The position numbers and the translations under genes were made by a program. Below the pieces are notes generated by a model that made no database searches, was not told the origin of the DNA, and saw only the letters and a list, made by a program, of their open reading frames with translations. 64,000 bases of DNA, taken from positions 1-64,000 of the forward strand of contig JAJRYV010000090.1 of assembly GCA_024275575.1 (NCBI GenBank), written 5' to 3'. This DNA comes from a bacterium (GTDB taxonomy: Bacteria > Zhuqueibacterota > Zhuqueibacteria > Zhuqueibacterales > Geothermadaptataceae). This document shows positions 1 to 64,000 of the stretch, in pieces. Every line of letters starts with the position of its first letter. Position 1 is the stretch's first letter.

Positions 1-298
1 AGGGGAGCGGCTGGAGTTTACTTTGCAGTGCTGTCGACCGGACAGTCACGCAAAGTGACATCGATGGTTTACCTGCCGTAACCTCGTTGTCGAATGGTGC
101 CTTTTCTCCGCTGGCGACGAGAATCTCCAGTATTTCCGTTGTCAGCAACCAATCATAAGCATGTTCATTTTTCAGGGTTTTCCAGACTTCTATGAGAGTT
201 GCCGGTGTTTGATTTCCCTTGCGGTAATCCCGGATTTTCTGATAAAGCCGCTGCAAATCCCCGTTTTTCTGATCATATTCGAACTTGGCCAGGCGCAT
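1..298 (-). CDS. Partial protein resembling the C-terminal tail of phenylalanine 4-hydroxylase
   Basis: The frame is open from an ATG preceded by an AGGA box about 10 nt upstream and runs off the window start (99 codons seen). From memory, the first 60 residues (DLQRLYQKIRDYRKG, then EVWKTLKNEHAYDWLL) resemble the far C-terminal tail of the long FCB-type phenylalanine 4-hydroxylases, which follows the catalytic core. No catalytic core can precede it, because stop codons lie in this frame just upstream and the flavin reductase gene begins shortly after. It is therefore either a stand-alone tail-like protein, a remnant of a lost hydroxylase, or an unrelated protein. Its place at the end of the homogentisate operon favours a link to phenylalanine breakdown. 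The identification rests on recalled similarity only. Confidence 0.4.
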   Translation of the reverse strand, partial: MRLAKFEYDQKNGDLQRLYQKIRDYRKGNQTPATLIEVWKTLKNEHAYDWLLTTEILEILVASGEKAPFDNEVTAGKPSMSLCVTVRSTALQSKLQPLP

Positions 299-386
299 GT
301 CAGCATTCCTGTCGGTATGGTTTGAAGGTCAGGCTTTGAAGATTCACCAATTCGGTGCGGCGGAAGTGGATTTTTCATAATTGCTG

Positions 387-1354
387 TCAGAAAATTTCAA
401 TCGCTAACAACGCATTGATGGCGAATTCCGTACGGTTTTGTTCCAGCGCTTTTTTAGCAGCCAGCTCGATCATTGCCGCGGCTTTCTTTTTATCTGATTC
501 AGCAAGCTGCAAAGCGTATTGAAAAATTGAAAAATGATCACTGCTGTTGATGTCGAGATTTTGTTGCGGCAGAGATTCGGCATTTCGTGCGCTTTCGATA
601 AAATTCAAAATATCTTCTCGCTGCGGCATTTTTTCGATATTGCCGAGCTTATTGGCGCTGAGAAAATGGGAATTGCGGATAAAGTCAGGTAAATTGTCGA
701 TGCCGATACCGGTTTTTGCAATCGGTTTTTCAATCTCGAAAATCGATGAATGGGAGGCGCGGGTGTAATAGTTTGCTGAATTTCTGCCCACGAGATCGAT
801 CAGGTCCGGTTCGATGACTCCATCTTTGAGCACATTTCTATCGATGTGGAATTTCAGTACTTCACAGAGAATGAGATTTCCCGAACCGCCACCTGTGCCC
901 AGTGCCACGATTTCATGCACTTTGCATTCCATCTGAAAGGGTGATTCCAGCACGCGTCGCGGATGCACGAGATCGGCTGCAACAGACGTAAATCCGCTTT
1001 TTTAAATTCATCGATTTCTGGAGCATATTCCGTTGAGGCCAGGTTTGTCTGTTGCAGCATATTGTGAGAGACGGCATGAACGACACATTCACGGTTTTGT
1101 TTGAGGTTGTTGAGTGTGTCTTTGCTTTTGTTATTGCGTATGCGGCGAACGACCGAAAAGCCGATGATCGGTGGCTTGGCGCCGAAAGTATTGAAATAGG
1201 AGAATGGCGCCAGATTGTTGATGCCGTCATCTGAAATCGTCGAAACCAGGGCAATCGGCCGCGGCGCTACACCGCCGGAGAGCAGTTTTAGAATTTCGCC
1301 GACACTTGCTTTACCCGGTTCGACAACCAGAAATTCAGATGGTGATTTTTTCAT
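387..1354 (-). pseudogene. Flavin reductase-like protein with C-terminal extension, frameshifted
   Basis: Two overlapping frames together make one flavin reductase-like FMN-binding split-barrel protein of about 322 residues. The N-terminal part holds VAPRPIALVSTIS and the LAPFSYFN motif. The C-terminal part resumes at HPRRVLESPFQMECKV and continues through the GNLILCEV strand. The switch lies near 960-975, and one added base restores the frame; the total of 968 bp also fits one missing base. The last 90 or so residues, including the IRNSHFLSANKLGN segment, go beyond the usual 200-residue domain, as in Bacteroidota homologues found beside tyrosine-degradation genes. It lies 15 nt after the fumarylacetoacetase gene. 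Its role in the pathway is unknown. The break could be a sequencing error or real decay. Confidence 0.75.
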
Positions 1355-1369
1355 TATTTTGTTCCGGGT

Positions 1370-2385
1370 TTAAATGATGCTCTTCTTTTTTGCCAGAATT
1401 GAATTTTCCGGCGCCGCTTTTTGGATGCTGTTGCTCAGTTTTCCCAAACAGTCGATCTCCAGTTCGATTGTATCGCCGGGCTGCAACCACGTTTCCATGA
1501 ATTCGAGTCCGGTTTCATTTGCCAGGCGGCGGCCTGTACCGTTCAATTCGAGATAACAGCCTGTGCCCACAGTGCCTGACCCGATGATGTCACCCGGCAA
1601 CAATTCGACGCCATAGGACGCCCGTTCGATGATCTCGGCAAAAGTCCAGTTCATCTCTTTCAAGTTGCCGCTGGGGAGATTTGTTTACCGTTGTGAAATG
1701 CCCGCATCGCCAGATCGTATTTATTGCCGAACTCAGTGGAGATTTTAAAAGGTTCGAGTTCATCAGGCGTCACCAGCCAGGGGCCGGTTGCAGTAGCGAA
1801 ATCCTTGCCTTTTGCCGGCCCCAGATTGAGTTTCATCTCTTCCATTTGCAAAAAGCGGGCAGAAAAATCATTCATAATCATGTATCCGGCAATGTATTTA
1901 TCCGCCTCTTGTGCCGGTATGTTTTTGCCTTTTTTAACGATGACAACAGCAGCTTCAAGCTCGAAATCGAGCCGCTGCAGGTGATCGGCCTCCACCACTA
2001 TTTCGCCGGGGCCGAAAACAGCATGGTGGTTGGTAAAATAGAAAACCGGGAAAGCATCGAATTCCGCGATCATCGGCAGACCACGGTTTTGCCGGGCAGT
2101 AGCAACGTGGCGGCGAAAAGCATAAGCATCGCGGCAGGAAGGTGGGTTGGATAGCGGCGCTGCCAAGCGGGCATCTGCATCTGAGATATCGGTTTCACCA
2201 GCAGCAATGGCAGCCTGAATTTTAAGAGCATTTTGCATACCTTGCGGCGCCTTTAGCAGCTCCAGCAGACTTGCCGGCATTTTCAGTGAGAGATTTTTTC
2301 CGTTCCGGGCGATGTCAAACACCCGGCCGCGGAAGAAAAGACCGCTGCGAATTTCATCTTTTTTAAAATAGGATACCAGTTTCAC
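1370..2385 (-). pseudogene. fahA: Fumarylacetoacetase, frameshifted
   Basis: The enzyme splits fumarylacetoacetate into fumarate and acetoacetate, the last step of the homogentisate pathway. The N-terminal frame (GTG start, about 240 residues) carries the FAH-fold metal site region with DFELEAAVVI and MIMNDFSAR. The C-terminal frame resumes at NLKEMNWTFAEII and includes SGTVGTGCYLE. The frame breaks near 1665-1677 at a run of four C in the minus-strand text; one extra C gives 339 codons, the usual size for this two-domain family. It sits 20 nt after the aminotransferase. No maleylacetoacetate isomerase gene is seen in this operon. The intact flanking motifs suggest a base-calling error or a very recent mutation. 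Confidence 0.85.
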
Positions 2386-2405
2386 AAACTATTCCCGGGA
2401 GTATG

Positions 2406-3509
2406 TCATAAAGCATTTAATTTTCGATAGACGTCCCCGATTACCGAAAGTGCAAATTCCGTCTCGTCCATGGTGCCGGAATTGATGCGCACACCGCGTG
2501 CAATGCCGAAAGTATCGACGTGACGCAGGATCAATCCGTGATTCAGACATTCTTTGCAAAATCTGGCTGCGAATTTTGCATCCGGCATCAGTGTGAGAAT
2601 GAAATTGGCTGCGGTTTCCACTTGTTCGATACCAATTTCCGCCAGCCCTTTGCGTAGATGCGCCAGCGATTTCCGGTTCAAATCTGCAGTTTCCCGGAGA
2701 AATTCATCATCGTCTAAAGCAGCAATCGCGGCTTTTTGTGCCGGCAAGCCGGGTTCAAACGGTAGCTTGACTTTATAAAGCGATTCGATCACTGCATCCG
2801 GCCCGACGGCAAAGCCGATGCGCAAACCAGCGAGTCCATAGGCTTTGGAAAAGGTACGCGTCACCACCATATTTTCATAGTCATAAGCCAAACCGTTGGG
2901 ATAGTCCGGATGATGATCGGCATAGGTGGTGTAAGCCTCGTCCAGAATAATCATGATGTGGTCGGGTACGCGTTTCATGAAAGCTTCGAAAGTCCCGCGC
3001 TCAAACATGGTGCCGGTCGGGTTATTGGGATTAGCGAGATAAATCATCGCTGTTTTCTCAGTTATGGCGTCGATAATGGCGTCGAGATCGAACGTATAAT
3101 TTTCCAGCGGCACCTGCACGATTTTACGCCCGGCTTTTCTGACGCTGACATAAATACCGATAAAAGTTCCTTCGGAAGTTAAAACTTCATCGGATTCCCG
3201 AGTGAAGGCGCCAACGATATAGGCGAGCAAAGAATCAGTGCCATGGCCGCAGATGACATGATTTGGCTGCACGTGGTATTTATCTGCGATCGCATGCACC
3301 AGCTCGTATGAGCTCGGATCTGTGTAGCGGTTTAACTCCTGAACATGTTGTTGCAGCGCCTCGATGGCTTTTGGTGAAGGGCCGAGGGGGTTTTCATTGG
3401 AGGCAAGTTTGACAATTCGTCTGAGCTGTTTTTCACGCATGAGTTCTTCGATTGGTTTGCCGGCTTTGTACGGCTTGAGATTTTGAACGAAAGGTGGAAT
3501 TTTAATCAC
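2406..3509 (-). CDS. PLP-dependent aminotransferase of the HisC family, probably acting on aromatic amino acids
   Basis: A 367-residue fold-type I aminotransferase with the HisC layout: SNENPLGPSP near residue 38, NPNNPTG at 160-166, DEAY at 190, and the PLP lysine K222 in TFSKAYGLAG. The family includes histidinol-phosphate aminotransferase and aromatic aminotransferases. No other his gene is present, and it lies between hmgA and fahA in a homogentisate operon, so I infer that it converts tyrosine to 4-hydroxyphenylpyruvate, the substrate of the hpd product. Sequence alone cannot exclude a role in histidine synthesis. The start is GTG, 46 nt after hmgA. The reading frame is intact. Confidence 0.85.
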   Translation of the reverse strand: MIKIPPFVQNLKPYKAGKPIEELMREKQLRRIVKLASNENPLGPSPKAIEALQQHVQELNRYTDPSSYELVHAIADKYHVQPNHVICGHGTDSLLAYIVGAFTRESDEVLTSEGTFIGIYVSVRKAGRKIVQVPLENYTFDLDAIIDAITEKTAMIYLANPNNPTGTMFERGTFEAFMKRVPDHIMIILDEAYTTYADHHPDYPNGLAYDYENMVVTRTFSKAYGLAGLRIGFAVGPDAVIESLYKVKLPFEPGLPAQKAAIAALDDDEFLRETADLNRKSLAHLRKGLAEIGIEQVETAANFILTLMPDAKFAARFCKECLNHGLILRHVDTFGIARGVRINSGTMDETEFALSVIGDVYRKLNAL

Positions 3510-3555
3510 TTTAATGACTCTTGGGTTATAGTGTTAATCTTGTTGGTGGTTTTGC

Positions 3556-4713
3556 TTACAGCCATGATTGCGCATAGTTTTTGTCTAATGTCTCGTGAAC
3601 ATGTTTCGTCGGCTGCAATGGTGCGAAAGTATCGATCATTATCGCATATTCTTTTGTATCCTTTGCCCCGATGGATGTTTCGGTTTTGCCCGGTTGCGGC
3701 CCGTGCGGCATGCCTCCAGGATGGTGGGTGACAGAACCCGATTTTATGCCTTTGCGCGACATAAAATCACCTTCGACATAATACAATACCTCGTCGCTGT
3801 CGATGTTGGAATGGAAATAAGCTGCCAGTATCGCTGCCTCATGGAAATCAAATAAACGCGGCACAAAATTACAAATGATAAAATGCCCGGTCGTAAATGC
3901 GAGATGCACCGGCGGCGGCAAATGAATGTGTCCGACTTTGGCATGATAATCCCTGATGTTGAAAGCATAGGGATAGAGGTAACCATCCCAGCCGACGGCG
4001 CCGAAAGGGTGATGCTGAACACAGTGTTCGTAATAATCGGTGCCGGCTTTGACGATGATTTTAAAGTCACCGGCTTCACTGCTCGGCTCCAAACAGTGCG
4101 GCGGCCGAAAATCACGCTCGCAATATGGGGCGTGTTCTTCCATCTGTCCATAATCATTACGAAAGTGCCGCGGAATTTCAAAAGCGGTGTCCGATTCGAT
4201 GATGAGTAATTTGTTATTCTTATAATCATCAAATTTGAGTTGATACGTCGTTGCCCTGGGGATGATCAGTTGATCGCCGGGGGCAAAGGGCAGTTTGCCG
4301 AACTGGCTGTACATATCGCCTGATCCACGATGCACGAAAACATACTCGGCCGCATGCGCATTGCGATAGAAATAATCCATATCGCGGGAAACCCGGGCGG
4401 TTTGAATGCTGCAGTGGTTATTGTGTAAAATTTCCACCCGGCTTTCGATGAAATCACCCTCGATATCGATCTCATCTGTAAAAAAATGCGTGTAAATCAG
4501 CGGTGCCTCCGGCCAGCTCATTTCTTTTTTTACTGCGAGTTTGGTGATGGATTTGACCGCTGCCGGCAAGTGATGATGATAGATGTTCGAATAAACCCCG
4601 GAAAATCCCTTGCTCGAAATCAACTCTTCACGATACAATGATTCGCCGTCTTTTTTGAAAAAAGTCGTATGTTTGACCCGGGGAATGTCCCCCAGTTTAT
4701 GATAAAAAGGCAT
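3556..4713 (-). CDS. hmgA: Homogentisate 1,2-dioxygenase
   Basis: A cupin-fold, non-haem iron dioxygenase of 385 residues that opens the ring of homogentisate to maleylacetoacetate and needs oxygen. The C-terminal half carries the expected iron site: H301 followed by an acidic DE pair at 307-308 (HSNIDSDEV) and H337 in GGMPHGP. HIHLPPPVH near 262-270 also matches the family. The length is slightly shorter than the roughly 430 residues of proteobacterial and animal enzymes, as is usual for this bacterial branch. It lies 21 nt after hpd and 46 nt before the aminotransferase, so the three are almost certainly co-transcribed. The frame is intact. Confidence 0.93.
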   Translation of the reverse strand: MPFYHKLGDIPRVKHTTFFKKDGESLYREELISSKGFSGVYSNIYHHHLPAAVKSITKLAVKKEMSWPEAPLIYTHFFTDEIDIEGDFIESRVEILHNNHCSIQTARVSRDMDYFYRNAHAAEYVFVHRGSGDMYSQFGKLPFAPGDQLIIPRATTYQLKFDDYKNNKLLIIESDTAFEIPRHFRNDYGQMEEHAPYCERDFRPPHCLEPSSEAGDFKIIVKAGTDYYEHCVQHHPFGAVGWDGYLYPYAFNIRDYHAKVGHIHLPPPVHLAFTTGHFIICNFVPRLFDFHEAAILAAYFHSNIDSDEVLYYVEGDFMSRKGIKSGSVTHHPGGMPHGPQPGKTETSIGAKDTKEYAIMIDTFAPLQPTKHVHETLDKNYAQSWL

Positions 4714-4734
4714 ACTTCACACTCATCTTTTCGA

Positions 4735-5871
4735 TTAACAGGGGGGAAGCAATTCTTCCGGTGATTTATCGAGATTGCCGCGTAACTTCTGATCGAGTTC
4801 GATGGATTCGAACAAGGCCTGAAAATTCCCCTTGCCAAAACCTTCAGCACCCTTGCGCTGAATAAATTCAAAAAAGAACGTCGGTCGGTCGCCGATGGGT
4901 TTGGTAAAGAGTTGCAGTAGGTATCCGGTGGATTCTTTATCGCATAAAATTTTATGCTGCTGCAGGTCTTCAATTTTTTCATCGATCTGCAAATTATCAC
5001 GCTGTCGCATTAAATCGTAATAAGTATCCGGGATGGTCAAAAATTCGACACCATTTTTACGCAATGCGGCGATTGTTTTCACGATATCTTTTGTCTCGAT
5101 GGCAATATGCTGCACACCGGAACCGTAATACTGTTCGATATATTCTTCGATCTGTGATTTTTTTTCAGCGGCATGGGGTTCGTTGATGGGGCTTTTTATT
5201 TTTGAATCGGATGAGCGCACGACTTTGGAAAGCAGGGCGGAATACCTGGTTCCGATATCACCGGCTTTGAAATCGATGAAAGTATCGAAATTCATGGTTT
5301 TATTGAAATAAGTCGCCCAGAGATTCATTTCATTTTCACGCACATTGCCGACGATGTGATCGATACCAAGAATTCCGGTTTCCTCGCATTTGATGTTGAT
5401 ATCCTGCCGCGGCTCGCAAAACCCGGGACGGAAAATATGATTGAAATGATCGTGATTCACATAAACGAGCTCGGTATCATCATAAAGGCGGATGGCGGCT
5501 TCCATCACATAACCGTGTTTATCCTCGAGCCGCTGCGGTCTTTTGATCATGACGGCGCCGTGCTGCGTTGCATAGGAAAAAGCCTTTTCAACATCGTCGA
5601 CCTCGATGGCCCATCTTTTTACCCCATCGCCGTGCTGGTTGACGAATCCGAGAACATCGTAACAACCCGGTTGCACCGCCGATGTGATGACGAACTTCAA
5701 TTTATTTTTAGTCAGATAAAAGGAGTTGCGATCGCGTACGCCGGTCTCCGGCCCTGCGTATCCCGATATTTTCAGGCCCAGCGCTTTCGCGTACCAATAG
5801 GCCGCCATTTTTGCCGAGCCGACGTAAAATTCTACATAATCATATCCCCTGATTCCGAGTATTTCCGACAT
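4735..5871 (-). CDS. hpd: 4-hydroxyphenylpyruvate dioxygenase
   Basis: Makes homogentisate from 4-hydroxyphenylpyruvate with oxygen. It has two VOC domains in 378 residues, and the iron ligands are visible in the C-terminal one: H172 (GIDHIVG), H255 (GVQHIAIE) and E335 (FFFEFIQR). The C-terminal GFGKGNFQALFESIE is a hallmark of true hpd over hydroxymandelate synthase. First gene of the minus-strand aromatic operon, with an AAGGA box 6 nt before the ATG. The 271-bp spacer upstream is shared with the divergent peptidase gene and holds the inverted repeat CAGTAC/GTACTG (5934-5939 and 5954-5959), a possible operator. No regulator gene is adjacent. Confidence 0.95.
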   Translation of the reverse strand: MSEILGIRGYDYVEFYVGSAKMAAYWYAKALGLKISGYAGPETGVRDRNSFYLTKNKLKFVITSAVQPGCYDVLGFVNQHGDGVKRWAIEVDDVEKAFSYATQHGAVMIKRPQRLEDKHGYVMEAAIRLYDDTELVYVNHDHFNHIFRPGFCEPRQDINIKCEETGILGIDHIVGNVRENEMNLWATYFNKTMNFDTFIDFKAGDIGTRYSALLSKVVRSSDSKIKSPINEPHAAEKKSQIEEYIEQYYGSGVQHIAIETKDIVKTIAALRKNGVEFLTIPDTYYDLMRQRDNLQIDEKIEDLQQHKILCDKESTGYLLQLFTKPIGDRPTFFFEFIQRKGAEGFGKGNFQALFESIELDQKLRGNLDKSPEELLPPC

Positions 5872-6142
5872 TGTTTATCCTTATTTATTTGAATTAATCG
5901 TATTGTTATTAAATTTTCACGACCAGTACATTGGTGTGCAGCATTCATAAAACGTACTGCCTGAAGAAATTATTCTCAGTTTTGAGCACATTTCGCCCGT
6001 AATTTGAAGAAATATCTATTTTGGAACTCAGGAAGCGTTATTGACTAACTTACTTTCTGTGATTTTTTGTTGAAAAAGAATATAAATACAATTCATTTCA
6101 TTGTCAAATGCAAGGTTTGCTGTTTAAAAAAAAGGAAAGATT

Positions 6143-7261
6143 ATGCGATTTGAACCACGACAATTGCAGCAACTTTTTTTCGAACTGGTGCGTATCGATG
6201 CGGTTTCCTTAAAAGAGCGTCCTGTCGCGGATTATATCGGTGACAGGCTCACGCGCCTGGGTATCGCCTGGTTTGAAGATGATGCGGCACAAAAAATCGA
6301 TGGAAATTGCGGCAATCTCATCGTCAAAAAGCCGGGAAGGCAGGGTGGAAGCCAGCCGTTGATGTTATCGGCACACATGGACAGTGTGAAATCGACCGGG
6401 CTCTGTGAACCGCAAATTCATGATGGTTTAATCACCTCGGGCGGTAAAACGATCCTGGCGGCAGATGACCGCGCCGGCGTGGCAATTATTTTACACTTTC
6501 TCGAACAATTGGTCGTTAGCGGTGCTTCTCATCGTGATATTGAAGTCGTCTTCAGTGTAGCCGAAGAGATTGGCTTGCTCGGTTCCGCTGTTGTGGAAAT
6601 CGACAAACTGCAATCCAGGGAAGGATATGTGCTCGATTGTTCACGCCAGCCTGGGTGTTATGTTGTGGAAACGCCGACTGCGATCAAATTTAAAATTGCA
6701 TTTCTTGGCAAATCCGCCCATGCTGGTGTCGCCCCTGAAAAGGGTGTGAATGCCATCTCAATGGCGATTGATCTTTTACGAAATATTCCGGTGGGCCGTC
6801 TTGATGCAGATACTGTGGCGAATATCGGAACTTTGAGTGGAGGGGATGCAACAAACGTCGTCGCAGCACATGTTTTTGCTACCGGCGAAATACGTTCTTT
6901 TAATGAAAAGACAATTGAATTGATGCAGCGGGATATACGTGAACATGCTGCGCATACCAGGAAGAAATTCGGTGGTGAAATTTGTCTTGACTTTCATACG
7001 GATTTTATGGGATTTAAGCTGGATTCGGCGGATCTGGTTTTGTGCCGCCTCGCAGAAAATTTTAAGGCGATTAGTTTAGTCGCCGAACCGTTACGCTATT
7101 CTGGCGGCAGTGATGCTAATATCTATAATCAAAAAGGCATCAAAACCGTAACACTCGGCATCGGGATGCAAAACCCCCATGCTGACAATGAGTGCATCAA
7201 ACTCGAAGATATGGGACGGATTTGTGAATTATTACAGCGTTTGTTTGAGGTAACCGGATAA
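6143..7261 (+). CDS. M20 family metallopeptidase (tripeptidase T-like)
   Basis: A 372-residue cytosolic di-zinc aminopeptidase-like protein. The zinc and catalytic residues are present: H78 and D80 in SAHMDSV, the ADDRAG bridge near 107-112, the AEEIG catalytic glutamates at 141-142, D165, and the late histidine in MQNPHADNE. The GKSAHAGVAPEKGVNAI block is typical of the dimerisation domain of PepT-like enzymes. There is no signal peptide. It reads away from the tyrosine operon and converges on susD. It is a clear paralogue of the peptidase gene at 16648-17814. The start has a good AAGGAAAG box. The substrate is probably small peptides, inferred from the family. Confidence 0.88.
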   Translation: MRFEPRQLQQLFFELVRIDAVSLKERPVADYIGDRLTRLGIAWFEDDAAQKIDGNCGNLIVKKPGRQGGSQPLMLSAHMDSVKSTGLCEPQIHDGLITSGGKTILAADDRAGVAIILHFLEQLVVSGASHRDIEVVFSVAEEIGLLGSAVVEIDKLQSREGYVLDCSRQPGCYVVETPTAIKFKIAFLGKSAHAGVAPEKGVNAISMAIDLLRNIPVGRLDADTVANIGTLSGGDATNVVAAHVFATGEIRSFNEKTIELMQRDIREHAAHTRKKFGGEICLDFHTDFMGFKLDSADLVLCRLAENFKAISLVAEPLRYSGGSDANIYNQKGIKTVTLGIGMQNPHADNECIKLEDMGRICELLQRLFEVTG

Positions 7262-7354
7262 ACCGGTTTTTTCTCAACAGCAAAAAACAAAATCAAAAAG
7301 CCACAGATTGACAGGGGGTGACACAGATAAAAAGATGCACAACCTTTGAGCAGG

Positions 7355-7380
7355 CCCTCAGGGTTTGAAAACCTTGAGGG
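7355..7380. terminator. Inverted repeat between convergent genes, candidate terminator
   Basis: CCCTCAGGGTT and AACCTTGAGGG pair as an 11-bp stem with one G-T wobble and a short loop. The element lies between the ends of the plus-strand M20 peptidase and minus-strand susD. There is no strong T tract on either side, so it could instead be a dispersed palindromic element. Function is inferred from position only. Confidence 0.4.
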
Positions 7381-7392
7381 TCTGTCCCTTAG

Positions 7393-8769
7393 TTAATTCG
7401 GATCATTTTCCACATGCTGGTAAAGCGGATCGCTATAAACCGGTGTGTTTGGGTTGATGTTGAGCTCATCCTGTGAATAGAGCAGGCGACGGGGAATGGG
7501 TTTACCGCCGCTGGTTTCATTAAAAACCGGATAGCCGGTGCGGCGCCAGTCGCTCCAGATTTGCATATTCAGGAACATGGCTTTGTATTTTTCCGTCATG
7601 ATGGCTGCGAGTGCTGCATCGCCGGTTAATGCGGTGTCGTAACGTGGCAGGGAGTTGGCGGCAAGCCCGAATTTTGCTTCGAGACCTGGTTGAATGACAT
7701 CGTTCAAGCGAATGAGTGCGACGCCGGCACTACCGGTTGCAAGCTCACATTCAGCCATGATGAATTCATTTTCAAACCAGGAGACCAGGTCGGAGTTCCA
7801 GTCTTTAGCGCCAAATGTACCGAGATTCAGCGCGTTGGCATCACCGAAAAATTCACCGGGTCTGGAACCGTGAAATTCATCATTAGCATCTGGTTCGAAA
7901 TAGACGGCGAGCCGTGGATCATTATCTGATCGCAGCAATTCTACCAAATAATTGCCGGCACGCACATAACCGAAGCGTACGCTTTCGAATTGCCACCAGG
8001 CATTTTCCTCGCTGGCAACTTCTGAATGCCGGGTCGACCAGTTATTGGCATCGCTGGAAATGCCCAACAGTGCTTCGGCCATGGCTTCTGCATATTTGCC
8101 CGGATCGACTTCCGCCCAGTTGAGCAGAATTCTGGCTTTGAGTGTATGTGCCGCCGCTGTCCAATCGGCAGCGTTCGCGCCATAGGTGAAATCATAGATT
8201 GCGATGGGCGCTTCCTGTCCGGCATTGATATCGGCAATAGCTTCATCGATCAAGGTGAGGATTGCATTATGCACTTCCGATTGTTTGTCATATTTGGGCT
8301 GTGCAATATCCGGATTCGCAGCTTGGAAATAGGGCACATCACCCCAGAGATCGGCGGTATAACTTATCAACAGGGCTTCCCACATTTTGGCGATACCGGC
8401 GAGCACGCGTTTGTTATCATCGGCAGCACGACTTTGTATGGTGCGTAGGTCGATGAGACCACCGCCGCCGTAAATATCGAACCATGCCGCGGCGAATTGT
8501 GAGGGTGTCTGATTGTAAATATCATAGCCGGAGTAGTGCTGCGCCACGCCGGCCATTTGCTGCATCCACATCATTACAGTGCGGTTAATATGCGAATTGA
8601 GCACACCGTAGCTATTCACCTGAACACCAACGAGAATACTCTCGGCCGGGACATCAGTCGGGCGGTTGGGGTCGTTGTCGAGGTCGGGCCCGGAGAGGAA
8701 ATCCCCGCAGCCGACCAGCGCCATAATCAATATGACACATGTCATCAGGGAAAATATTTTCTTGATCAT
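7393..8769 (-). CDS. SusD/RagB-like outer-membrane lipoprotein
   Basis: Surface lipoprotein that acts as the lid and substrate-binding partner of the SusC-type transporter. The start is placed at the second of two adjacent ATGs (458 residues), 5 nt after an AAGGAG box; the frame is open further upstream but would overlap susC and add a non-signal leader. A signal peptide ends in the lipobox LVGC, followed by DFLSGPDLDNDPNRP, typical of SusD. TADLWGDVPYF near residue 140 and the C-terminal SDWRRTGYP are SusD family marks. It follows susC by 16 nt. The peptidase-rich neighbourhood suggests a peptide ligand, as for RagB, rather than glycan. No sugar hydrolase is nearby. Confidence 0.9.
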   Translation of the reverse strand: MIKKIFSLMTCVILIMALVGCGDFLSGPDLDNDPNRPTDVPAESILVGVQVNSYGVLNSHINRTVMMWMQQMAGVAQHYSGYDIYNQTPSQFAAAWFDIYGGGGLIDLRTIQSRAADDNKRVLAGIAKMWEALLISYTADLWGDVPYFQAANPDIAQPKYDKQSEVHNAILTLIDEAIADINAGQEAPIAIYDFTYGANAADWTAAAHTLKARILLNWAEVDPGKYAEAMAEALLGISSDANNWSTRHSEVASEENAWWQFESVRFGYVRAGNYLVELLRSDNDPRLAVYFEPDANDEFHGSRPGEFFGDANALNLGTFGAKDWNSDLVSWFENEFIMAECELATGSAGVALIRLNDVIQPGLEAKFGLAANSLPRYDTALTGDAALAAIMTEKYKAMFLNMQIWSDWRRTGYPVFNETSGGKPIPRRLLYSQDELNINPNTPVYSDPLYQHVENDPN

Positions 8770-8785
8770 CATAACTCCTTCCGGA

Positions 8786-11700
8786 TTAATAGTTGACGTA
8801 AAAAGTGACGTTGAAACTGCGGGTTTGCGGCTGGTTGAAATAGTCGCTGTCTCGTTGATCACTGGCCTGACGCCGGTTCGATTCCGGGTCATAACCGGTG
8901 TAGTCGGTCCAGGTTTTCAGATTGCGTCCGCTCAGGCGCACAGTGATATCTTCCAACCCCAATCTTTTGATAAAAGGCTGGTCGAAGCGGTAACCGATGG
9001 CGATTTCACGCAGTTTCACATAGCTGCCGTCTTCGATAAACAGCCAGCCGTCGCCGGAAAAACCGGAGGCGATGCCGCGGTAAAAAGTTTCGTTCCATTC
9101 GACAGCCTGACCGGCGCCAGGCCCGATAGCTTTTTCTCCGTGTTTGAAAAAAGAGAAAGAAGAACCGTCGGTGGTAGTGCCGCCATCGACCGGCGCTATA
9201 GTACCGCGATACTTCGTATCTTCGTGAGTACCGTAAGAATAGAGCGCACCTTTGCCGTGGTTCATGATGTAAAAACCACGTTTGATATCCAGCAACGCCG
9301 AGATAGTCAATTTGTTAAACAGTTTGATCTCATTACGTAAACCACCGGTCCAGTCGGGATTGGAATCGAAACCAGACCACAAATTGTCATTGTGCATCAC
9401 CGGATAACCGTCGGCACCAACATAAATATCCCCTTTTTTCCACTGTCCGGCATAGGCCTCGTCGATGTTGATGTTCTGGCCGTTTTCAGTAATGTTCAAA
9501 TCATAACCAAAACGTACCCAGCTTTGCAGGCGCATTTCACCGAGTTCACGCCCTGGAGAAGCATAGGCCCAGCGACCAATCTGTTCCCAGACTTCAGCGC
9601 CGGGATCGGTTTTGATGTCTTCGGCTGTAACGCCGCCCATTTCCACAACTATGTTTTTGTTGGCGGCATAGTTAAAGCCAATATTCCACTGGAAATTACG
9701 TTTGCGCAAAGCTGTTAGATCAGCAGTGATTTCCCATCCTTTGTTTTCGATGATAGCCGCGTTGGCAGTGTGGTCGAAAAATCCTGTGGAAGGCACTAAA
9801 TTAAGATCGAAAAGTACATCTTCGGAGCGAGCTTTGTAATAAGTGATATCGAGACCGAGACGGGAATCCCAGAAAGCCAGGTTGGTGCCCATTTCAATCT
9901 CTTTCGTGCGCTCGGGTTTGATATTATTATTACCCGGGCTTGAGCTTGAATAGACGCCGATGAGGCCGCGGTAAGTTGGGTTCAGACCTTCACCCCAGCC
10001 AAAACCTTTAATACCGGAAGCATAACCGGTGATCGTGCTGTATACGCTTGGTTGCACCCCGGCAACACCATAGGCGATGCGTAATTTGCCGAAATCGATA
10101 AAAGGCACTTTGCGGAATTTGTTGAAATCCCATGCAGCACTGAATTTCGGGTACCAATGGCGTTTCTGGCTGGCGCCGAAAGTTGAAGAACCCTCGTTGC
10201 GGAACGCTGCCGTCAGGTATAATTGATCATAAACATCAAAAGTTGCCTGACCGAAATAGGATTCCGTATGGATGAGTGATTCGAATTCGTCGGTCTGCAA
10301 ATTGGTGGAAACGGTGTTGTCTAATTGGTTAAATCCCGGCACCCCCATATCGACGCCTGTGACCTCAAAACGGCGAAAACGGCGGCTGTTGATGTTGTGT
10401 CCGAGCATAAAAGTGCCGTCAAAGTTTTTGTACTTTTTCAGAAATTTATTGCCTTTGATCGTCAATAGGGCCGTGCCGTCATATTCATGGCGCAGGTAAT
10501 CCGCTTTGATGATACGGCCGACGCCAGCCTCGCGGGAACTGCTGATGGGCACCAGCTCCATGCGTTCATCTGCGAAATAGTCAATACCGAAAGTATAATC
10601 GAATTTGGCCCAGTTTGTCAGATCGTATTCGAGTTTGCTGTTGCCGTAAACACGGTTCACTGTCGCCGGGTTGTCATGCTCATACATGATGAAAAACGGG
10701 TTGTCGAACTTGCGGCTGGCTTTTAATTTTTGGGCATCCGAATAGCGATAAGAACGGTGAAATCCTGTTTCTGGGTGCAGGTAGGGCAAATTGTTGAATT
10801 CCGGTGGTGTGCGCAAGGTTGCGATACCCATACCAATAGCGTTATCACCGCGTTGCAGGTAGTGAGCATTAGTGTAAGCGTAAGCCAGGTTGCCGGTCAT
10901 TTTAATTTTCGGTGTCAAAAGATGGGTCGCTTTTATCCGGCCAGTCAGGCGTTTATAATCGGAACCGGCGATCCAGTGGCCTTTTTCATAAAGCTGGCCG
11001 AAAGAAGCGAAAAAGGTTGTCAGCTCGTTACCGCCGGAAATCGTGATATTGTTCTCTACATTATAACCGCCGTCAGTCACTTCGCCGGTGTGGTCATAAA
11101 CATTCATCAATGTATCAGCGCCATAAACAGCAATATAATCGAGAGCCGAATCATAATGAGGTGCGCCGCGTACATTCAACGGCTGCCCCCAGGAGCGACT
11201 GTAGTTTTTCCGGTATTTGCCTTTGGTGCCCTGACCATACCACGTTTGCAGCGGATAATCCTTGGTCTGTTCCGTCGTCCCGTAAACCGTTTTGTAGCTG
11301 ATGCGGGTTCGGCCAGGTTTGCCGGTTTTGGTGGTAATCAGAATCACACCATTGGAGGCCCGGGAACCATAAATGGCCGAAGCCGCAGCACCCTTGAGAA
11401 TCTCCACCGAAGCGATATCTTCGATGTTTAAATCCCCGGCCCGGTTCTGTGCTTCGGTGCCGCCATTAAAACCGTTGGTATAATAAGTGGCGTTGCTGAT
11501 CGGGGTACCGTCGACGACAAACAGAGGCTGATTGCCGCGGTCGATCGTCGAAGTGCCGCGAATTTTAATGTAGGTGTTAGTGCCCGCGTCACCACTGGTT
11601 TTGGTGATTTCCACATTCGCCACTTTGCCTGAAAGCGCCGAAACGAGATTAGACTGATCTGCCTGCTCCATGATCTGCGGTTTCACTCTGGCGATGGTCA

Positions 11701-12088
11701 CACCCAATTTCTCTTTCGTCTCCACGCCCAGCCCAGTCACAATGATAGATTCAAGCTCAAGTACATCCTCTTCCATCTTAAAATCATGTTTGAGCTGCTG
11801 CCCCGGGGTCAATCGAATTGGCACGGTTTGGGAATGATAACCGATAAAACTGACCTTTAATTTCAACTCCTGCCCTTGAGCGACCAGTGCCGGAACCACA
11901 AACCGGTAATCCCCCGCCGATCTCGTCGCAGCACCAAAATTGGTGCCTATTATCTGGACATTGGCGCCGATCAGCGGATTGCCCACCACATCGGTCACCG
12001 TCCCGCTCACGACTAATTCCTGACCTGATGACACTGACGGCGCCAGTATCATCATACACAGGAAAACCGTTAGAATAAACCTCTTCAT
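8786..12088 (-). CDS. SusC/RagA-like TonB-dependent outer-membrane transporter
   Basis: A 1100-residue TonB-dependent channel. It begins with a signal peptide (cleavage near residue 22), then a carboxypeptidase-regulatory-like domain (about 27-105, VSGTVTDVVGNPLIGANV), then a plug domain with IIVTGLGVETKEK and SVEILKGAAASAIYGSRASNGVILITTK, then a large beta-barrel ending in an aromatic C-terminus (FNVTFYVNY). A strong AAGGAGG box precedes the start. It is paired with susD directly downstream and preceded by a secreted hydrolase, an NhaC antiporter and two peptidases, which suggests import of oligopeptides. The energy source would be TonB-ExbBD encoded elsewhere. Confidence 0.95.
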   Translation of the reverse strand: MKRFILTVFLCMMILAPSVSSGQELVVSGTVTDVVGNPLIGANVQIIGTNFGAATRSAGDYRFVVPALVAQGQELKLKVSFIGYHSQTVPIRLTPGQQLKHDFKMEEDVLELESIIVTGLGVETKEKLGVTIARVKPQIMEQADQSNLVSALSGKVANVEITKTSGDAGTNTYIKIRGTSTIDRGNQPLFVVDGTPISNATYYTNGFNGGTEAQNRAGDLNIEDIASVEILKGAAASAIYGSRASNGVILITTKTGKPGRTRISYKTVYGTTEQTKDYPLQTWYGQGTKGKYRKNYSRSWGQPLNVRGAPHYDSALDYIAVYGADTLMNVYDHTGEVTDGGYNVENNITISGGNELTTFFASFGQLYEKGHWIAGSDYKRLTGRIKATHLLTPKIKMTGNLAYAYTNAHYLQRGDNAIGMGIATLRTPPEFNNLPYLHPETGFHRSYRYSDAQKLKASRKFDNPFFIMYEHDNPATVNRVYGNSKLEYDLTNWAKFDYTFGIDYFADERMELVPISSSREAGVGRIIKADYLRHEYDGTALLTIKGNKFLKKYKNFDGTFMLGHNINSRRFRRFEVTGVDMGVPGFNQLDNTVSTNLQTDEFESLIHTESYFGQATFDVYDQLYLTAAFRNEGSSTFGASQKRHWYPKFSAAWDFNKFRKVPFIDFGKLRIAYGVAGVQPSVYSTITGYASGIKGFGWGEGLNPTYRGLIGVYSSSSPGNNNIKPERTKEIEMGTNLAFWDSRLGLDITYYKARSEDVLFDLNLVPSTGFFDHTANAAIIENKGWEITADLTALRKRNFQWNIGFNYAANKNIVVEMGGVTAEDIKTDPGAEVWEQIGRWAYASPGRELGEMRLQSWVRFGYDLNITENGQNINIDEAYAGQWKKGDIYVGADGYPVMHNDNLWSGFDSNPDWTGGLRNEIKLFNKLTISALLDIKRGFYIMNHGKGALYSYGTHEDTKYRGTIAPVDGGTTTDGSSFSFFKHGEKAIGPGAGQAVEWNETFYRGIASGFSGDGWLFIEDGSYVKLREIAIGYRFDQPFIKRLGLEDITVRLSGRNLKTWTDYTGYDPESNRRQASDQRDSDYFNQPQTRSFNVTFYVNY

Positions 12089-12180
12089 TTCCTCGTACCT
12101 CCTTAGAATTAAGTGGATTATTTAAAAAAAAGTATCAGAGATTCATGCCTCCTTTCTGTGGTTTTTGTCCAAAAACTGAT

Positions 12181-12189
12181 ATTATAACA
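12181..12189 (-). promoter_or_regulatory. Possible internal promoter upstream of susC
   Basis: In the 118-bp gap before susC the minus strand reads TGTTATAAT, an extended -10 element, with no convincing -35. It would allow susCD to be expressed apart from the upstream peptidase genes. Weak evidence. Confidence 0.25.
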
Positions 12190-12206
12190 TCTGTTTTTAT
12201 TGATTC

Positions 12207-13565
12207 CTATCTGAGCAAAAGCGCTTTTCGCAAATGCGTTTTCAATCCGGCTTTGAGTACGATAAAATAAAGACCATTAGGCAGTTCATCACTTTTGAAT
12301 AGGAGTGAATGTGTACCTGAGAGATATTCTTTTTCTATGATCTTCAGAACCTGCCTACCGGTTATGTCGAAAACGGCAATCCGTACGATTTGCCGCTGTG
12401 ATAGTGAGAACTGGATATTAGTGCATGAGTTGAACGGATTTGGATAATTTTGAAAAAGTTCAATTTGAAACGACTTCGTTATTCTTGCTTCAGATTCGAC
12501 TGCACTGGTCATCGTTGCACAATTGCCGTAATCGAGCATGACAAACAGGCCGCAAAATGAATTGAACATAGCGCTTGAACTGTGCCCGACGCCGTGAACA
12601 ATGGCGAGCCGATGCGATTGATAAATTCCCGTACCGAAGTAATGGCCGAGATAATTATAATAAATCTTACCTCTTTCAAGCCGGTGCTCACCCTGTAGCA
12701 TCGCTTCACAATCGATATCCAAAGATTCGCTATAAGGGTCGTCATCCTTTTCACCCAGAAGGTAAATGACTTTTCTTTGTGCATAATGTCTGGTGATTTG
12801 CTCGATACCTGTGGAAGCCATATAATTATTCAGTTTTTCAAGGCCGTATTTGTAATCGTTATAAGTGAGGCAGGCCGTCGCCGGTGTAGTGAATTGGTCC
12901 ATTGTACCGGCAATGCGTCGTTTTTTATCGAAGTAGAGGTAGGATGAGGGGTTGGCGATGATGTAAGTGAATTCAATGCCGTATTGACTTTTGAGAATGT
13001 TTTCAATTTTCGAACCGGCAGCGTAGCGGTTGACGAACTGGCCGCCTGCAGAATGACCGATCACGATGATTTTTTCCAGATTGATTTGATGTTGGGCAAG
13101 CCGAAAGCAGAGACTGTCGATTACGGAGAATGAACTGATGCGTGCAGGCCGGGGCAGTACAGCAGAATTTCGTGATTTATCTCCCTTTTTCCAACCGCTG
13201 CTACGCCAGTATAAGATATCATCATCAAATTGGTGGCGGGTGATGTCTTCTGCGGTGATGAATTGCGGTGCGATGATGATCGTTTCGCCGGTTTTTTGGG
13301 CAGTACGAACGGCACTGAGTACACGTTCATAATAATCACCGGAGTTTCTATTCGCCCCATGGATGACGATGATCGCACGTTTTGTATGCTCACTGTTCGA
13401 TTCCAACGGCCTGTTGCTGTCATAAATTGTCTTTAGCTGGTGGCCGTCAATATTCAACGAGAGCCGGAAAAGTGAAATTTGCTCCACGCCATCCCTGGCC
13501 TGGAGAGAATTAAAGAAAAACAGACCGCTGATAAAACAGCAGATTGCTGCATTGAAGCGTTTCAT
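12207..13565 (-). CDS. Secreted alpha/beta hydrolase with type IX-like C-terminal sorting domain
   Basis: 452 residues: a signal peptide, an alpha/beta hydrolase core, then a C-terminal sorting domain. The nucleophile elbow is GHSAGGQF (Ser near 172); a candidate acid lies in LLGEKDDDP and a candidate histidine in HGVGHSS. The tail from about residue 370 has the sequence FQNYPNPFNSCTNI and ends in SDELPNGLYFIVLKAG, the classic PorSS/T9SS sorting repeat, so the enzyme is probably exported to or through the outer membrane. The substrate is unknown; an esterase or peptidase-like role is possible. It begins 2 nt after the nhaC stop, with its GGAG box inside nhaC, so the two are likely translationally coupled. 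Confidence 0.8.
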   Translation of the reverse strand: MKRFNAAICCFISGLFFFNSLQARDGVEQISLFRLSLNIDGHQLKTIYDSNRPLESNSEHTKRAIIVIHGANRNSGDYYERVLSAVRTAQKTGETIIIAPQFITAEDITRHQFDDDILYWRSSGWKKGDKSRNSAVLPRPARISSFSVIDSLCFRLAQHQINLEKIIVIGHSAGGQFVNRYAAGSKIENILKSQYGIEFTYIIANPSSYLYFDKKRRIAGTMDQFTTPATACLTYNDYKYGLEKLNNYMASTGIEQITRHYAQRKVIYLLGEKDDDPYSESLDIDCEAMLQGEHRLERGKIYYNYLGHYFGTGIYQSHRLAIVHGVGHSSSAMFNSFCGLFVMLDYGNCATMTSAVESEARITKSFQIELFQNYPNPFNSCTNIQFSLSQRQIVRIAVFDITGRQVLKIIEKEYLSGTHSLLFKSDELPNGLYFIVLKAGLKTHLRKALLLR

Positions 13566-13567
13566 GT

Positions 13568-14983
13568 TTAGCTCCCCGGAACGGTTTCATCCTCATTGAT
13601 TTTTGGCGCGATAGCAATTCCTGTAAAGCCGTAAAAAATGGCGAAAACGAACCCGCTGTAACACATCACAGCCCATTTTGCATATTCCAAAGTTTCAACG
13701 CCAAGTGTACCGGCCATAAAAACCCCGGCAATGCTCCAGGGCACCAGCGGCACGATTACAGTGCCGCTGTCTTCAGTCGTTCGTGAAAGATTTTTTGCAG
13801 CGAGATTGAATTTTTTATAAGCCGGAGCGAAGAGCTCGCCGGGAATGAGAATCGAAAGAAATGAACTACCGGTCATCAATGCGACTGCAATGCAGGATGA
13901 TACGGTCGAGAGAATTATTTTGCCCGCTGTATCAGCGACCTTCAGCAACCTTTCGAGCAAAACATCGAGCATACCGGCTTTTTGTACAATACCGCCAAAG
14001 GCAAAAGCACAAAATGCGATAAGCGTCACATGCATCATGCTGACCATCCCGCCACGTGTCAGCAATTTGTCGACAATTTCATTGCCGGTATTGGCCTCGA
14101 AACCGGTGACCATGGATTGAACCGCGGTTTTCAAATCGAGCTGCTGGATAAAAATTGCCAATATCACGGCAACAGTTGAAGAAATCAGCATGCCCGGAAT
14201 AACCGGTTTTTTGCGCACTGCGAGGTAAAGCGTGATCGCCGGTGGCAGGAGCAGCAGCCAGTGGAACACGAAATTTGAATGCACGGTTTCCATGATGAAA
14301 TTTGTTTTTTCGAGAGTAGCAGTACTGCCGCTTCCTGAAATTAAACCTAAAACGAAATATACACTTAAACCCAGCAACCACGCCGGGGTCGTCGTCCACA
14401 ACATATGGCGGATGTGATCGAATAAATTGGATTGGGCTGCGATCGGCGCCAGATTCGTCGTATCGGAAAAAGGTGATAATTTATCACCGAAATAGGCCCC
14501 GGCAACGATGGCGCCGCCGGCCTGAGCGAGAGGAATATCAAGCCCGCTGGCAATGCCGATAAAAGCGACGCCCACCGTGCCGACAGTGCCGTATGAGGTG
14601 CCCGTCACGAGAGAGATGATGCTGCAGACAATGCAGGCGGTCACCAGAAAAAATTGTGGTGAAATAAGTTTTAAACCATAATAAATCAGCAAGGGAATAG
14701 TGCCCGCTGCAATCCAGGAACCGATGAGTGCGCCGACGACGATGACGATCAGCATTGCCGGCATGCCTTTCATCATGCTTTCGAGTATACCGTTTTCGAT
14801 CTCTTTATACGAATAACCCAGCCGCAAAGCGATGATTCCGGCGACGCCTGCCGCGGCGATGAGCAGAACCTCGGCATTCAGGCGCAATACACCATAACCG
14901 ACGCCGAGAAAAAGTGCAATAGTGATCAATGGAATAAGCGACTGCACGAAAGTTGGTGTTTTCTTTATCGGCCTGACATTCAT
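13568..14983 (-). CDS. nhaC: NhaC-family Na+/H+ antiporter
   Basis: A 471-residue inner-membrane protein with about a dozen hydrophobic segments and NhaC-type motifs such as GTSYGTVGTVGVAFIG, GAYFGDKLSPFSDTTNLAP and TEDSGTVIVPLVPWS. NhaC members exchange sodium for protons, and some act as antiporters for organic acids or amino-acid products. It lies within the RpiR peptidase operon, 38 nt after the M14 gene with a GGAGG box, so it may maintain sodium balance during Na+-coupled uptake, or exchange a peptide-breakdown product. The first is family knowledge; the second is inference. Confidence 0.88.
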   Translation of the reverse strand: MNVRPIKKTPTFVQSLIPLITIALFLGVGYGVLRLNAEVLLIAAAGVAGIIALRLGYSYKEIENGILESMMKGMPAMLIVIVVGALIGSWIAAGTIPLLIYYGLKLISPQFFLVTACIVCSIISLVTGTSYGTVGTVGVAFIGIASGLDIPLAQAGGAIVAGAYFGDKLSPFSDTTNLAPIAAQSNLFDHIRHMLWTTTPAWLLGLSVYFVLGLISGSGSTATLEKTNFIMETVHSNFVFHWLLLLPPAITLYLAVRKKPVIPGMLISSTVAVILAIFIQQLDLKTAVQSMVTGFEANTGNEIVDKLLTRGGMVSMMHVTLIAFCAFAFGGIVQKAGMLDVLLERLLKVADTAGKIILSTVSSCIAVALMTGSSFLSILIPGELFAPAYKKFNLAAKNLSRTTEDSGTVIVPLVPWSIAGVFMAGTLGVETLEYAKWAVMCYSGFVFAIFYGFTGIAIAPKINEDETVPGS

Positions 14984-15021
14984 AAATAGCTTTTCCTCCG
15001 GGACTCTCTTTGTTCAGGTGA

Positions 15022-16566
15022 TTAATTGATATCTAAATCGCTTGTTTTTTCAATGCGGAAAACGGGGTAAACCTCGCCCTCTTGCAGATATTTTTTAAAC
15101 CGATATTTGCGGCCCGCTCGTGTTTTGGCAATGTTCCATGTCGATGTCGGCTCGAGTATTAACGGCAGCAGGTTCGCCGCTTTTTGATCGAGTGTCATGA
15201 CGATACTGCCAGCGGCAAAATTTTTTCGCTCAGAAGCCACATGCACATCGGCATATTCGATGGGTTTTTCTTCATCGAGTCTTTCTGTGACATGGCTGAT
15301 TGTATAAACCGTGACCAGAATATCTTGCGCTGATTTGAGGGTTTTTAAATCAACCTGGTGTTTATTGAGCAAAGTGATGAGCTTTTTTTCGCTTGCCGGA
15401 AAAATATAGGCATGGGGCCGTGAGACACTGGCAACGGTTTTGACGACAGGATAATAATTATCGAAAGCAGTCTCGATATGATGCCATGTGGCAAGTTCAA
15501 ATACAGGAAATTTCAGCTTTGGCTGTCCTGGGTCACGAAAATAGTCCATCTGAACGGCGATCTTTTTACTCTGCATCTCAGGGTTTGTTAGTAGTTTGCG
15601 GCTCTTGCGGACGATTTTTAAGATTTCATCTTTTTCTTCAGCGATTACCTGCAGAAATGCCAACATAGCCGCATGCTGTCCTTTGGTGCGTCGCTCGATG
15701 TTGGTGATCAAGTCGCCGTAACGTTTACCTTCGATGAGGAAGGAGAAAGTATCGTAAATACCCATACTCTGCCGGCCGTCGTTAATAGCTGTCGTGCTGT
15801 AGCGGACACGCTTGCCGTCGAACGGGCTGCCGACGATGTAGCGCGCAAAGCGAAAGCCTTGCGATTCGATTTTTTCACCGACCGCCGGCAGCATGTTTTC
15901 CACGGTAAATCTGATGATTTCCGGTGAAATATTGATATTAGTAACGCCACCGAGCATCTCTTCAGCATCTTTGATAATGCCATGGGAAATCCACGATTTT
16001 GAAATCGCATTATACTCATGTATATCCAACGTTACTTCCGGCATCCATTTGAGAAATAAACGATGCAGGGCAAGGGATTCCGGCTCACTTAAAATTACAT
16101 GGTTGCGATTCAGATCCATCTCGTTAGCATTTCGCCGCTGTCCTTTTTCGCTGCCATCGGGATTGACCTGGGGAACGAGTATCAGATCGATATTTTTTAA
16201 AAAATTCTGCGGTTGCTCCGCGATGCTCCGTGCAAGGATCAGTGCCGCCTCTTTGCCGGAGGGTTCGTTGCCGTGCTGCTGGCAAAAAATCAGCACAACC
16301 GGTTTATCTGCCCGGCGGTGAGCAAATTCAGAGTTGAGAGTGAAGAACAGCGCAGGAATCTCTCGATTTTCAACAGATTTCCCAATGATCGACATCTGCA
16401 GGACATCACTTTGCGCATCCAGTTTTTTCACGTAAGCCAGCATGTCGGCATGATTTGAAAGTCGGGAAAAATTCGTTTTTTCAAGGGGTGTTTTGATCTC
16501 AATCTCAGCGCTGAGCGGATTTGCAAGCAGCACAAGGAAAACTAAAAAAACATATCGGTTGATCAC
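15022..16566 (-). CDS. Secreted M14 zinc carboxypeptidase
   Basis: 514 residues with an N-terminal signal peptide (cleavage after about residue 20, ANPLSA). The M14 active site is complete: zinc ligands H98 and E101 in QQHGNEPSGKE, DLNRN at 151-155, H183 in DIHEY, and the catalytic glutamate E279 in FSFLIEG. The protein continues about 200 residues past the catalytic domain into a region I do not recognise. GTG start with GGAG 8 nt upstream. The M14 family removes C-terminal residues from peptides; some members cut peptidoglycan stem peptides. Its place between an M20 peptidase and nhaC supports extracytoplasmic trimming of peptides. Confidence 0.87.
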   Translation of the reverse strand: MINRYVFLVFLVLLANPLSAEIEIKTPLEKTNFSRLSNHADMLAYVKKLDAQSDVLQMSIIGKSVENREIPALFFTLNSEFAHRRADKPVVLIFCQQHGNEPSGKEAALILARSIAEQPQNFLKNIDLILVPQVNPDGSEKGQRRNANEMDLNRNHVILSEPESLALHRLFLKWMPEVTLDIHEYNAISKSWISHGIIKDAEEMLGGVTNINISPEIIRFTVENMLPAVGEKIESQGFRFARYIVGSPFDGKRVRYSTTAINDGRQSMGIYDTFSFLIEGKRYGDLITNIERRTKGQHAAMLAFLQVIAEEKDEILKIVRKSRKLLTNPEMQSKKIAVQMDYFRDPGQPKLKFPVFELATWHHIETAFDNYYPVVKTVASVSRPHAYIFPASEKKLITLLNKHQVDLKTLKSAQDILVTVYTISHVTERLDEEKPIEYADVHVASERKNFAAGSIVMTLDQKAANLLPLILEPTSTWNIAKTRAGRKYRFKKYLQEGEVYPVFRIEKTSDLDIN

Positions 16567-16647
16567 TATGAAATCTCCGTTATGATAGTGTGAAAGGTAA
16601 AACAGAACATATTTATTTTGAAATGGAGTAAAAAGGCGTTTTTTCTA

Positions 16648-17814
16648 TTATTTCAATATTGATGCCGCCGCTTGCACGATGCTAACACCGATGTCAATGC
16701 CTTTCAGCAGGTCTGCAACCAAAATAAATTCGTCTGACGAATGGTTTTTCTGATAACCCAGACCCAGATTTACCGCATCAATTTGGTTTTCGTTGAAATT
16801 ATTGGCATCGCTGCCACCGAGGTAACGAATCGGTAAAAAGGATAAACCCGTATTTTCGATAGCCTTCTTGCTGATATCGCAGACCGGGGCAGTTTCCACC
16901 TGTTGAAAAGCCTCATAACGCAAAACTTCTTTCAATTTAAAATCGCCACGAAAACGTCCGCATACCGATTGTGCAACATCCCGCATTTTCTGCAAACCGG
17001 AAGTGATATTTTTCGGATTGAAGCTGCGAATTTCACCGAAAATACTCACCTTTGCTGGAATGATATTGTTTTTTTCTCCGCCTGTGATCTTGCCAATATT
17101 GAAGATTACATCGTTTGATTTTTGCGGCAAATCAAGTGCACTGATCGTCTCTGCGGCCATGCTGATCGCATTAATGCCGTTTTCCGGCGCCGCCGCCGAA
17201 TGAGCGCTGCGTCCAACAAAAACCAACTCAAAATCGATAACTTTCGGCGCTGAAGTGACAACATGCCCAACAGGCGCTGAACAATCAAAATTAAAGGCAT
17301 AATTTGCTTCGAGCTGGGAATAATCAAGATATTTCGAACCTTTCAAGCCAATTTCTTCAGCGACGAGAAAAACGATTTCCAAATTCGGATAATCGATTTT
17401 TTTATGTGCAATCAATTCGAGTACTTGCAATAATATGTTGACGCCAACACGGTCATCTGCACCGAGAATCCTTTCATCCGAGCTGATGATTTTCCCGTTT
17501 GAGACTTCCGGATTCTCGCAACTCAGAGAAATTGTATCGATATGTGCGGCTAACAAAATAGTTTTTGAGTTCAGTGATGAGCTGGATATTTTACAGATTA
17601 AATTCCCCGCTTCGCCGTTGAATTTTTTACCGGCATCATCTTCCTGGCAGTCCAAACCTCGATCTTTGAGGAAAGCTTTTAGATAGCTTATTATTTGTCC
17701 CTCTTGACACGAAACGCCGGGAATGGAGGTGAGATCGAGGAATCTGCGAATGCTTTTATTCGAATCAATCATTGAAGCGATACTTTGTCTGGTGGTTTTT
17801 GTTTCTTTGTGCAT
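16648..17814 (-). CDS. M20 family metallopeptidase (tripeptidase T-like), paralogue
   Basis: About 388 residues from an ATG 52 nt after the regulator gene; the frame is open further upstream, but that leader would overlap the regulator and the operator palindrome. Catalytic blocks match the paralogue at 6143-7261: AAHIDTIS, GADDRVGVNILL, VAEEIGLKGS, GRSAHSAAAPENGINAISMA and GGSDANNFN, with a late histidine in YQKNHSSDE. The start lacks a clear Shine-Dalgarno box. First structural gene after the RpiR gene, so probably controlled through the palindrome immediately upstream. Likely hydrolyses imported short peptides in the cytosol. Confidence 0.88.
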   Translation of the reverse strand: MHKETKTTRQSIASMIDSNKSIRRFLDLTSIPGVSCQEGQIISYLKAFLKDRGLDCQEDDAGKKFNGEAGNLICKISSSSLNSKTILLAAHIDTISLSCENPEVSNGKIISSDERILGADDRVGVNILLQVLELIAHKKIDYPNLEIVFLVAEEIGLKGSKYLDYSQLEANYAFNFDCSAPVGHVVTSAPKVIDFELVFVGRSAHSAAAPENGINAISMAAETISALDLPQKSNDVIFNIGKITGGEKNNIIPAKVSIFGEIRSFNPKNITSGLQKMRDVAQSVCGRFRGDFKLKEVLRYEAFQQVETAPVCDISKKAIENTGLSFLPIRYLGGSDANNFNENQIDAVNLGLGYQKNHSSDEFILVADLLKGIDIGVSIVQAAASILK

Positions 17815-17820
17815 TATTAG

Positions 17821-17836
17821 TGAAACATATGTTTCA
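17821..17836. promoter_or_regulatory. Perfect 16-bp palindrome, probable RpiR operator
   Basis: TGAAACATATGTTTCA is identical to its reverse complement. It lies between the stop of the RpiR-family regulator and the start of the M20 peptidase gene it probably controls, 6 bp from that start. A dimeric helix-turn-helix protein would bind such a site. No second copy was noticed in the window by eye. The link to this regulator is inferred from position. Confidence 0.55.
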
Positions 17837-17866
17837 TAGACAAAGAAAAAATATATTCCCACTTTG

Positions 17867-18739
17867 TCAAGGGATTTCTGATTGATCAGTTTTTTCTTTG
17901 CGCAAATGTTCGATAGCTTCGATGGCTTGCAGGGTCTTGTTTTTACGATTATAACCAATCTGGGCAACAATCGAATAAAGCAGCACTAAAGCTCCCATGA
18001 CAGAATTTGAAATCGTTATGCTATCGACAACAACTTCGAGTGAAATATCACTGAACTGCACAACCTTGTTGGTCACCCTGTCGGTGATGGAAATGATTTT
18101 AATATTTCGTTCATGCGCATATTGTACGGCATCGAAAGTTTCGCAGGAATAGGGGGGAAAGGAAAACGCGATGATGATATCTTCGTTCGGTGATAGATTG
18201 ATAATTTGCTCGCTGAATGAGACGCCGCCATGCGTGAGATTGTTGGATTTTATTGAAATTCTGGTAAACAAATAGGCGGCAATTTGAGCGACATAAGATG
18301 AAACCCCCATGCCGATAATATAAATGTGTTTGGCATTTTCAATCAGCGAAATCGCTTTTTGATAATTATGCTCATCGATTTTGTGAAAAGTCTCCTGAAT
18401 GTTGTGATGTGCCTCATCGACGATCATTTTTATGAAATTTGTTTCACCTTGCGACTTGGAGAGGAAGGATTTGTATCGGGGGATTGGATCGGCGGCATGC
18501 CTTATTTTCGTCAGGAAGAGTGATTTGAGTTCGTGAAAACCATTGTAACCCAACGCTTGCGCCAAACGGACAATCGTCGATTTGCTGGTGTGTAATTCTT
18601 TTTCCAGTTGACGGATTGAACTTAAAGCAAATTTTTGCGGGTTCTCAACGATATAGTTGGCAATCCGCTTCTGTGATTCTGTCAGTGAAGGCATTTTTGC
18701 CTTGATTCGTCGACGTAATTCCTGAATGTCTGCTTTCAT
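17867..18739 (-). CDS. RpiR/MurR-family transcriptional regulator with SIS domain
   Basis: 290 residues: an N-terminal RpiR helix-turn-helix domain (about 1-80, with LHTSKSTIVRLAQALGYNGFHE) followed by a SIS sugar-isomerase domain (about 125-255, with IYIIGMGVSSYVAQIAA and SFPPYSCETFDAVQYA). Family members usually sense phosphorylated sugars or amino sugars through the SIS fold. It heads a peptidase and SusCD gene set, which is unusual for an otherwise sugar-sensing family and could point to an amino-sugar-linked peptide such as a muropeptide. The start has an AAGGA box. A perfect palindrome lies just downstream of its stop, before the peptidase gene. Confidence 0.9.
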   Translation of the reverse strand: MKADIQELRRRIKAKMPSLTESQKRIANYIVENPQKFALSSIRQLEKELHTSKSTIVRLAQALGYNGFHELKSLFLTKIRHAADPIPRYKSFLSKSQGETNFIKMIVDEAHHNIQETFHKIDEHNYQKAISLIENAKHIYIIGMGVSSYVAQIAAYLFTRISIKSNNLTHGGVSFSEQIINLSPNEDIIIAFSFPPYSCETFDAVQYAHERNIKIISITDRVTNKVVQFSDISLEVVVDSITISNSVMGALVLLYSIVAQIGYNRKNKTLQAIEAIEHLRKEKTDQSEIP

Positions 18740-18845
18740 AATAAATCCTTGCGCTTTGTCTTTAAACCGTCACAAATGGATGCAGAAACAAAAGTTTTAC
18801 CTCTGAATTTTTTTGGCCTGATGCCGCAGCTTTATAATGGCGGCA

Positions 18846-19943
18846 CTATGGTTCATCGATGGCAATGCGCTGCAAATCGTAGGAATTGTTATTGTATGGC
18901 TCGAAAGAATCGTTATCGCCGGGTGTATTGACGATGACATACAGATATTGATCGCTGTTATCTATCACAATTCCACGAGCTTTCAGGTTTCCCGCCACAA
19001 GATAATAATTTTTCTCCAATTTCGTTTCTCCATCAAATTCGATGACAAAAACCCCGGCGCCATCTGCATCGGTCGGCGCGACGAAAACACGTTTACCATC
19101 CGGGCTGACAGCGACGCCCATACCTGCCGATTTCGCTTCAAATTTCCCCTTTAGCGTCAAATCGGCTGTATTAAACGCCCAGACATTTTTACCACGGCTA
19201 TGATCCATGGGGTCGGCAAGACAGAGAAATGCTGTTGCTCCGTCATCACTTACAACAAAGTGGTTGATTTGCGCCTCAAAACCAAATGTCGTTGAACGCG
19301 CCTGCTGAGTTGCGGAACCGTTGTTCAGGGCGTATTTTCGCACGAGTGTCGGTGAAGCCACGAGCACCGATTGCTGGTCTGCCGAGGCGATCATTTCACC
19401 TGAACGAATACCGATCACTGTTTCGATTTTATCGGCCAGATTTAGTGAAGAAATCGTCGGTTCATCTAATGAAGAAATGAGAACCTGACCGTTCAAAACA
19501 CAGGCCAGATCATTGATTTCGTTGAGTGAGACGGGAAAAGCATCTTCGACGATAAAAGTGGCCAGGTCGATCAATTTGATGCTCGACTCACCGCTCAGAG
19601 CGACGAGCAATTTCGTTTTTTCAAACGCAAAATCAAGGGCGATAGGATGGGAGCCGACGATGATTTTTTTATCGATACGCATCACTCCACTAACGTCGAT
19701 GCGCAGCACGGTATTGTTGCCATAATCAGCCAAGTAGAGATAAGGCTGCTGTGGGTCCATTCGCATGTCCGTTATATTTTTGCCCAAATTCAGAATATCG
19801 AAATCCTTGAATTCGTAGAATATTTGAGGTTCATCATCATCGCTAAAAAGCGAACAGGCACTCATACCCAGAGTGAAAACAATGAAACCGAACAGCAGGA
19901 ACAGGCCGGTTTTTTGAATATCTTTGAGGGGTGTTAATATCAT
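18846..19943 (-). CDS. Beta-propeller lipoprotein (YncE-like)
   Basis: About 365 residues from the ATG chosen to give a signal peptide; the frame is open 20 codons further upstream. A hydrophobic stretch ends in the lipobox-like LGMSAC, then the acidic SDDDEP. The rest has repeated strands of the propeller type: PYLYLADYGNNTVLRID, KTKLLVALSGESSIKLIDL, AVSPDGKRVFVAPTDADG and DNSDQYLYVIVNTPGDND, about seven blades. Such proteins bind ligands or partner proteins in the periplasm. It is the last gene of a set with an outer-membrane barrel and a thioredoxin-like protein. Function unknown. Confidence 0.75.
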   Translation of the reverse strand: MILTPLKDIQKTGLFLLFGFIVFTLGMSACSLFSDDDEPQIFYEFKDFDILNLGKNITDMRMDPQQPYLYLADYGNNTVLRIDVSGVMRIDKKIIVGSHPIALDFAFEKTKLLVALSGESSIKLIDLATFIVEDAFPVSLNEINDLACVLNGQVLISSLDEPTISSLNLADKIETVIGIRSGEMIASADQQSVLVASPTLVRKYALNNGSATQQARSTTFGFEAQINHFVVSDDGATAFLCLADPMDHSRGKNVWAFNTADLTLKGKFEAKSAGMGVAVSPDGKRVFVAPTDADGAGVFVIEFDGETKLEKNYYLVAGNLKARGIVIDNSDQYLYVIVNTPGDNDSFEPYNNNSYDLQRIAIDEP

Positions 19944-20011
19944 GATTGATTCCGCTTTTAAATGATCATCGAGTCTGATTTTAAAGCTGGGAATAAACGA
20001 CATCCGAGAAT

Positions 20012-20980
20012 CTATAGTGAAAAACTGTAGATTGTATTAATTCTGATCAGGTTTTTTGAAGTCAACTGGCTTTCGTTAACGAATTGATAAATCGTTCTCA
20101 TTAGACTCAACTCAATTTGTAAATTATCCCAGATATTGACGCCCAGTTTCGGGACGAGATAAACCCATTTACCGCCACGTTCCCGCGTCACCTTACCATA
20201 CTGATAATAATCGCGCGTGGTTTTCAGATAATACAGTTGCAAACCGCCATAGAACAGTTTTTCTCCAGAATAATCGATTCCGGAGAGCACATGCAATTCG
20301 TTGCCGTATTTATAGCCGAAAATATTTTCCCGTGAAGTAATGCGCGCATAGGCATTGCCGGAAAACAGTAAAGAACCGCTTTGCTGCAGCAGGTTAACGC
20401 CGAAAATCGGATCGACACTGCCGGAGCCGAGCTGTAAATTATCGGAAATACGTTTGCCGTGTACATCCTTGCCGTCGATGGATGCATTGGCGAATTTCAC
20501 CCCAAGGTTAAGCGTGATGAATGGCAAATGATGGATTGCCGGCAGGGCGTAACGGATCATAAAAACTGCGTCACCGATACCGGAAAGCGAACGAATATAG
20601 GTACCGCCTTCATACTGGTTTTTGTTCTGTCCGCGGAACAGCACTTTTTCATTGGTGATGCTGCGATATGGCAAAATAAGAAAGGCGCTGAAGCGCTCGC
20701 TGATACCATATCCTAATAACAGGCTCGTCGTCGAATTGTTCGTGCGTTCACGGTTGATGTTGGGGATTGCACGGTCACCATAGTACGGATTGGAGAGATA
20801 TTCGTATTCATAGAAAAGGCCGGCTGTCAGATGGCCTTCCTTGAAGGAATTGCTCTCGAGAATACTCCCGCCCGGGAGTGAAGGTCGCCTTCAGCTAACG
20901 CCGCCCTGGGCAAGTGCATGCTGCGTTGTCACAAGGGATGTGAGCAGAAAAAAGGCGATCGTCAGTAACCATGTTCTCAT
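20012..20980 (-). pseudogene. Outer-membrane beta-barrel protein, frame broken after the signal peptide
   Basis: An ATG behind a GGAG box starts a clean signal peptide (MRTWLLTIAFFLLTS, ending HALAQ), but a TGA follows at codon 30 (20891-20893). The same frame then stays open to the end, giving a barrel-like protein of about 322 residues with alternating aromatic strands and a terminal YSFSL. Between the signal and the barrel, an alternate frame reads LKATFTPG, so a lost C near 20893 and a gained G in a C/G-rich run near 20870 would restore one continuous protein. That compensating pair looks like sequence error. Next to it are a propeller lipoprotein and a TlpA-like protein. The barrel family was not identified. 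Confidence 0.65.
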
Positions 20981-21041
20981 ACCTGGTTCTCCGGTTTAAT
21001 GTTCCATTGATTTGTCTTTTAGCGGACTGGTTAATCGTGTA

Positions 21042-21530
21042 TTATTTAGCCGAGACTTTTCGCAGCAATTTTTTAAGTTTTCGCTGCGATCCGTAGCCGT
21101 TAAATTTGATTTCTCCGTTTCCATCGGTGATGACAACCGTCGGTGTTTGCTTTATCTGCAAGGCGTGAAAGAGCCGCCCATCACGATCGATATAGCTGGA
21201 CAAACGATAGCTTCTCTTTAAAAAATACTTCTTAAGTGTCTGTGGTTTATCTTTCCAGGCTATCCTCACAAACCGGACTTTATTCGTAAATTCCTTCTCT
21301 AACTTGAGTATTTTCGGCATATCCTTTGAACAAGCATTGCACCAGGTTGCCCAGAAATAAAAAAAGGTCGGTATTGAATCGGTGAGGCTTTGAATTGATA
21401 TCGCTTCACCGTCTGTTGTATAAATTTTTATGTCAGGTAAAGGGTTTGATGACTGGCTGCGAACTTCAACCGTCATCAGCAGGAAGGCATATAGAACAAA
21501 AAAAGATTTTATCAGCGATAATTTTCGCAT
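21042..21530 (-). CDS. TlpA-like thioredoxin-fold protein, exported
   Basis: 162 residues with an N-terminal signal peptide (to about residue 25) and a thioredoxin fold. The redox motif is WATWCNACSKDMP, a CxxC with an unusual NA between the cysteines (TlpA/ResA usually have CPPC or CxPC). A cis-proline follows in IKQTPTVVITD. It would act in the periplasm as a thiol reductant or oxidant. First gene of a minus-strand set with the barrel and the propeller lipoprotein, so it may keep cysteines of a partner protein reduced; that role is inferred. It diverges from the thiolase operon. Confidence 0.82.
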   Translation of the reverse strand: MRKLSLIKSFFVLYAFLLMTVEVRSQSSNPLPDIKIYTTDGEAISIQSLTDSIPTFFYFWATWCNACSKDMPKILKLEKEFTNKVRFVRIAWKDKPQTLKKYFLKRSYRLSSYIDRDGRLFHALQIKQTPTVVITDGNGEIKFNGYGSQRKLKKLLRKVSAK

Positions 21531-21635
21531 CAGCAGGCAGAATTAGCGTCTGTTCGGTTAGCTCTTTTAATTGTTGCCGAATATAAACAAAATCAACACA
21601 TTTTGCAATTATAAATGGATAAAATTGCTCTTCTC

Positions 21636-21664
21636 TTGACTCTATTGATTGGGAATCTTATAAT
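21636..21664 (+). promoter_or_regulatory. Sigma-70 type promoter of the thiolase operon
   Basis: TTGACT, a 17-bp spacer and TATAAT, about 48 bp before the thiolase ATG. Close to the textbook housekeeping promoter, and unlike the TTTG/TAnnTTTG elements of Bacteroidota. Confidence 0.8.
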
Positions 21665-21711
21665 GCATCACCTTAAGAATATAAACATCATTCATTTACC
21701 AGGAGAAAAGC

Positions 21712-22899
21712 ATGCATAAAAAAGAAATAGTGTTTTTATCCGGTGTGCGAACGCCATTTGGTACATTTGGCGGCAGTCTCAAAGAGATGACGGCAACTGA
21801 ACTCGGTGTGGTTGCTGCAAAAGGCGCCCTTGAAAAATCTGCATTATCGGCCGGTGATATCGATCATGTTGTTTTTGGCAATGTTGTGCAATCATCAAAA
21901 GATGCTATTTATCTCGCGCGTCATGTTGCGTTGCGTGCAGGCTGTGCCATCGAAACGCCTGCTTTGACCGTAAACCGGCTTTGCGGTTCCGGATTCGAAG
22001 CGATAATTCAAGCCGCCCGGCTGATGCTGTTGGCTGAGGCGGAAGTGGCGCTTGTGGGTGGTACGGAAAGTATGAGTCAGGCGCCGCATGTCATTCGTGG
22101 TGCACGTTGGGGGTTGCGATTGGGTGCGGGGCAACTTGAAGATGTTTTATGGGAAAGCCTCACGGATTCCTACTGTAATTTACCCATGGCGCAAACAGCG
22201 GAAAACCTTGCCGATGAATATAAAATTTCCCGCGAAGCAGTTGATGAGTACGCCGTGCGCAGTCAAAAACTGGCCGCCGCTGCGAGAGAATCAGGACGTT
22301 TTGCTGAAGAAATTGTGCCGGTTGAACTCAAGGGTCGAAAAGGGCAGACGATGTTGTTTGAGCAGGATGAACATCTGAAACCCGAGACAACGATGGAAAT
22401 GCTCGCCAAACTCAAACCATATTTTAAAGCTGACGGCACCATAACTGCCGGCAATGCCTCGGGAATTGTCGATGGCGCTGCGGCAATGGTGATGTGCACC
22501 CGTGAATTTGCTGAATCCAGAGGATTGCAGCCTCTCGCCATTTTGCAAAGCTGGGGCATTGCCGGCGTCGAACCCTCGCTCATGGGCATCGGCCCGGCGC
22601 CCGCAAGTCGCAGCGCTCTAAAGCGTGCGGGTTTAAATCTGTCAGAAATCGGTCTCATCGAAATCAATGAAGCTTTTTCACCGCAGTATCTCGCTGTTGA
22701 AAAAGAACTGGAGCTCAACCGTGAAATCACCAATGTCAATGGCGGCGCGATTGCCATCGGTCACCCTCTCGGCGCAACAGGGACCCGTCTGACGCTAACG
22801 CTCATGCATGAATTACGCCGGCGTGGGCTCAAAAAAGGCCTCGCATCGGCATGCATCGGCGGCGGGCAGGGGGCGGCTGTCATTATCGAAGCATGTTGA
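21712..22899 (+). CDS. Acetyl-CoA C-acetyltransferase (thiolase)
   Basis: 395 residues. It catalyses condensation of two acetyl-CoA or thiolytic cleavage of 3-ketoacyl-CoA. All three active-site signatures are present: the nucleophile cysteine in NRLCGSGFEAI (about residue 88), the histidine in GGAIAIGHPLGATG, and the second cysteine in ASACIGGGQGAAVI. The length is typical of biosynthetic-type thiolases. An AGGAGA box precedes the ATG. It leads a three-gene operon with 3-hydroxyacyl-CoA dehydrogenase and enoyl-CoA hydratase, so it works on C4 or longer acyl-CoA units. Direction (butyrate or PHB-type synthesis versus oxidation) cannot be told from this window. Confidence 0.93.
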   Translation: MHKKEIVFLSGVRTPFGTFGGSLKEMTATELGVVAAKGALEKSALSAGDIDHVVFGNVVQSSKDAIYLARHVALRAGCAIETPALTVNRLCGSGFEAIIQAARLMLLAEAEVALVGGTESMSQAPHVIRGARWGLRLGAGQLEDVLWESLTDSYCNLPMAQTAENLADEYKISREAVDEYAVRSQKLAAAARESGRFAEEIVPVELKGRKGQTMLFEQDEHLKPETTMEMLAKLKPYFKADGTITAGNASGIVDGAAAMVMCTREFAESRGLQPLAILQSWGIAGVEPSLMGIGPAPASRSALKRAGLNLSEIGLIEINEAFSPQYLAVEKELELNREITNVNGGAIAIGHPLGATGTRLTLTLMHELRRRGLKKGLASACIGGGQGAAVIIEAC

Positions 22900-22944
22900 A
22901 AATTTAGTAAATAAAGAATTCAAACACATTGCAGGAGAAATGTA

Positions 22945-23820
22945 ATGCAAATAAAAAAAGTTGGCATTGTCGGTTGCGGTTTGATGGGCTCCGGCATCGC
23001 GCAGGTTTGTGCGCATGCAGGATTTGCGACCATCGTGCATGAGCTGGATGAAGGACTCTTAAAAAAGGGCATTGGGAGCATTGAAAAAAATCTGTCGCGC
23101 TTGGTGAAAAAGGAAAAGATATCGGAATCGGATAAAGCCGCAACTTTAGAGAATCTCACCGGAACGGTGGATTTGCTCGATTTGAAAAATTCGCACCTTG
23201 TAATCGAAGCGGTGAGCGAAGATATCGCTGTAAAACGCTCACTATTTAAAACACTCGACGAAGAATGCTATCCTGAAGCGATCTTTGCCACTAATACTTC
23301 ATCACTTTCAGTGATAGAAATTGCCGCCCGCACCAACCGGGCTGATAAATTTTGTGGTTTGCACTTTTTTAACCCCGTGCCTGTCATGCCCTTGGTGGAA
23401 GTTGTGCGCACATTAACCACCTCCGATGAAACATTTAACACAGCATTTAATTTTGCAAAAAATCTGGGGAAATCACCCATAGCCTGTAAAGATAATTCCG
23501 GTTTCGTTGTCAACCTGCTGCTGGTGCCTTTTATGCTCGACGCCATCCGGGCAGTGGAAAACGGCATCGCCAGTGCCGCAGATATCGATAAAGGGATGCA
23601 GCTTGGTTGCGGCCATCCCATGGGACCGCTCACTTTGCTCGATTTTGTCGGGCTCGATACCACCTATTATATTGCCAATATCATGTTTGATGAATATCGC
23701 GAACAACGCTATGCGCCGCCACCGTTGCTCAAAAGACTGGTACTTGCCGGACATTTCGGCAAAAAAACAGGACGTGGTTTCTATGATTATTCTGGAAATG
23801 AGCCGGTCGCGCTGTTTTAG
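22945..23820 (+). CDS. hbd: 3-hydroxybutyryl-CoA dehydrogenase
   Basis: A 291-residue NAD(P)-dependent dehydrogenase that interconverts 3-hydroxyacyl-CoA and acetoacetyl-CoA. The N-terminal Rossmann motif is GIVGCGLMGSGIAQV; the active-site region HFFNPVPVMPLVEVV and C-terminal MQLGCGHPMGPLTLLDFVGLD with GKKTGRGFYDY are family hallmarks. It has the short stand-alone form, not the large fused FadB type. An AGGAGA box precedes the start, 45 nt after the thiolase. Middle step of the operon between thiolase and hydratase. Confidence 0.93.
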   Translation: MQIKKVGIVGCGLMGSGIAQVCAHAGFATIVHELDEGLLKKGIGSIEKNLSRLVKKEKISESDKAATLENLTGTVDLLDLKNSHLVIEAVSEDIAVKRSLFKTLDEECYPEAIFATNTSSLSVIEIAARTNRADKFCGLHFFNPVPVMPLVEVVRTLTTSDETFNTAFNFAKNLGKSPIACKDNSGFVVNLLLVPFMLDAIRAVENGIASAADIDKGMQLGCGHPMGPLTLLDFVGLDTTYYIANIMFDEYREQRYAPPPLLKRLVLAGHFGKKTGRGFYDYSGNEPVALF

Positions 23821-23874
23821 TCTGTTTTTTCACAATAAAATTCATAAAATCAATCAATGACTGGAGAATGTTCA

Positions 23875-24675
23875 ATGCCGGATGAAGAAATATTTGAATA
23901 TGAAAACTTGATCTTTAATACTGAAAATAACATCGCGACGATCACGCTGAACCGGCCGGAGAAGATGAATGCGCTCAATATGGATTTGCTCGACGAACTC
24001 TATGAGGCATTTGTCGATTGTGAAGTTGATGATTCTGTAAAAGGCGTCATTCTCACCGGTGCAGGTGACAAAGCATTTGCAGCCGGGGCTGATATAAAAG
24101 AGCTCACCGAACTGTCCTCGCTTGAGGCGCGGGAACAGTCACGCAATACAGCCGAACTTTTCAGCTACATTGAAAACTTCCCGAAACCGGTTATCGCAGC
24201 CGTCAATGGATTCTGTCTCGGTGGCGGCAATGAACTGGCTATGGCCTGCCACATGCGCTGGGCCTCGGAAAATGCAAAGTTTGGGCAACCGGAAGTCAAT
24301 CTCGGCCTGATCTGCGGCTACGGCGGTTCGCAGCGGCTGCCGCGCCTCATCGGCAAAGGGCGGGCGATCGAACTGTTGATTTCTGCCAATGTGATCGATG
24401 CAAAAACTGCGGCTACATACGGGCTGGTCAATCATGTTGTCGCACACGATCAGTTGCTCGCCGAATGCGAAAAGTTTTTACAGACGGTGATGACTAAAGG
24501 CCCGCTCGCAGTGCAGTTTTCAATTGATGCGATAAACCGAGGACTCGAAATGACCCAAGATCAGGGTATTGCCCTGGAATCAGAGCTGTTCGGAATTCTG
24601 AGCGGAACTGAGGACATGAAAGAAGGCTCGGCAGCTTTTCTCGAAAAGCGCAAAGCGAAATTTACCGGCGCCTGA
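23875..24675 (+). CDS. Enoyl-CoA hydratase (crotonase family)
   Basis: 266 residues from the ATG that follows GGAG by 8 nt; an ATG six codons upstream is in frame but lacks a box. Crotonase-fold marks: the oxyanion-hole segment AAGADIKEL near residue 66, PVIAAVNGFCLGGGNELAMACH, and the catalytic glutamate region FGQPEVNLGLICGYGGSQRLPRLIG. It hydrates crotonyl-CoA or longer enoyl-CoA. It completes the thiolase and dehydrogenase set. No acyl-CoA dehydrogenase or CoA transferase lies beside it. A strong terminator follows the stop. Confidence 0.92.
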   Translation: MPDEEIFEYENLIFNTENNIATITLNRPEKMNALNMDLLDELYEAFVDCEVDDSVKGVILTGAGDKAFAAGADIKELTELSSLEAREQSRNTAELFSYIENFPKPVIAAVNGFCLGGGNELAMACHMRWASENAKFGQPEVNLGLICGYGGSQRLPRLIGKGRAIELLISANVIDAKTAATYGLVNHVVAHDQLLAECEKFLQTVMTKGPLAVQFSIDAINRGLEMTQDQGIALESELFGILSGTEDMKEGSAAFLEKRKAKFTGA

Positions 24676-24681
24676 ATTTTT

Positions 24682-24719
24682 AAAGCCTTTTGGGAGTTTC
24701 GGCCCAAAAGGCTTTTTCT
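24682..24719 (+). terminator. Rho-independent terminator of the thiolase operon
   Basis: AAAGCCTTTTGGG and CCCAAAAGGCTTT form a perfect 13-bp stem with an 8-nt loop, followed by TTCTT, just after the hydratase stop. Confidence 0.88.
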
Positions 24720-24819
24720 TGCGAAAAAAAAGGGAGTGATGAAAAAAAGATGTCGATATTCACAAGAGGCGTAGTTTCTGTGCTTTGTAACCATCACTCG
24801 CAATGAGGTTTATCTTTTC

Positions 24820-25293
24820 ATGTCCAAAAGGGTCTTCTCGCAGGAAAAGCGAAAAACAACGAAAGACCGCCGCAAAAAACCGACACCGCCGGTTAGTCTG
24901 TATTCGCTGAGTAATGGCCATCGCAAAACACCACGTCGTAAAAGCGACCGCTGGAAAAATTATTTTGTCGATCGCTACAGCAGGCAAATCTTTGCTGTCG
25001 TTTTGCTGATTATTGCCATGAGTCTGGTCGATGCGCTTTTCACACTGCATCTGCTGCGACGGGGTGCGGCCGAAATCAACCCGGTTATGGCGCATTTCCT
25101 TGAATACGGGCCGCTGGAATTTCTCGTTGCCAAATACATTCTCACTTGTCTCTCCGTCCTGCTCTTGCTCATCTATAAAAACGTCTATTTGTTGAACTCG
25201 CGGGTGCGGGCAAAATATCTTTTTGCACCCATCGCCCTTGTATTTACCGGCGTCATTCTATGGGAAGTTTTTCTTATTGTTAGTTCAAATTGA
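24820..25293 (+). CDS. DUF5658-type small membrane protein
   Basis: 157 residues. The first 50 are very basic and hydrophilic (KRKTTKDRRKKP and RRKSDR), then three to four membrane segments follow. The block SLVDALFTLHLLRRGAAEINPVMAHFLEYGP matches the DUF5658 pattern (D-x-FTL-x-LL-x-x-GA-x-E-x-NP-x-M). Function unknown. It starts after the thiolase terminator and precedes a cell-wall amidase. A GAGG box is 11 nt from the ATG. Confidence 0.6.
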   Translation: MSKRVFSQEKRKTTKDRRKKPTPPVSLYSLSNGHRKTPRRKSDRWKNYFVDRYSRQIFAVVLLIIAMSLVDALFTLHLLRRGAAEINPVMAHFLEYGPLEFLVAKYILTCLSVLLLLIYKNVYLLNSRVRAKYLFAPIALVFTGVILWEVFLIVSSN

Positions 25294-25444
25294 TTTTATT
25301 ACCTTGAATTCAGTTTTCAGAGTCCGTGAAAGCATTGAACTGTCGCCTGTTTTTTAGCCGGCTATCTTTCTAAAAGTAATGTTACTACAACCGGATCGTA
25401 ATCCTGATAATCGATGCGTCACCTATTCCCATAGATTCAATCCC

Positions 25445-27103
25445 ATGATCGCCAGCACAACCAGAATTAATTCTACGATTTATATCATCCTTTTTGCCCT
25501 TTGCATATTTGCAGGATCGTGTGGTGGTTCCGCGCCGCGTTATACGGAACCCGGTTTTTTATCTCCCGCGCAATCGAAGAAAACCGGAGAAATTAAACCA
25601 TATTTCCGTGATGCAAAAATCATGGTTGATGTTTTTCCACAACCCGGTGAAGGGTACATCGAGCTGGCGTTACGTCTCAGCCATGAACCCAAGCGCTGGC
25701 ATAAACTGAAACAGTGGAATAGCAGCCGGCCGCTGCAGGTTGGACGCAAAATAACAGTGCCGTTTGAATATTTGAATGCAGCCTATCGCCTGCAAACGAT
25801 CAAACAGCTCTTTCCCAAAGATCGCCTCGGCGCTGCCGGCTGGCAGCATGTGGTTACCTTTGAGGGAGAAACAATGTGGTTTATCGCCGAGGTTTTCTGT
25901 GGCGCCGGGGAGCGATATCCGGCGATTCAGAAAGCAAATGGTAAAAAAACCGGACAGCCAATTGCCCTTGGTGAAAAAATCATTATTCCGGCAGTGATTT
26001 TATCAGAAGAGTTCAGCGCTGATTTGCCAAGTCATCCCGAATTGACCTTTGTTCGCGACGAGAGTGGCAAATTGTTCGCCGAATATACATTAAAAAACGG
26101 AGAAGCTTTGTACAGCGCTGTCATCGTGCGATTCACCGGCCGCATCGAACCGGATGAGGTTAATTCCATGGTGGGAAAAATCTTGCGCGTTAATCGGTTA
26201 TCTGACCCGCGCAGAATTCCCAGTGGACAAAAAATCCGTATTCCCTTCGAAGATTTATCCGATGATTTTGCCAGCAGCGGCGCACCTGACCGGGTCGTGA
26301 CGGTTGATCGTGAGCGAAAAAGCTCGAAAATATACGTCATCCTCGATGCCGGCCATGGGGGTACTGACCCCGGAACGATGGAAGGCGGGTTGACCGAAGA
26401 TGAATATGCTTATGATATCGTCATCCGTACAAAAAGGGAACTGGAGAAAAAAGGGGTTAAAGTCTTCCTGACTGTGGCAGATGCCAACGATGGTTTGCGA
26501 CCGCGCAACAAAGCGAGATTGATCAATGGAAAAAAAGAAAGGCTAAAAACCACCCCTAACTGGCATATCACCGATGCGCGGGTGGCTGTCAACCTGCGTG
26601 TTTATCTCGTTAACAGCCTGTATCGAAAATTGATCAACCAGGGTGTTAAACCCAAAAATATCTATCTAATCAGCATTCATCTCGACTCTTTACACCCCAG
26701 CATTCGCGGGGCAATGGTCTATTATCCGCACGCAGAAATGCGCAAAGGGCAATTTAAAATGGATGGCTCCATATACCGCCGTTTTAAGGAGAGCCGGGGT
26801 AAAACGATTCGTTTTCAAGCCCGGGAAAACCGCCGCGCTGCTTCCTATAGTTATGATTTTGGCCGTGAAATTATTCGCACATTTCGAAAAAAAAAGATGC
26901 CGGTACACCGGGTTCGCCCGATTCGCTGGTTTGTTTATCGCAACAACAGCAAATGGGCGCCAGCTATCATACGTTACAGCAAGATCCCCAACTCGATTCT
27001 TCTTGAAGTCGTCAACATGTCCAATGCTCACGACCGGGCGCTGGTTAAGGATTATCGTTTCCGCGAAAAAACGGCGCGTGCGATCACAGAATCCATTTTA
27101 TAA
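25445..27103 (+). CDS. N-acetylmuramoyl-L-alanine amidase lipoprotein with LysM-like repeats
   Basis: About 552 residues if started at the ATG that gives a signal peptide ending in the lipobox FAGSC; the frame is open 22 codons further upstream. Three LysM-like repeats follow (IELALRLSHEPKRWHKLKQWN, then one around TMWFIAEVFCGAG, then one around LYSAVIVRFTG), each ending in a KITVP, KIIIP or KIRIP strand. The C-terminal half is an Amidase_3 domain: DAGHGGTDPG with the first zinc histidine, the glutamate in TEDEYAYD, the histidine in ISIHLDS, and a late glutamate in LLEVVNMSN. It should cleave the amide between MurNAc and the stem peptide during division or remodelling, at the outer membrane or periplasm. 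Confidence 0.87.
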   Translation: MIASTTRINSTIYIILFALCIFAGSCGGSAPRYTEPGFLSPAQSKKTGEIKPYFRDAKIMVDVFPQPGEGYIELALRLSHEPKRWHKLKQWNSSRPLQVGRKITVPFEYLNAAYRLQTIKQLFPKDRLGAAGWQHVVTFEGETMWFIAEVFCGAGERYPAIQKANGKKTGQPIALGEKIIIPAVILSEEFSADLPSHPELTFVRDESGKLFAEYTLKNGEALYSAVIVRFTGRIEPDEVNSMVGKILRVNRLSDPRRIPSGQKIRIPFEDLSDDFASSGAPDRVVTVDRERKSSKIYVILDAGHGGTDPGTMEGGLTEDEYAYDIVIRTKRELEKKGVKVFLTVADANDGLRPRNKARLINGKKERLKTTPNWHITDARVAVNLRVYLVNSLYRKLINQGVKPKNIYLISIHLDSLHPSIRGAMVYYPHAEMRKGQFKMDGSIYRRFKESRGKTIRFQARENRRAASYSYDFGREIIRTFRKKKMPVHRVRPIRWFVYRNNSKWAPAIIRYSKIPNSILLEVVNMSNAHDRALVKDYRFREKTARAITESIL

Positions 27104-27108
27104 ATCCC

Positions 27109-28302
27109 ATGGCACGACAAAAAAACACCACAAACCGCGTCATTATGCACCTCGATATGGACGCCTTTTTTGCCTCGGTTGAACAGCAGGATTTTCCGGA
27201 ATATCGCGGCAAACCTGTCGTCGTCGGGGCTGATCCAAAAGGTGGACGCGGCCGGGGAGTCGTTTCAGCCGCCAGTTATGAAGCGCGAAAATTCGGCATC
27301 CATTCGGCATTGCCCATTTCAAAAGCCTATCGACTATGTCCCCAGGCCGTCTTTGTCCGCGGTCGAATGCAAAGATATGCAGATTTATCCCGTCAGGTGA
27401 TGTGCATTTTAAAAAATTACAGCCCGGTGGTCGAACAAATCAGTATCGATGAGGCCTTTGTCGATATTACCAGCAGCCTTAAATTGTTCGGCTCTCCACT
27501 GCAACTCGCGAAAAAGGTAAAAGCAGAAATTTTGCAGAAAACCGGGCTGTACGCCAGTGTGGGATTGGCGCCAAATAAATTTATCGCAAAAATTGCCTCG
27601 GATCTGGAAAAACCGGACGGTTTGACTCTCTGTGAACAGGGGCAGGAAAAGATTTTTTTAGCACCACTGGCTATCCGTAAATTGTGGGGTGTTGGCGCTC
27701 GTACCGAAGCGCGTTTGCAAAAACTCGGTATTAAAACGATCGGTGACATCGCCGTATATGATGTCAGAGCGCTGACTGAAAAATTGGGCGTCTGGGGATT
27801 TGGCTTATGGAAATTGGCAAACGGTGTCGATAACCGTCGCGTCGGTACGGATCACAGAAGAAAATCGATCAGCGAAGAACGCACTTATTATGAAGATGTC
27901 GCCGATTATGTAGAAGTGGAGAAAACGTTGTTCAAGATCGCCGATGATCTCTCCCGCACCATGCGGCGCAAGGGATTGAAGGGGCGAACCGTCACTCTCA
28001 AGCTGCGTCTGCAAGGTTTTGAAACTTTCACCCGCAGCAAAACCATTACGGATTTTGTTTATGATGTTGATTCGTTACGCGCTATCGCTATCGATCTTTT
28101 TCGCAAATTTCCAATCGATGACAGAAAAGTGCGGCTTGTCGGCATTGCCGTTTCTCATCTCAACACGCTGGGGGGAGAGCAATTGCCACTATTTGATGAA
28201 ACGCCGGTGAAAAACCTGCAAATGGAGGAATTGCTCGATGGACTCAAACAACGCTTCGGCGATAAAGCAATCACCCGTGGAACTTTTCTGAAAAACAAAT
28301 AA
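27109..28302 (+). CDS. dinB: DNA polymerase IV (Y-family)
   Basis: A 397-residue lesion-bypass polymerase. Family signatures: MHLDMDAFFASVEQ (metal-binding aspartates), SYEARKFGIHSALPISKA, and the catalytic SIDEAFVDIT near residue 109. The helix-hairpin-helix region (LWGVGARTEARLQKLGIKTIGDIA) and the little-finger domain follow. Unlike many DinB proteins, it shows no C-terminal QxxLF clamp-binding motif; QLPLF near residue 364 may serve this role. It begins 5 nt after the amidase stop without a good ribosome site. No LexA box was recognised upstream. Confidence 0.93.
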   Translation: MARQKNTTNRVIMHLDMDAFFASVEQQDFPEYRGKPVVVGADPKGGRGRGVVSAASYEARKFGIHSALPISKAYRLCPQAVFVRGRMQRYADLSRQVMCILKNYSPVVEQISIDEAFVDITSSLKLFGSPLQLAKKVKAEILQKTGLYASVGLAPNKFIAKIASDLEKPDGLTLCEQGQEKIFLAPLAIRKLWGVGARTEARLQKLGIKTIGDIAVYDVRALTEKLGVWGFGLWKLANGVDNRRVGTDHRRKSISEERTYYEDVADYVEVEKTLFKIADDLSRTMRRKGLKGRTVTLKLRLQGFETFTRSKTITDFVYDVDSLRAIAIDLFRKFPIDDRKVRLVGIAVSHLNTLGGEQLPLFDETPVKNLQMEELLDGLKQRFGDKAITRGTFLKNK

Positions 28303-28463
28303 TTTCCACATTTCATATTCTACATCGATGTCACATCCTCTGTATAGAGAAGAGACATGACCTGCCTCTTAAACATTTCTTTTTGATACACTTTCCCGCT
28401 TAAGTAAATGTAACATCCTGTTTTTACATGCTATGTCCAGTTCTTTAAAAATTGGCATATTGT

Positions 28464-28494
28464 TTGACAGTAAAGTCAGCAAATTGAATATGTA
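28464..28494 (+). promoter_or_regulatory. Possible promoter upstream of the pseudoenzyme cluster
   Basis: A consensus-like TTGACA stands about 80 bp before the first gene of the cluster, with weak -10 candidates (TATGTA at 19 bp, GAATAT at 16 bp). The 243-bp gap after dinB holds no gene. Weak support. Confidence 0.3.
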
Positions 28495-28545
28495 ATTTGA
28501 AACCGGTGATCAGAGAATCGCAAGACTAACTTAATGTGGCAGGGT

Positions 28546-29334
28546 ATGGAAGAGAAAATTTTACAAGAAACAGTTAGAAACCGGCAAACCGACCTCGAGT
28601 TTTTAAATGTCTATCAACAGACCATCAATGCGCGGGTCGACATCCTGCAAAACGATCCTTCGCCACCATTTCTCAATATATATGATCAACTTTATGGCGA
28701 GACATTTAAGGCGCTGGAGGGATTTGGACAGGATGATGTGGCGAAATTAATCACAGCCCTGTCGACGAACAATGAAATCAGGCCGCAACAGACACTGATT
28801 GTCAGCAGCATGGGAAAAATGGACGGTTGCTCGCATTTTGTGCTCAACCTCGCCCGGGCGCTGCAAAATTATCATCAGCGCAGCGTGATCATCGACGCCA
28901 ATATCAAATCCCGCGGTTTTACGCGCTTTACCCGCCGCCACAGTGAAGGGCTGGGATTAACGGATCTCATCGCCGGCGATGCCCCGATCTGGCGCAGCCT
29001 GACGCGACTCGATGAGTCGGAGGTCTTTTTGCTCGAACGAGGCCGTAACAGAAAAAATGCCGCCAAATTGCTGGATGAGAATAAAGTAGCTGAAATCACT
29101 GAACTCTTTCGCGATTTATTTAATTACATCATCATCGAAGTACCACCCCTGCTCGATGAAAGCAATCTCCAACTCTGGGCAAAACGCGGTGATGCGATCG
29201 TTTTGATCGAAAATGAAGCCGGATTGCACTCGGCGAAATCAGCGCAAATAAAAGAAAAAATCGAAGATATCGGCGTTGAATTTTGGGGTACATTTAAATC
29301 ATCATTAACGACGAATGCTCTGAGGACGGTTTAA
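28546..29334 (+). CDS. BY-kinase/CpsD-like protein with degenerate nucleotide site
   Basis: About 262 residues (an ATG four codons upstream is also possible). From residue 82 it follows the CpsD/Wzc-type P-loop fold: strand TLIVSSMG, helix LNLARALQ, VIIDAN (Walker A' position), GLGLTDLIAGDA, FNYIIIEVPPLLD (Walker B position) and GDAIVLIENEAG. The P-loop is gone: where PGEGKST is expected it reads KMDGCSH, with Cys95 in place of the lysine. Walker A' has DAN for DAD, and Walker B has Glu198 for Asp. ATP binding is therefore unlikely, and there is no tyrosine-rich tail. Residues 1-80 look helical. It is 1 nt from the next gene. Family knowledge suggests a link to exopolysaccharide control; the loss of activity is inference. 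Confidence 0.65.
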   Translation: MEEKILQETVRNRQTDLEFLNVYQQTINARVDILQNDPSPPFLNIYDQLYGETFKALEGFGQDDVAKLITALSTNNEIRPQQTLIVSSMGKMDGCSHFVLNLARALQNYHQRSVIIDANIKSRGFTRFTRRHSEGLGLTDLIAGDAPIWRSLTRLDESEVFLLERGRNRKNAAKLLDENKVAEITELFRDLFNYIIIEVPPLLDESNLQLWAKRGDAIVLIENEAGLHSAKSAQIKEKIEDIGVEFWGTFKSSLTTNALRTV

Positions 29335-29335
29335 T

Positions 29336-30469
29336 ATGCCCCTGATGCAAAACACACCTGTCATTATTTTGCCTCGCAATAATACATCGCTGCGACCGCT
29401 CGCTGAAGACTCGGATAAATTGCTGTTGAATATCGGTGACCGGCCGCTCATCTATCACAATTTAAAAATGCTTGCCGATTCCGGTATGCGCCATGTGTTT
29501 TTGCCGATCCAGTCGGATAATGAATTTTTAAAAGCCTATCTTCAAACCGTCCGATTGCCTGGTTTGACGATACGGACGTGTACGGTGGATGATAATCTCG
29601 GTGAAATCGAAGTGCTGTCAAATCTACAGCGCGCCATCGGTGGGAGACGCTTTTTTGTTCTCACGACTGATGTGCTCCTGCACAATGATTTGACGGATTT
29701 TTACAATACGCATATGCGCCTGAAAAAGATGGTGTCTGCCGGTATTCGACAATTGCCGTTCGACACACGACTTAGTGATGCCATATTCATCGCTAATCTT
29801 GTCGAACAGCAAAATATCAATCCTTATAATTACGACTGGCATCATTATGCTTGCGGTTTGTTTTTATTTGAAAATGAAATTTTTGATGAATTGACCTTTA
29901 ATAAAAAAGAACAAACGTTGGCTGCATTTCTTTTTTCGTATCTCACGAAAAGTAATTTCATGCATCTTGAAGATGTAGAATATCTGTGCCGTGAAATCCG
30001 CAATCTCGATGATTTTATGCATGCTAATTTTAACTGGGTTCGGCGATGTTATTCGACTAAAAAGCAGCAATTCATCAATGCTGGAGACCGCGAGAGCCCC
30101 CTTTGCGTTGGGGAAGTTTACATCGATGCGCAGGCCAGGGTCAGTGCAAAAGCTGTTTTAATTGGGCCTGTGGTGATCGGGCGCGGTTGTAAAATCGCTG
30201 ATGGTGCAGTGGTGCAGCGATCGGTGCTGCGCGGCAATGTCACCATCGGCCGTCATGTGGTTTTACAGGATTGCATCGTCAATCGCGACGCAAACATTCC
30301 GGCTGATACTCGCCACAGCAGTAAGCTCATTCTCGATGATTCCCTGAATTTGCGCCTCGACGATTTTAAACAGGTTTCAGGTGTTTTGAAAAACTACCCG
30401 CCTCATTTGGGGCAGAAACGGGATATGCTTTTTCCCACCCGGCAAAAACGTCTGAACATTACGGTCTGA
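29336..30469 (+). CDS. Nucleotidyltransferase-like protein with left-handed beta-helix tail, degenerate loop
   Basis: 377 residues. The N-terminal 240 resemble sugar-nucleotide pyrophosphorylases (KLLLNIGDRPLIYHNLKML near 28-46, and FFVLTTDVLLHNDLTDF in the nucleotide/metal region). The signature GGxGTRLxP loop is replaced by ILPRNNTSLRPL at 11-22, so nucleotide transfer is doubtful. From about residue 257 there are hexapeptide repeats (VYIDAQARVSAKAVLIGPVVIG and on) as in left-handed beta-helix domains. Probably co-transcribed and coupled with the upstream BY-kinase-like gene. It may bind a sugar nucleotide or act as a scaffold. The family assignment is good; the role is unknown. Confidence 0.65.
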   Translation: MPLMQNTPVIILPRNNTSLRPLAEDSDKLLLNIGDRPLIYHNLKMLADSGMRHVFLPIQSDNEFLKAYLQTVRLPGLTIRTCTVDDNLGEIEVLSNLQRAIGGRRFFVLTTDVLLHNDLTDFYNTHMRLKKMVSAGIRQLPFDTRLSDAIFIANLVEQQNINPYNYDWHHYACGLFLFENEIFDELTFNKKEQTLAAFLFSYLTKSNFMHLEDVEYLCREIRNLDDFMHANFNWVRRCYSTKKQQFINAGDRESPLCVGEVYIDAQARVSAKAVLIGPVVIGRGCKIADGAVVQRSVLRGNVTIGRHVVLQDCIVNRDANIPADTRHSSKLILDDSLNLRLDDFKQVSGVLKNYPPHLGQKRDMLFPTRQKRLNITV

Positions 30470-30507
30470 TCAAAGCGGTGGCCTTTACCTGTAAATATGG
30501 AGATGAG

Positions 30508-30687
30508 ATGAATTTATATGCTGTTTTAGTGAGCTGTATTTTAGTTTTTGGTCTTTATCTGCAAGAGAATTCAGATATGCCTGTGTCTCGATTTGAACAA
30601 CAGGCAAACGTGATAGTTTCTCGACAATTAAATCAAACAGAGCTGCGGATCACCGAGAATATTTGCATCAAGCTCGAAGCCTATTAA
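30508..30687 (+). CDS. Small hypothetical protein with N-terminal membrane segment
   Basis: 59 codons starting with ATG behind a GGAGATGAG box. The first 17 residues are hydrophobic (LYAVLVSCILVFGLYL), the rest polar with several glutamines and asparagines. It lies between the nucleotidyltransferase-like and asparagine-synthetase-like genes, in the same direction. It resembles no family I know. It could be a small membrane partner of the cluster or a chance reading frame. Confidence 0.35.
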   Translation: MNLYAVLVSCILVFGLYLQENSDMPVSRFEQQANVIVSRQLNQTELRITENICIKLEAY

Positions 30688-30711
30688 TGTTGATTACATT
30701 AAATATCAAAC

Positions 30712-32679
30712 TTGCCTGAAATAATCGGGTGCAAAGGAATTATTAATGGCATCTTTTTTGGATTGATCGATTTTGCCAGCCCGGCGCTGGAATCACCACG
30801 TTTTGCAATAAAAAAAATGGCTCAGGTGCATGGAACGAATTTAGCGCATCGCCTCGATTTTTATGCAGATGGCTGGGCGGGGCTGGGCTTTTTGCCGGAA
30901 AGGTTCAATCGTGATGAGCGAAGAGATGTTTTTTATCACGCCGATTCTCTCATCGTCTGCGTCGAAGGGGAAATCACCAATAAATCTTCGCTCGCGGTTC
31001 ATTCGCCGCATGTATCGGCAAAGGATGCCGGCCTACAATTACCGGAACTTGTGTATCATGCTTTCAGGAAGCGCGGGCTGGATTTGTTCGCAGAATTGGA
31101 CGGTTTCTACCGCATCGCAATTTGGGATATCGTGCGGAAATCGCTGTTTATCTCCGGGGATCGAAACGGATTCTGGCCGCTTTATTTTGCCCGTGAGCAG
31201 TCTCGTTTTTTATGGGGTTCCGAGGTCAAATTTATCTTGCGCAGCCTGCGGCGAAAACCGCATGTCAATTTTCAGGCTGTTCATGATTTTCTCCGTTTTG
31301 GTTATATTTTTGATGGCTCGACTTTTTTAAAAGATATTGAACAGATAACCGCAGGTCATGTTTTGCATATCGAACAAGGCGATTTCCAAATTTTGAATCC
31401 GCTAAGTTCAGCTCCTGCTATTGCAACACATTATTCGGTGGAAGACGCCGCAGACACACTAAAAAATGCAGCAATTTCAGGAGTGAAAAGTTTAAGCGGC
31501 GATAAACAAACAGGCATTTTGTTGTCAGGAGGAATCGACGCCCGCTTATTAGCGGCTGCAAGTTCGCGCCTGCACAGCGATACCGTATGCCTGAGCAGTG
31601 GCGATAATAATTCCATTGATGTTCAAATTGCCCGTAAGGTTGCTGAAAAGTGTGGCTATGAGCATCAGTGTTTTTCGAGTGATTCGTTGCAATATATTGA
31701 AAATTTCAAGCGCACAATCTGGCTTGCAGATGGATTGTTGAACGGCGTGCATAATCAGCCGCTCGACCTACTGCCGTTTTTAAAAGACAATCCGCTGACG
31801 GTTCTCGATGGTTTACAGCCGTTACGCGGGCCGTACTATTTGTTTGAAAGCAAATTATGGTCGCGGCGAAAATGGAACGAACAACAAAAAATGTGGCTGG
31901 CCGGGCGATTATTTCCCCATGGTTTTGATGAAATGGAAACAACTTCTAATTTTCCGCAGCTGCAAAATCAGGCTGAAGAATATCATCTTTTTTCAGCGTC
32001 CGAACGATTGCGCTCAATCTGCGCAACCTGGGATTTCGAAAAAGAAAATGCCGAGGAAACGATTGCACCGCTGTATCGCACTTTAAATCATCAGTTTTTT
32101 AAATCCCGTATTTCAGGACTGCTGCGGCACTTTGTCCCGATGTATTCGCCGTTTTATTTATTTTTATATACTGAACTCGTTCGCTCTTTTCCAAAAATAT
32201 GGCAATCGGCAGACCGCTTAATACTGCGAAAAATTATCTCAGAAATTAACCCGGCATTAACGAAAATTCCTTGGCAGGCAACACTTTTGCCGCTCGACAA
32301 AAATCCCTGGGTCGAATATGGCTCGCGTGGCCTGCATTTTATGAAACAGCATTTCACGGAAAATTTCCAGCGGCGAAATCTATTACCGCGCCGCCCCGGT
32401 TCTACAGATTTTTCTAAAAACTATTTTCGCAGTCCGGTTTTTCGGCAATTTGTCCTGAGCACAGTGAAAATGGATACGCCTTTTTCATTTCTGCCAAAAG
32501 AAAAAGCGGAAAAACTGCTTCAAAGGCTATTGCCGGGGGATAGAAAGTTTGAGGAATTGATTTCCCGGTTGATGACAGTGAACTTATGGTATCAATATTT
32601 TATCAAAGGAGAATCCCCGGACCTGGAGAATTTTGACAACAGCAAAATGGAACAACACTTTATTATGGCATCACAGTAA
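30712..32679 (+). CDS. Asparagine synthetase-like amidotransferase lacking catalytic residues
   Basis: As written, the frame is open from a TTG. A better start is the ATG at 30746 behind AAAGGA, which would read MASFFGLIDF and needs one more T in a run of six; this gives 644 residues. The N-terminal domain follows the class II glutaminase fold (GEITN, FRKRGLDLFAELDGFYRIAIWD, GDRNGFWPLYFA), but the nucleophile Cys2 would be alanine. In the synthetase domain the PP-loop reads SGGIDA instead of SGGxDS, and the later GGDE motif is replaced by DGLQPLRGPYY. It is probably glutaminase-dead and perhaps inactive as a ligase. Such proteins occur in exopolysaccharide loci. Third degenerate enzyme in a row here. 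Confidence 0.65.
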   Translation: MPEIIGCKGIINGIFFGLIDFASPALESPRFAIKKMAQVHGTNLAHRLDFYADGWAGLGFLPERFNRDERRDVFYHADSLIVCVEGEITNKSSLAVHSPHVSAKDAGLQLPELVYHAFRKRGLDLFAELDGFYRIAIWDIVRKSLFISGDRNGFWPLYFAREQSRFLWGSEVKFILRSLRRKPHVNFQAVHDFLRFGYIFDGSTFLKDIEQITAGHVLHIEQGDFQILNPLSSAPAIATHYSVEDAADTLKNAAISGVKSLSGDKQTGILLSGGIDARLLAAASSRLHSDTVCLSSGDNNSIDVQIARKVAEKCGYEHQCFSSDSLQYIENFKRTIWLADGLLNGVHNQPLDLLPFLKDNPLTVLDGLQPLRGPYYLFESKLWSRRKWNEQQKMWLAGRLFPHGFDEMETTSNFPQLQNQAEEYHLFSASERLRSICATWDFEKENAEETIAPLYRTLNHQFFKSRISGLLRHFVPMYSPFYLFLYTELVRSFPKIWQSADRLILRKIISEINPALTKIPWQATLLPLDKNPWVEYGSRGLHFMKQHFTENFQRRNLLPRRPGSTDFSKNYFRSPVFRQFVLSTVKMDTPFSFLPKEKAEKLLQRLLPGDRKFEELISRLMTVNLWYQYFIKGESPDLENFDNSKMEQHFIMASQ

Positions 32680-32877
32680 TTGATTCGTATCTCGTTCAGC
32701 GCAGCAGCCGGATGCTGAGCTTGTTGAAGCAACGGTACAACAGGAACACTCAGGGAGCGTTACGCTTTTGCTGCTCCATTAATTGCGAGTGAGGCCAGGC
32801 AGAGATGTTGCTTCTTGCAGCTTTTCTTTTGGAAAACCGTGCCGGCGATGAGTTGTAAAAAAATGGGGAGGAGTTGA

Positions 32878-32911
32878 GAATAGCCGGTCAGATTGATCGG
32901 CTATTCGTTTT
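32878..32911 (+). terminator. Rho-independent terminator after the pseudoenzyme cluster
   Basis: GAATAGCCG and CGGCTATTC make a 9-bp perfect stem with an 11-nt loop, followed by GTTTTT. It lies about 200 bp after the asparagine-synthetase-like gene. Confidence 0.7.
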
Positions 32912-33084
32912 TACTAAAACTACTGATTGAGCACTTTGCTCCGTATTTGAAGTTTTACTTTAATCATTCCTGGTATTCTTTTTTCTTTTTGCTTCGCTTG
33001 ATCAAAAAAGAAACAAAATCAAACGATTCCTGAGAATTTGGGAATACGGATGAACCGGAACTTGAAAAAGAAAATTCCAAAGCG

Positions 33085-33156
33085 CACGCAAAGTCGCTGA
33101 GAATACGTAAAATTTTTTTTCTTTGCGATTCCTTTGCGGCTTAGCGTCTTCGCGTG
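33085..33156. repeat. Imperfect inverted repeat of the CACGCAAAGACGC type
   Basis: The left arm CACGCAAAGTCGCTGAG and right arm CTTAGCGTCTTCGCGTG pair at 14 of 17 positions around a 38-bp centre. A related element with arms rich in GCAGAGATGCAG lies at 54617-54690. Sequences of this style are common dispersed repeats in environmental bacterial genomes. No transposase is associated. Confidence 0.5.
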
Positions 33157-33226
33157 AAATTTTTGCTTTTGAGGATTTCGATCAATATTTCTTGCCAAAA
33201 AATGGCAGAAAATAGTTTGTCAGTTA

Positions 33227-34156
33227 CTAAATCGTATCAATTTCTGCGATTATTTCTTTTTCGAGGATGATATCTGTCGCTGCCGCATTGGCTTCAGCCT
33301 GTGCTTTGTTTCTGGCGCCAACCAGCGCGAAAGTATTCGGCGCTCTGTTGGTAATCCACGCAATGGCCAACTGTACCGTTGTCAGGCCGAGTTTATGAGC
33401 AATTTCGGATAGTTTGTTGACTTTGGCAATATTCTGAGAATACTGCGGTTCTTTAAATTTGGGACTTTTTCGGCGCCAGTCATCGGTAGCGAGCTTTGCA
33501 AGATCAAATCTGCCCGTCAGCAAGCCATTTTGCAAAGGGCTGTATGCAAGCACGCTGACATCGTTTCTAATGCACCACGGCAGGATTTGTTTTTCGATGC
33601 CGCGATCGAGCAGGCTGTAAGGCGGTTGCAAACTGTCTGGCCAGGCAATTTTTTTGCATTTTTCCAGATTGGGCACGTCATAATTGCTAACGCCGAGGTA
33701 GCGGATTTTTCCTTCTTCCTGCAATTTAATCAATTCTCCCCACGACTCACTTACCGAAGTATTGTCATCCATCCAGTGGTGCTGGTACAGATCGATATAG
33801 TCTGTGTCGAGGCGTCTCAGGCTCACTTCAACTTCTCTTCGGATACTTTCCGCACGCAAATTATTGCTTATTTTTTTGTTTTCATCCCAGACGAGACCAC
33901 ATTTGGTGGCAATGAATATTTTCTGTCGCAATCCTTTCACTGCTTTTGCAACGATTTCTTCAGCATGCCCAAATCCATAAACCGGTGCAGTATCAATCCA
34001 GTTGATGCCGGCGTCGAGTGCTGCCTGAATCGCCGCGATCGAATCATTATCATCCTGCGGCCCCCAGCCCCATTGCCAGGGCCCGCCGATAGCCCACGTG
34101 CCCAGACCGACAAGGGTGAGCTCCGGACCGCTTTTGCCAAATTTACGTTTTCTCAT
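33227..34156 (-). CDS. Aldo/keto reductase
   Basis: A 309-residue TIM-barrel NADPH-dependent oxidoreductase. The AKR catalytic tetrad is visible: the aspartate and tyrosine in DTAPVYGFGHAE (about 54-65), the lysine in FIATKCGLV, and the histidine in LYQHHWMDD. The C-terminal cofactor-binding part includes LVGARNKAQAEANAAA. It reduces carbonyl compounds or sugars; the substrate is unknown. Last gene of a malQ, AKR, AKR set and a paralogue of its upstream neighbour, 41 nt away. The frame is intact. Confidence 0.9.
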   Translation of the reverse strand: MRKRKFGKSGPELTLVGLGTWAIGGPWQWGWGPQDDNDSIAAIQAALDAGINWIDTAPVYGFGHAEEIVAKAVKGLRQKIFIATKCGLVWDENKKISNNLRAESIRREVEVSLRRLDTDYIDLYQHHWMDDNTSVSESWGELIKLQEEGKIRYLGVSNYDVPNLEKCKKIAWPDSLQPPYSLLDRGIEKQILPWCIRNDVSVLAYSPLQNGLLTGRFDLAKLATDDWRRKSPKFKEPQYSQNIAKVNKLSEIAHKLGLTTVQLAIAWITNRAPNTFALVGARNKAQAEANAAATDIILEKEIIAEIDTI

Positions 34157-34197
34157 TTTTCATCCCATTTATAAATTCTTTGTCCTGTCGGAACAAA

Positions 34198-35151
34198 TCA
34201 GATACCCACCGTCTCCGCGATGAGTTCACCGATAAAGGATAATTCTTCGGCATGCAGTTTAACCTCAGTTGCCTGTACGAATTTTTCGACCTGCCGGGCA
34301 TTTTTTGCAGTGATGAGGATGGAACTTATTTCTACAAAGCTGCAAATCCAGGCGACCGTGATTTGTGAGATAGATATGTTTTTTTCTTTCGCCAGCGGCT
34401 CGATACGTTTATTGAGGCTCAGTGCGGATGAAGGGTCCTCATTGTGAGTAAACATCGAGCGTATCAGGTTGTGTTTAAAACTGGATTTTTCTACATCGAG
34501 TTTGATCAGTAAATAGTAGAGCAAAACCGGGCTGTAGGCGATAATACCAATGTTGTTTTGGCTGCAGTAGGGGAGAAGTTCTTCCTGAATATCACGAAAA
34601 GAAAGGCTGTAAGGCAACTGAACGGATTGCAGCATATCAATGGTACTGCACGCCCGGATTTGGGCGATATCGAGATTCGCTGCCCCGGCATAACGGATTT
34701 TGCCTTCCTGCTTTAATTTTTCGAGCGTTTCCCAAATATCTTCGATGTCATAATTGGGAGGAATGAGGTGCGGTTGATAAATATCAAGGTAATCGGTTTC
34801 GAGCCGGCGTAATGAATTTTCCAGGGATGTCCTGATTTCTTCCGGGGAGAGTGCAAAACGAAATCGATTATTGTTTTGCCAGTCAATTCCAAATTTACCC
34901 GATAAAACCAGGCGATCTCTCGGAATGTGTGAAATGCCGCGCGCCAGCAATGATTCTGCATGGCCAAAACCATAAACCGGCGCTGTGTCGATCCAGTTAA
35001 TGCCGTTTTCAATGCCTGCCTGAATGGCTTTCAGCATGGCGATGTCATCCTGAATGCGCCAAGTTTCTTTCATCAGCATAAACCACATGCTGTAGCCCAG
35101 CAAAGAAATTTCCGGGCCGCTATTGCCGAGAGTCTGTTTGATCATTTTCAT
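34198..35151 (-). CDS. Aldo/keto reductase, divergent paralogue
   Basis: 317 residues of the AKR fold with DTAPVYGFGHAE, the lysine in LSGKFGIDW and the histidine in IYQPHLIPP, so the tetrad is kept. The first strand is unusual: LGYSMWFMLMKETWRIQDD replaces the common LGLGTW segment, and the C-terminal cofactor region reads ILITAKNARQVEKF. This suggests altered substrate or cofactor binding relative to the downstream copy. Its ATG overlaps the malQ stop (ATGA), so translation is probably coupled with malQ. The substrate is unknown. Confidence 0.87.
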   Translation of the reverse strand: MKMIKQTLGNSGPEISLLGYSMWFMLMKETWRIQDDIAMLKAIQAGIENGINWIDTAPVYGFGHAESLLARGISHIPRDRLVLSGKFGIDWQNNNRFRFALSPEEIRTSLENSLRRLETDYLDIYQPHLIPPNYDIEDIWETLEKLKQEGKIRYAGAANLDIAQIRACSTIDMLQSVQLPYSLSFRDIQEELLPYCSQNNIGIIAYSPVLLYYLLIKLDVEKSSFKHNLIRSMFTHNEDPSSALSLNKRIEPLAKEKNISISQITVAWICSFVEISSILITAKNARQVEKFVQATEVKLHAEELSFIGELIAETVGI

Positions 35152-36697
35152 TTTCCCCGCAGTTCCGCTTTTCCATCTCTTTCAAATGTTATGCTCAAAT
35201 TTTTTAGTTTCTCGATGATTTCAGATGTTAAATCATCTTCGCAATAGCGCCATTCCCAATTATCATCGGGTCTGCCGGGTCGATTCATTCTGCCCTCGCT
35301 GCCGAGGCCGAGTACATCCTGCAGCGGTATTATCGCCATATTTGCAACGGACGAAAAAGCAAAGCGAATGAAATCCCAGTTGATTTCTTTGCCGTTGGAA
35401 TTAAAATAATTGCATGCGCGGCGTCGAGCATTTTCAACCTCTTCGAGCGAGCGCGTTGAGTAACCGCCGTTTTCATTTTTGTACCAACCGACAGAAGTAT
35501 CATTATCGTGTGTTCCTGTGTAAACCACGCAGTTTTTGGGATGATTATGCGGCAGGAAGAAACGGGCTTCGTTATTGTCGTCAAAAGCGAATTGCAAAAT
35601 TCTGAAACCCGGGAAGCCAAAAGTATCCCGCAGTTCGCGCACCTCTTTGGTGATCACGCCAAGGTCTTCCGCGAGTATGGGCAATTCACCCAATTGTTCT
35701 TGCACGCTTTTGAATATTGCAGCTCCCGGCCCTTTGACCCAGCGACCGTTGATGGCAGTCGTTTCGTGCGCCGGCACTTCCCAATATGATTCAAAACCAC
35801 GAAAATGATCGATCCGAACAATGTCAACGATTTCAAATGTCGCTTTGAAACGCCTGGCCCACCAATTATAGTTCTGTTCAGCAAGCACCTCCCAGCGGTA
35901 GAGGGGGTTGCCCCAGAGTTGTCCGGTTTCGCTGAAATAATCCGGTGGAACGCCGGCAACAATCGTTGGCCAGCCATTTTCATCCAAATGAAAAAGCTGC
36001 GGATTTGACCAGACATCGGAACTGTCATGGGCTAAAAAGATGGGAATATCACCGATGAGTTTGATCTCCCGTGTATTGGCGTATTCTTTCAAGGCCTGCC
36101 ATTGCCGGAAGAATAAAAACTGGTTAAAACGGACGGCATTTATTTTTGAAATAAACGGACCCGGGCTTCCTGCAAGGCTTGAGCATCGCGACGGACTATT
36201 TCAGGCGGCCAGTAGGTCCAGAGTTGCAGCTCATTTTCCTCTTTCAAAGCGATAAAAAGGGCATAGTCCTCAAGCCAGAATGTATTTTCATGGCAAAATA
36301 AATCGAATGCAGGATTGAGAAAAGCAGCCTGACCGTTGACGAAATTTTTATAAGCCAGTTTTAATTTTTCGCTATGAAACGGGATCACATCCTGAAATTT
36401 GATTCTGCGTTGACTAAATTCGCTTTCGTACTGCAGGTCTTGAGGCTGCAATAGTTGGTCTGCAACCAATTCATCCAGGCTGATGAGCAACGGATTGCCG
36501 GCAAAGGCTGAAAGCGTTTGATAAGGAGAATTGCCATAACCCGTCGGATTTACCGGCAAGACTTGCCACAGTCTTAGTTTAACCGCATCGAGAAAGTTAA
36601 TAAAATTTCGGGCAGATTGTCCCAGGTCGCCAACCCCATATGGTCCTGGCAACGATGTTGGGTGCAATAAAATGCCTCCCGCGCGGGTGAAATTCAT
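35148..36697 (-). pseudogene. malQ: 4-alpha-glucanotransferase (amylomaltase), frameshifted
   Basis: GH77 enzyme that transfers glucan segments between maltodextrins or glycogen breakdown products. The N-terminal frame carries GGILLHPTSLPGPYGVGDLG and VLPVNPTGYGNSPYQ. The C-terminal frame starts from NQFLFFRQWQALKEYA and has the catalytic residues: the nucleophile aspartate in RIDHFRGF, the acid/base glutamate in LAEDLG and the stabilising aspartate in TGTHDND. The frame breaks near 36130-36136 at a run of five A in the minus-strand text; one more A restores 516 residues, the normal size. The site and intact motifs suggest a base-calling error. It links to glycogen synthase at 50207-51661. 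Confidence 0.88.
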
Positions 36698-37240
36698 ATA
36701 GCTTCCATTCTTTTTTGAATTTATTCATTCTCGAAGATCAGAGGGCAAGCAATCAGGTCGGCATTTGCCTGGCAGGGAAATTCCAGTTCACCAGTTTTAA
36801 TTATAAACACTTTGGTGCTGTGTGAATATGTATCATGCTAAATGATAAATGTGTCTGACTTTCGAAATATCCTGTTATTTTATCACTTTTCTCACTGCAA
36901 CAAACGCTGTTTTTCAGGCAATAATATCGAACATGTGATAATATATCGGGTCGTCTGAAAACTAAATTATGATTGTTTCAGGAGAATTTTATTCATAATG
37001 CCTTGCATTCCCCGCAATAAAAAGATCAGCACCAAATCTAATATTTTTTCTCACAAGACCAAGAATAATAAATATTTTGCATTCATCCAATAAATTGCAC
37101 CTCGTTGGAAAACAGCTACACTGCGAATTCATTTAACTATCGGCTGCAGGTTTATTCGAATGCTTTGATACGAACTTTTTAGCATCAGCCCCAAAAAAAA
37201 GCCCTGAATTCTACAGGGCTTAAAATGAAATATTACAATA
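36698..37240. other. Intergenic region upstream of malQ and downstream of rpsA
   Basis: A/T-rich. It holds the malQ ribosome site (GGAAG, 4 nt from ATG) and the rpsA terminator. A short plus-strand frame starting at 36999 behind GGAG (31 codons) has no recognisable features. No RNA gene or other motif was seen. Confidence 0.4.
37193..37221 (-). terminator. Rho-independent terminator of rpsA
   Basis: On the minus strand AAGCCCTG and CAGGGCTT form a perfect 8-bp stem with a 7-nt loop, followed by a run of eight T including the stem end. It lies 20 bp after the rpsA stop. Confidence 0.88.
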
Positions 37241-38845
37241 TTATTCTTCAGTTTTGTGCAAGGCCGCTGCGAGTAATTCTCCAAAGGCTGTAACGCCACC
37301 GTTGGCATTGTTCTCATTTTGTGGCTCCGGCGCTCTATCTTTCTTTTTCGATTTGGATTTTTTTCGCTGCGGTTTGCTCGCTTCGGCAACGATGTGTTCG
37401 GGCACTTCATTTGGTAGCAGGGAGATACGTTGACGATTTTCATCGATTGCAGTGATTTTTACTTTGATTATATCCTGTGCTTTGAATTCAGAATCGATGT
37501 TTTTATAGCCTATTTTTTTTAATTCAGAGAGCGGCATCAACCCAGTTAACCCTGGTTGGAGTTCAACAAACACGCCAAATTGCGTAGACTCTTCGATCGT
37601 GCCTTCAAAAACTCCCCCAACAGTGTAGGTTTCGCCGATTGTCGTCCAGGGATTGTCTGACGGCATTTCGTGTAAAGTCAGCCCAACGCGTTTGTTGTCG
37701 AGATCGATGGAGCGAATCCAGCCTTCAATTTTATTGCCGATGGCATAAGCACCATCATCCAGCGTCGTATTTTGCTTGATTTGAGAGACGTGTAGCAGAC
37801 CGTCGATTCCCGGCGCCAATTGAACAAAGAGGCCGAAATCAGCTTTCCTGACGACCGTACCGCTAAATTTATCGCCGATCACAACTTCTTTACCATATGT
37901 TGACCAGGGATTCGGCGCCAGATCTTTCATTGAAAGGGAAATACGGTTTTTCTCCTGATCAGCGGCAAGAATTGATACCTTGACAGTATCGCCGACTGCA
38001 AGAATATCCGAAGGATGGGTCGTATAGTCATTACTCAGCTCCGAAATATGTAATAAACCCTCGATGCCGCCAAGATCGATGAATGCGCCAAAGTTTTGTA
38101 TCGATCTGACTGTCCCTTCCATGATTTCGCCGACAGTTAATGTCTCCCAGAGCTTCTCCGCTTGCTTAACTCTATCTTTTTTCAGAAGTTCGGCCCGGGA
38201 TACAACAAATTGCTTGCCGTTTTCAGCGTATTCAATAATCTTAAATTCATAAGTTTGGCCGATAAAAGGTGTTGTTTCTTTAATAAACGAAGTATCGAGA
38301 TGGCTGATCGGCAGGAAAGCTCGTGTCCCCGAAAAATCAACATCAAACCCACCTTTAATTTCGCGGGTAATTTTGCCGGAAATCGGGACTCCATTTTCAA
38401 AAGCTGATCTAAATACCTCGTTACTTGTGTCGCCGCCATCGAGTTTTGCAGAAATGATGAACGGTTCTGTTGAAAGCACGAGACCTTCGATTTCATCACC
38501 TATCTTATGTCCATTGATTTCCTCGATTGCTAATATCGCTTCAGATTTTGCTCCACAATCGATTAATGCTCCATCATCATTAATATTAATGATGGTTCCT
38601 TTTACTTTTGCACCTTTTTCCGGCTGTGAAACAGATAAATTCTGCTCGAGTGCTTTTTCAAATTCTTCGTCATCAGATGCTTCCGTCGTGGCTTCATCTT
38701 TAGTATCAACGGGGGCGCCCAATTGATCTGTTTGTTCAGGAATCGTGTCCTCTGCGGGTTCCTGCTTTTCTTCCTGGGCAGGGTTGTTTGTGGTGAGATC
38801 TTCGTTGGAGATTTCGAGTTCTGGAGTTTTTTCGTCAGTAGCCAT
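37241..38845 (-). CDS. rpsA: 30S ribosomal protein S1
   Basis: A 534-residue RNA-binding protein that helps mRNA load on the ribosome. An acidic N-terminal extension of about 75 residues (rich in E, D, T) is followed by five S1 repeats, with characteristic strands KGTIININDDGALIDCG, GKITREIKGGFDVDFSG, GTVRSIQNFGAFIDLGG, GTVVRKADFGLFVQLA and GTIEESTQFGVFVELQ, and a lysine-rich tail (RKKSKSKKKDR). The third repeat is closest to consensus, typical of S1. The start has an AAAGGA box. A promoter and a terminator frame the gene as a single transcription unit, divergent from lon. Confidence 0.9.
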   Translation of the reverse strand: MATDEKTPELEISNEDLTTNNPAQEEKQEPAEDTIPEQTDQLGAPVDTKDEATTEASDDEEFEKALEQNLSVSQPEKGAKVKGTIININDDGALIDCGAKSEAILAIEEINGHKIGDEIEGLVLSTEPFIISAKLDGGDTSNEVFRSAFENGVPISGKITREIKGGFDVDFSGTRAFLPISHLDTSFIKETTPFIGQTYEFKIIEYAENGKQFVVSRAELLKKDRVKQAEKLWETLTVGEIMEGTVRSIQNFGAFIDLGGIEGLLHISELSNDYTTHPSDILAVGDTVKVSILAADQEKNRISLSMKDLAPNPWSTYGKEVVIGDKFSGTVVRKADFGLFVQLAPGIDGLLHVSQIKQNTTLDDGAYAIGNKIEGWIRSIDLDNKRVGLTLHEMPSDNPWTTIGETYTVGGVFEGTIEESTQFGVFVELQPGLTGLMPLSELKKIGYKNIDSEFKAQDIIKVKITAIDENRQRISLLPNEVPEHIVAEASKPQRKKSKSKKKDRAPEPQNENNANGGVTAFGELLAAALHKTEE

Positions 38846-38911
38846 CGGGAGCCATCCTTTTAAAACAGGTTCTTTTGAGACGGAATTTTAATTATTCTAA
38901 TAACGGACGAA

Positions 38912-38940
38912 AATTTAGCAATAGAAACTTCAATTTTCAA
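38912..38940 (-). promoter_or_regulatory. Promoter of rpsA
   Basis: On the minus strand TTGAAA, a 17-bp spacer and TAAATT, about 67 bp before the rpsA start codon. Confidence 0.6.
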
Positions 38941-39098
38941 GAATTATTTTCTATTTCTTTTACTAAAATTTCATACTTGCTGCTTTCAATCTTCCATTGT
39001 TGCCATGAAACTATAACTTATTGATAAATAAAATTTTTAACAGTTATTAATTAATATAATTTTTTGCCGGAAAGCTGCTTTTATTCGCAGATCTTTAA

Positions 39099-39128
39099 TT
39101 GACTTAATTGTTTAAAATTATTTATAAT
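39099..39128 (+). promoter_or_regulatory. Possible promoter toward lon
   Basis: TTGACT, an 18-bp spacer and TATAAT, facing lon. It lies about 350 bp before the lon ATG and so implies a long leader or a separate small RNA. Confidence 0.5.
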
Positions 39129-39476
39129 AGTTCACTCACCACCAGTATAACTGCTGGCAGGATTTTTCCTGCAAGCGCTATCTCAGGCTGGAAGAGAGCA
39201 ATAAATTTAATCCTTGTTGGCTTTTTCCAATAGTAAAATTTATAAAAACCGTCGGCCATTACTGATGTATATAATGACAGAATTTCATCCGTGCGAATTT
39301 TTTTAGCTGAAATTATTATGTGTATTGGATTGTTTGAGCTCGTTGTGGTAAAGATTGGCTACTGGCATAGCAATTGCTGTTGCCCACAATCTGTTAAACA
39401 ATTTATAGTTTAAAGATGAATTGAGAAATTGGCATATCTTGAGATCGTGCTCTGACCATAAAAAAGGAATTAACAA

Positions 39477-41870
39477 ATGAGCGAAAGCAAAGCAGAAACC
39501 CGCGAAAGCGAAGAAGAGTTAGATACCCGTATTCCGCAGGTGCTGTCAGTTCTGCCATTACGAAATACGATCATTTTTCCACATCAGATTCTGCCGTTAC
39601 AGATCGGCAGAGAAAAATCACTAAAACTGATCGAAGAAGCTGAACTCGACAATGCGGAAATGCTTGTTGTTGCCCAGAAGAATGCCCAGGTCGATGATCC
39701 GGCGCCAAAGGATTTATTTAAGTGGGGGACCATCGTTCAGGTAATAAAGGCATTCAAGATGCCTGATGGCACACAGAGTGTGATGGTCCAGGGGCTGGGC
39801 CGTGCCAGGATTCTGGACTACATCGAGGACAAACCTTTTTTAAAAGCCGCTGTGCAGCCGGTCGATGATCATGATATCAGTGGAATGGATGTGGATGCGA
39901 TGGTGGTCAATCTGCGAAATTTATTCCAGAAAACAGCTGAGTTGGCTCCCTACCTTTCACCCGAGCACACCATGCTGGTGATGAATACGGATTCTCCGGG
40001 GCGGCTTTCTGATGTCATCGGCTGGAACCTGAACGTTTCCATTGACGACAAGCAAAAAATTCTTGAAAAAGTTGACGTGCGCAAAAGACTCGAATTCACC
40101 ACTGTCCTGATTACCAAAGAACTGCAAATTCTTGAGTTGGGAAGTAAAATCCAGGATCAGGTTCAGGGGGAAATCTCCAAAAGCCAGCGCGAATACTATT
40201 TACGCGAACAACTCAAAGCCATTCGCCAGGAGCTCGGCGAGGATCAGGACGAACGAATGGTCGAAATAGAAGAGTTGGAAAAACGGCTCGAGGAAGCGGA
40301 AATGCCGGAAGAAGCCTACAAGGTGGCCAAAAAAGAGATCGACCGTCTCCGGCAAATCCCTCCGGCAGCAGCTGAATATACCGTTTCCCGAACCTATCTC
40401 GACTGGCTGCTCGATTTGCCATGGAGCCGTGCGACAACCGATAATCTCGATATTTCCCGGGCCCGTGAGGTACTGGATGAAGATCACTATGGTCTGGAAA
40501 AAGTCAAAAAACGGATTCTGGAATATCTAGCTGTCCGTCAACTAAAAAGTGATATGAAGGGGCCGATCCTGTGTTTTGTCGGCCCACCGGGAGTCGGTAA
40601 AACTTCGCTGGGCAAATCCATTGCCCGGGCCCTCGGGCGCAAGTTCTATCGCATGTCCCTCGGTGGCGTTCGCGACGAAGCTGAAATCCGCGGTCACCGG
40701 CGGACTTATATCGGCGCTTTGCCGGGGCGGTTTATTCAGGGGCTAAAAAAAACGGAGAGCAATAATCCGGTGATCATGCTCGATGAAATCGACAAAGTCG
40801 GACAGGATTTTCGCGGTGATCCCAGCTCTGCGCTCCTGGAGGTACTCGATCCCGAACAAAATAATTCGTTCTCTGATCATTACCTCGATGTGCCTTTTGA
40901 TTTGTCAAAAGTGCTGTTTATTGCCACTGCGAACATCTCCGATACGATACAGCACGCCCTCCATGATCGCATGGAAATTATTGAAATTCCAGGTTACACT
41001 TCCGAAGATAAAGTACATATTGCCCGTCGGCACATCATCCCAAAACAATTAGATGGCCATGGGTTAACCGGCAAACACGTCGAAATTACGGATGATGCTA
41101 TTCGCGCAGTGTTGGCAGGTCACACGCGCGAGGCCGGCGTTCGAAATCTGGAAAGGGAAATAGCAAATATTTTACGCGGCGTGGCAAAGGAATATGTCGA
41201 TGGTGACAAGAATTTAAAAAAAATCACCTCGGTTGATCTCAAAAAATACCTGGGCCCTGAAAAATACTATTTTGATGTGAAAGAGCGCGTTTCGCGGTCA
41301 GGCGTAGCTACCGGCCTCGCCTGGACACCCGCCGGAGGTGATATTTTATTCGTCGAAGTGACCAAAATGACCGGTAAAGGGCAACTCCTTTTAACGGGAC
41401 AGTTGGGCAGTGTGATGAAGGAATCCGCGCAAGCAGCCCTGTCTTATATCCGCTCAAAAGCCAATTCTTTTAAGATTAAAAATGATCTGTTTGATAAAAC
41501 AGATTTGCATGTTCACGTGCCTGCCGGCGCCATTCCCAAGGACGGTCCCAGTGCAGGAGTCGCGATTTTTACAGCTTTTTTATCCTTGTTAACCGGGAAA
41601 TTAGTGGCAAATGACATTGCCATGACCGGTGAAGTGACTTTACGCGGCCTGGTATTGCCGGTCGGCGGGATTAAGGAAAAGGTGCTGGCGGCAAAACGCG
41701 CCGGCATTAATAAAGTTATCTTGCCGGCAAAAAACAAAAAGGATGTCGAAGACGTTCCGCAGGCCATTCGTGACAAAATGAAATTCATTTATATCAATGA
41801 AACTGATGAAGTCATGAAATATGCACTATTGTCAAATTCCCGCAGCAGAAGCAGCAAAAAGAAGGAATAA
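39477..41870 (+). CDS. lon: ATP-dependent protease Lon
   Basis: 797 residues. N-terminal substrate-binding domain from PLRNTIIFPHQILPLQIGRE; coiled-coil middle; AAA+ domain with Walker A GPPGVGKTSLGKS (about 368-380), Walker B VIMLDEIDK and sensor FIATANI; C-terminal protease domain with the catalytic serine in KDGPSAGVA (near 691) and lysine in GGIKEKVLAAKRAG (near 734). Degrades misfolded and regulatory proteins in the cytosol. The AAAGGA box is well placed. No CIRCE-type heat-shock operator was seen upstream. Standard length for the bacterial LonA type. Confidence 0.97.
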   Translation: MSESKAETRESEEELDTRIPQVLSVLPLRNTIIFPHQILPLQIGREKSLKLIEEAELDNAEMLVVAQKNAQVDDPAPKDLFKWGTIVQVIKAFKMPDGTQSVMVQGLGRARILDYIEDKPFLKAAVQPVDDHDISGMDVDAMVVNLRNLFQKTAELAPYLSPEHTMLVMNTDSPGRLSDVIGWNLNVSIDDKQKILEKVDVRKRLEFTTVLITKELQILELGSKIQDQVQGEISKSQREYYLREQLKAIRQELGEDQDERMVEIEELEKRLEEAEMPEEAYKVAKKEIDRLRQIPPAAAEYTVSRTYLDWLLDLPWSRATTDNLDISRAREVLDEDHYGLEKVKKRILEYLAVRQLKSDMKGPILCFVGPPGVGKTSLGKSIARALGRKFYRMSLGGVRDEAEIRGHRRTYIGALPGRFIQGLKKTESNNPVIMLDEIDKVGQDFRGDPSSALLEVLDPEQNNSFSDHYLDVPFDLSKVLFIATANISDTIQHALHDRMEIIEIPGYTSEDKVHIARRHIIPKQLDGHGLTGKHVEITDDAIRAVLAGHTREAGVRNLEREIANILRGVAKEYVDGDKNLKKITSVDLKKYLGPEKYYFDVKERVSRSGVATGLAWTPAGGDILFVEVTKMTGKGQLLLTGQLGSVMKESAQAALSYIRSKANSFKIKNDLFDKTDLHVHVPAGAIPKDGPSAGVAIFTAFLSLLTGKLVANDIAMTGEVTLRGLVLPVGGIKEKVLAAKRAGINKVILPAKNKKDVEDVPQAIRDKMKFIYINETDEVMKYALLSNSRSRSSKKKE

Positions 41871-41968
41871 TTACAAGCTATTGTTGTTAAACCTGTAATA
41901 GAAAACGGTGTTTGTTTTAACCTAAAGATGACACTGCTAATTCTGCAAAACAATGGAGTATCTAATTA

Positions 41969-42364
41969 ATGAAAAACGTTTTTATCGTCGTATTATCTCT
42001 ATTTCTCATCGCTTGTTCTGCTGAGAAAAAAAATGAAAAGGTTGAAAATGTTATCGCTTTGACGAAAGCCACATTCGAGGCTGAAGTCATCAAAAGTGAA
42101 GGGCTTGTCGTCGTCGATTTCTGGGCTGCATGGTGTGGGCCATGTCGCATTATCAAACCCTATTTGAATGACCTGGCCAACGAATATGCCGGCCAGGTTA
42201 AAGTTACCTCGGTTGATGTGGATAAAAATATCGATATTGCACGTCAGTATAATATACAAAATATCCCCGCGGTTTTTTTCTTTAAAAACGGAGAAATAGT
42301 GCAAAAAGTAATCGGTGTTCGCTCAAAAGCCGAGTTCAGCAGTTTGTTCGACAAGTATCTGTAA
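41969..42364 (+). CDS. Thioredoxin-fold lipoprotein
   Basis: 131 residues: a lipoprotein signal with lipobox LIAC at 13-16, a short charged linker, then a thioredoxin domain with VVDFWAAWCGPCRIIKP and the cis-proline in IQNIPAVFFF. The active site is the canonical WCGPC of cytosolic thioredoxins, but the protein is membrane-anchored outside the cytosol, so it probably acts as a periplasmic disulfide reductant or exchange protein. It follows lon by about 100 bp in the same direction and is followed by a terminator. Confidence 0.88.
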   Translation: MKNVFIVVLSLFLIACSAEKKNEKVENVIALTKATFEAEVIKSEGLVVVDFWAAWCGPCRIIKPYLNDLANEYAGQVKVTSVDVDKNIDIARQYNIQNIPAVFFFKNGEIVQKVIGVRSKAEFSSLFDKYL

Positions 42365-42736
42365 ACATTCAGTTGTCAATTGTTATAACTTTCATGGGCA
42401 GTTGCTATACGATCGTTTAGTGTATGGTGCACTGCCTGTTTTTTTTATCTCGAAACCAAAGGGAAAATTAGCGGAACACCATCAAAATCAACAATAATTG
42501 AAATTATACTTCGGACCTATCGATCAGAAACCTTTTGAATTTCAGGTTTTCAGCCGATTCAAATTGACCCGGATGTTTAAAAACATTTGTTTCAAACCCG
42601 GGATTTATTTATCTTTGGTACTTTCAGCGGCAACCGGGATTTCAATTGTATATTTTGCCAAATTCAACCATAAATATTAAGTTTATTTGGCAAGCTGTTC
42701 AACTTAGCGAATTTATTATGAAGAGAGGAAGGAAAA
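42365..42736. other. Intergenic region between the thioredoxin gene and plsY
   Basis: Contains the terminator listed separately; otherwise A/T-rich with a purine-rich ribosome site (GGAAGGAAAA) directly before plsY. No other gene or RNA was seen. Confidence 0.4.
42396..42447 (+). terminator. Terminator after the thioredoxin lipoprotein
   Basis: GGCAGTTGCTATAC pairs imperfectly with GTGTATGGTGCACTGCC (outer GGCAGT/ACTGCC perfect) and is followed by a run of T (TGTTTTTTTT). Confidence 0.6.
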
Positions 42737-43375
42737 GTGGTAGTGCTCAACTATCTCGTCATTATTTTTGTGAGTTATCTCATCGGTTCGTTCCCGACGG
42801 CAATTATTGCCGGGAAATTGCTCAAAGGTATCGATATTCGCGATTATGGTAGTGGGAATGCCGGTGGTACGAATGTTTTTCGTGTTCTTGGAAAAAGCGC
42901 CGGTATCTTTGTTATGGCTTTTGATATTTTAAAAGGCGCGCTGGCCACTTTTTATATTTCACAAATCGTTTTCTCCGAAGTGAGCGTTGCGCTCGTTTAT
43001 TTACAGATCATTGCCGGAATTGCAGCAATTGCAGGGCATATTTGGACCATCTTTGCCGGTTTTAAAGGCGGCAAGGGCGTCGGCACTGCCGCAGGCATGT
43101 TGCTGGTCTTGTATCCGGTGGCAATTCTGATTTGTTTTATTCTGTTCCTGATAATCGTTTTTACAACCAAATATGTTTCCCTTGGTTCGATCACAGCAGC
43201 TGTTTGTTTGCCGGTTATTCTCTTTGTGTTACAGCAGTTTTTCGCCAAACCGACCGAACCTGTACTCATGAGTTTAGCTCTCTTTATCGCTGTGCTTATT
43301 GTATTCACTCACAGAAGCAATATCCAGCGATTGATGAACGGTACTGAAAATAAAATAGGTTCCAAATCGACCTGA
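42737..43375 (+). CDS. plsY: Glycerol-3-phosphate acyltransferase
   Basis: A 212-residue inner-membrane enzyme that acylates glycerol-3-phosphate from acyl-phosphate, the first step in phospholipid synthesis. PlsY motifs: SYLIGSFPTAIIAGKLLKG, DIRDYGSGNAGGTNVFRVLG (about 37-56), and GHIWTIFAGFKGGKGVGTAAG (about 97-117), with about five membrane segments. Starts with GTG behind GGAAGGAAAA. No PlsX gene is adjacent. Confidence 0.95.
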   Translation: MVVLNYLVIIFVSYLIGSFPTAIIAGKLLKGIDIRDYGSGNAGGTNVFRVLGKSAGIFVMAFDILKGALATFYISQIVFSEVSVALVYLQIIAGIAAIAGHIWTIFAGFKGGKGVGTAAGMLLVLYPVAILICFILFLIIVFTTKYVSLGSITAAVCLPVILFVLQQFFAKPTEPVLMSLALFIAVLIVFTHRSNIQRLMNGTENKIGSKST

Positions 43376-43522
43376 TTGCAGAAAAGGAATAATGCTGTCA
43401 AAAATTTTTCGGAAAGTCTTTAGATAAAACTCGTGTCGAATAATCGCTATTTGAGAACTTTGTAACGTATATTTGTAAACTCAATAAAAATTGTTTTACT
43501 ATAAACAAACAAGGAATATAAA

Positions 43523-44326
43523 ATGAAAAAATGCAGTCGTTGTGGGCAGATATCTTAAGATAACGCAAAGTTTTGCAGTGATTGCGGTTCTGATTTTCAG
43601 GAAAATAATACAGTTTCGAAAATCCGTTGCGTTAAATGTGATGCATTGCAGCGCGAAGACGCCAAATTTTGCCATGTTTGTGGTGCTGAGATCATTTCGG
43701 ATGAACAATCTAAAAAAGTCATGGATGCATCGTGGGATGATTTTAAAGTCTCAAAAAAACGAAACAAACGGATTCCCGGAACAATTTATCCCATTTTGAT
43801 GATCCCTGCACTTGTCGCCTTCATTTTTCTCATCACCAAAAATGACCCTGATGCGCAGCACAACGAAGGCGCTGCCGCAACACAGCAACAACCATCCAAG
43901 GAGCTGATGCAGCGACATTTGGCTGAAATTGACAGCTTGAAAAAAGTCCTGGAAATCAATGCTGATGATACAACCGCTTTGCAGAAACTGGGAATGTATT
44001 ACGAAATCGCCGGCAAATTCGAACAATCACGCAACTATTTTCAGCGCTTCAGCAAATTGGTTCCTGAAAACAATGAAGTCCTGATGCGCATTGCCAATAC
44101 CTATTATTCCGAGAAAAATTATATCGCGGCGATGCAGGAAATTGAGAAAATACTCAAACGTGCTCCCAGCGATTTGACGGCAATTTATAATTACGGCTAT
44201 CTGCTCAACATGTCCGGCAATTCTGCCGCTGCCAAAACACAATGGGAGAAAGTCATCGAACTTGATAAAGATGGCAAAATGGCGGAAAGCGCACGTAAAG
44301 CAATCGATTTTCTCAAAACGCAGTAA
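43523..44326 (+). pseudogene. Double zinc-ribbon membrane protein with TPR domain, early in-frame stop
   Basis: An ATG behind AAGGAA starts MKKCSRCGQIS, then TAA at codon 12 (43556-43558). The same frame continues at once as DNAKFCSDCGSDF and CVKCDALQREDAKFCHVCG, completing two CxxC pairs of zinc-ribbon type. A membrane segment near residue 90 (YPILMIPALVAFIFLI) and TPR-like repeats (TTALQKLGMYYEIAGKFEQSRNYFQR, LMRIANTYYSEKNYIAAMQEIEKIL) follow. If the TAA is real, translation would have to restart, for instance at 43646, losing the first ribbon. One substitution would restore 267 residues. Function unknown; perhaps a membrane-anchored assembly factor. Confidence 0.7.
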
Positions 44327-44346
44327 AAATTCAATAGTATTTCATT

Positions 44347-44664
44347 GTGGATCGTTACGATAAACACATCTTCGTATGCATCAACGAACGCCCTGCAGAT
44401 AATCCTAAAGGCTCATGTTCAGCTTCAGATGCGCTGCAGGTCTTCCAAAAATTTCGGCGTGAAATTACCGAACGCGGCCTCAAAAAACGAATGTGTGCAT
44501 CAAAGGTAGGTTGCCTTGCTGCTTGTGTGGCAGGACCGATTGTGGTGATTTATCCGGAAGGCATTTGGTACCAAAAAGTAACCGTGGATGATGTCTGCGA
44601 AATCATGGAAGAACACGTACTTAATGGAACGCCGGTAGAACGCTTGCGTCATTATCCGGCATGA
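44347..44664 (+). CDS. Thioredoxin-like [2Fe-2S] ferredoxin
   Basis: 105 residues starting with GTG. The pattern HIFVCINERPADNPKGSCS followed by KRMCASKVGCLAACVAGPIVVIYPEG matches the thioredoxin-like 2Fe-2S ferredoxins, with the late cysteines as C-x(3)-C. WYQKVTVDDVCEIMEEHVLNG is the usual C-terminal helix. Electron carrier in the cytosol; its partner is unknown. It sits 20 nt after the zinc-ribbon/TPR gene. Confidence 0.85.
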   Translation: MDRYDKHIFVCINERPADNPKGSCSASDALQVFQKFRREITERGLKKRMCASKVGCLAACVAGPIVVIYPEGIWYQKVTVDDVCEIMEEHVLNGTPVERLRHYPA

Positions 44665-44707
44665 ATTCCAAGTGTCGTTTTAGAATTTAATTTACAGAGA
44701 AACCGGT

Positions 44708-45187
44708 ATGCCGGCAATTGAAGAAAAATATCAGCACATTCGCCATCAGATGGTGCGAAATTTTATTGTCTGGGCAATTTTTATGGGATTAATAGTGCTG
44801 CTGCTTTTACCGGCATTCTGGCAGAACAATAGCTGGCCACCATCTGATTTTTCGCGTTTTCCCCATTTGATTGTGATCGCCATCGCCATTCTGGTCTCCT
44901 ACTATATCCCTTTGTTATTTATCGAAAAAGCTCCATTTAACTATCACAATGACAGTGGCCGCATGTTCGCCTATCGCATAAAACTGGGATTAACAATGCT
45001 TATCCTGTTGTTTATTCACGTAATTATCTGTTATTATATGCTCATATTCGGCATCGACAAATTTATCGGTTTGTTGCTGTTCATCGCGCTGTTTCGCAGC
45101 TATAAACTACGCCCCAGCGCCAATGTTTGGGTCGATTTCAGAATGCGTTATCGCGCCGGCAGAACAATGCCGGTCAGAGTGCGTTAG
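44708..45187 (+). CDS. Hypothetical membrane protein
   Basis: 159 residues with four hydrophobic segments (FIVWAIFMGLIVLLLLPAFW, LIVIAIAILVSYYIPLLF, LGLTMLILLFIHVIICYY, and KFIGLLLFIALF) and a basic C-terminal tail (MRYRAGRTMPVRVR). No family was recognised. It lies between a ferredoxin and an SDR gene in the same direction. Confidence 0.6.
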   Translation: MPAIEEKYQHIRHQMVRNFIVWAIFMGLIVLLLLPAFWQNNSWPPSDFSRFPHLIVIAIAILVSYYIPLLFIEKAPFNYHNDSGRMFAYRIKLGLTMLILLFIHVIICYYMLIFGIDKFIGLLLFIALFRSYKLRPSANVWVDFRMRYRAGRTMPVRVR

Positions 45188-45227
45188 ACCTTACCACTGC
45201 TTTTAAATTCATAGTGATGAAAACCTT

Positions 45228-46046
45228 ATGAGTCCCACCGGTGCCTTTATTTTTAATGAAAAAACCGCCCTGCCCGGACTGAACGGAAAATTTGGAATTG
45301 TAACCGGCTCTTCCCGGGGAATGGGACTGGTTATGGCGAAATTGCTGGTTGAATGCGGCGCCAGTGTCGTCATCAACGGACGCAATAACGACGAGGTCGA
45401 TTATGCCGTATCAGCAATTAATGCAGACAGGGCAGGGGCGGCGCTGGGATTTACCGGGGATACAGCGGAATTTAAACAGGTGCGTCAACTTTTTATAAAA
45501 ACCCGGGAATGGAGCGGTGGAAGGATAGATTTCCTCATCAATAATGCTGGTTTTCCCATCGATGAGCAATTGTGGGAAACACCGTTGCATCAATTCGATG
45601 ATGAACAAATTCAAAAAGGATTTGCTCAAGTCAGTCAAATCGATCTTGTTGGCGCACGCTACTGCTCTCGCGAAGCCCTGCGATGTATGGTTGAACAAAA
45701 ATCCGGCTGCATTGTTTTTATCAGTTCGACGCCGGCGCTTACAGGACACCACGGCACGCCTTACACCGAAGCCAAAGCTGCAATTCTCGGATTAATGCGC
45801 GATATTGCCTGTACCTATGCACCGGAGCAAATCCGTGCAAATGCCCTCGCTTTAGGCAATATCCGCAGCGGCTGGTACAATAATCTGAGCCAAAAGGAAA
45901 AAAACGCTCTCGCTCTCGAAAGCCCAGCAAAGCGCTGGGGGCTGCAACGGGAAGTCGCCGGTACGGTGGCCTTTCTCGTATCCGACCTGGCCGGCTATAT
46001 CAACGGCCAAACCATTGTCGTCGACGGCGGAAAAGTCATCCGCTGA
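45228..46046 (+). CDS. Short-chain dehydrogenase/reductase
   Basis: A 272-residue classical SDR. Cofactor motif TGSSRGMG near residue 25, NNAG near 105, the catalytic serine in VFISSTPAL and the Tyr-Lys pair in YTEAKAA; the C-terminal GYINGQTIVVDGG is typical of FabG-like members. The Arg after the first Ser (TGSSRG) suggests NADPH. The substrate is unknown. The frame is intact. Confidence 0.9.
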   Translation: MSPTGAFIFNEKTALPGLNGKFGIVTGSSRGMGLVMAKLLVECGASVVINGRNNDEVDYAVSAINADRAGAALGFTGDTAEFKQVRQLFIKTREWSGGRIDFLINNAGFPIDEQLWETPLHQFDDEQIQKGFAQVSQIDLVGARYCSREALRCMVEQKSGCIVFISSTPALTGHHGTPYTEAKAAILGLMRDIACTYAPEQIRANALALGNIRSGWYNNLSQKEKNALALESPAKRWGLQREVAGTVAFLVSDLAGYINGQTIVVDGGKVIR

Positions 46047-46080
46047 ATTTCAGTTTTATCACCTCATTTTCACAACCGTT

Positions 46081-46929
46081 ATGGGAACCCTGATTCGATT
46101 GTTTTTTTTCTTTATTTTCATATTTGCAATTTGTCTGATACTGATTCGGATTTTTGAAAACCGGCTCGTCTTTTTCCCGCAAAAATTACCGCCGGATTTC
46201 AGCCCGCCTGCTGGCAGAGGGATTCAACCGCAAGAGCGATTTATCACCCTCGATAATTTGAAAATCCATGCCTTGTATTTCGTCATAAATCCCGACAGGC
46301 CGACTATTCTTTTCTTTCACGGTAATGCCGGAAATGTTTTTGACCGCATGGAATTTATGCAATTGATGCAAGCAAAACTGGATGTCAATATTTTTGCCAT
46401 CGACTATCGTGGCTATGGCAAAAGCTCGGGTAGCCCAACTGAAAACGGCGTTTATCGCGATGCGGTCGCAGCGTGGGATTATCTCGTTGATTCACTGAAA
46501 ATAATACCATCGCAGATCATCGTTTGGGGGCGTAGCCTCGGCGGCGCCGTTACCGTTGATCTGGTGACTAAAAGACCTGCCCGTACGCTGATACTCGAAG
46601 CGACTTTCTCCAGCGCCAAAGATATGATGAAAGAGATGTTCGGCCCTGTCCCGGTCTGGCTATTCTCCGGGGTGAAATTCAATTCTGCCGCCAAAATTAG
46701 CGCCAATCCTGTTCCCAAACTCTTTTTGCATGGCGACACCGATGCAGTGGTGCCGTTCGAACTCGGGCGCAAATTGTATGAATGCGCTTCCGGCTTTAAA
46801 AAATTCATCAAACTGCCGGGGGCAAACCACAACGATACATTCATCGCCGGTGGCGACTTGTACTGGCACGCAATTGCGGATTTTATCCGACAATTCAATT
46901 TGCCTGCGAGAACAGGCCCGGTGGAATGA
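46081..46929 (+). CDS. Membrane-anchored alpha/beta hydrolase (BEM46/ABHD-like)
   Basis: About 282 residues from the ATG that opens a single N-terminal membrane segment (LIRLFFFFIFIFAICLILI). The core has LFFHGNAGN (oxyanion side), AIDYRGYGKSSGSP, the nucleophile elbow GRSLGGA, an aspartate in HGDTDAVVP and a histidine in PGANHND, a complete triad. Related proteins are thioesterases or lipases with unclear substrates. Its stop overlaps the next start (ATGA), so it is probably coupled to the EamA transporter. Confidence 0.85.
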   Translation: MGTLIRLFFFFIFIFAICLILIRIFENRLVFFPQKLPPDFSPPAGRGIQPQERFITLDNLKIHALYFVINPDRPTILFFHGNAGNVFDRMEFMQLMQAKLDVNIFAIDYRGYGKSSGSPTENGVYRDAVAAWDYLVDSLKIIPSQIIVWGRSLGGAVTVDLVTKRPARTLILEATFSSAKDMMKEMFGPVPVWLFSGVKFNSAAKISANPVPKLFLHGDTDAVVPFELGRKLYECASGFKKFIKLPGANHNDTFIAGGDLYWHAIADFIRQFNLPARTGPVE

Positions 46930-47792
46930 TGATCAGAATTTACCTGCCGGTTACTTTTGCCTTGCTCGCTGTTTCTTCGGCTGCAATTCTCATCCGTATC
47001 TGTGACGCTCCGGCATTGAGCATCGCTGCTTATCGCATTCTCATCGCTTCAGCCGCATTGTTAATTTGGAACGCCAGCAGAAAAAACAAGTTCTGGCAGG
47101 GGCTGAATAGGGAAGATTTGTGGTTGTCGCTGCTCTCGGGATTTTTTCTTGCAGTGCATTTCAGCGCCTGGATTTCTTCGCTGAAATTGACATCGGTAAC
47201 CAAATCAACCGTGCTTGTCGCCACCTCACCATTCTGGGTAGCACTGGCCTCCCGTTTCATCTTCAAAAAGAAGCTGAAACCCGGATTGCTCTTTTCATTT
47301 CTGATCGCATTTTCAGGAATTCTTTTGATGACTTGGTTTTCCGCTGCGGAAGTTTATTCGCAGGATTCAAAACTGGGTGATTTGCTGGCGCTGATCGGCG
47401 CCTGGGCAGCGGCTGGTTACATTCTTTGTGGTCGGGTCGTACGCAAAAAAGTTTCCACCCTGGCGTATATCACGATAGCTTATTCTTTTTGCGGTATTTT
47501 GCTCTTTTTAAGCGCGATTGTTCTTGCCGTACAAATGTGGGATTTCCCGCCAGCAGTTTATGCGCTGTTGCTGCTCATCGCTTTAGTTCCACAGCTCATC
47601 GGCCATTCGACTTTTAACTGGGCGCTGAAATACCTCTCAGCGCCACTGGTTTCCACGCTGTTATTGGGCGAGCCTGTTTTTGCCTCGGCACTCGCCTTTT
47701 TCTTTTTGCAAGAATCACCGACGAGTTTGCAAATCGGTGGCAGTTTGTTGGTTGTGGGGGGCGTCGCCGGCGCGATCTGGTCGGAAAAATAA
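46926..47792 (+). CDS. EamA/DMT family transporter
   Basis: A 288-residue protein with ten hydrophobic segments in two EamA halves (second half from LGDLLALIGAWAAAGYILCGR). FLAVHFSAWISSLKLTSVTKSTVLVATSPFW and the C-terminal APLVSTLLLGEPVFASALAFFFLQE are family marks. Exports metabolites or amino acids across the inner membrane; the substrate cannot be read. Overlaps the upstream hydrolase gene by 4 nt. Confidence 0.88.
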   Translation: MMIRIYLPVTFALLAVSSAAILIRICDAPALSIAAYRILIASAALLIWNASRKNKFWQGLNREDLWLSLLSGFFLAVHFSAWISSLKLTSVTKSTVLVATSPFWVALASRFIFKKKLKPGLLFSFLIAFSGILLMTWFSAAEVYSQDSKLGDLLALIGAWAAAGYILCGRVVRKKVSTLAYITIAYSFCGILLFLSAIVLAVQMWDFPPAVYALLLLIALVPQLIGHSTFNWALKYLSAPLVSTLLLGEPVFASALAFFFLQESPTSLQIGGSLLVVGGVAGAIWSEK

Positions 47793-47916
47793 TTTCTGAA
47801 TCAATTTCGTCCATACAGAAAAGTCCGTTTGTAGAAAGACTTCATTGACATTTAGCTCCCTTTTGAATAAATACAAAATCAACATGTTATCAAACTTCAA
47901 ATAATGATGAGTTTTT

Positions 47917-48852
47917 ATGCTTGAAATAGTCACTCTCGGCACCGGATCTGCCGTGCCGACACGTTTTCGGAATTTATCATCGACCGCAGTGATTCGGAAG
48001 GGAGAGATTTATATTTTTGACTGCGGTGAGGGCGCGCAAATTCAATTGCGCAAGGCAGGTTTGCGGCCGGGGCGAATTAAAAAGATATTGATTTCCCATT
48101 TTCACGGTGATCATATCTTCGGCCTACCCGGTTTGCTCACCAGTTTGCAAATGGCCGAATGCACTCAGGAAATCACTATTTATGGGCCGCAGGGTGTGCG
48201 ACAATATGTGGAGTTTCACCAAAAGTTTAGCGGTTTCACGCTATCTTTTCCCCTGCATTTTGTCGAGGTGCCAGATGATCACAACGCCATGGAAATTAAC
48301 GAAACGGGATTGAAAATAAGCTGTCTGCCTCTTCATCACCGGACAAGAAGTTTGGGTTGGGCCTTAAAAGAAGCCGGGAGACCGGGGAAATTTGATACCG
48401 CCACAGCAGAAAAGCTGGGTATTCCTGCCGGTCCACTTTATGGTCATCTGCAAAACGGTGAATCCGTGCGGTTACCGGATGGCCGGGTAATCCGGCCCGA
48501 AGCTGTCGTGGGAGAAAAACGGCCGGGACTACACTTCGCCTACTGTCTCGATACGGCGCCTTGCGATAACAGCGTGATTTTAGCAAAAAATGCAGATGTG
48601 ATGATTCATGACGCCACTTTTTATTCAAAAAATGAAGAGCTGGCCGCGCTTTCCGGCCATAGCACAGTTGTCGAAGCTGCACAGATTGCGGTCAGGGCGG
48701 GAGTAAAAAAGTTGATTTTAACCCATTTCAGTGCCCGTATTTTGCCTGAAGAAGAAAATGAGATGCTCGCAGAAGCCCATGCTATTTTCCCAAAAGTGGA
48801 AATCGCCCGCGATCTCTGCCGCTTCCGGGTTGAATATCGTGATAAAATATGA
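47917..48852 (+). CDS. rnz: Ribonuclease Z
   Basis: A 311-residue metallo-beta-lactamase-fold endonuclease that trims tRNA 3' ends. Zinc motif SHFHGDHIFGLPG (about 64-76), LGTGSAVPTRFRN at the N-terminus, the exosite-type region HHRTRSLGWALKE, the aspartate in YCLDTAPC, and the late ALSGHSTVVEAAQIA and LILTHFSAR. Length is standard for the short RNase Z form. Confidence 0.95.
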   Translation: MLEIVTLGTGSAVPTRFRNLSSTAVIRKGEIYIFDCGEGAQIQLRKAGLRPGRIKKILISHFHGDHIFGLPGLLTSLQMAECTQEITIYGPQGVRQYVEFHQKFSGFTLSFPLHFVEVPDDHNAMEINETGLKISCLPLHHRTRSLGWALKEAGRPGKFDTATAEKLGIPAGPLYGHLQNGESVRLPDGRVIRPEAVVGEKRPGLHFAYCLDTAPCDNSVILAKNADVMIHDATFYSKNEELAALSGHSTVVEAAQIAVRAGVKKLILTHFSARILPEEENEMLAEAHAIFPKVEIARDLCRFRVEYRDKI

Positions 48853-48978
48853 GTGTATTCTGTCATCATTATTTTGGCGTTTTAAGCCGAGAGTTCTGTA
48901 TCCGTAAAAATCCCCTCAATCCGTGTCCAAAACTTTGAAATCATGAATTGATCAGCTGTTCATTTTTGGAGATTGCTT

Positions 48979-49311
48979 ATGAAATTCGGCTCCATATTTA
49001 TGCAATCAGCACGCAACCCTGCCGGATTTATGAAAACCCTGCTGATGTTGCCCAAATTTTTTCGCCTGATTTTTCGCCTGTTGTTTGATCGCCGGGTGCC
49101 GTTTTTTCCAAAACTGCTGTTTGCCAGCACGATGATCTATGCGCTGTCTCCGCTGGATTTTCTGCCGGAGTTCCTGTTTCCGCTGCTCGGATTCACAGAT
49201 GATGTTCTGTTGATAATTCTATCAGCGAAGCATTTATTCAAATCTTGCCCTGCAGTAGTGTTGCAGGAACATGTCGCAGAATTGGAAAAAAAACAAACTG
49301 CAGAGCGCTGA
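48979..49311 (+). CDS. DUF1232 small membrane protein
   Basis: 110 residues from the ATG after a GGAG box; a TTG two codons upstream is also in frame. The motif YALSPLDFLPEFLFPLLGFTDDVLLI (about 57-82) is diagnostic of DUF1232 (SPxDxxPxxxPxxGxxDD). One hydrophobic core; the rest is basic. Function unknown; it converges on the LOG gene. Confidence 0.85.
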   Translation: MKFGSIFMQSARNPAGFMKTLLMLPKFFRLIFRLLFDRRVPFFPKLLFASTMIYALSPLDFLPEFLFPLLGFTDDVLLIILSAKHLFKSCPAVVLQEHVAELEKKQTAER

Positions 49312-49345
49312 TTCGAACAGTCAGTTTTTGTCGGTGAATTGAAAT

Positions 49346-50182
49346 TTAGAGATGGTGTTTGGTGAGCATTTCTTTGGCGTATTCAACCGCACTATCCACA
49401 TCATCGCAGATTTTAAAATAATCGAGATCCGACCGGCTGATCGTGCCCCACCTGACGAATGCCTCAAAATCGATGACCTCCTGCCAGAATTCTTTGCCGT
49501 ATAAAACGATTGGCATTTTGCGCTCTGATTTATGCGTTTGCAGTAAAGTGAGCAATTCGAAGAACTCATCCAGGGTGCCGAATCCGCCCGGAAAGACAAA
49601 CAAACCTTTTGCAAGATGTAAAAACCAGAATTTACGAATAAAAAAGTAATGAAAATTGAACCCGAGTTCCGGTGTGATATAGGGGTTGGGTTCCTGCTCA
49701 AAGGGAATGCTGATATTTAGACCGACGGAGCGTCCTCCGGCGCGCCGGGCGCCCAGGTTTGCTGCTTCCATAATGCCCGGCCCGCCGCCACTGCAGATCA
49801 CAAAACGATCGCTTCTTTCCATCGTTTTGGTCCATAATGAGATCTTTTCGGCAATAGATGCAGCGTCTTCGTAGTAGCGGGATAACTTGACCATATTTTC
49901 CGCTTGCACCAGCGCTTCTGCACCCGCCGGCTCTGAGGCATCATCATGGGCCTGTTTTACTTCGTGTAGACGTTGCTGCGCATCCTTCGGCGATAGAATT
50001 CGGGCGGAGCCAAAAAAGACAACCGTATCCGTGACGTTCTGTTCCTCAAAGCGAATTCTGGGCTCTTCGAATTCACAGAGAACACGAATTGAGCGGGCGC
50101 GTTTGCTGTTTATAAACTGCGGATTATTATATGCTTTGGGATTGAATGCAACTTTACCGGGTTTGCTGTCTTGTTTGGCCAT
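49346..50182 (-). CDS. LOG-family Rossmann protein (TIGR00730-like)
   Basis: 278 residues with VVFFGSARI near 53, CSGGGPGIMEAANLGA near 129, and the signature PGGFGTLDEFFE near 198. LOG members are nucleoside 5'-monophosphate phosphoribohydrolases; many are mislabelled lysine decarboxylases. An N-terminal extension of about 50 residues (basic, from MAKQDSKPGK) and an insertion around residues 70-110 make it longer than the 190-residue plant type. It lies 24 nt downstream of glgA; a link to glycogen is not evident. Confidence 0.85.
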   Translation of the reverse strand: MAKQDSKPGKVAFNPKAYNNPQFINSKRARSIRVLCEFEEPRIRFEEQNVTDTVVFFGSARILSPKDAQQRLHEVKQAHDDASEPAGAEALVQAENMVKLSRYYEDAASIAEKISLWTKTMERSDRFVICSGGGPGIMEAANLGARRAGGRSVGLNISIPFEQEPNPYITPELGFNFHYFFIRKFWFLHLAKGLFVFPGGFGTLDEFFELLTLLQTHKSERKMPIVLYGKEFWQEVIDFEAFVRWGTISRSDLDYFKICDDVDSAVEYAKEMLTKHHL

Positions 50183-50206
50183 AATCCTCGTCCCGAATGA
50201 AATTCC

Positions 50207-51661
50207 TTACTTCTCTGTCTTTTGCAGGCTTTTATAGAGCTTGAGGTATTTTTTTGCCGATGAGTTCCATGAAAAATCTGCTTGCATACCCTGTTCGATC
50301 ATTTTTTTCCATACGTTTTTGTTTTTGAATAATTTCAGCCCCCGCAAAAGCGCTGCATGCAAACTCTCACTCGAATAGCGGGTAAAAGAAAGGCCATTTC
50401 CGTTTTTGGGATGCGCATCACGGTCAATGATTGTATCTGCAAGACCGCCGGTTTGGCGAACGATGGGCACGGTGCCGTAATTTAATGAATACATTTGGTT
50501 CAGACCACAGGGCTCGTAATGTGACGGCATGAGAAACATATCCGCGCCTGCAGTGATGCGGTGCGCCAAACCTTCGTTAAATCCGATGGTAACTGCAATT
50601 TTATCCGGATAATCACAGGCCATCTGCCGCAGGAATTTTTCATATTCCTGTTCGCCGGTGCCGAGAATGATGAATTGCACCGGCTGCTGTATCACTTTCT
50701 GCAATACCGGTTGCAAAATATCAAACCCTTTTTGTTTCGCCAGTCGTGAGATCATGCCGATCACCGGAATTTTTACATCGTATTGCAAACCGGCGTCCTG
50801 TAGCAGTTCCCGTTTATTCTGCCTTTTTTTCGTCAGGTTTTCCCACGTGTAATTTTGGGGGAGGTGAACATCAGTCGCCGGGTTCCAGAAGTCATCATCG
50901 ATCCCGTTGAGTATGCCGGTGAGATCGTTTTTTCTTTGGTGCAAAACCCCTTCGAGACCGGCGCCAAATTCCGGAGTCTGAATTTCCTGCGCATATGTTT
51001 CACTCACCGTGGAAATCTTGTCTGCGAAAACGATGCCGGCTTTCAGGAAACAAAAGGAATCGTAAAACTCAAAGGGCCCGCCCGGGAAATAATGCTGATA
51101 GGGCAGACCGGCGCCATAGATCGAATCCCGCGAAAAACGCCCCTGGTAGCCGATATTGTGAATTGACAGGAGTGTCGAAGTCTTCTCAAAAAGATTATCC
51201 CAACGGTAACTGAGTTTAAGCATTGCCGGCAGCAGCGCTGTTTGCCAATCATTGCAATGGATGATATCCGGCGCCCATTGCTCGTTTTGTAAAATCCTCA
51301 GAATCGCTAACTGCAAAAAAATAAAGCGTTCAGCCTCATCCGGATGGTTGGTGTATAGTTTATCGCGGTGAAAAAAATCAGGACAATCGATAAAATAGAC
51401 CTGTGCCTGAGAATCCGGCAGGGTTGCATTCCAGGTATTAAAAATGTGGGAGGACCGGCCCATATGAATTTGGATATTCTGATTTATCGGGTCCGGTTTT
51501 AAATCGTAATCCGCTATATTGATCAAATTATAAAGCGGCATAAACGACTTGATTTTTACACCTAAGGCGGCGAGGGATTTGGGCAGAGCACCGCTGACAT
51601 CGGCGAGACCGCCGGTTTTGGCGTAGGGCACACATTCGCTCGAAGCGAAACAAACTTTCAT
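50207..51661 (-). CDS. glgA: Glycogen synthase
   Basis: A 484-residue GT5 enzyme that extends glucan from ADP-glucose. The start is the ATG seven nt after AGGA, with KTGGLADVSGALPKSL (the ADP-glucose-binding KTGGL) near residue 13. NIGYQGRF, GILNGIDDDFWNP, SRLAKQKGFDIL and the C-terminal PSHYEPCGLNQMYSLNYGTVPIVRQTGGLADT are all GlgA marks. No glgB, glgC or glgP lies beside it; malQ is 14 kb away. The next upstream gene on the same strand is a GT4 glycosyltransferase. Confidence 0.95.
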   Translation of the reverse strand: MKVCFASSECVPYAKTGGLADVSGALPKSLAALGVKIKSFMPLYNLINIADYDLKPDPINQNIQIHMGRSSHIFNTWNATLPDSQAQVYFIDCPDFFHRDKLYTNHPDEAERFIFLQLAILRILQNEQWAPDIIHCNDWQTALLPAMLKLSYRWDNLFEKTSTLLSIHNIGYQGRFSRDSIYGAGLPYQHYFPGGPFEFYDSFCFLKAGIVFADKISTVSETYAQEIQTPEFGAGLEGVLHQRKNDLTGILNGIDDDFWNPATDVHLPQNYTWENLTKKRQNKRELLQDAGLQYDVKIPVIGMISRLAKQKGFDILQPVLQKVIQQPVQFIILGTGEQEYEKFLRQMACDYPDKIAVTIGFNEGLAHRITAGADMFLMPSHYEPCGLNQMYSLNYGTVPIVRQTGGLADTIIDRDAHPKNGNGLSFTRYSSESLHAALLRGLKLFKNKNVWKKMIEQGMQADFSWNSSAKKYLKLYKSLQKTEK

Positions 51662-51829
51662 AAAGCATCCTGTCGAGGAGTTCAATCCCTTAATAATTTA
51701 ATGGAATACCAAATGGCATAGGCTCAGTTGGGTTTGTAAGAAGCGGAATAAAATCAAGAAATGTAATGGATAAAATTTATCTATACAAGAAGTTAATCTG
51801 TTTTTTGCATAATCTTCACGCCGCCTGTA

Positions 51830-52984
51830 TCAAAAACCATGGTTTTTAAAGATAGTCAGAAAATTATCGGCCGTTTTCTCCCAGGTGAATTGGCCAAGAT
51901 CCAGGCTGGCTTGTTCCCCGATGTGTCGCACTTTCTCCCGGTTTAGATAGGCAGATTCGAGCAGACTTAAAATTTCATCGAGATCAGGCTCTTGCCAGCG
52001 GGCGACCGGATTACCGTTTTGCTTCAGTTCAAGGGGATGTGAATTGTGCACCGGAAATGAATTTGCAGAATTGATGATATCTTTGTGCCCGCTGACATCC
52101 GAAACAACCGCCGCCTTACCGCAAGCCATGTATTCCATCAAAACGAGATTTGTCCCGCCCTCGCAGCGGTTAGGGAAAAGACCGATATCACTGTTTCTGT
52201 AGACCTCTGCCATCGCCCGGTTGGCAAGGCATGGCAAAGTCAGAACCCGCTTGAGGTCGATGCTGTTTTCAGCGAGAATCGATTGGATGATTTCCGTGAA
52301 GCTGCCCGATTGGGGGTTGGCTTTGATGTAAGGCGACTGCATGATCGAAGCCATGCTTTCCGGCCAATGATTATACCATGCGTTGACAAAATAAATGTCG
52401 GGATATTTATCCATCAAAGGTTTTAACGCTGCGATGACAAGATCCTGCCCTTTGCGGTATTCGAATTTCCCCCCGGAAAAAATGACGAACCTGTCGCTAT
52501 TTTTTTTTCTGTGATTTTTATCAGGGCAAAAAATTTTTGTATCGACACCCTGTAAAACCGACCGACAATTTTCAATGCCGTACCCGCGTAAAACATCGCA
52601 ACACCAATTGGAACCGGTTGCAATGACATCGAAGTTTTTGGCGTTCACCTTTGCCGACTGCGGTAGAATGTTGTTTTCAAAAAAAGTATAACCGCAGCGA
52701 AAAGTTGTCGCCGGTACCGGTCCCCAGGTTTTTAAATCGTTACCAGTAATCGCTTGCAAAACAGGAGTATCTGTATTCGCATAATCTCTTGCTATCTTTT
52801 CCAAAGGGTCTAAGACAACGTAAGGTTTCAGTGCCGCAAAAACTTGCGGATCATCGATTGAATTCTCGGAAAATCCGTTTGTTATCAAACGTAGCGGGCG
52901 TTTTTTCAGCAATTCCAGGGCGATCATTTTTCCGCAAATCCCCCAGCCGAAAGCCGCGCCTGTCGGCATGATCACCGTTAGCAT
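51830..52984 (-). CDS. Glycosyltransferase family 4 protein
   Basis: 384 residues with a GT-B layout. The N-terminal domain starts MLTVIMPTGAAFGWGICG. The C-terminal domain has FVIFSGGKFEYRKGQDLVIAAL (GT4 nucleotide-binding start, about residue 165) and DIGLFPNRCEGGTNLVLMEYMACGKAAVVSDVSGH, the EGGTNLVLMEYMA part holding the catalytic E-x7-E. The acceptor is unknown. It lies 168 bp upstream of glgA on the same strand, so a role in glycogen priming is possible but unproven. Confidence 0.88.
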   Translation of the reverse strand: MLTVIMPTGAAFGWGICGKMIALELLKKRPLRLITNGFSENSIDDPQVFAALKPYVVLDPLEKIARDYANTDTPVLQAITGNDLKTWGPVPATTFRCGYTFFENNILPQSAKVNAKNFDVIATGSNWCCDVLRGYGIENCRSVLQGVDTKIFCPDKNHRKKNSDRFVIFSGGKFEYRKGQDLVIAALKPLMDKYPDIYFVNAWYNHWPESMASIMQSPYIKANPQSGSFTEIIQSILAENSIDLKRVLTLPCLANRAMAEVYRNSDIGLFPNRCEGGTNLVLMEYMACGKAAVVSDVSGHKDIINSANSFPVHNSHPLELKQNGNPVARWQEPDLDEILSLLESAYLNREKVRHIGEQASLDLGQFTWEKTADNFLTIFKNHGF

Positions 52985-53312
52985 TTATTCCTCACACTTA
53001 AAGTTTTTTGAGTTCAGGAGTCAGTTCCGACATCGGATTGCTGGCCGAAAAGTCCAGTGTTATTAGTCACTTGTCTTAATTTTTTCGTAGCCATCTACCC
53101 GGGTAAACCTGCCTGGTGGGATCTTCTTCCTGCTCGTCATTCATAGAATTCCACCATCAATTCCATCGGGGATTCCCTGGATGGACGGCACAAGGGGCTA
53201 AATGCCTGACAAGCACAGTTTTTTTGAAGAAAAACATGATCTTGTCTGCGGAATTATTTACATTGCATGGTTCTCAATTTTTAAATGAATCATTACCGCT
53301 TACGGATGAAAA
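52985..53312. other. Intergenic region between divergent genes
   Basis: 328 bp between the GT4 and peptidyl-prolyl isomerase genes. A few short inverted stretches (for example CCATC...GGATGG near 53152-53180) but no convincing promoter, RNA or coding frame was seen, apart from a GGATGA ribosome site before the isomerase. Confidence 0.35.
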
Positions 53313-53882
53313 ATGAACCGCCGGATTTATCTACTTTTCATTTTTTTGGTGATAGCTTGCAGCAATACAAAGCCTACTGTTACCATGACCACGCCACTTG
53401 GTGAAATTATTCTTGAAATTTATGCAGACAAAGCTCCGGTTACTGCGGCCAATTTTATGCGTTATGTTGATGAAAAAAAATTCACAGGTGCGCATTTTTA
53501 CCGCGTGGTCACTCTGGAAAACCAGCCCGATGACAGTATCTTAATAGAAGTGATCCAGGGAGGTTTGGGCTGGGATGATAATCCTCACCGACAGGCGCCC
53601 ATCGCTCATGAAACAACGCGGATGACGGGTATTTTACATGAGGACGGTGTGATCTCAATGGCACGCGATAAAGCTGGCAGTGCCGATGCGGAGTTTTTTA
53701 TCTGTGTCGGTGCACAACCGCAACTCGATTTTGGTGGCCGGCGCAATCCTGACGGGCAGGGCTTCGCTGCTTTTGGCCGGGTGATCGCCGGAATGGAGGT
53801 GGTGCATAAAATTCATCAATTACCCAATGAGGGCCAGATGTTGAAGGAAAAAGTAGCCATTACTGCAATCGTGCGGAATTAA
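53313..53882 (+). CDS. Cyclophilin-type peptidyl-prolyl isomerase lipoprotein
   Basis: 189 residues: lipoprotein signal with lipobox VIAC near residue 16, then a cyclophilin domain starting MTTPLGEIILEIYADKAPVTAANFMRYV. FYRVV supplies the active-site arginine, EFFICVGAQPQLD the FFI segment, and FAAFGRVIAGMEVV the C-terminal mark. It should assist folding of envelope proteins. It runs 2 nt ahead of a methyltransferase gene, probably co-transcribed. Confidence 0.9.
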   Translation: MNRRIYLLFIFLVIACSNTKPTVTMTTPLGEIILEIYADKAPVTAANFMRYVDEKKFTGAHFYRVVTLENQPDDSILIEVIQGGLGWDDNPHRQAPIAHETTRMTGILHEDGVISMARDKAGSADAEFFICVGAQPQLDFGGRRNPDGQGFAAFGRVIAGMEVVHKIHQLPNEGQMLKEKVAITAIVRN

Positions 53883-53884
53883 TC

Positions 53885-54571
53885 ATGCGAGCCTCCATTC
53901 TTGTTTTGAAATTACTGCTGACTGTACAAAAATTCTCTCCGGTGCAAAAGATGCTGGCGCGGCAATTCCGCAAACCCGATGGCATTTTGGGTCGCATGGC
54001 CATTGAATTTATGGCTGTCGCCAATCAACAGGTTTATCGCTGGGTGCTACAATTTTCTTGCATTGGTGAGCGGGATGCTTTTTTGGAAATTGGCTTTGGA
54101 CACGGAAATTTTTTGCGAAAACTGGCTGAAGAAATGCCGCTGCTTCACATAAGCGGTATCGACTTCTCTGCTGATATGGTGCGCCGCGGGCAACGCCTAT
54201 ATCGGCATTTGATCGAAAAGGGCCGCTTGCAACTCGAATTGGGCGCCAGCGATCGAATGCCTTTTTCTGACGCGAGTTTCAACAGAGTTTTAGCCGTCAA
54301 TGTTGTTTATTTCTGGGCGAGTCCTGAAAACGATCTGCGGGAAATCAGGCGTGTTTTGCGGCCCGGCAGCAGGGCGGTTTTTTATTTGACGGATAAGGCA
54401 TCTCTGCAGCGTTTGGTTTTTCCTCAGCAGTCGGTTTTTCGTCAATATGAGGCTGAACAATTTAAAACGATTGTTGAAAAGGCGGGTTTTGCAAAGGTTG
54501 AGGTGTTCACAAAAGATTTTCAATTTAAAAGCATGACTGTTTCAGGGATTTGCATCGTCGCCCACAAATGA
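53885..54571 (+). CDS. Class I SAM-dependent methyltransferase
   Basis: 228 residues. The SAM-binding motif I is FLEIGFGHGNFLRKLAE (about 65-81), motif II GIDFSADMVRRG, and the post-I region MPFSDASFNRVLAVNVVYFW is of the Methyltransf_11 type. The N-terminal 55 residues are helical and may bind substrate. The target is unknown. Immediately follows the isomerase gene. Confidence 0.83.
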   Translation: MRASILVLKLLLTVQKFSPVQKMLARQFRKPDGILGRMAIEFMAVANQQVYRWVLQFSCIGERDAFLEIGFGHGNFLRKLAEEMPLLHISGIDFSADMVRRGQRLYRHLIEKGRLQLELGASDRMPFSDASFNRVLAVNVVYFWASPENDLREIRRVLRPGSRAVFYLTDKASLQRLVFPQQSVFRQYEAEQFKTIVEKAGFAKVEVFTKDFQFKSMTVSGICIVAHK

Positions 54572-54616
54572 AACCGGGCAGTCTTAACCTGCGATTGTTT
54601 TTTTAACCTTTATTAT

Positions 54617-54690
54617 TCTCGCAGAGATGCAGTGGCGCAGAGAAAAACAGCATAAAATATTTAAAAACAAACCGCTGCGTCTTAGCGAGA
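54617..54690. repeat. Imperfect inverted repeat of the GCAGAGACGCAG type
   Basis: The left arm TCTCGCAGAGATGCAGTGGC and right arm ACCGCTGCGTCTTAGCGAGA pair at about 16 of 20 positions across a 34-bp A/T-rich centre. It lies just after the methyltransferase gene. Similar in style to the element at 33085-33156. It could also end transcription. Confidence 0.5.
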
Positions 54691-54763
54691 TGGTTTTTAT
54701 AAACAAGTTAAGTATGCAAATAAAAAAAAATATGAATAATTCAGGTTCATTCAAACGAAACGA

Positions 54764-56776
54764 GTGCCTGTGCTGAAAAGATTTTTCTCGATACTTTTAC
54801 TCTTCGGGTTTTGCAGTTCGACAGCGATCTCCCGGCAAACAGATTACGATGTTGACGTCTGCGTTTACGGCGCCACAGCCGGTGGTATTTTTGCTGCTTA
54901 TGCGGCGAAAAAAATGGGAAAAAGCGTAATTTTGATTTCGCCGGAAAAAGAGGTTGGAGGCATGCTCTCCAGTGGGCTCGGTTTTGTCGATATCCGTGGC
55001 AAATACACCATTACCGGCCTGGCACGTGATTTTTTTCGCCGCATTGGCCGTCATTACGGTGCTTTTGAAATATGGACATTTGAACCCCATGTTGCTCGAG
55101 AAGTTCTACTTGGGTACATTGGCGAAGCCGGCATCATGACCTTGCAGCAATATCGACTCACTGCGGTTGCAAAAACAGAAAACACCCTCCGTCAAATCGA
55201 ACTTGAAAGCGTGTCTCAGCCCGGTGAGTTAGCGCATAAAAGAATTACCGCTAAAATATTCATCGATTGCAGCTATGAAGGCGATCTGTTGGCGAAATCC
55301 GGCATCACCTACACCGTCGGGCGTGAGGGCAATGGAAAATACAGCGAATCTTACAACGGTTTTCAGCTTTCCCGACATAACCAATTGCCAGATGGCATCG
55401 ATCCTTTTAAAATCAAAGGCGATTCCACCAGCGGTTATATCTGCGAAATCGCCCAGCCTGAAGAAATGCAGGAAGGCACTGTCGATCCGTATATTCCGGC
55501 TTTTGGATTCCGTATCTGTCTGACCGATAATTATCAAAATCTTCGCCCCCTCGAAAAACCGGAAAATTATGATGCCGGTCAATATGAATTATTGCTGCGC
55601 TTGTGGAAAAAAAATCCAGTCCATAGTCTGAAGCAGATGTTTGTTTTCAAACAATTGCCCAATCATAAGGTTGAGCTCAACTCCGGCGGCCCGTTTTCTC
55701 TCGACGCCATTGGCCTGAATGCGGGTTATTTTGCTCTCGACTATTTCGCCCGGCAGCAAAAGCGGCGGCAACATCATGATTTTGCCCGGGGGCTGCTCTA
55801 TTTTTATGCCCACGACGAACGGGTACCAAAAAAAATCAGGCAGGAAATGCAGAAGTGGGGACTGCCGCACGATGAATTTACCGCGAGTGAGAATTGGCCG
55901 GAGCAAATTTATATCCGCGAAGGCCGCCGTATGCTCGGCGAATATGTGATGACGGAAAGTAACTGCTTCGGCCGGGGGAAAGTGCCTGACGGCATCGCAC
56001 TGGCCGCCGGGGAAATCAATGCCCATCATGCCCGGCGGTTGATCGTCGAGGGTGCGGTGAAAAACGAGGGGGCAGTGAAAATAGGTGGTTTTGCCCCCTG
56101 GGCTATTTCCTATCGCGCCATCACACCGCGGCGTGAAGAAGCGGCCAATATTCTCGTGCCGCTTTGCCTTTCTGCGTCCCATTCCGCCTGGTCCAGCCTG
56201 CGTACTGAACCCGTTTTTATGATGCTGGGGCAGGCTGCAGGTCTTGCAGCGGTGCTGGCCATCGATGATTCCTGCAGTGTGCAACAGATTGCTTACGAAA
56301 AGTTGCAGCGTCTATTGCATGACGACCCCTATTTGAACGGCCGGGCGCCGGAGATTCTGATCGATAATAGCGATGCTGGGTTTAAACGCCACAGCGGATC
56401 ATGGCTGGCGGTCACCGATGGACTGGCGCTGCATTACGGCGAAGATGCGCTGGTCTCCGCCGATACCACCGGCGAGCGGGTGGTGCAATTTTCTCAAGTG
56501 ATTGCCCAAAGCGGGCGCTATCGCCTTTATTTTTATCGTCGCAATTATACTTTTCTCCGTGACGATTTTCCACTGGCCAGGCTGGCATTTATTTCTGTTA
56601 TCGCTAAAAAACAGAAAAAGCGTAAGTTATGGGATATGATTTCCGGGCGGACAGACTGGCTCGATCTGGGCATTTTTTCGTTGTCGGCAGGGGAAACTTG
56701 TACCATCGAACTGCGCAACGCTGGTGAATCGGGTAAAATTATCGCCGACGCTGTCTTGCTGGTTCCTCAATTTTAA
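54764..56776 (+). CDS. Secreted FAD-dependent oxidoreductase (FAD_oxidored family)
   Basis: About 670 residues with GTG start and a signal peptide (RFFSILLLFGFCSS, cleavage near 24). The FAD dinucleotide motif is VCVYGATAGGIFAAYAAKKMGKSVILI, followed by EVGGMLSSGLGFVD, typical of the FAD_oxidored (PF12831-type) group. IREGRRMLGEYVMTE and GQAAGLAAVLAID are further marks. The last 130 residues (from about 540) look like a golvesin/xanthan-lyase-type beta domain with TGERVVQFSQVIAQSGRYRLYFY. Such proteins are often linked to polysaccharide or secondary-metabolite degradation outside the cytosol. The substrate is unknown. Confidence 0.83.
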   Translation: MPVLKRFFSILLLFGFCSSTAISRQTDYDVDVCVYGATAGGIFAAYAAKKMGKSVILISPEKEVGGMLSSGLGFVDIRGKYTITGLARDFFRRIGRHYGAFEIWTFEPHVAREVLLGYIGEAGIMTLQQYRLTAVAKTENTLRQIELESVSQPGELAHKRITAKIFIDCSYEGDLLAKSGITYTVGREGNGKYSESYNGFQLSRHNQLPDGIDPFKIKGDSTSGYICEIAQPEEMQEGTVDPYIPAFGFRICLTDNYQNLRPLEKPENYDAGQYELLLRLWKKNPVHSLKQMFVFKQLPNHKVELNSGGPFSLDAIGLNAGYFALDYFARQQKRRQHHDFARGLLYFYAHDERVPKKIRQEMQKWGLPHDEFTASENWPEQIYIREGRRMLGEYVMTESNCFGRGKVPDGIALAAGEINAHHARRLIVEGAVKNEGAVKIGGFAPWAISYRAITPRREEAANILVPLCLSASHSAWSSLRTEPVFMMLGQAAGLAAVLAIDDSCSVQQIAYEKLQRLLHDDPYLNGRAPEILIDNSDAGFKRHSGSWLAVTDGLALHYGEDALVSADTTGERVVQFSQVIAQSGRYRLYFYRRNYTFLRDDFPLARLAFISVIAKKQKKRKLWDMISGRTDWLDLGIFSLSAGETCTIELRNAGESGKIIADAVLLVPQF

Positions 56777-56851
56777 ATGGAAACACAGTGGACTTTCAGC
56801 AGATTTCATCTGTATTGCAATTATAGTATTTATGTGCATGGAAGGTTTATT

Positions 56852-57598
56852 ATGCGATTCTCCATCCTTCTTTGTCTTGTTTTTTTTCACACATTATCCC
56901 TCGCAGCACAGCATTTTCTTACCTTTGGCTCAGGTTATTCCAGTATCATTTTTAATTCGGGTGAACTTGATCAACTTGGCAAAACCTATAATTATGGCAA
57001 CAGCCCAAATCTCAGCCGTCTGATGAGCGGTTTCAATTCCGGGGATGGCGTGCGCCTTGAAGCAGGTTACCGCTACATGCAGCGCTGGAACACGGCGATT
57101 ACTCTCGGATATCAATTTTACAGCAGTTTTGACGGCGCTGCATTCAACAACGGCCAGGCACGCAATCTCGACCTGAAAATTCACCAGTTTGTCACCGATT
57201 TTGAATTGGGCTGGAAACGTTAAAACTATCTGTTTAATGGTCTGCTCAGCAGCAGTTTTCTTCGATATTTAAAACTCGGGAGCAAATACACCGGACCAGA
57301 CGATAGCATCGTGCGCCCCATTTCCGGCACTTTCGAAGGCAACCTGGCTTTTGCGCTGGATACCGGTGTGGCGATCGGCCTTTATAAAGAGCCCTTTATG
57401 ATCGTCGGCAAGATCAGCTATCCTGTTTTTCGCAGCGGTAAAAGCGAGGATTTACGCAAGAAAAGCAGCAACGGATCGGTCACTTTTCCCAGCGATTTTG
57501 TTCAATACAGCAACGGCGAGGTTTATCATGCTCTAAGCAATAAAATCGACGGTTTGAAAATTACTCTGTCTTTTATGGTTGCGCCAGGTATTTTTTGA
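56852..57598 (+). pseudogene. Outer-membrane barrel-like protein with one in-frame stop
   Basis: The ATG follows GGAAGG; the first 18 residues are a signal peptide (LLCLVFFHTLSLAAQ). Strand-like alternation follows (VRLEAGYRYMQRWNTAITLGYQFYS). TAA at codon 124 (57221-57223) interrupts ELGWKR, but the same frame continues as NYLFNGLLSSSFLRYLKLGSKY to a TGA at the end, with barrel-like strands and terminal ITLSFMVAPGIF. One substitution would restore about 248 residues. The family is unknown. It follows the FAD oxidoreductase in the same direction. Confidence 0.55.
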
Positions 57599-57648
57599 GA
57601 GTTGAAGCAGTGGATAAATGAAGAGAAATTTGGGGGAAATAAGTCCTT

Positions 57649-58260
57649 CTATTTTGCCACCCCCCAGTAATTAAAGCTGGCAAATTTCCAGCCGGGAATG
57701 TACATGCTCTCCAGTTTTTCAAAATTGAAGTTATTCTCTTGCAGCAATCCGGGGATATTGCGGTTCAGGTTGCAGCCGCCGCTGAATTTGTTCCACAGCG
57801 GGTTGAAGCGGTTTTGCCGGCGGCGAATGTTTTCATCAGGCGCCAATCCGTGTTCAGTGAAAAATAAACGGCCGTCCGGTTTCAGCACCCGGCGCATTTC
57901 CGCCAGCGCGGCGGACACGGCCGGAATACTGCACAGCGTGTAGGTCATAACGATGCTGTCGATTGAATTTTGCTCCAGCGGAATGGCTTCAGCCACGGCT
58001 TGCAGCAATTCAAAAGGAAAACCCAGTTTTTGCTGATCGATGCGGGATTGCGCCCACATTTCCGGCGAGGGGTCGAGTCCATAGAGATGGCTGACTTTAT
58101 CGCGGTTATAAAATGGTAAATTCAGTCCGGAGCCGACACCAATTTCCAAAATCCGGCCTTTGGCAAAGGGCACAACTTTTTCCCGCTGCTGCCGGGCCGG
58201 ACTCAGACTGCATATTTTATGCGTGAGCCAGGGCAAAATGTGTTTGTCGTAGAATTGCAT
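57649..58260 (-). CDS. Class I SAM-dependent methyltransferase (hyp operon)
   Basis: About 203 residues from the ATG behind GGAG; the frame is open 12 codons further upstream but would overlap hypE. Motif I is ILEIGVGSGLNLPFYN (about 36-51), then GLDPSPEMWAQS, and SIDSIVMTYTLCSIPAVSAALAEMRRVLKPDGRLFFTEHG, typical of Methyltransf_11. NYWGVAK ends the protein, resembling METTL7/ubiE-like small methyltransferases. Last gene of the hypB-hypF-hypE set; a role in hydrogenase maturation is not established. Confidence 0.8.
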   Translation of the reverse strand: MQFYDKHILPWLTHKICSLSPARQQREKVVPFAKGRILEIGVGSGLNLPFYNRDKVSHLYGLDPSPEMWAQSRIDQQKLGFPFELLQAVAEAIPLEQNSIDSIVMTYTLCSIPAVSAALAEMRRVLKPDGRLFFTEHGLAPDENIRRRQNRFNPLWNKFSGGCNLNRNIPGLLQENNFNFEKLESMYIPGWKFASFNYWGVAK

Positions 58261-58289
58261 TTGTATCTCCGGTTTTAGTTGGAGGTGTC

Positions 58290-59354
58290 TCAGCAAATTC
58301 GCGGCAGTTGCTCGCCGACGAGCATATCGACGATGCGCCAGGTGTTGAATTTTGTTCTCAGCGTCACCAGGCCGGGGTCATCTTTTGTCGTATCGCCGAT
58401 GATCGCCGCTTTTTCCCCGAGCGGGTGTTTGCGCATGGCAGCGAGCACTGCCCCGGCTTTTTCGCGTGCCACAATGGTGATGAGTTTGCCCTCGTTGGCG
58501 ACGTGTAGCGGGTCGATACCGAGCATTTCACAGGCTCCGGCGACCGCTTTGTTGAGTGGAATGCGTTCTTCGGCGATGCGAATGCCGACGTTTGCAACTT
58601 CGGCATATTCATTTAATGCTGAAGCCAGACCGCCGCGGGTTGGATCGCGCATTGCACGAACAGCGGCTCCACCGGCAGCAAGAATTTTGGCGATCAGTTC
58701 ATGCAGGGCGGCGGTATCGCTTTCGACCGGCGCTTCGAAGGCCAAACCTTCGCGCTGCGATAAAATCGTAATACCGTGATCAGCGATCGTACCACTTAAA
58801 ATGATAGCGTCACTGGGCTGGATTTTTTTGGCGCCGAGGGTGAAATCATGTTCGATCAACCCGATCCCGGCCGTGTTGATAAATATTTTGTCAGCACTGC
58901 CTTTATTCACCACTTTCGTATCACCGGTGACGATGGCGATGCCTGCTTTGCACGCCGCCCGCTGCATGCTTTCGACGATTTTTTCCAAATCCCCAAGTGA
59001 AAAACCTTCCTCGATAATAAAACCCGTGCTGAGAAACAACGGTTTCGCGCCGCTCATCGCCACGTCGTTAACAGTGCCGTTCACCGCAAGATCACCAATA
59101 TCGCCACCCGGGAAAAACAGCGGATCGACGACAAAAGAATCGGTGCTGAAAGCGAGCCTGCTGCCGTTAACCTGTAATTCAGCCTGGTCGTTCATTTGAT
59201 TGAGTGCAGGATTATCGAAAATTCGGATAAAGAGATTGGAAATGAGATCATTCATCATTTTGCCGCCGCTGCCGTGGCCGAGCTGCACGGTATTGTATTT
59301 TGAAATGGGCAGAGGGCAGGAACCCGTGTTTCCGGCTGCAAATAATTCTTTCAT
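58290..59354 (-). CDS. hypE: Hydrogenase maturation factor HypE
   Basis: 354 residues from the ATG after GTGGAG. It dehydrates the thiocarbamate on its C-terminal cysteine to a thiocyanate, the source of CN ligands for the NiFe centre. Visible marks: GHGSGGKMM (26-34), DPLFFPGGDIGDLAVNGTVNDVAMSGAKP, DPTRGGLASALNEYA, and the C-terminal PRIC whose cysteine is modified. It works with HypF, which supplies the carbamoyl group and lies just upstream in the same operon. Confidence 0.96.
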   Translation of the reverse strand: MKELFAAGNTGSCPLPISKYNTVQLGHGSGGKMMNDLISNLFIRIFDNPALNQMNDQAELQVNGSRLAFSTDSFVVDPLFFPGGDIGDLAVNGTVNDVAMSGAKPLFLSTGFIIEEGFSLGDLEKIVESMQRAACKAGIAIVTGDTKVVNKGSADKIFINTAGIGLIEHDFTLGAKKIQPSDAIILSGTIADHGITILSQREGLAFEAPVESDTAALHELIAKILAAGGAAVRAMRDPTRGGLASALNEYAEVANVGIRIAEERIPLNKAVAGACEMLGIDPLHVANEGKLITIVAREKAGAVLAAMRKHPLGEKAAIIGDTTKDDPGLVTLRTKFNTWRIVDMLVGEQLPRIC

Positions 59355-59400
59355 AATGTCTCCACTGGTGAAAAGGAAATGGCTAAACTTTTGGCTGTGA

Positions 59401-61683
59401 TTATTGCAATTGCGCGTTTGCAACAGCGATCTGCCCGAGACTGATGCCACCATCGTTGGGTGGGACTTTTGCGTGTGTCAATACCTGGAATCCCTCAGCG
59501 CGTAGGCGATCGACCATGTATTTAAACAAGGTGAAATTTTGAAAGACGCCGCCGCTCAGTCCAACCTGCGAAATTCCCGTATCTTTGCGGGCGCTTATCG
59601 CCAGCGAAATCAGTATTTCTGCGAGAGTGACGTGAAATCGTGCAGCAATTTGTTCGTTGGGCACATTTTGTGTTTTGTCGTTGACGACTTCGCGGAGCAA
59701 CGGCACGAAACTGATGACGCCGGAGTTTTGCTCCATCCGCACCGGGTAGGCCTGGTTTCGCTGAATGGCGGTTTTTACCATCATCTCGAGTTCGATTGCC
59801 GCCTGCGCTTCATAGGTGATTCGTGGGCAAATATCGAGAATGGCTGAGACGGCATCAAAAAGACGGCCGCAACCAGAGGTCAGAGGAGAGTTGATGTCTT
59901 TCTCCAGCATTTGCTGCAGCAACGTCATTTCGGCGGGTTGGATATTATGAATGATGGGCAAATCCAGAGTGAGCATGGCGCTGCCGAAAGCATTCCGCAG
60001 ATAACTGATGCCCATGCGCCAGGGTTCCTTGATTGCCGCTTCACCACCGGGCAAAGGCAGGGGCTCGAACCAGGCATATCGGGCGACGCTTTTGAGGTCA
60101 CCGACGAGTATTTCTCCACCCCAGATATTACCGTCCGCCCCGTAACCCGTGCCGTCGAGGATGATGCCGATGGTTTTACGGGGATTTTCATTTTCCGCCA
60201 TGACCGAGGCGAGATGAGCATGGTGGTGCTGCACTTCGATTTTTGGCATGAGAAATTGCTCATAAGCCCATTTGGATGATAAATACTCCGGATGTTTATC
60301 ACAAGCGATGTGCTGCGGTTTGATTTCGAGTAAAGTCTGCAGGTGATCAATACTTTCTTTGAAAAATTTAAGCGCCTCCGGATTGTCGAGGTCGCCGATA
60401 TGCTGGCTAAGCATCACGCGTTTGCCGGTGCTCAGTGCTACGGTATTTTTGAGTTCAGCGCCGACGGCAAGAATGCATGCTTTGGTTTCATTTTTTAAAA
60501 TGACCGGGGCCGGCACATAACCCCGCGAGCGGCGCAAAATCCGTTGTTGCCCGGCCACAATTATGGCGATGGAATCATCACAGCGCTGCAAAATTTCCCG
60601 GTTATGGACAACAAAATAATCCGCTAATCCGCTGAGGTGCTCAAATGCCTTTTCCGTGTTGATGACAATGGGTTCGTCAGTAATGTTGGCACTGGTCATC
60701 ACCAAAACTTGGAAGTCTTCATAAAACAGCAAATGCTGAATCGGCAGATAGGGTAGCATGAAACCGAAGTATTTGCTTTTGGGGGCGATGGATTTCGGCA
60801 GGTTCGTGTTCGGCCTGGCTTGCAATAGCAGAATCGGCCGGGTTTGTTGCTGCAATGCTTCCCGCTCGCGGTGGGTGATTTTGCAATATTTTTCCACAAC
60901 ATCAGCATTGGCCGCCATTAGTGCAAACGGCTTTTCTGCCCGGTTTTTTCGCTCGCGCAAAAGTTCTACAGCCTGCGCATTTTTTGCATCGACGACGAGA
61001 TGGAAACCACCAAGGCCGCGAATCGCCAAAATTCGGCCGGAACGCAACAGCGTAACTGTGTGTTTTATGGGGTCAGCTGTATTGACTCGTCGGTGCTCCC
61101 GGTCATAAATCTGAATTTGCGGGCCGCAAACAGGGCAAGCGTTGGGCTGTGCATGAAAACGCCGGTCTGTGGGGTCGTGGTATTCCTTGCGGCAGGAATC
61201 GCACATGGGAAAATCTTTCATCGAGGTTTTTGCCCGGTCGTACGGAATGCCTGAAATAATGGTGAAACGCGGGCCGCAGTTGGTGCAGTTCAGAAAGGCA
61301 TAGCGAAAGCGGCGATCGGCAGGGGAGAGTAGTTCATTTAAACAATCCTCGCACAAGCTCATATCCGGTGAAATGAGCGCAGACGATTCACCCTTGTGCT
61401 CACTTTGCAAAATGACGAAGCGCTCATCATTTTTCACCGGGATTTCCCGGTTGCTGATTTCCAGAATCTGTGCCAGCGGCGGCATCTCCTGGCGTAGGCG
61501 GTTTTGAAAATGGGCCAGATTTTCGCCGGCGCCTTCCACCTCGATAAGAACACCGGTGTTGCTATTGAGCACCGAACCGGTTAGCTGCAGCGATTTTGCC
61601 AGCCGATAGACGAATGGACGAAATCCCACTCCCTGAACGATTCCGTCGATTCTGATTTGTTGTCGTTTTTGCACAGGTGCCAT
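59401..61683 (-). CDS. hypF: Carbamoyltransferase HypF
   Basis: 760 residues with all expected domains in order: acylphosphatase (VQGVGFRPFVYRLA, about 15-28), two zinc fingers (CEDC...CTNC and CDSC...CPVC, about 109-184), YrdC-like domain (about 200-370), and the Kae1-like C-terminal domain with HHHAHLASVMAE and LDGTGYGADGNIWGGE. It makes carbamoyl groups from carbamoyl phosphate for HypE. It follows hypB by 45 nt and precedes hypE by 46 nt. The frame is intact. Confidence 0.97.
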   Translation of the reverse strand: MAPVQKRQQIRIDGIVQGVGFRPFVYRLAKSLQLTGSVLNSNTGVLIEVEGAGENLAHFQNRLRQEMPPLAQILEISNREIPVKNDERFVILQSEHKGESSALISPDMSLCEDCLNELLSPADRRFRYAFLNCTNCGPRFTIISGIPYDRAKTSMKDFPMCDSCRKEYHDPTDRRFHAQPNACPVCGPQIQIYDREHRRVNTADPIKHTVTLLRSGRILAIRGLGGFHLVVDAKNAQAVELLRERKNRAEKPFALMAANADVVEKYCKITHREREALQQQTRPILLLQARPNTNLPKSIAPKSKYFGFMLPYLPIQHLLFYEDFQVLVMTSANITDEPIVINTEKAFEHLSGLADYFVVHNREILQRCDDSIAIIVAGQQRILRRSRGYVPAPVILKNETKACILAVGAELKNTVALSTGKRVMLSQHIGDLDNPEALKFFKESIDHLQTLLEIKPQHIACDKHPEYLSSKWAYEQFLMPKIEVQHHHAHLASVMAENENPRKTIGIILDGTGYGADGNIWGGEILVGDLKSVARYAWFEPLPLPGGEAAIKEPWRMGISYLRNAFGSAMLTLDLPIIHNIQPAEMTLLQQMLEKDINSPLTSGCGRLFDAVSAILDICPRITYEAQAAIELEMMVKTAIQRNQAYPVRMEQNSGVISFVPLLREVVNDKTQNVPNEQIAARFHVTLAEILISLAISARKDTGISQVGLSGGVFQNFTLFKYMVDRLRAEGFQVLTHAKVPPNDGGISLGQIAVANAQLQ

Positions 61684-61728
61684 CCTTTGTCAGTTTTTAC
61701 GCAGTAGAATCTGGCATTGCAACATCAT

Positions 61729-62397
61729 TTAATTGCTGTTTTTTTTAATTTTTACTTCAGCGGAAAGCCACTGAAACCACTGTTTCAGGCCATCTCCGGT
61801 ACGGCAGGATGTCTCAAAAAATTTAAGGTCGGCATTGATTTTCAGGGCATTTTTTTTCACCGTGATTACGTCGAAATCGGAGGTGCCGAGCAGATCGGTT
61901 TTATTGATAACCAAAACCGATGAGCGGCGGAACATTCCCGGATATTTCAATGGTTTGTCGTGTCCTTCGGTCGTGCTAATGAGGGCAATTTTCATATCTT
62001 CACCCAAATCATAGCTCGCTGGGCACACTAAATTACCAACATTTTCAATGATGAGCAAATCGAGATTGTCCAAGTCGATTTTCGGCAAAATATCACTAAT
62101 CATTTTTGCATCGAGATGGCAGGAGCCACCGGTGACCAGTGGAAAAACAGCTTCACCGCCGGCGGCGATCAGGCGGTCGGCGTCATTCTCGGTTTGTACA
62201 TCCCCGGCAATGAGGGCGATTTTCAAATCATTGACCAGCGACGCCAGTGTTTTTTCCAGCAGTGAAGTCTTGCCGGAGCCTGGTGAACTGACAAAATTAA
62301 GCGACAGAACACCATGCGACGCTAATGCCTGCCTGATCGCCGCGGCTTTTTTATCGTTTTCCGAGAGCACTTTTTTTTCAACGGTAATTTTTTTCAT
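61729..62397 (-). CDS. hypB: Hydrogenase nickel incorporation GTPase HypB
   Basis: About 222 residues from the second of two adjacent ATGs, 4-5 nt after GAGGAA. SIMIBI-class GTPase: P-loop SSPGSGKTSLLEK (about 36-48), GDVQTENDADRL, the GGSCHLDA metal region, ENVGNLVCPASYDLGE and NKTDLLG for guanine recognition. There is neither an N-terminal CxxCGC nickel site nor a histidine-rich stretch, so nickel storage is unlikely. Leads the hypB-hypF-hypE operon. hypA, hypC and hypD are not in this window. Confidence 0.95.
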   Translation of the reverse strand: MKKITVEKKVLSENDKKAAAIRQALASHGVLSLNFVSSPGSGKTSLLEKTLASLVNDLKIALIAGDVQTENDADRLIAAGGEAVFPLVTGGSCHLDAKMISDILPKIDLDNLDLLIIENVGNLVCPASYDLGEDMKIALISTTEGHDKPLKYPGMFRRSSVLVINKTDLLGTSDFDVITVKKNALKINADLKFFETSCRTGDGLKQWFQWLSAEVKIKKNSN

Positions 62398-62457
62398 CAT
62401 TTCCTCAGGTGGTGTGTGGTGAAAATGCATGAAGGAATCGAACCAGACTTGATTTTT

Positions 62458-62703
62458 TCACGCAGAACGGCCTACCCAAATAAAAAAAATAACCTTTGTA
62501 ATACAAACATTATTATCCGAATTCATTAAAAAAGGTAGAATCAAGTTCATAAAACCGATAAATACAATCATCGTCCAAAGCAAAACCTCGATAAAATCTT
62601 GAATGCTGTCGGCAAACAAATTATTCCAGTGGTTTAAATTTATTAATTCAGCCAACGATGCGACCGATATAATTAATGCTGTGCTGTACAAGGAATTTAC
62701 CAC
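62458..62703 (-). CDS. Small hypothetical membrane protein (uncertain)
   Basis: 81 codons with GTG start and three hydrophobic stretches (YSTALIISVASLAEL, FIEVLLWTMIVFIGFMNLILPFL, and ITKVIFFIWV). It lies between hypB and the divergent iron-sulfur protein gene, on the hypB strand. No convincing ribosome site and no known family. It could be a chance frame in A/T-rich sequence. Confidence 0.3.
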   Translation of the reverse strand: MVNSLYSTALIISVASLAELINLNHWNNLFADSIQDFIEVLLWTMIVFIGFMNLILPFLMNSDNNVCITKVIFFIWVGRSA

Positions 62704-62966
62704 TTAAGGTGTGCTGTTTTCTGTTGTTGTCAGATTAGCTATATTTATAAATACAGTATTAAATTAAGTAATTCTTATAAATAGGAAGTTTTTCTGAAGT
62801 TGGGAGGTTGCCGAATTTTTTAGTTGTATAAATCCTCAAAAAACAGGATGCAATTTATGTAAAATAATTGGTATTGCTTTGCAAAATCGGGCATCTTTTT
62901 TAAAAACTCTCTCTGCCTTATGAGATTTTTTAATGACAAATGATTCACAAGTAAATTGAGAAAGAA

Positions 62967-64000
62967 ATGATGGAAAACAAGAAAAAGAAGCACAAAAAAC
63001 ATCTGGTTCTTCCAGCGCAGGAATTCGACGTGTTTCTTAACGCTTTGCATGAAGCGGCTTATGAAATAATCGCACCAACCGTGCAAGATCAGGCAGTCGT
63101 TCTCGATCAGATTGACAAATCAGCAGACCTGCCAATTGGTTGGACAGATGCACAACGGGAAGGGTCTTATCATATTTTTAAAAATGGCGAAAGGTCCTTT
63201 TTTAATTTTAATGTTGGGCCGCATGCCTGGAAAAAGTATTTGCATTTGGCTGAACTTTTATTATTCACCGCGAAAACCAACAGCAGTGGATTTAAAACGT
63301 TTGAGCCAATTGAAAATGTACCGAAACGTGCATTTCTGGGCGTCCGGCCATGTGAAGTGGCTGCGATTCAAAAACAGGATAAAATTTTCCTGCAAGGCAA
63401 TTATGTCGACACGGCCTATAAACTGCGCCGGGACAATGCATTGATCATCGCGGTGAATTGTGGCCGGGTTAGTGGTAATTGTTTCTGTGCTTCAATGGAA
63501 ACCGGGCCGCAGGCACGGAGCGGATTTGATCTGTGTCTTACGGAAATCAGACAGGATGAGCGGCATGTTTTTATTCTCGAAATCGGGAATGAGCGTGGGA
63601 AAAATGTACTTGCAGGCATGCCCGCACTCGAAGAAGCGACAGAGCAGGATATCGCTCTCATGTTTGGGCTGCAGGAAGAAGCCCGGAAGAAAATGGGAAA
63701 AGATGTCGATACGACGGATATACAAGCGTTGTTTTATGATAATTATGAGCACAGTGTCTGGAATGAGATTGCCACACGCTGTATGAATTGTGGCAATTGC
63801 ACCCTGGTTTGTCCAACCTGTTTTTGCACGAATATCGATGATGTTACGGATTTGACCGGTGCGGAAGCCGAACGTTGGCGGCGCTGGGATTCATGTTTTA
63901 CCATGGATTTTTCATACATCCACGGCGGCAGCATCCGGCCATCGGCGGAAAACCGTTACCGGCACTGGATCACCCACAAATTTGCCGCCTGGCATGATCA
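62967..64000 (+). CDS. Sulfhydrogenase-type beta subunit with 4Fe-4S motifs, partial
   Basis: The frame is open from ATG (two adjacent) to the window end, 344 codons. KRAFLGVRPCEVAAI near residue 113, ALIIAVNCGRVSGNCFC near 160, and the ferredoxin motif RCMNCGNCTLVCPTCFC near 275 match the HydB/AsrA-like beta subunit of group 3b NiFe-hydrogenases (sulfhydrogenases) and anaerobic sulfite reductase. This subunit passes electrons between the hydrogenase core and the NAD(P)-binding diaphorase subunit. The hypBFE genes diverge from it, supporting a hydrogenase locus continuing to the right. Confidence 0.8.
   Translation, partial: MMENKKKKHKKHLVLPAQEFDVFLNALHEAAYEIIAPTVQDQAVVLDQIDKSADLPIGWTDAQREGSYHIFKNGERSFFNFNVGPHAWKKYLHLAELLLFTAKTNSSGFKTFEPIENVPKRAFLGVRPCEVAAIQKQDKIFLQGNYVDTAYKLRRDNALIIAVNCGRVSGNCFCASMETGPQARSGFDLCLTEIRQDERHVFILEIGNERGKNVLAGMPALEEATEQDIALMFGLQEEARKKMGKDVDTTDIQALFYDNYEHSVWNEIATRCMNCGNCTLVCPTCFCTNIDDVTDLTGAEAERWRRWDSCFTMDFSYIHGGSIRPSAENRYRHWITHKFAAWHD

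Follow-up and report, generated by a model that had tools for sequence, protein, structure and literature searches.

In a bacterium from the phylum Calditrichota, three genes lie in one orientation at positions 28534-32679 (strand +). Their products are K, which is BY-kinase-like, N, a protein of the sugar-nucleotidyltransferase/hexapeptide type, and A, which is asparagine-synthetase-like; motif comparison showed that a complete active site is absent from each of them. The row of three degenerate enzymes described in the earlier note on this DNA is thus borne out. A small open reading frame (S) lies between N and A, which corrects the earlier description of the three genes as adjacent. We give about an even chance to the reading that K, N, S and A belong to one conserved accessory module, split from its parent locus, whose catalytically dead proteins assist in the assembly of surface polysaccharide. 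The features of the window, i.e., the whole stretch of 64,000 nucleotides that was analyzed, are the following:

Sigma54-like element, 28453 to 28468, strand +: -24/-12 element TGGCATATTGTTTGAC, 81 bp upstream of K
K, 28534 to 29334, strand +: predicted BY-kinase-like pseudokinase, 266 amino acids (TIGR01007, 4.3e-17)
N, 29336 to 30469, strand +: nucleotidyltransferase with left-handed beta-helix, without the G-loop GxGxR, 377 amino acids (NTP_transferase, 5e-7; Hexapep, 4e-7)
S, 30508 to 30687, strand +: 59 amino acids, hydrophobic N-terminus, conserved C-terminal (T/N)-(E/D)-N-(I/V)-x-x-K
A, 30712 to 32679, strand +: asparagine-synthetase-like, 655 amino acids from a TTG, glutaminase and ATP sites degenerate, without Cys2 (GATase_7, 1e-12; Asn_synthase, 2.5e-7)

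The row had been placed at 28546, which is an ATG internal to K. N starts 1 bp past the stop codon of K. In the profile search, none of the family matches of K, N and A reached the curated cut-offs. A search against PHROGs gave matches to families of unknown function only.

Active sites of K, N and A

The P-loop of K reads SSMGKMDGCSH, with Cys in place of Lys (GCS vs. GKST), Walker A' is DAN instead of DxD, and in Walker B (IIIEVPP) Glu replaces Asp. No Tyr was found within the last 30 residues of the window's K, which therefore presents neither the P-loop Lys nor the Tyr tail of an active BY kinase. The model of K (mean pLDDT 70.7, moderate confidence) matched the kinase domains of VpsO, Etk and Wzc with E about 5e-13. 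By its motifs and its modeled fold, K fits the BY pseudokinases, of which EcpK of Myxococcus xanthus and HfsB of Caulobacter are stand-alone representatives associated with PCP-2 proteins (PMC12004946). K resembles them in its predicted BY-kinase fold, in the change of all Walker motifs, in the lack of a Tyr-rich tail and in being stand-alone. EcpK and HfsB are proteins of the Wzx/Wzy pathway, a likeness that we also propose for K, and the eps genes of M. xanthus are likewise split over two clusters. In contrast to EcpK and HfsB, the window's K has no adjoining PCP, and N and A come after it.

In N, ILPRNNTSLRPLA stands where GxGxRLxPLT is expected. An NNTS loop replaces the G-loop, and the metal-column Asp is retained at one column, in the window's genome (G000) and G001 only, so that N lacks the GxGxR and metal-binding aspartates of a sugar-1-phosphate nucleotidyltransferase as a set. 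Its family matches were to nucleotidyltransferase and hexapeptide families (e.g., TIGR03992, 1e-19), and its best-conserved region is the beta-helix. The model (pLDDT 74.9) matched GMPPA/GMPPB, eIF2B and VTC1-KJC2 with E between 1e-13 and 5e-15. GMPPA, eIF2B gamma-epsilon and KJC, which are among the best structural matches, also combine a nucleotidyltransferase domain and a left-handed beta-helix with the loss of catalytic residues; however, they are eukaryotic, whereas N belongs to a bacterial operon with a pseudokinase. GMPPA is a non-catalytic regulator (PMC11228364).

A matched the family TIGR01536 (4e-31). VEGEITN is found instead of FNGEIYN and SGGIDA instead of SGGxDS, and Cys2 and the GDGGDELFGGY and GKxGF motifs are absent; A thus lacks the combination of Cys2, NGE, SGGxDS and GDGGDELFGGY of glutamine-dependent asparagine synthetases. 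In common with asparagine synthetase B, beta-lactam synthetase and lasso cyclase, it has a class II glutaminase-like N-terminal domain, followed by the first part of a synthetase domain, but both of its active sites are degenerate. The substitutions noted earlier (Cys for the P-loop Lys and Glu for the Walker B Asp in K, the NNTS loop in N, SGGIDA in A) were all confirmed. As for the Ala reported in place of Cys2, A indeed has no Cys2, but the residue itself rests on a doubtful start: the in-frame start is the TTG at 30712, and the ATG at 30746, which has a good ribosome site (AAAGGAATTATTAATG) and matches the start of the homologues, is 1 base out of A's frame. A literature search on AsnB pseudoenzymes and nucleotidyltransferase-PGT fusions gave nothing relevant.

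K and A belong to the same superfamilies as the kinase (TIGR03018) and the amidotransferase (TIGR03108) of XrtA/PEP-CTERM loci, and a locus encoding proteins of this type is present on contig C20 of the window's genome. The assignment of K and A to these families was rejected, as their scores were far under the cut-offs (45 vs. 230.65 bits for K, 90.9 vs. 816.9 bits for A) and the clade of A is separate from the C20 proteins.

Conservation in relatives and a sister exopolysaccharide locus

K, N and A are located together in G000, G001 and G004, K and N in G002, and K and A in G003 and G005, and the chromosomal site is identical where the flanks are retained. The possibility that the three never co-occur elsewhere is thus rejected. 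K orthologues were found in five further genomes of the window's family, N orthologues in G001, G002 and G004, and A orthologues in G001, G003, G004 and G005; none of the three was found in G006, which is 83% complete. A contig search with N returned a single matching contig, already represented as G001. No N-like open stretch was seen in the K-A gaps of G003 and G005, inspected by eye in three frames. Counterparts of S occupy the corresponding position past N in G001 (86 amino acids, GTG start) and G002 (65 amino acids). The alignments of the window's S with each of them scored above all 500 shuffles, and the G001-G002 score was reached by 5 of 500. S is known from these three related genomes of one genus, and in G002 it is present where A was not found.

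The catalytic residues are missing in all relatives found, including the P-loop Lys in 11 of 11 aligned K proteins of the window's family and its sister family. Between G003 and G005, dN/dS was 0.07 for K and 0.08 for A, close to the flanking genes (dinB 0.06, amidase 0.07, AKR 0.04, S1 0.09). With this conservation, simple decay of K and A in general is rejected. The claim that the set is kept by selection thus holds for K and A, but the trio is not invariant, and A in the window's genome may be decaying, given the frame conflict at its start. There, private changes in A are in slight excess (68 vs. 46 in G001, p 0.05).

No OPX, PCP, Wzy or Wzx gene was found at the window's locus, but in the sister family, which belongs to the same order, relatives of K, N and A lie within a complete Wzx/Wzy exopolysaccharide locus, arranged as OPX - PCP - K - nucleotidyltransferase/hexapeptide/PGT fusion - Wzy - Wzx - GT2 - A - MBOAT/SGNH or PMT. 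The suspected connection with exopolysaccharide loci is thereby confirmed. The PCP of this locus is of the Wzz/GNVR type, without a kinase domain, and adjoins K. The absence of a glycosyltransferase near K-N-A, also noted earlier, is true of the window, but a GT4 gene lies directly past A in three relatives (G003-G005), and a GT4 homologue is found within the sister locus. A and the sister-family A form one clade (100/100) apart from the canonical AsnB proteins. Among 82 genomes of the phylum, 11 have a member of this clade, each of them from this order. Trees gave no resolution for the orthology of K and N across the two families owing to long branches: the K proteins of the two families were not united, and the window-family N is no nearer to the sister-family N than to other nucleotidyltransferases. 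In the profile comparison, the nearest proteins to the K of both families were stand-alone pseudokinases whose genes neighbor those of PCPs without a kinase domain.

As the sister-family K is already without the P-loop Lys and the sister-family A without Cys2, these two losses are order-wide, which contradicts the proposal that the three genes lost activity in parallel within the row. Only the loss of the G-loop in N and the erosion of SGGxDS are confined to the window's family; GASGAR and PKP are retained by the sister-family N, whose PGT domain still has the DE dyad.

An OPX-PCP locus without a kinase is present on contig C96 of the window's genome, but its occurrence does not track K. This orphan PCP is not supported as the partner of K, since G003 and G005 have K without a C96-type PCP and G006 has the PCP without K. 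Further PCPs of the window's genome lie on contigs C99 and C62. In the K-bearing G003 and G005, no kinase-less PCP of the two types sought was found at comparable strength, and a classic PCP partnership is thus unsupported in these genomes.

Putative sigma54 control

The element upstream of K recurs at the same place in G001 and G002, and upstream of OPX, the first gene of the sister locus, in G010 and G011. The 16-base pattern TGGCATANNNTTTGAC, picked after it had been seen, had one site in the window's genome and 8 sites across 15 genomes, against a single site for a control pattern. The sigma54 call comes from matching a consensus under weights set by hand, and its -12 part is atypical (TTTGA vs. 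TTGC). Strong sigma54-like sites also precede A, N and GT4 in the sister loci, and RpoN is encoded in the window's genome. On these sequence grounds, the K-N-S-A module is probably sigma54-regulated.

Possible roles of the module

As the set is kept under selection in relatives despite its lost active sites, its proteins probably take part in building the sugar coat by binding or as scaffolds. We hypothesize that the module works via binding, not catalysis, in Wzx/Wzy-type assembly. K would be a BY pseudokinase scaffold that guides a partner in assembly, such as a chain-length protein, without phosphorylating it, N may bind a sugar nucleotide or, as a regulatory subunit, a real pyrophosphorylase (cf. 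GMPPA for GMPPB), and A would serve as a scaffold with the AsnB fold. The module would descend from a complete exopolysaccharide locus resembling that of the sister family. In the window's family, this locus would have shed its polymerase, flippase, OPX, chain-length and PGT components, or loci elsewhere would have replaced them, and the remaining unit K-N-A may act on other loci in trans. More tentatively, and rather unlikely in this full form, the operon of pseudoenzymes (kinase, nucleotidyltransferase, asparagine synthetase) with a small membrane peptide would form one regulatory or scaffold complex controlling a polysaccharide machine encoded elsewhere.

It is unlikely that the set is instead a slowly eroding remnant of an exopolysaccharide locus, whose genes go one by one and whose catalytic losses mark their exit, the kept genes having residual or no function. 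The missing members do differ among genomes (N in G003 and G005, A at the G002 locus), the locus no longer has PCP, PGT, Wzy and Wzx, nearly every lineage has its own variant of SGGxDS (SGGIDA, SGGIDS, SGGLSS, SGGISS), and the window's A has a long branch besides its frame conflict. However, except for the start of A, the frames are open in genomes of merely 25-64% identity, K and A show the low dN/dS given above, the promoter element is retained in three genomes, and the N proteins of G000 and G001 share 63% identity, not far from the value of the flanking genes (68-83%).

We consider it improbable that K, N and/or A are neofunctional enzymes with altered working sites, A using, for example, ammonia or an amine and N acting as a hexapeptide acetyltransferase. 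The strong selection on K and A, the conservation of the beta-helix of N, the SGGIDS of A in G001 and the motifs retained by the sister-family N and its PGT domain would agree with this, but K is without its Walker A, A' and B residues, several separate active-site motifs are missing in both halves of A, and the residues at these positions vary from genus to genus, which would not be expected of a new active site. Recruitment to an unrelated job, such as a RiPP-like function with S as product or partner, is very improbable: the position of S and a weak similarity of A to lasso-peptide cyclases suggest it, but a lasso-peptide cluster was rejected (NF033535 56 bits vs. a cut-off of 525; SGGIDA, no GDGGDE motif, degenerate ATP site), no protease or RRE gene adjoins A and no protease is among the adjacent ORFs, S was seen in one genus only and is present in G002, where no A was found, and every link found leads to exopolysaccharide loci.

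The accessory module in polysaccharide assembly thus remains our preferred reading. That BY pseudokinases can replace phosphorylation in exopolysaccharide assembly was shown only recently, and several loci of one bacterial order appear to use stand-alone proteins of this type, some of them adding two degenerate pathway enzymes. If the module works, dead enzymes acting as a set could steer polysaccharide assembly, and the three genes of K-N-A, detached from the polymerase locus, would offer a small test case.

Reading frames of the row and their upstream element

The window corresponds to contig C68 of a genome of 4.96 Mb. It carries three neighbouring co-oriented genes, K (BY-kinase-like), N (nucleotidyltransferase/hexapeptide) and A (asparagine-synthetase-like), with the following features:

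28453-28468, sigma54-like element TGGCATATTGTTTGAC, a consensus match 81 bp upstream of K
28534-29334, + strand, K; matches TIGR01007 (polysaccharide tyrosine autokinase family) at 4e-17, under cut-off
29336-30469, + strand, N; matches nucleotidyltransferase/hexapeptide families
30508-30687, + strand, S, a 59-aa reading frame between N and A with a hydrophobic start
30712-32679, + strand, A; matches asparagine synthase and class II glutaminase families

The losses of catalytic motifs that the earlier note had reported for K, N and A were borne out in the sequence. Also, the A' DxD motif of K is replaced by DAN and its tail is devoid of tyrosine, and the NGE, GDGGDELFGGY and GKxGF motifs of A are all gone. 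The model of K (pLDDT 70.7) matched the kinase domains of VpsO, Etk and Wzc, and that of N (pLDDT 74.9) matched tlr0611, GMPPA/GMPPB, eIF2B and VTC1-KJC2. The C-terminus of S is conserved at the same position after N in the relatives G001 and G002, and S may encode a small protein of the window's genus, located in the membrane or the periplasm.

The homologue-like start of A, MA(x)FFG, corresponds to ATG 30746 and has a good ribosome site. As assembled, this frame ends after six codons; within the stretch 30746-30770 the start codon is offset by one base from the remainder of A, with a six-T run after it, and the long frame opens at TTG 30712. Either the assembly is off by one base here, or the window's genome has undergone a recent frameshift. 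Private substitutions in A numbered 68 in the window vs. 46 in G001 (p 0.05), a weak sign, as dinB leans likewise.

The element upstream of K is a candidate sigma54 promoter, based on its match to a consensus that agrees with the published tGGcacg / tTGCt (PMC4641369); its -12 part deviates (TTTGA). The same element precedes K in G001 and G002, and RpoN is encoded in the window's genome. TGGCATAACGTTTGAC was found upstream of OPX, the opening gene of the exopolysaccharide locus, in the sister-family genomes G010 and G011. TGGCATANNNTTTGAC was counted 8 times across 15 genomes, with a single copy in the window's genome; the reversed control pattern was counted once. Scoring with a hand-set sigma54 matrix gave strong sites upstream of A in three sister-family genomes and upstream of N and of GT4 in one sister genome each, and weaker sites upstream of A in G003-G005. 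Another good sigma54-like site, TGGCATAGCAATTGCT (39363-39378, + strand), lies 114 bp upstream of the lon protease gene at 39477.

Recurrence and selection within the window's family

The three genes also occur together in G001 (53/64/51% identity to the window's K, N and A) and G004, which answers the earlier note's question of co-occurrence elsewhere. G002 has K and N, G003 and G005 have K and A, and none of the three was found in G006 (83% complete). Where flanks were available, relatives share the 5' flank (enoyl-CoA hydratase, amidase, dinB) and, G002 excepted, the 3' flank (aldo/keto reductase, malQ, S1); a GT4 glycosyltransferase directly follows A in G003, G004 and G005.

Simple decay, for which dN/dS near 1 had been proposed as the sign, does not fit K and A in general: between G003 and G005 the NG86 value was 0.07 in K and 0.08 in A, the two genes of the row covered. 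Most other pairs within the family were saturated. Four flanking genes gave 0.04-0.09 and GT4 0.12. Purifying selection thus acts on K and A, even though their catalytic residues are absent. A second reading, that the row is a remnant, is kept alive because single members have been lost in some genomes.

Relatives in an exopolysaccharide locus of the sister family

Relatives of K, N and A lie inside a Wzx/Wzy locus in G008, G010, G011, G012 and G014, and likewise, without K, in G009. The order is OPX, a Wzz/GNVR chain-length protein (PCP) without kinase domain, K, N-PGT fusion, Wzy, Wzx, GT2, A and MBOAT/SGNH or PMT; the loci of G011 and G014 are split across contigs, and only contigs that reach far enough showed OPX. 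In the sister N, a nucleotidyltransferase-hexapeptide protein is joined to a PF02397 phosphoglycosyl transferase, for example:

L068:15272-17002, - strand, nucleotidyltransferase/hexapeptide-PF02397 fusion with altered metal-binding Asp; relatives in L067, L069, L070 and L074

This N keeps GASGAR and PKP, its metal-binding Asp is changed to Asn, its second Asp is variable, and its phosphoglycosyl transferase domain retains the DE dyad. The sister K has already lost the P-loop Lys (GEGTST), and the sister A both Cys2 and the GDGGDELFGGY motif. In G009, the chain-length protein (L069:5674-7542, + strand) carries a long C-terminal extension rich in Pro and Ala; a separate K occupies this place in the other sister genomes.

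In the tree, A of both families forms a single clade (100/100 support), apart from canonical AsnB and XrtA-type proteins and found in 11 of the 82 genomes of the phylum. The K and N trees did not settle direct orthology between the two families' copies. Profile comparison placed both groups of K closest to stand-alone pseudokinases, examples of which are encoded next to kinase-less PCPs on C99 and C62, two contigs of the window's genome. Contig C96 of this genome (L140:8845-11202) has OPX and a chain-length protein in a polysaccharide locus with no kinase gene nearby.

Proposed detachment from an exopolysaccharide system

The arrangement of these degenerate exopolysaccharide proteins is real and conserved, and we found no description of it. 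The simplest account is that K-N-A would be a detached piece of an exopolysaccharide system, whose members would act by binding. The weak point of this binding account is the partner: no PCP lies beside the cluster, and the kinase-less PCP types sought in G003 and G005 were not found. K has its nearest precedent in the BY pseudokinase EcpK, which M. xanthus needs for exopolysaccharide and which binds a PCP lacking a kinase domain (PMC12004946). K-N-A is best called a variant of the BY-pseudokinase polysaccharide accessory systems, with a presumed binding mechanism.
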